A stretch of 12,987 bases of DNA from Chloroflexota bacterium (GTDB lineage Bacteria > Chloroflexota > Anaerolineae > B4-G1), in contig JAAEPW010000479.1 of NCBI GenBank assembly GCA_024232355.1, positions 1-12,987 on the forward strand, in the 5' to 3' direction. The notes under the pieces were generated by a model. The model did not search any database, had not been told where the DNA came from, and worked only from the letters and a program-made list of their open reading frames with translations. The position numbers and the translations under genes are program-made. Below are positions 1 to 12,987 of the stretch, in pieces (position 1 is the first letter of the stretch; every line of letters begins with the position of its first letter).

Positions 1-27
1 CACGCGCTCGATCAGCTCCAGGGTCAT
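1..27 (-). CDS. possible start of a gene leaving the window (partial)
   Basis: On the minus strand an ATG at 27-25 opens a frame (MTLELIERV) that runs off the left edge. It begins 19 bases after the stop of the 59-residue membrane protein on the same strand, so the two could form an operon. No clear ribosome binding site is visible, and only nine codons can be read, so no function can be assigned. The frame is also open upstream of this ATG as far as I read it, so the true start could differ. Confidence 0.25.
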
Positions 28-46
28 AGCGTTGGTCGCATTCCGG

Positions 47-226
47 CTACCCGGTTGCCCCCTGGCGCAAGGGTATCACGTTCTGTTGAACGTTCCCCGC
101 TGCCCGGTTCCGACGTTCAATCCAACGGTATAGCACGACCGTCAACGCCATCCCCGCGAACAATCCGGGCAAGATGAACGATCCGACTTTTCCCCAGGCC
201 GTGGGGATTAGTGAACGATTTTGCAT
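47..226 (-). CDS. small single-pass membrane protein, unknown function
   Basis: A 59-residue protein starting MQNRSLIPTAWGK. The ATG at 226-224 is preferred over the upstream in-frame TTG at 244, because GAGGAG overlaps that TTG and lies about 10 bases before the ATG, the right place for a ribosome binding site. Residues about 14-36 form one hydrophobic helix (FILPGLFAGMALTVVLYRW), followed by a basic stretch (ERRNR), which suggests the C-terminal tail faces the cytoplasm. I do not recognise the family. It is divergent from the sigma-factor operon and may be co-transcribed with the partial gene at the left edge. The size, helix and ribosome binding site argue that it is real, but a short hypothetical always carries risk. 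Confidence 0.55.
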   Translation of the reverse strand: MQNRSLIPTAWGKVGSFILPGLFAGMALTVVLYRWIERRNRAAGNVQQNVIPLRQGATG

Positions 227-463
227 TTCGTCAATTCTCCTCAACAGACAGTCTCGATCAACGAGCGCTGTACAACAATCCTTATACGCAAGAAAGCGGG
301 CAAAGGTTTGGTTTTAGAACGCGGTAGGATAGGATCAAGATACAGTTGTGATTTGGCATAAAAAGTAGTATCATGCTATCAGTATAGCCACAGTTGTCAA
401 TGATAAGGTTGGTCTCGATCATTTTCTTATTATATATCTGTTGATTACGTTGGTCAGAAAACT
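227..463. promoter_or_regulatory. divergent intergenic region with short repeats
   Basis: This 237-bp region separates the minus-strand membrane gene from the sigma operon. It holds two copies of ACAGTTGT (342-349 and 390-397, start-to-start 48 bases). Between them lies an inverted repeat GCTAT-CAGT-ATAGC (375-388). A 10-base direct repeat GTCTCGATCA occurs at 251-260 and 412-421, once near each flanking gene. On the minus strand a TATAAG-like box lies near 281-286, without a convincing -35 partner. The repeats are plausible operators but none matches a regulator site I know. Confidence 0.4.
409..436 (+). promoter_or_regulatory. candidate housekeeping-type promoter of the sigma operon
   Basis: TTGGTC at 409-414 and TATATA at 431-436 are separated by 16 bases, a reasonable sigma-70-type arrangement within an AT-rich stretch. 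Initiation near 443 would give a leader of about 20 bases before the ATG at 464. One copy of the GTCTCGATCA repeat (412-421) overlaps the -35 box, so a repressor could act there. This is pattern matching only; TATTAT at 428-433 is an alternative -10 box. Confidence 0.35.
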
Positions 464-1213
464 ATGCGCCAAGATGAAATCTGCCGTTTGTCGATTGATC
501 AGTTAGCGAAACTATGTGCCGAGCAGACTCGTCTGTTCGAAACAGGAAGAACGAGCGACGGACGTTATTGTTACGAACTCATCCGCCGCGCTGTTTTGGG
601 TATCTCTGGTGCTTGGGAAGCGATGGATGCTCAATATCGCCCTTGGCTGTGTCGCAAAATCGCGAACCGGTATCAAGATGCCCCGGACGACATCAAAGAC
701 CTCGTCCAGGAATCCCTGATCCGCTTTCATAGGTACGTGACTCCCGACCGATGGGAAAAGTTTCCTGACTTGGCTCATCTCCTGGCTTACCTGGGGAAAT
801 GTGCGCGCAGCCAGATTTTGAACCACCATCGAAATATAACTCAGCAGCATAAGCGAGAGCAAGCTTTCTCAGAAGGCGAACGATTACCCCGCTCCTGCAT
901 CACTATGGCTGGCAATCCAGAGCACCGGGTTGTGACTCGGGAGTCTGAATGCGAGTATTATCAATGGCAAGAACGAGTGCGTGAGTGTGTGTCGCGGAAA
1001 TGTCGCAATCCACACGACTGGCGGTTGATCGAATTACGTTGGGTTTATGATTTGCCGCCCAGGGAGATACACGCCCGCTATCCAGACGAATTTCCTTCCT
1101 TGCCCGAGTTGTACAAACTCATCCGCAACTTGAAGGATCGGATCAGTCGAGACTCTGAATGTGCGGCGCTGTTGAGCACGATGCCCCAAAACAATGTGGA
1201 ACTGGGTTTATAA
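464..1213 (+). CDS. ECF-like RNA polymerase sigma factor
   Basis: A 249-residue sigma-70-family protein. Residues 75-92 (DDIKDLVQESLIRFHRYV) match the core-binding region 2 helix of ECF factors. Residues 106-123 (LLAYLGKCARSQILNHHR) look like regions 2.3/2.4, which open and contact the -10 element. Residues about 184-230 form a region 4 helix-turn-helix (LIELRWVYDLPPREI, then ELYKLIRNLKDRISR) for -35 recognition. The protein is longer than a typical ECF factor (about 170-200 residues), with roughly 55 extra N-terminal residues and a long region 2-4 linker. No strong ribosome binding site precedes the ATG; GGTCAG is the best candidate, implying modest translation. It heads the operon with the double-ZAS protein 15 bases downstream and then the CHAT gene. 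It is probably kept inactive by the second gene until a signal arrives; that step is inferred from synteny and ZAS-family knowledge. Confidence 0.85.
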   Translation: MRQDEICRLSIDQLAKLCAEQTRLFETGRTSDGRYCYELIRRAVLGISGAWEAMDAQYRPWLCRKIANRYQDAPDDIKDLVQESLIRFHRYVTPDRWEKFPDLAHLLAYLGKCARSQILNHHRNITQQHKREQAFSEGERLPRSCITMAGNPEHRVVTRESECEYYQWQERVRECVSRKCRNPHDWRLIELRWVYDLPPREIHARYPDEFPSLPELYKLIRNLKDRISRDSECAALLSTMPQNNVELGL

Positions 1214-1228
1214 AAGTGGAGAATAAGT

Positions 1229-1984
1229 ATGGCCGATTGTATCGCTCCAGAAGAAATCGAATCTTGGCAATTAGATGCCTATACTGACGGCGAGCGTGAT
1301 CCGGCAGTTATCCAACACGTCCGCCGCTGCCCGGTCTGTGCGCGACGGGTAGCCACACCGGACCCACTAGACAGCCAGTTATCGGCTGCCCTGTTTCGCT
1401 CTATTTGTCCCCCGGTAGACGAGTTGATGTGTTATCAATGGGGGCTGTTGTCCGAGGCCCACACTGCAACCTTGGCCAAACATTTGTCCAATTGCCCGCA
1501 TTGTGCAGCCGAAGCTGCTCAACTGGCGCTTGAACCATCAAAAGAAGGACCGTTGCCTCAAATGTCTCGCCCCACGCCACCGCTTTCCAAAAGCTTGCGT
1601 GTTCTCATCGCTCGCCTGCTGCCGAGTGGATCGGCGTTAGCTTTGGCGCCAGTTCGGGCTGGAGAGATGAATGGGACACAAGTTGTGCAAGGCCGTTCGA
1701 CTACTGTCCAGTGTTACGAGGTTGATGACGTGAATTGGGACATCATCCTCAATTGGACACCAGGCCCTGGCGCGGCTTTTACTTTGCAAGGACAGCTTTT
1801 TGGCCCTGGGCCAGACGAGATGACGAGCATCCAAGCCAGGTTAAAACAGACCGAGTCTGTTCCTGCCACTACCCTGGACCAGGATGGTGTTTTTGCCCTT
1901 TCCCCCATCCCACCTGGCGAATATACTTTGTGCCTTTGTGTCTCCCAAGTTGAGGTTCAAATTCCCAACGTCAAGTTAGCTTGA
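1229..1984 (+). CDS. double ZAS-motif putative anti-sigma factor with C-terminal beta domain
   Basis: A 251-residue protein. Two Hx3Cx2C motifs (HVRRCPVC at 30-37, HLSNCPHC at 85-92) are each preceded by a cysteine (C4, C60) at the usual distance. This gives two full ligand sets, C4/H30/C34/C37 and C60/H85/C89/C92, the arrangement of zinc-binding anti-sigma (ZAS) domains. The two halves align, so the domain is an internal duplication. Residues 103-145 form a proline- and serine-rich linker with a weakly hydrophobic stretch too short and broken for a membrane helix, so the protein is probably soluble. Residues about 148-251 resemble a carboxypeptidase-regulatory-like beta sandwich (DQDGVFALSPIPPGEYTL at 217-234). 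GGAG at 1218-1221 lies 7 bases before the ATG. The next gene starts 3 bases after the stop. The expected role is to bind the upstream sigma factor; the beta domain could be the CHAT recognition or cleavage target (inference). Confidence 0.75.
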   Translation: MADCIAPEEIESWQLDAYTDGERDPAVIQHVRRCPVCARRVATPDPLDSQLSAALFRSICPPVDELMCYQWGLLSEAHTATLAKHLSNCPHCAAEAAQLALEPSKEGPLPQMSRPTPPLSKSLRVLIARLLPSGSALALAPVRAGEMNGTQVVQGRSTTVQCYEVDDVNWDIILNWTPGPGAAFTLQGQLFGPGPDEMTSIQARLKQTESVPATTLDQDGVFALSPIPPGEYTLCLCVSQVEVQIPNVKLA

Positions 1985-1987
1985 GTT

Positions 1988-4615
1988 ATGGACGCTATCA
2001 AACTACTCACATTGTTACTAGTTGTAGAGGGTTTGGCTGTTCGGCAAGCAATATTTGACACGCATAGATCTTTGATCGTCCAATGCACCCTGGAAGAATG
2101 GAAAGCGATTGCTCAGAATCACGCGTACGCGGGTGATGAGCAACGAGCGATGTCTGTAGCTAACGTGATCCTGGCTGTGGGTGAATGGCTCGACGATGAC
2201 TCGATTCGCGCCTTGGGTGATTGGACTTTTGGCAATGTATACACTATCGTTGGTAAAGGAAGTGATGCCCGGCCGCATTATCAAGCGGCCGAACGATGTT
2301 ACCGGGCAGTGGGGGACTGGTTGAGCCTGGCGCGTATGAGCGTAGGAACTGTTTTCCAACTGTATCAGACCGGGAACTATGAAAAAGCGCGCCAATTGGC
2401 GGAGGAAAGCAAACCTATCCTGGCTGCCAGCGCCAATCCGGCCGACGAGCGACGGCTGGCCGGATTGGCGAATAATCTGGCAAATATCCACGATCATCTG
2501 GGGCGCTACGAGGAGGCGTTGAGACTATATGAACAGAAAATTGCGCTGTGGGAAGACTGGCCCGACGACCCCAAAGCGCAAGCTGAGATCGCTCGCACTT
2601 GTATCAACGTGGGCATCCTCAAGAAACGTCTAAATCTGTGGGCCGAGGCCGAGATGTCATTGGAGGCAGGATGGCAAACGTTGTCCGAGTCTGCTGGAAC
2701 GACCACCTATCAATTGGACCGGGTGCGGGCCGAGGTACACCTGGCCGATCTCTTGGCCCGACGTGGTGCGTCCCCGGACATTGTATCGGCAGCATTCGAG
2801 CGGGCGCGGGCGTCCCGTGCAGCCGTCGGAGACCCACAATCCGCATCCGGTTCGTCCCACGATTTCCCAGACTTGTTACACCTCGATCTGCTCCAAGCCG
2901 AGTATCAGTTGCGGAGTGGATGCGTAGCTCCAGATTTGCTTGCCCGACTAGAGGCATCGCGCGCCCAGGCTGCGGACGCCGGACAAGCTCGTGAAAAGAT
3001 ACGGGCTGATTTGTTGCTGGCCGGTTACTATGCCCGTCAGGGAGATATGCCGTCCGCCATCGCCCGCTGCATTGCGGCCCGAAAAGACGCCCAGGTGCAC
3101 GGTGATTGGGAGATGACCTACCGTGCCTGGCACACGTTGGGCCATATCTATGCAAAATCGGGAGACGACGAGGCATCCGATGAATCGTTCCGGGCGGCTG
3201 TCGCCGTGATCGAGGGAATCGGCCAGCGTGTGGCAAGCAGTGACCTACGCAGCGGTTTTTTGCAAGACAAATTGGTCGTTTACCAGGATTTGGTAGGGCT
3301 GTATCTGACTCAAGGAGACCCAGCCAGCGCGTTGCATTGGACCGAACGCGCTCGCTCGCGGGAGTTGGTCGAGATGCTCGCCGGTGCCGGTGTTCTCCGG
3401 CTGAATCAGCCGGAAAGCAAACGTCTATCAAAGCAACTGGCTCAAGCGCGAAGCGAATTGGCGGCTGCTGCAAGTTTCGAACACCGGCACACGCTCGAAA
3501 CACGCATCACTGACCTCTCCCGGCGCATCGCGGCCCGCGAGCCGCGCGCTCGCGAGTGGTTGACTGGAGAGACAGCTTTGCCATCAGAACTGTGTGCTGT
3601 CTTGTCGAACGAAACGTTACTGCTCGTCTACACCATCGTCCGAGACTCGCTATGGGTATTGCCGGTGACTCGAAATGGCATACGCACGCCTCAACTATTG
3701 GGACCTGTCCCAACTGCCGAAGCGATAGAACGAGACCTGGGCTGGTTACGCAATTTGGCCGGTTACCCTCCGGTCCTCATCGAACGCCGTGCACAAGCCC
3801 TCATCGCGTCGGCTCGACGGCCATTGGCGAACTGGTACAATTGCTTCTTGGCTCCGCTATCCGATCTCTTGAGCAAACACCGCCGCATCATCGTTGCGCC
3901 TGATGGCCCGCTTTTCCGACTGCCACTTCACGCCTGTTACAATCCGGCTACCGGTCACTATCTGTTAGAAACCCACCAGGTCAGTTACACACCCAGCGCC
4001 ACAGCCTGGTTATTGGCTGGGCGGCGTGGGACGCGGGGCCAGGGAGGAGTGGCTCTGGCGTATGCCGGGGAGCAATTGCACCATAGCACGGATGAAATCC
4101 ACGCCATTCTGAATGCCTACCCCGACTTTGTCGTTTATACTGGTCCAGAGGCAACGCCGGAGCGATTGCAAGGAAGATTGGCTCGCCAGGCGGCCTATAT
4201 CCATCTGGCAGCCCACGCTGTCTTTCGGGGAGACAATCCTCTCTTTTCCAGCGTGGAACTGGCCGGTGGGCAGTTAGAGACGTTGGATGTGCTGCAATTG
4301 CACCTAAACGCCACGTTGGTCGTCTTGAGCGCCTGTGAGACGGGGCGTGGAACGTTGCGGGGCGGCGAGCATTTAGGACTGGCCCGTGCTTTTCTGCTCG
4401 CCGGTACGCGGTCTGTTCTGGCAAGTCACTGGGCGGTGGACGATGCAGCGACGGCGGAATTGATGGGCGCGTTTTATCGCCGTCTGGCAGCCGGAGAACA
4501 ACCGGCAGAGGCGTTACGCAAAGCACAGTTGACGGCTCTCTCGTCGTCGGCCCCCCACCGCCGCCATCCCTACTATTGGGCGCCGTTTTTTTTACTGGGC
4601 GCTGAAAGACGATAA
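1988..4615 (+). CDS. TPR-CHAT caspase-like protease
   Basis: An 875-residue protein. Residues about 80-460 are helical tetratricopeptide-type repeats (for example AGLANNLANIHDHLGRYEEA), a protein-binding scaffold. Residues about 475-520 are a charged, coiled-coil-like connector. Residues about 530-875 are a CHAT domain with its hallmarks: PDGPLFRLPLHA, the YTPSAT motif, HLAAHA with the catalytic His at 743, and LSACETG with the catalytic Cys at 783. Both residues are present, so the protease should be active. The N-terminus has a mildly hydrophobic patch but no convincing signal peptide, so it is probably cytoplasmic. It starts 3 bases after the double-ZAS gene without its own good ribosome binding site, implying translational coupling and matched stoichiometry. 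CHAT proteases are related to caspases and separases and usually cut a specific partner; the neighbouring anti-sigma-like protein is the natural candidate (inference). A run of eight T (4586-4593) lies near the 3' end. Confidence 0.88.
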   Translation: MDAIKLLTLLLVVEGLAVRQAIFDTHRSLIVQCTLEEWKAIAQNHAYAGDEQRAMSVANVILAVGEWLDDDSIRALGDWTFGNVYTIVGKGSDARPHYQAAERCYRAVGDWLSLARMSVGTVFQLYQTGNYEKARQLAEESKPILAASANPADERRLAGLANNLANIHDHLGRYEEALRLYEQKIALWEDWPDDPKAQAEIARTCINVGILKKRLNLWAEAEMSLEAGWQTLSESAGTTTYQLDRVRAEVHLADLLARRGASPDIVSAAFERARASRAAVGDPQSASGSSHDFPDLLHLDLLQAEYQLRSGCVAPDLLARLEASRAQAADAGQAREKIRADLLLAGYYARQGDMPSAIARCIAARKDAQVHGDWEMTYRAWHTLGHIYAKSGDDEASDESFRAAVAVIEGIGQRVASSDLRSGFLQDKLVVYQDLVGLYLTQGDPASALHWTERARSRELVEMLAGAGVLRLNQPESKRLSKQLAQARSELAAAASFEHRHTLETRITDLSRRIAAREPRAREWLTGETALPSELCAVLSNETLLLVYTIVRDSLWVLPVTRNGIRTPQLLGPVPTAEAIERDLGWLRNLAGYPPVLIERRAQALIASARRPLANWYNCFLAPLSDLLSKHRRIIVAPDGPLFRLPLHACYNPATGHYLLETHQVSYTPSATAWLLAGRRGTRGQGGVALAYAGEQLHHSTDEIHAILNAYPDFVVYTGPEATPERLQGRLARQAAYIHLAAHAVFRGDNPLFSSVELAGGQLETLDVLQLHLNATLVVLSACETGRGTLRGGEHLGLARAFLLAGTRSVLASHWAVDDAATAELMGAFYRRLAAGEQPAEALRKAQLTALSSSAPHRRHPYYWAPFFLLGAERR

Positions 4616-4665
4616 ATCCACCCATCTAGCAAATCCCCGTTCCGATAACCCAAATGCCCCAAAAT

Positions 4666-4680
4666 ACACACCTGGTGTGT
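4666..4680. promoter_or_regulatory. perfect inverted repeat before the clostripain gene (operator candidate)
   Basis: ACACACC-T-GGTGTGT is a perfect 7+7 inverted repeat with a one-base centre. It lies in the 120-bp gap between the CHAT gene and the secreted protease. A TATAGT box at 4690-4695 follows at a distance that would place the repeat over the -35 position, which suits a repressor or activator site. Its core CACCTGGTG (4669-4677) recurs before the M23-SLH gene. A hairpin reading (ACACAC-CTG-GTGTGT then TTTAT) could also act as a weak terminator of the upstream operon, but the T run is poor. Confidence 0.45.
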
Positions 4681-4689
4681 TTATAGAAA

Positions 4690-4695
4690 TATAGT
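4690..4695 (+). promoter_or_regulatory. candidate -10 box of the secreted protease gene
   Basis: TATAGT in an AT-rich stretch, 40 bases before the start codon. No canonical -35 hexamer is present at 17 bases; that position is occupied by the inverted repeat at 4666-4680. This suggests either an activator-dependent promoter or recognition by an alternative sigma factor. It is a weak call made from composition and position. Confidence 0.3.
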
Positions 4696-4735
4696 ATGCC
4701 GACAGCGTCGTAATCATAGAACAAGGAGATGACTG

Positions 4736-7700
4736 ATGACTGACCGATTGTCCCGCCTGCTTTCTGCATTGCTTTCCGTTATCGTGGGTTGTTTGACCTG
4801 CTGGTTTCTGTTTTCCAACATAGCTATTCAGGCTCAACCACTAGATCCCCCCATTTTGGGTGAACATTGTGGCGACGTTGGTGTGCTGCCAGACCCGTTA
4901 CCGATCAGTTGGTGTGGATGCGTGTGGGGCGCGGTGTACGTGGATGGTAATCCAACAGCAGGAGTGACCGTCACGTTGATTCGGGCTAGGGACGTCATCA
5001 CATTTGTCACCACTGACACGTACTGGGACCAGCCCTTGTATGCCCTGGATGGAAATTGGATTGGGGCCAGCTACGGCGATGCGATGACCGTGACAGCCGC
5101 TTACGGCGGGCAAGTCGTCAGCCGCACCTATCGCGCTTTTCCCAACCCAGCAACATTGGAACAACAAGTAAATCTCATTTTCCCGGAAGCCACGGGCAAT
5201 CCTCCAACGGTTATTTCTGCCGAGGTGATGTTTCCTTACCTGGGTTACGTCCAGTTCGTGGCCGAGGGAATTGACGACGACGAGGGCGGGGCCACCATCG
5301 TGGGGTACGAGTGGCATTCCGATCAGGATGGTATCATCGGCACAGAACCGACCGTTACCTTGCCTATCGCCGATTTGACCACCGCTGCACACACGCTCGA
5401 TTTGCGCGTGCAAGATGACGAGGGGGAATGGTCTGCCCCGGCGATACGATCCCTGCCTTTGCACTTGTTACACCCGGTTCAGGTATCGCCGCTGTCCAAT
5501 GGGCATATCGCTCCTATGACGACGTCTATCGCTATCACCTATAACCAATCCGTCGATCCTGGCCTGGTGAACACACAGACGGTTGTCGTCCACGCCAGGG
5601 AGACGGGGCGGTTATTTGAATCGTATCAGGTGATTGACGGTCTGATTCGCTTCACTCCACTATCTCCTTTCAAGCCAGGCGAGTTGGTGCAGGTCAGTGT
5701 TACGACCGGAACCAGGAGTACGAGTGGATATGGACCGTTCAGGCCGCTCGTGCATGAGTTTCGGGCTGGAGTCAGGGGCGGGAGTGGTTTTTTTGCCCGG
5801 ACGAGTTTTGGCGATCTAAATACTCGTGACGTAGCAATTGGCGATATAGACGGCGACGACGACGTGGATATGGTTGTCGTAAGCGGGCCTATGGAAGGTC
5901 ACGATAGTCAAGTCTGGCTCAATAATGGATCGGGGACATTCACGGTCAATCAGATTCTGGAAATAGCAGGCGATGGTATCGAACTCGGCGATCTCGATGG
6001 TGACCAAGACCTGGATGCCTTCATTGTGGTTGATGGACCGTCCACTAACACAGTTTGGTTTAATGATGGCGCAGGATATTTTTCTGACAGTGGACAACAA
6101 CTCGGTTACTCGGATAGTGAAAAGGTAGCACTGGGGGACGTGGATGGGGATGGCGACCTGGACGCTTTTGTCGTCAATTGGATGGGGCAATCCAATAAAG
6201 TTTGGATCAACGATGGTCTAGGTTACTTTGTCGATAGTGGACAGAACCTTTTTGGCGACAGAAGTACCATAGTTAGATTGGGTGATCTGGATGACGACGG
6301 TGATCTGGATGCCTTTGTGGGCAACTGGAACACTGAACCTAATACTGTTTGGCTGAACGATGGCGCCGGTACCTTTGTCTTTCATCAAAATGTGCGAGAC
6401 CCCCTAAATACGGATACCAAGGATCTCGCTCTCGGTGATCTGGATGCGGATGGCGATCTGGACGTTTTCTTTGCCAACCAAAAGGGCCAAGCAAATGAGA
6501 TTTGGTTGAACGATGGGAAGGGAAACTTTGGCAACAGCGGGCAACACCTGGGGCATCTAGGTAGCGAAAATGTTGTTCTGGGTGATCTGGATGGAGATGG
6601 CGATTTGGATGCAGTTGTAGCCAATGAGAATCACCCAACGACGGAGCCATACAACAAGGTTTGGTTCAACGATGGCAATGGCGGATTCACCGAGAGCATC
6701 CAGAACCTGGGCAGTGGCAACAGTCGGACTCTCTCACCTTTGAGCGACTTTGACGGCGATGGTGACCTCGACGTCTTTGTGGGCAACGAAGGAGAGACCA
6801 ACTGGATTTGGTTCAACACGAACTCTTACTTTTCGATCAGCAAACACGCCTCTTCAACAGCCCTGGTTGGCAAACCCATCACGTTCACGTTGCGCATCAC
6901 CAATAGCGGCAACGTGGTCGCTGCCAACCTGGTCATCACCGATGCTCTTCCAGCGAGGGCCAACTATGTGAGCGGCGGTACGCTGGGAGCAAATAACGTC
7001 GTCAGTTGGACAGTGGATTCTCTCCTTCCAAAACAAGCCGTGGAGGTCGTGCTGGTGGTCACTGCGTCTGCACCAATCACCAATAGCGAGTATGGCGCTT
7101 TTGCTGACGAAGGGATATTCGCCGTTGGACAGCAAGCGGTTGTGGTGGACGTTGGAACGCTGCCCGAGATTCAGTCTGTGACGGTTGTTCCAGGCGAACC
7201 CGCGATTGGCGAGCCGGTGATCTTTACGGCCCAGGTGACCAGCACGACGCCTTTCACTGCGCTGTGGGAGTTTGACAGCATAATCACTTCTGGCCTGACG
7301 CTCACCCACGCATTTAATCATCCAGGAGTTTACCCCTTTACTCTGACGGTGGACAATCGCTATGGCGCGGTTTATCATAGCGGCTCTGTAACCGTCACAG
7401 CCCCCAGGAGCAATTGGCTGGCCTTGTTATACCTGGATGGAGACAATAATCTCAGTCACTGGATGCAACTCGCGCTCGACCGCCTGGAAACGATCCCCAT
7501 CACCGATAGTGTGCGAGTGATCGCGTTAATTGATGGCAGCCGCACAAACGATACCTATCTGTACGAGATACGGACTAACTCTCACATCCCGCTCAATCTC
7601 GACCAAAGTTGGTACAGCACCGAAGTGGATATGGGACAAGAAAGTACTTTGAGTGGATTCGTCAACTGGGCATTGCAAAGCTATCCGGCGGATTACGTTT

Positions 7701-8611
7701 ATCTGTCTATCGCCAATCACGGCGCTGGCGTGCGGGGCATTAGTTGGGACCGTAGCAGCGACGACGATTACCTGAAACCGGGTGAAATCGTGGATTTTGC
7801 CGGTGGCCTCGACAGCAAGATAGACGTTTTGCACCTGGATGCCTGTTTGATGGGGATGAGCGAGTTGGCCTATCTGTTCCGCGACGAGGTGGATTATCTC
7901 GTCGCCTCGCAGAATTTGGCCTGGGGCATCTTTGCCTACGATCAATACCTGGATGGAGCGGCCACCCGCTCGCCGGAGGAGCTTGCTGTCCACATCGCCG
8001 ATACCTACAGTGTCGAGCTTTTTAACCATCCTCACACCATTTCTGTCCTGGGTCTCGATCAAATGGCGGCACTGAATAGCGCGGTGTTCACTTTCACGCA
8101 AGCGTTGTTGGCCGACGACTATGATGCCGAATTAGACGCTGTTCTGAGCGATGTGCAACGCTTTGATTCGCGCAACTATTTCGTCATTGACAAGAATGAC
8201 GAGTTTATCGATCTCTACGACTTTGCCCGGCTGGTGTCCGAGACGATCACCAACTCGACCGTGCATACGGCAGCCCAGGCTGTGATGGATTTGCTGACGG
8301 TGGGGCAACCCGGCAGCGCGATGCCGCCTGGTGTGGTGCTGCGAGAGCATCACAAGAGCGGTGCGTATGGTACGCGCTACTGGGATTTGGAGAATTCGCA
8401 CGGGCTGTCTATTTACTATCCAGCCGACCCTGCTTCTCCCGACTATGGAGATTATGCTGGTGCTCCTTATACTTTTCTAGATGACAGTGGGTGGCTAGAT
8501 CTTCTTTATCATTACGTAAAGGTTCCCCAACCGACGGTATCGCTACCTTCAGGGCCAGCGCCCACACTGTTATATCGCGTCTTTTTGCCGCTCGTTGGGC
8601 GCGGTAGTTGA
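4736..8611 (+). CDS. secreted VCBS-repeat protein with C-terminal clostripain (C11) protease domain
   Basis: A 1291-residue exported protein. Residues 1-33 are a signal peptide, with likely cleavage after IQA. A carboxypeptidase-regulatory-like domain (about 60-150), a PKD/Ig-like domain (156-245) and a Big_5-type Ig domain (246-342) follow. Seven VCBS/FG-GAP units (about 350-697) carry calcium-type DxDGDGDLD loops. Next come a DUF11 domain (about 698-807) and a PKD domain (808-890). Residues 891-1265 are a peptidase C11 domain with catalytic His995 in SIANHGAG and Cys1037 in LDACLMGMSE. Clostripain relatives cut after basic residues, usually Arg. The last residues, YRVFLPLVGRGS, form a short hydrophobic tail typical of Chloroflexota secreted proteins and may be an anchoring or sorting signal. 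AGGAG at 4724-4728 lies 7 bases before the ATG; an earlier ATG at 4729 stops after four codons. The domain order suggests a cell-surface protease presented on a stalk. Confidence 0.88.
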   Translation: MTDRLSRLLSALLSVIVGCLTCWFLFSNIAIQAQPLDPPILGEHCGDVGVLPDPLPISWCGCVWGAVYVDGNPTAGVTVTLIRARDVITFVTTDTYWDQPLYALDGNWIGASYGDAMTVTAAYGGQVVSRTYRAFPNPATLEQQVNLIFPEATGNPPTVISAEVMFPYLGYVQFVAEGIDDDEGGATIVGYEWHSDQDGIIGTEPTVTLPIADLTTAAHTLDLRVQDDEGEWSAPAIRSLPLHLLHPVQVSPLSNGHIAPMTTSIAITYNQSVDPGLVNTQTVVVHARETGRLFESYQVIDGLIRFTPLSPFKPGELVQVSVTTGTRSTSGYGPFRPLVHEFRAGVRGGSGFFARTSFGDLNTRDVAIGDIDGDDDVDMVVVSGPMEGHDSQVWLNNGSGTFTVNQILEIAGDGIELGDLDGDQDLDAFIVVDGPSTNTVWFNDGAGYFSDSGQQLGYSDSEKVALGDVDGDGDLDAFVVNWMGQSNKVWINDGLGYFVDSGQNLFGDRSTIVRLGDLDDDGDLDAFVGNWNTEPNTVWLNDGAGTFVFHQNVRDPLNTDTKDLALGDLDADGDLDVFFANQKGQANEIWLNDGKGNFGNSGQHLGHLGSENVVLGDLDGDGDLDAVVANENHPTTEPYNKVWFNDGNGGFTESIQNLGSGNSRTLSPLSDFDGDGDLDVFVGNEGETNWIWFNTNSYFSISKHASSTALVGKPITFTLRITNSGNVVAANLVITDALPARANYVSGGTLGANNVVSWTVDSLLPKQAVEVVLVVTASAPITNSEYGAFADEGIFAVGQQAVVVDVGTLPEIQSVTVVPGEPAIGEPVIFTAQVTSTTPFTALWEFDSIITSGLTLTHAFNHPGVYPFTLTVDNRYGAVYHSGSVTVTAPRSNWLALLYLDGDNNLSHWMQLALDRLETIPITDSVRVIALIDGSRTNDTYLYEIRTNSHIPLNLDQSWYSTEVDMGQESTLSGFVNWALQSYPADYVYLSIANHGAGVRGISWDRSSDDDYLKPGEIVDFAGGLDSKIDVLHLDACLMGMSELAYLFRDEVDYLVASQNLAWGIFAYDQYLDGAATRSPEELAVHIADTYSVELFNHPHTISVLGLDQMAALNSAVFTFTQALLADDYDAELDAVLSDVQRFDSRNYFVIDKNDEFIDLYDFARLVSETITNSTVHTAAQAVMDLLTVGQPGSAMPPGVVLREHHKSGAYGTRYWDLENSHGLSIYYPADPASPDYGDYAGAPYTFLDDSGWLDLLYHYVKVPQPTVSLPSGPAPTLLYRVFLPLVGRGS
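5808..6823 (+). repeat. seven VCBS/FG-GAP repeats, period about 147-155 bases
   Basis: Coding tandem repeats of about 48-52 residues. Each has a GD(L/I/V)DGDGDLDAF calcium loop followed by a (V/I)W(F/L/I)NDG motif. Near-identical DNA cores starting GGTGATCTGGATG recur at 6281, 6434 and 6581, spacings of 153 and 147 bases, both multiples of three. Copies can therefore be gained or lost without a frameshift. The first unit and the last (DFDGDGDLDVF) are the most divergent. Such arrays usually form calcium-stabilised beta-propellers; seven units would fit one seven-bladed propeller. Confidence 0.85.
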
Positions 8612-8680
8612 ATTGTGTGCAGGGAGGGTTGGGGATTTTCTCAGATTTGTCTTGATTTGTGCTCTAAAAATCGGGGGGGA

Positions 8681-8690
8681 GTGTGTTTAT
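8681..8690 (+). promoter_or_regulatory. GTGTGTTTAT element shared with the clostripain upstream region
   Basis: The ten-base string GTGTGTTTAT occurs here and at 4675-4684. The copies end 54 and 51 bases before the downstream ATG. Both are followed shortly by TAGTA. It may mark a shared promoter element. The rest of the 133-bp gap (8612-8744) holds a run of seven G (8673-8679) and no recognisable terminator. Confidence 0.25.
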
Positions 8691-8744
8691 GGTAGTAAAG
8701 GCCAAAAATGTTTTGTTCATTCATCAGAGCAATGGAGGTTTGTT

Positions 8745-8966
8745 ATGTCAGAAAATAAGTCAAGTGCAAGTGTCATATTCTGGATGGTCGTGAGAGCAGT
8801 CTTTGGTTTTTCGATAGTCGGCGCGGCCGTCACTGGGTCTGCTGCTTATGCGCCCTTTATGCTCGTCACGGGCATTATACTCTTTTTTGTAGACGGTTGG
8901 CCTTTGCTTTTACTGTGGCCTATTTTGGCGTTTTTACTTTTTGGTTGTTACGCTCTGATTTTTTGA
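8745..8966 (+). CDS. small multi-pass membrane protein, unknown function
   Basis: A 73-residue protein starting MSENKSSASVIFW. The frame is open back to 8595 and would then overlap the protease gene, but GGAGG at 8734-8738 lies 6 bases before the ATG at 8745, so this start is chosen. The sequence is almost entirely hydrophobic after residue 9, with two or three membrane segments (about 10-30, 34-49 and 52-72), the last ending at the C-terminus (LAFLLFGCYALIF). I recognise no family. It sits between two very large exported proteins and 70 bases ahead of a small zinc-ribbon gene, so a role in the envelope or in helping export is conceivable but unsupported. Confidence 0.65.
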   Translation: MSENKSSASVIFWMVVRAVFGFSIVGAAVTGSAAYAPFMLVTGIILFFVDGWPLLLLWPILAFLLFGCYALIF

Positions 8967-8986
8967 TAGTTCGAGTTTAGCTGCCA

Positions 8987-9004
8987 ACACTTGGGTGTCC
9001 CGAG
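8987..9004. promoter_or_regulatory. imperfect palindrome / weak hairpin before the zinc-ribbon gene
   Basis: ACAC-TTGG-GTGT (8987-8998) is a short inverted repeat loosely similar to the CACCTGGTG sites before the two secreted-protein genes. An alternative pairing, ACTTGGG-TGT-CCCGAGT (8989-9005) with one G-U pair, would form a hairpin, but no T run follows it. The stretch lies about 35-50 bases before the ATG. Low confidence. Confidence 0.2.
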
Positions 9005-9036
9005 TCCACTATCAAATCTTATAAGGAGGCTGTGTG

Positions 9037-9228
9037 ATGGCTAGAAATTTTCGCTCTTGTCCAAGTTGTGGATCACGTTTGGGGTCCGCTATCAAGGTCG
9101 AGGTTTATCAGTGCAAAGATTGCAAGACAGTGTGGTGTCAAAAATGTGGCGCGCCGCCCCAAGGTAGAAAGTGCTCGAGATGTGGCACAGGAGGGTTTAG
9201 GAAGAACACGATAGGTCAACTTCGATAG
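9037..9228 (+). CDS. small double zinc-ribbon protein
   Basis: A 63-residue protein with four CxxC pairs (C8/C11, C26/C29, C34/C37, C46/C49), enough ligands for two structural zinc sites. The ATG at 9037 is preferred to the adjacent GTG at 9034 because AGGAGG at 9024-9029 lies 7 bases away, near optimal. The remaining residues are basic (many Lys/Arg, C-terminus GFRKNTIGQLR), compatible with binding nucleic acid or an acidic protein partner. No enzymatic domain is present. The preceding 70 bases contain no convincing terminator, so it may be co-transcribed with the small membrane gene. Zinc ribbons of this size occur as adaptors and regulators; the exact role is unknown. Confidence 0.75.
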   Translation: MARNFRSCPSCGSRLGSAIKVEVYQCKDCKTVWCQKCGAPPQGRKCSRCGTGGFRKNTIGQLR

Positions 9229-9283
9229 ACCCGCCCCATCGTCAAACGTTTGTCAGTAGAATTTGTGAAACATCAGTTTTGAC

Positions 9284-9292
9284 CACCTGGTG
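9284..9292. promoter_or_regulatory. CACCTGGTG palindrome before the M23-SLH gene
   Basis: The same nine-base odd palindrome found at 4669-4677. It is centred 50 bases before the GTG start here and 63 bases before the ATG there. The string AGAAATA follows in both places, directly here and after a further seven bases at the first site. TAATTC at 9309-9314 is a possible -10 box, which would put the palindrome at the -35 position as in the first site. It is a candidate shared operator; no known regulator is assigned. The remainder of the gap (9229-9337) holds only a ten-base palindrome CAAACGTTTG at 9243-9252. Confidence 0.35.
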
Positions 9293-9322
9293 AGAAATAC
9301 TTGCCGTCTAATTCTAGTTCTG

Positions 9323-9330
9323 ACAGGAGG
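9323..9330 (+). promoter_or_regulatory. ribosome binding site deciding a GTG start
   Basis: ACAGGAGG ends 7 bases before the GTG at 9338. This selects that GTG over the in-frame GTG at 9290, which has no such site and would put 16 extra residues ahead of a clean signal peptide. Confidence 0.75.
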
Positions 9331-9337
9331 AAACAAA

Positions 9338-12300
9338 GTGAAAACCCTTATTAGAAAAACGACTGTGAAGAGTTTCGTGTCGATTTTAATTGTGTTGGGT
9401 GGTTTAACATCGCCCATATTCAGCACCTCTATGTTATATTGTCGAGTGCAAGCACAAGAAAATTCTCCAATTATCCAAGAACTTGGTCTAGCTGCAACCG
9501 AGTTGCTGACCAATGAATTACTGTCAGAAGATACAGAATATCAAATTGAACTTGAACGACTTGAATCAAATGCCGAGATTGGTCATGCCGAGGTATCTCT
9601 TCATTACCAGACTGCATGGGGAGAATTTAATGAAACCATTCACATCTATGCCCTAATTCATAATGGTCAAATCGAGAAAATTTTTAGCGAACCCAGTCAA
9701 GACTTTTTCAAGTATGCGGAACAGATACCAAAAGATTTTTTGCCCCGTGAGCGTCTCGCGCAGTGGCTCGCCATCAGAGATTGTGAACAAATGCAGTCGA
9801 GAACTGTGAATGTCGCGAGTGATTATAAACTGCCTTTTACCGGCGGGACAAGTTACACAGTTAGGCGAGGAGGAAGCAGCCACAATGATAGTTATGATTT
9901 TGCAATGGCTACAGAGACTATTGTCAAAGCTGCGAGAGGCGGACAAGTTGAAAAAGTGAATAGTTTTGATTCTACAGGGGGAGGATACCTCATACGTATC
10001 AAGCATATTGACGGTTCCTATGGATGGTACCTCCACCTCACAAAAAATGGGAACCTAGTATCCCAAGGGGATTTTGTCAGTCAAGGCGACTGTCTAGCTT
10101 ATAGCGGCAATACTGGAATAACCAGTGGTCCCCATTTGCATTTTAATGTATCTTCTGACACCGGAAATGATGACCGAGTTCGGATTACCTGGACGGAAGC
10201 TCCAACGAGCAACCTCAGTCTAGATGGGACAAACTTCCCAAGCCCAGTGTCTCAAAACACTCCTGGAAAATGTAGCAAACCTTATTCGTTCGAATATGTA
10301 AATCAAAACACCCCCCCCCCTCCTCCAGCCACAATATTGAGTGGCGACACCTTCACCGTCACCTTCTGGCTCACCAACACCGGCACAATGTCCTGGACCA
10401 CCGACACCGTCAAACTCGCCACCACTATCCCCCAAGACCGTCCCAGCGACTTTTACCAACCTGGCGCGCCCGGCTGGGAATCCGCCAATCGCATCTGGCT
10501 CAAAGACGGCCCCGTCTATACCAACAGCGTAGGTATCTTTGAAGCCCGTTTCACCGCCCCAGGCCCAGGTACTTACCACGAATACTTTAGCCTGGTGGCA
10601 GAAGGCATCCAGTGGTTCTCCGGCCCCGACCTGTGGTTCAAGGTATTCGTCCCCGACCCTAGCGCCACATTCCCCGATGTGCCACAAGGCACCCGGTTCT
10701 ACGAAGAAATAGACTGCCTGGCCAAACGCGACATCGTTCACGGCGACAATGGACTATTCTATCCCCACGACAGCGTCACCCGAGGCCAGGTGGCTCTGAT
10801 GTTGGCCCGTCTGCTCAAAGGCAACCAGAACCTTCCGGAACCTACCCTGGATGTATTCGCCGATATGACCGTGGACAACGAAATGACACGGGCTGCCGAG
10901 TTTTTGCACAATTACTCGCTCATAGACGGGGATGAAACAATACGCGTCTTTAACGGCTACACAAAAGACGAGCAACGCAAATTCGGCCCCGATTTGCCTA
11001 TCACCCGGGCGCAGGCTTTGTGGGTCGTCGTCCGGGCGCTCAAGATTTACCTGGGCGAAACATCTCTGGATGCGGTCCCGGCCGGGTATTACAGCGACCT
11101 GGAAGGTTTCAGTCCCGATCAAGTGCAGGAAATTCTCGAAGGGCGTGGAGAATCCATCACCAATGTAGACGAGGAATTTAACCCCAACCTCGACATTCCT
11201 CGGGAACAGATGGCAGCTTTTATCTACCGCACCCTGCTGCGTATGAACAACCTGACCATCCCTGAAGAGGCCGACGTGCAAGCGAAAACCTGTCCGCCCC
11301 TGCCCGATTACTGGGATTCGAGCCTCGCCATCGCCAGTTCGCAGCAACCCGCACAGCCCAACACGCCGAACGAGACCTTGTGCTTCCCCACCACTCCCGG
11401 TTCAGCTATCCCTGGTGCAACCATTCCCGACGCTGGCGCGACCGCCTGCTACTTTTTCGACGAGAGCATCTACCGCATCGTCGAGGACGTCCCCCCCGAC
11501 TTTTGGGCACGCCCCCACATCGAGGCGATCTATGACGCCGGATTGAGCATCGGCTGCGATGACGAACATACCGGGCGGCTCTACTGCCCCATGTCAGATA
11601 CCTTGCGAGTGCAGGCTGGCATATTCATGCTCCGCGCCAAACATTACTACGAAACCGGTGAACCTGGCATAAACTATCCACTAGACCCATGCACCGAGCA
11701 GATATTCGACGATGTGCCCATAACTGACCCGCATTGTCCCGAAATCAATGATTTGTACTATGAGGGCATTACCCAGGGAAGCACGCAATGTGAGCCTGGC
11801 GACCCGGTGGGTTACTACTTTTGTCCTGACCTGCCCGTTAATCGCACCCAAACCGCGCTGTTCATCCTGCGCACCCTGGAAGGAGCAAACGTCGAAGACA
11901 ACCTGCCATACGCCCTCGGCATATTCGAGGACGTGCCGCCTAACGACGATCCCCACGCGGCTGCCATCGAAGAATTTTATTGGCGCGGCATCACCAACGG
12001 CTCTCCGGACTGCGGCGACGGCTTTAACTATTGCCCGTCCGACACCGTATCGCGGGCGCACATAGCCGCCTTGTTGAACAGGGCTTTCATCAACCTGCCC
12101 ACCCCCACAGACCGCATCGGTGACGTCTGTTTTTCCACCGCCAGTGGCTACGATATTCCCAGGCAAGGAACGGATGGCCCTGGCCTACCCGAAGTGGACG
12201 ACGAGGACGTGGTTTGCTATCACAAATACGCCAATCTGTTCAAGATGTTCTTTAACGGCAGCGTCAATGGCCTGACCGACGACGTAGATGCCCTCTACGT

Positions 12301-12925
12301 CGATTCTGGATGGGACGAGATGTGGTTTTCCATCGCTGGCAGCCAAGACATCCCCGGCATTGCGGAAACGGTGCAAGACGAGGATATCGTCCGTTACGAG
12401 GATGGTCACTTTTATGGGCAAATAGACGGCAGCGACTTTACGGAGTTGAGTTCAGAGGACATTGACGCCTTGCATTATTGGTCTACCAGCCGTTACTATA
12501 TCTCTACCTCTACCAACGCGGATTTTGGCGATGACGAGGACGTCGTCCGCTTTAGGCCCAGCACCAGTGCCTTTTACGATTTCTTCGATGGTAGCGACGT
12601 CAATCTCATCGGTGACGTGGACGCCGTGACGGTAGTTTCGAACGATGCCGCCAACTCGATCATCTATCTCGTCGCCTACCCCGATTACTGTGTCGCGGGT
12701 GACAATGGACAGGTATGTGCTGACCACAATGACATCGTTCGCTTCACAGGCGCTACCGGTTCGGATACCTCTGGAAACTTTGGCTCCGCTGTATGTTTCG
12801 ACCTGGACCAATATCCGGGTGTGGATGGGGAAAACATTGAGGCCATTCGGCATGGTTCAGAACTCCAGGAAGTTAGATTGACACTTCCAGATTCTCCAGA
12901 GAGTAACTGGGGAGAAGCAACGTGA
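9338..12925 (+). CDS. secreted M23 peptidase with NBR1-Ig, six SLH-like repeats and C-terminal repeat module
   Basis: A 1195-residue protein (GTG start). Residues 1-40 are a signal peptide ending in a VQAQ-like site. Residues 41-160 are an unrecognised domain. Residues about 165-290 are a zinc metallopeptidase M23 (LytM) domain with H182, D187, H233 and the HLHF pair H266/H268. All expected ligand and catalytic positions are present, so it is probably an active peptidoglycan or peptide cross-link hydrolase. A proline stretch at about 325-331 leads into an NBR1-like Ig domain (to about 440). Residues about 442-917 hold six SLH-like units (FPDV, FADM, YYSDL, VEDV, FDDV and FEDV starts), which normally bind cell-wall polymers. 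Units 4-6 each carry a Cys pair in the loop. Residues about 925-1180 repeat a DEDVVRF / FDGS / DVDA pattern. The 5' part is about 42% GC and the 3' part about 63-68% in lines I counted, with the switch at a run of ten C (10311-10320). Confidence 0.85.
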   Translation: MKTLIRKTTVKSFVSILIVLGGLTSPIFSTSMLYCRVQAQENSPIIQELGLAATELLTNELLSEDTEYQIELERLESNAEIGHAEVSLHYQTAWGEFNETIHIYALIHNGQIEKIFSEPSQDFFKYAEQIPKDFLPRERLAQWLAIRDCEQMQSRTVNVASDYKLPFTGGTSYTVRRGGSSHNDSYDFAMATETIVKAARGGQVEKVNSFDSTGGGYLIRIKHIDGSYGWYLHLTKNGNLVSQGDFVSQGDCLAYSGNTGITSGPHLHFNVSSDTGNDDRVRITWTEAPTSNLSLDGTNFPSPVSQNTPGKCSKPYSFEYVNQNTPPPPPATILSGDTFTVTFWLTNTGTMSWTTDTVKLATTIPQDRPSDFYQPGAPGWESANRIWLKDGPVYTNSVGIFEARFTAPGPGTYHEYFSLVAEGIQWFSGPDLWFKVFVPDPSATFPDVPQGTRFYEEIDCLAKRDIVHGDNGLFYPHDSVTRGQVALMLARLLKGNQNLPEPTLDVFADMTVDNEMTRAAEFLHNYSLIDGDETIRVFNGYTKDEQRKFGPDLPITRAQALWVVVRALKIYLGETSLDAVPAGYYSDLEGFSPDQVQEILEGRGESITNVDEEFNPNLDIPREQMAAFIYRTLLRMNNLTIPEEADVQAKTCPPLPDYWDSSLAIASSQQPAQPNTPNETLCFPTTPGSAIPGATIPDAGATACYFFDESIYRIVEDVPPDFWARPHIEAIYDAGLSIGCDDEHTGRLYCPMSDTLRVQAGIFMLRAKHYYETGEPGINYPLDPCTEQIFDDVPITDPHCPEINDLYYEGITQGSTQCEPGDPVGYYFCPDLPVNRTQTALFILRTLEGANVEDNLPYALGIFEDVPPNDDPHAAAIEEFYWRGITNGSPDCGDGFNYCPSDTVSRAHIAALLNRAFINLPTPTDRIGDVCFSTASGYDIPRQGTDGPGLPEVDDEDVVCYHKYANLFKMFFNGSVNGLTDDVDALYVDSGWDEMWFSIAGSQDIPGIAETVQDEDIVRYEDGHFYGQIDGSDFTELSSEDIDALHYWSTSRYYISTSTNADFGDDEDVVRFRPSTSAFYDFFDGSDVNLIGDVDAVTVVSNDAANSIIYLVAYPDYCVAGDNGQVCADHNDIVRFTGATGSDTSGNFGSAVCFDLDQYPGVDGENIEAIRHGSELQEVRLTLPDSPESNWGEAT
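10311..10320 (+). repeat. homopolymer run of ten C inside the M23-SLH gene
   Basis: The run encodes part of a five-proline stretch between the M23 and NBR1-Ig domains. The reading frame is intact with ten C. With nine C the frame would meet TAG at 10530-10532; with eleven it would meet TGA at 10540-10542. Either change would release a signal peptide plus M23 protein without Ig or SLH parts. Tracts of this length are slippage-prone in bacteria. Confidence 0.8.
10661..12088 (+). repeat. six SLH-like repeats in two blocks of three
   Basis: Each unit has the pattern F-x-D-V-P, an A-x-E-x-L/Y helix, a glycine-turn loop (for example GITNGSPDCG) and the closing (V/I)(S/T)R-x-Q/H-x-A-x-x-L helix. 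Units 1-3 and 4-6 are separated by a linker rich in Pro, Ser, Thr and Gln (around 11290-11440). Units 1-2 match the family well and unit 3 is divergent. Units 4-6 carry paired cysteines about 7-13 residues apart. A second, shorter run of seven C lies at 11491-11497. Confidence 0.7.
12112..12880 (+). repeat. C-terminal DEDVVRF/FDGS/DVDA repeat module
   Basis: About four units of 50-65 residues. Each has an acidic DDEDVVxx or DEDIVRY motif, then an aromatic strand with F(D/N)GS, then a (D/E)D(V/I)DAL-type motif and a strand such as MWFSIAG. The fourth unit is diverged (HNDIVRF, and NIEAI in the last position). The periodic acidic and aromatic pattern suggests beta-propeller or beta-solenoid folding, possibly with calcium. 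I know the motif from large extracellular proteins but cannot name a family. Confidence 0.6.
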
Positions 12926-12987
12926 AAGGAGTTGCAACTCCAATGGTCGGAGGCAAAGAAGTGGCCGATGTAGGTTCTTTGTCATCA
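12922..12987 (+). CDS. start of a translationally coupled downstream gene (partial)
   Basis: A GTG at 12922 overlaps the TGA stop of the M23-SLH gene in a classic GTGA four-base overlap, with GGAG at 12911-12914 seven bases upstream. The frame stays open for 22 codons to the window edge (MKGVATPMVGGKEVADVGSL and on). An in-frame ATG at 12943 is an alternative start. Too little is visible to assign a family. The overlap implies coupled translation with the SLH protein, so the products may work together. Confidence 0.5.
   Translation, partial: MKGVATPMVGGKEVADVGSLSS
12928..12941. repeat. perfect 14-base palindrome GGAGTTGCAACTCC
   Basis: A perfect 7+7 palindrome without a loop, just after the M23-SLH stop and inside the likely start of the next gene. 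With no loop and no T run it is unlikely to be a terminator. It could be a protein site or chance. Confidence 0.35.

Follow-up and report, generated by a model that had tools for sequence, protein, structure and literature searches.

Can a CHAT protease switch on transcription without a CRISPR system? In type III-E CRISPR systems (CASP), cutting of Csx30 by Csx29 relieves the inhibition of a sigma factor, as described in the parts of PMC10028731 cited here. A stretch of 12,987 nucleotides from a Chloroflexota bacterium (contig JAAEPW010000479.1; hereafter, the window) encodes side by side a sigma factor, an anti-sigma-like protein and a TPR-CHAT protease (Table 1). An earlier note, made from its letters, had read these genes as a possible switch of this kind. 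Here, we ask whether the genes are what they seem, whether their order is kept elsewhere, and which mechanism best accounts for them.

Table 1. Features of the locus, with positions in the window
Feature	Positions	Strand	Remarks
Divergent ECF-type sigma factor gene	464..1213	+	249 aa; Sigma70_r2 27 bits, alignment A1
Soluble double-ZAS anti-sigma-like protein gene, with C-terminal beta-sandwich	1229..1984	+	251 aa
ZAS motif 1 (C4, H30, C34, C37)	1238..1339	+	Invariant in 7 rows of A2, window included
ZAS motif 2 (C60, H85, C89, C92)	1406..1504	+	Better conserved of the two
Linker, residues 104-157	1538..1699	+	Mostly low model confidence; proposed cleavage region
Arg143 codon (LAPVR/AG), candidate cut site	1655..1657	+	13 residues after Leu130
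C-terminal Ig/FnIII-like beta-sandwich, residues 159-250	1703..1978	+	Predicted fold
TPR-CHAT (separase/Csx29-like) cysteine protease gene	1988..4615	+	875 aa
Catalytic His743 codon	4214..4216	+	Invariant in 6/6 operon CHATs; aligns with the CHG histidine of Csx29
Catalytic Cys783 codon	4334..4336	+	Invariant in 6/6 operon CHATs and 66/66 rows of A4
Possible fourth member: FG-GAP/DUF11/PKD/clostripain (C11) protein gene	4736..8611	+	

Three genes in a row

The three open reading frames (ORFs) follow each other on the forward strand, separated by 15 and then 3 bases, as the earlier note had described. The first encodes a protein that matches Sigma70_r2 of Pfam above the cut-off (27 bits, against 24), stays under that of the NCBIfam model sigma70-ECF (TIGR02937; 33.8 bits, against 42.9) and has no region-4 match in the Pfam scan, which together point to a divergent ECF-type sigma factor. 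At E values up to 0.001 its family comprises 12 proteins, itself counted. Six divergent sigma relatives have both regions, region 4 exceeding the cut-off in one of them (L172).

The second protein carries the signature of ZAS anti-sigma factors, Hx3Cx2C with an upstream Cys or His, in two copies (C4..H30xxxC34xxC37 and C60..H85xxxC89xxC92). Both are invariant in the seven rows of alignment A2, and motif 1 was not found in the called ORFs of two loci of our survey (L002 and L017). There is no transmembrane-like stretch in the protein (best 19-residue mean hydropathy, 1.33), so that its description as a soluble double-zinc protein holds. Its match to zf-HC2 of Pfam is sub-threshold (16.9 bits, against 22.2). 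At E values up to 0.05 the ZAS profile retrieved six PDB sequences, of which four bear the name of an anti-sigma factor and one more is DdvA, listed there under a different name. In the structure model (mean pLDDT, 76.7; pTM, 0.44) the linker has pLDDT values below 50 at residues 104 to 120 and 134 to 157, and the C terminus that follows is weakly matched, below the threshold, by CarboxypepD_reg of Pfam.

The third protein is a CHAT peptidase with an intact catalytic pair, again in line with the earlier claim: it scores 208.4 bits with the Pfam CHAT family (cut-off, 24) and has both His743 and Cys783. The six operon CHATs of our active-site alignment include that of the window; the pair is present in 58 of the 59 operon CHATs of the survey below, and in the wider alignment A4, of 66 TPR-CHAT proteins, His743 is not among the positions conserved at 90% or more. 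In structure, the CHAT model is matched best by Csx29, and the protein lies outside the Csx29 family itself (58.9 bits, against a cut-off of 300). Of eight proteins scanned with PADLOC, only two gave a match: the window's CHAT weakly matched BovA (22.9 bits), and the subtilase of one relative (L004) matched a subtilase. This gives no support here to a role in defence.

The gene order is old

The close relatives that have a source name are proteins of Chloroflexi metagenome-assembled genomes (P0003, P0011 and P0022). The longest contig is 23,952 for the sigma factor P0011, the ZAS protein P0003 and the CHAT protease P0022 alike, and 14,650 for each of a second set (P0012, P0005 and P0021, respectively). 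Judged by these equal sizes only, this suggests that the three genes lie together on one contig in the relatives as well.

Scanning genome contigs with the sigma alignment yielded 17 loci. Four of them (L001, L002, L004 and L016) have the sigma factor, ZAS and CHAT genes in order. One locus (L003) has the first two genes and lacks CHAT, and in another, from Spirochaetales (L017), CHAT and ZAS are encoded on opposite strands and lie about 1.6 kb apart. The latter may be an isolated transfer, since 10 of 198 Spirochaetota genomes matched and only one of them (G006) did so strongly. In the remaining 11 loci, some of them on short contigs, ZAS was not matched at an E value of 0.001; these include five Chloroflexi sigma relatives (L010 and L012 to L015), and ABC-transporter genes were confirmed 3' of the sigma factor in L010, L012 and L013.

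A profile search with the ZAS alignment A3 matched at least 109 of 400 Chloroflexota genomes at E values up to 1e-6, with at most six candidates scored per genome, so that these counts are lower bounds. We analyzed 120 neighborhoods: all 106 further matches listed with an E value of 1.3e-20 or lower, plus 14 weaker matches chosen by hand, in most cases because the C-terminal half was matched (12 of the 14 have CHAT). Several of the 120 come from the same genome or from near relatives. Neighborhoods with at least 2 kb downstream were considered usable (106 of 120). In 59 of these 106, CHAT was found within the next two same-strand called ORFs after ZAS; leaving out the hand-picked loci by subtraction gives 47 of 92. 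Since CHAT matches occur about once per 0.9 Mb (46 matches in 7 genomes totaling about 39.6 Mb), this frequency of adjacency is not due to chance. The 56 pairs that are not part of a fusion (see below) include two with a gap larger than 1.6 kb, and the CHAT ORF of one locus (L143) has just 300 residues. Our sigma profile found a sigma factor upstream of ZAS, or fused to it, in 42 of the 59 loci. In the other 17, eight upstream ORFs were scanned with Pfam, six being sigma factors and two not, and in nine the upstream ORF was cut off or unscanned.

The earlier note had made conserved synteny a check on its reading, and the order passes it: the genes are also found together beside sigma factors only 24 to 33% identical to that of the window. 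The order of the three genes is thus old and kept across distant Chloroflexota. The evolutionary distances of the sigma factor, ZAS and CHAT proteins correlate at 0.92 to 0.93 across 50 operons, which reflects shared inheritance rather than contact. In viral contigs, 16 stretches fitted the ZAS patterns and none was confirmed by tblastn.

A partnership between the sigma factor and ZAS gains support from three genomes (L116, L136 and L139) where the two are encoded as a single in-frame protein of 498 to 516 residues, with CHAT adjoining. These fusions were identified with our own sigma and ZAS profiles (E values of 4e-24 or better); a Pfam scan of L116 and L136 recognized zf-HC2 in L136 only and the sigma domain in neither. 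In each fusion the ZAS part has a methionine close to its beginning, and a separate ZAS protein may therefore also be made.

A C-terminal domain and a linker arginine accompany CHAT

Is there anything in ZAS itself that points to CHAT? All 59 CHAT-linked ZAS proteins have the C-terminal domain, and none of the 25 usable ZAS lacking it is beside a CHAT gene (47 of 47 and 0 of 24 when the hand-picked loci are left out). We had taken this correlation as strong evidence and dropped it as such: the domain changes only twice on the sigma tree, which makes the correlation weak evidence. Among the 81 usable ZAS proteins that bear the domain, 22 have no adjoining CHAT, which counts against the explanation that we favor.

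The linker of the CHAT-linked proteins has a conserved A-x-L segment (Ala128 in 52 of 59, Leu130 in 51 of 59), followed in all 59 by an arginine. The spacing from Leu130 is 10 to 15 residues in 58 loci and 23 in the other (L057). The residue after the arginine is often small or acidic (Gly in 29, Asp in 9, Ser in 9 and Ala in 4 of 59). An arginine is found in the aligned column in 14 of the 22 domain-bearing ZAS without CHAT (Fisher's exact test, P = 1e-5, a post hoc value that ignores relatedness, the position having been picked by a scan for conserved ones), and some of the eight others carry other arginines nearby. A glutamine (Gln154) takes this place in the window, as it does in the nearest relative. 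We prefer Arg143, which is invariant in the seven rows of A2, window included, as the candidate of the window because its spacing fits the common one better. This choice is tentative, since the arginine follows Leu130 by 16 to 23 residues in three relatives (L001, L002 and L004).

These associations should be read with the phylogeny in mind. On the sigma tree, with its many weakly supported nodes and its long branches, that of the window among the latter, CHAT adjacency changes eight times, and the domain and the arginine twice each. All eight loci without the arginine also lack an adjacent CHAT. The correlations of the domain and of the arginine with CHAT thus involve about two changes each, and the paired tests come nowhere near significance. 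Within these limits, the common C-terminal domain and the linker arginine lend support to a link between CHAT and ZAS.

A putative protease switch and its alternatives

We regard it as probable, with real room for doubt, that the three proteins are a soluble switch in which CHAT cuts the ZAS linker and thereby frees the sigma factor. In the resting state, the sigma factor would be held by the double-ZAS protein. A signal, perhaps sensed by the TPR region, would switch on the CHAT protease, which would then cut ZAS in the flexible linker that joins its ZAS helices to the beta-sandwich at its C terminus; the sandwich would be what CHAT recognizes. The cut would probably follow the conserved arginine (Arg143 in the window, a candidate chosen by its spacing), and the sigma factor would then be free. 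A second protease, a subtilase in many relatives and a clostripain in the window, could be a target of the sigma factor or act in a second step. A cut in the linker would follow the same logic as Csx29-Csx30-CASP-sigma and CalpL/CalpT/CalpS. On record are the genes, their long-kept order, the conserved catalytic pair, the predicted folds and the sigma-ZAS fusions; binding, cleavage, cut site, signal and outputs are inferred. One precedent counts against our explanation: the Csx29 cut falls in the C-terminal domain of Csx30, according to the same parts of PMC10028731.

The most serious alternative, which we consider unlikely without being negligible, is that ZAS itself senses redox state or zinc, as ChrR and RsrA do, and that CHAT and the subtilase or C11 protease are outputs of the operon acting on other proteins, e.g., in regulated cell death. 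ZAS has the motif of these proteins, its motif 2 matches ChrR, the proteases lie downstream, a frequent place for target genes, and in 47 of the 106 usable loci CHAT is not just downstream of ZAS. ChrR and RsrA have a single ZAS unit and are not known to have a protease partner. A sensor of this kind leaves unexplained why every CHAT-linked ZAS has both the domain and the linker arginine, and why ZAS and CHAT are joined in the single chain of DdvA.

Less probable still is that CHAT or the neighboring protease degrades the sigma factor and that proteolysis keeps the system off. The review PMC8999054 (section 3.3) describes control of this class and mentions that it was proposed for ECF54. The proposal concerns sigma factors without an anti-sigma factor, whereas the window encodes an anti-sigma-like protein and the conserved candidate site, from a scan of the ZAS proteins, sits in it. 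CHAT could also bind the C-terminal domain of ZAS and alter the release of the sigma factor without cutting, its protease activity serving another substrate. The two units do share one chain in DdvA (PMC4374960, cited in part), but the catalytic pair is kept in all operon CHATs except one, and we think such a mechanism improbable, somewhat more so than the degradation of the sigma factor. That the three genes are mere neighbors without a common function is very hard to reconcile with the frequency of their order and the rarity of CHAT in these genomes.

Relation to known systems

The cut that we propose for ZAS has several precedents, which limit its novelty: CRISPR CASP, DdvA and the CHAT/subtilase context of ECF54. 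The earlier reading of the locus as a switch thus gains from the long-kept gene order and loses part of the novelty that it implied. CASP/Craspase (Csx29, Csx30 and CASP-sigma) resembles the locus in that a TPR-CHAT protease is encoded together with an ECF sigma factor and an inhibitor of the latter; the putative inhibitor of the window differs in being a ZAS protein with a beta-sandwich. There is no CRISPR array among the best 20 of 22 repeat families of the window, the largest of which are FG-GAP coding repeats, and no Cas7-11/gRAMP-like match among its ORFs (eight scanned with Pfam, six with NCBIfam). DdvA is the anti-sigma factor of the ECF sigma factor DdvS (PDB 8ROT, 8RW5 and 8RLZ; PMC4374960, in the part cited), a solved chain matched by both our ZAS and our CHAT profiles. 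According to its entry title, it is one transmembrane chain. An architecture with ZAS, a transmembrane segment and TPR-CHAT in one chain is absent from the window, where ZAS and CHAT are separate ORFs and ZAS has no membrane segment.

According to the section of PMC8999054 mentioned above, the conserved neighborhood of ECF54 genes includes proteins with CHAT, subtilase and carboxypeptidase domains, and these neighbors were the basis for proposing proteolytic control that involves no anti-sigma factor. CHAT also adjoins here, the fourth gene encodes a subtilase in many relatives and a C11 protease in the window (see below), and CarboxypepD_reg gives its weak, sub-threshold match. The difference, in a comparison of gene context only, is that ECF54 is cited there as lacking an anti-sigma factor and ZAS is present here. 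The system of the window may be an ECF54-type system with its anti-sigma factor recognized. If real, the switch would suggest that an anti-sigma factor exists for at least some of the sigma factors that are linked to CHAT and subtilase genes and are deemed to lack one. In CalpL/CalpT/CalpS, as far as the cited parts of PMC11417357 go, the anti-sigma factor is cut by a protease to free an ECF sigma factor; CalpL is a Lon-SAVED protease, switched by cyclic tetra-adenylate and linked to type III CRISPR, whereas the protease of the window is a CHAT.

CHAT proteases are common in many bacteria, and separase is their eukaryotic counterpart, with cohesin as substrate. To our knowledge, few CHAT proteases have known substrates. 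The locus puts a likely substrate, its partner and a candidate cut site in one operon, and makes the question of the substrate testable with three proteins. Among the matches listed in our search of the open literature, which leaves subscription papers and preprints outside, no report describes the cleavage of a ZAS anti-sigma factor by a CHAT protease outside a CRISPR system. Our broadest proposal, which we hold tentatively and with more doubt than the switch itself, is that Chloroflexota have a soluble switch of the caspase type, free of CRISPR parts, whereby the separase-like CHAT protease cuts a zinc anti-sigma factor after the linker arginine and the released sigma factor drives a second protease, and that this is a general module of which CASP and DdvA are special versions. 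If so, CRISPR CASP would be part of a wider set of CRISPR-independent caspase-type transcription switches.

A second protease gene downstream

The fourth gene of the window encodes a protein with a Peptidase_C11 domain (110.9 bits with Pfam) and a hydrophobic N terminus (hydropathy of 2.34 at residue 8), which is likely exported. The gene may have a separate promoter, given the 120-base gap after CHAT. The earlier note had made no mention of a recurrent fourth-gene protease, nor of the ZAS linker and beta domain. Of the 59 CHAT-linked loci, 25 have a match to a subtilase profile in the ORF following CHAT, and two others (L075 and L175) have one to a clostripain profile. These 27 assignments were made with the two profiles alone, the former built on three Pfam-confirmed subtilases and the latter on the C11 domain of the window. 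Other fourth genes that we scanned include those for amidohydrolases (L058 and L059), Hen1, ZIP and polysaccharide synthesis; the last three may be mere neighbors. The subtilases of two relatives (L002 and L004), and not that of a third (L016), start with a lipoprotein-like signal.

A repeated pattern in the window

A 19-base pattern, the TGTGTTTAT box, occurs twice in the window upstream of start codons, those at 4736 (the possible fourth member of the operon) and about 8745, and may represent a promoter common to both genes. Allowing up to 3 mismatches, the window holds 3 matches versus 0.16 expected, a circular test since the pattern was built from two of the three.

Additional features of the window
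Feature	Position	Remark
TGTGTTTAT box	4676-4694	19 bases; ~60 bases 5' of start codon
TGTGTTTAT box	8682-8700	19 bases; ~60 bases 5' of start codon
Zinc-ribbon-like protein	9034-9228	64 aa; Pfam matches sub-threshold
Large protein, M23 peptidase and S-layer homology domains	9290-12925	

Related loci in other genomes

No ZAS match was found in the Chloroflexi sigma relatives L010 and L012-L015; ABC-transporter genes were confirmed downstream in L010, L012, and L013.

Short double-ZAS proteins (127-151 aa) adjoin the same sigma family without CHAT in L094-L096, L108-L110, L115, L117, L121, L125-L127, L130, and L131, and several of their genes are followed 3' by genes of 398-454 aa and 252-299 aa. 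The 421-aa gene of L094, the one such gene scanned among these loci, had no match in Pfam.

A divergent branch (L164, L169-L172, and L176) combines a more typically ECF sigma, a ZAS-like protein of 194-219 aa, and CHAT, with a subtilase-like gene (431-479 aa) in L164, L170, L171, and L172. This branch is possibly closer to the published sigma group ECF54.

Finally, L138, L140, L142, L146, and L148 are second sigma-ZAS pairs, lacking both CHAT and the arginine at the aligned ZAS linker position, in genomes that also carry the sigma-ZAS-CHAT operon (L106, L105, L101, L102, and L103). The CHAT ORF of the L106 operon stops early.
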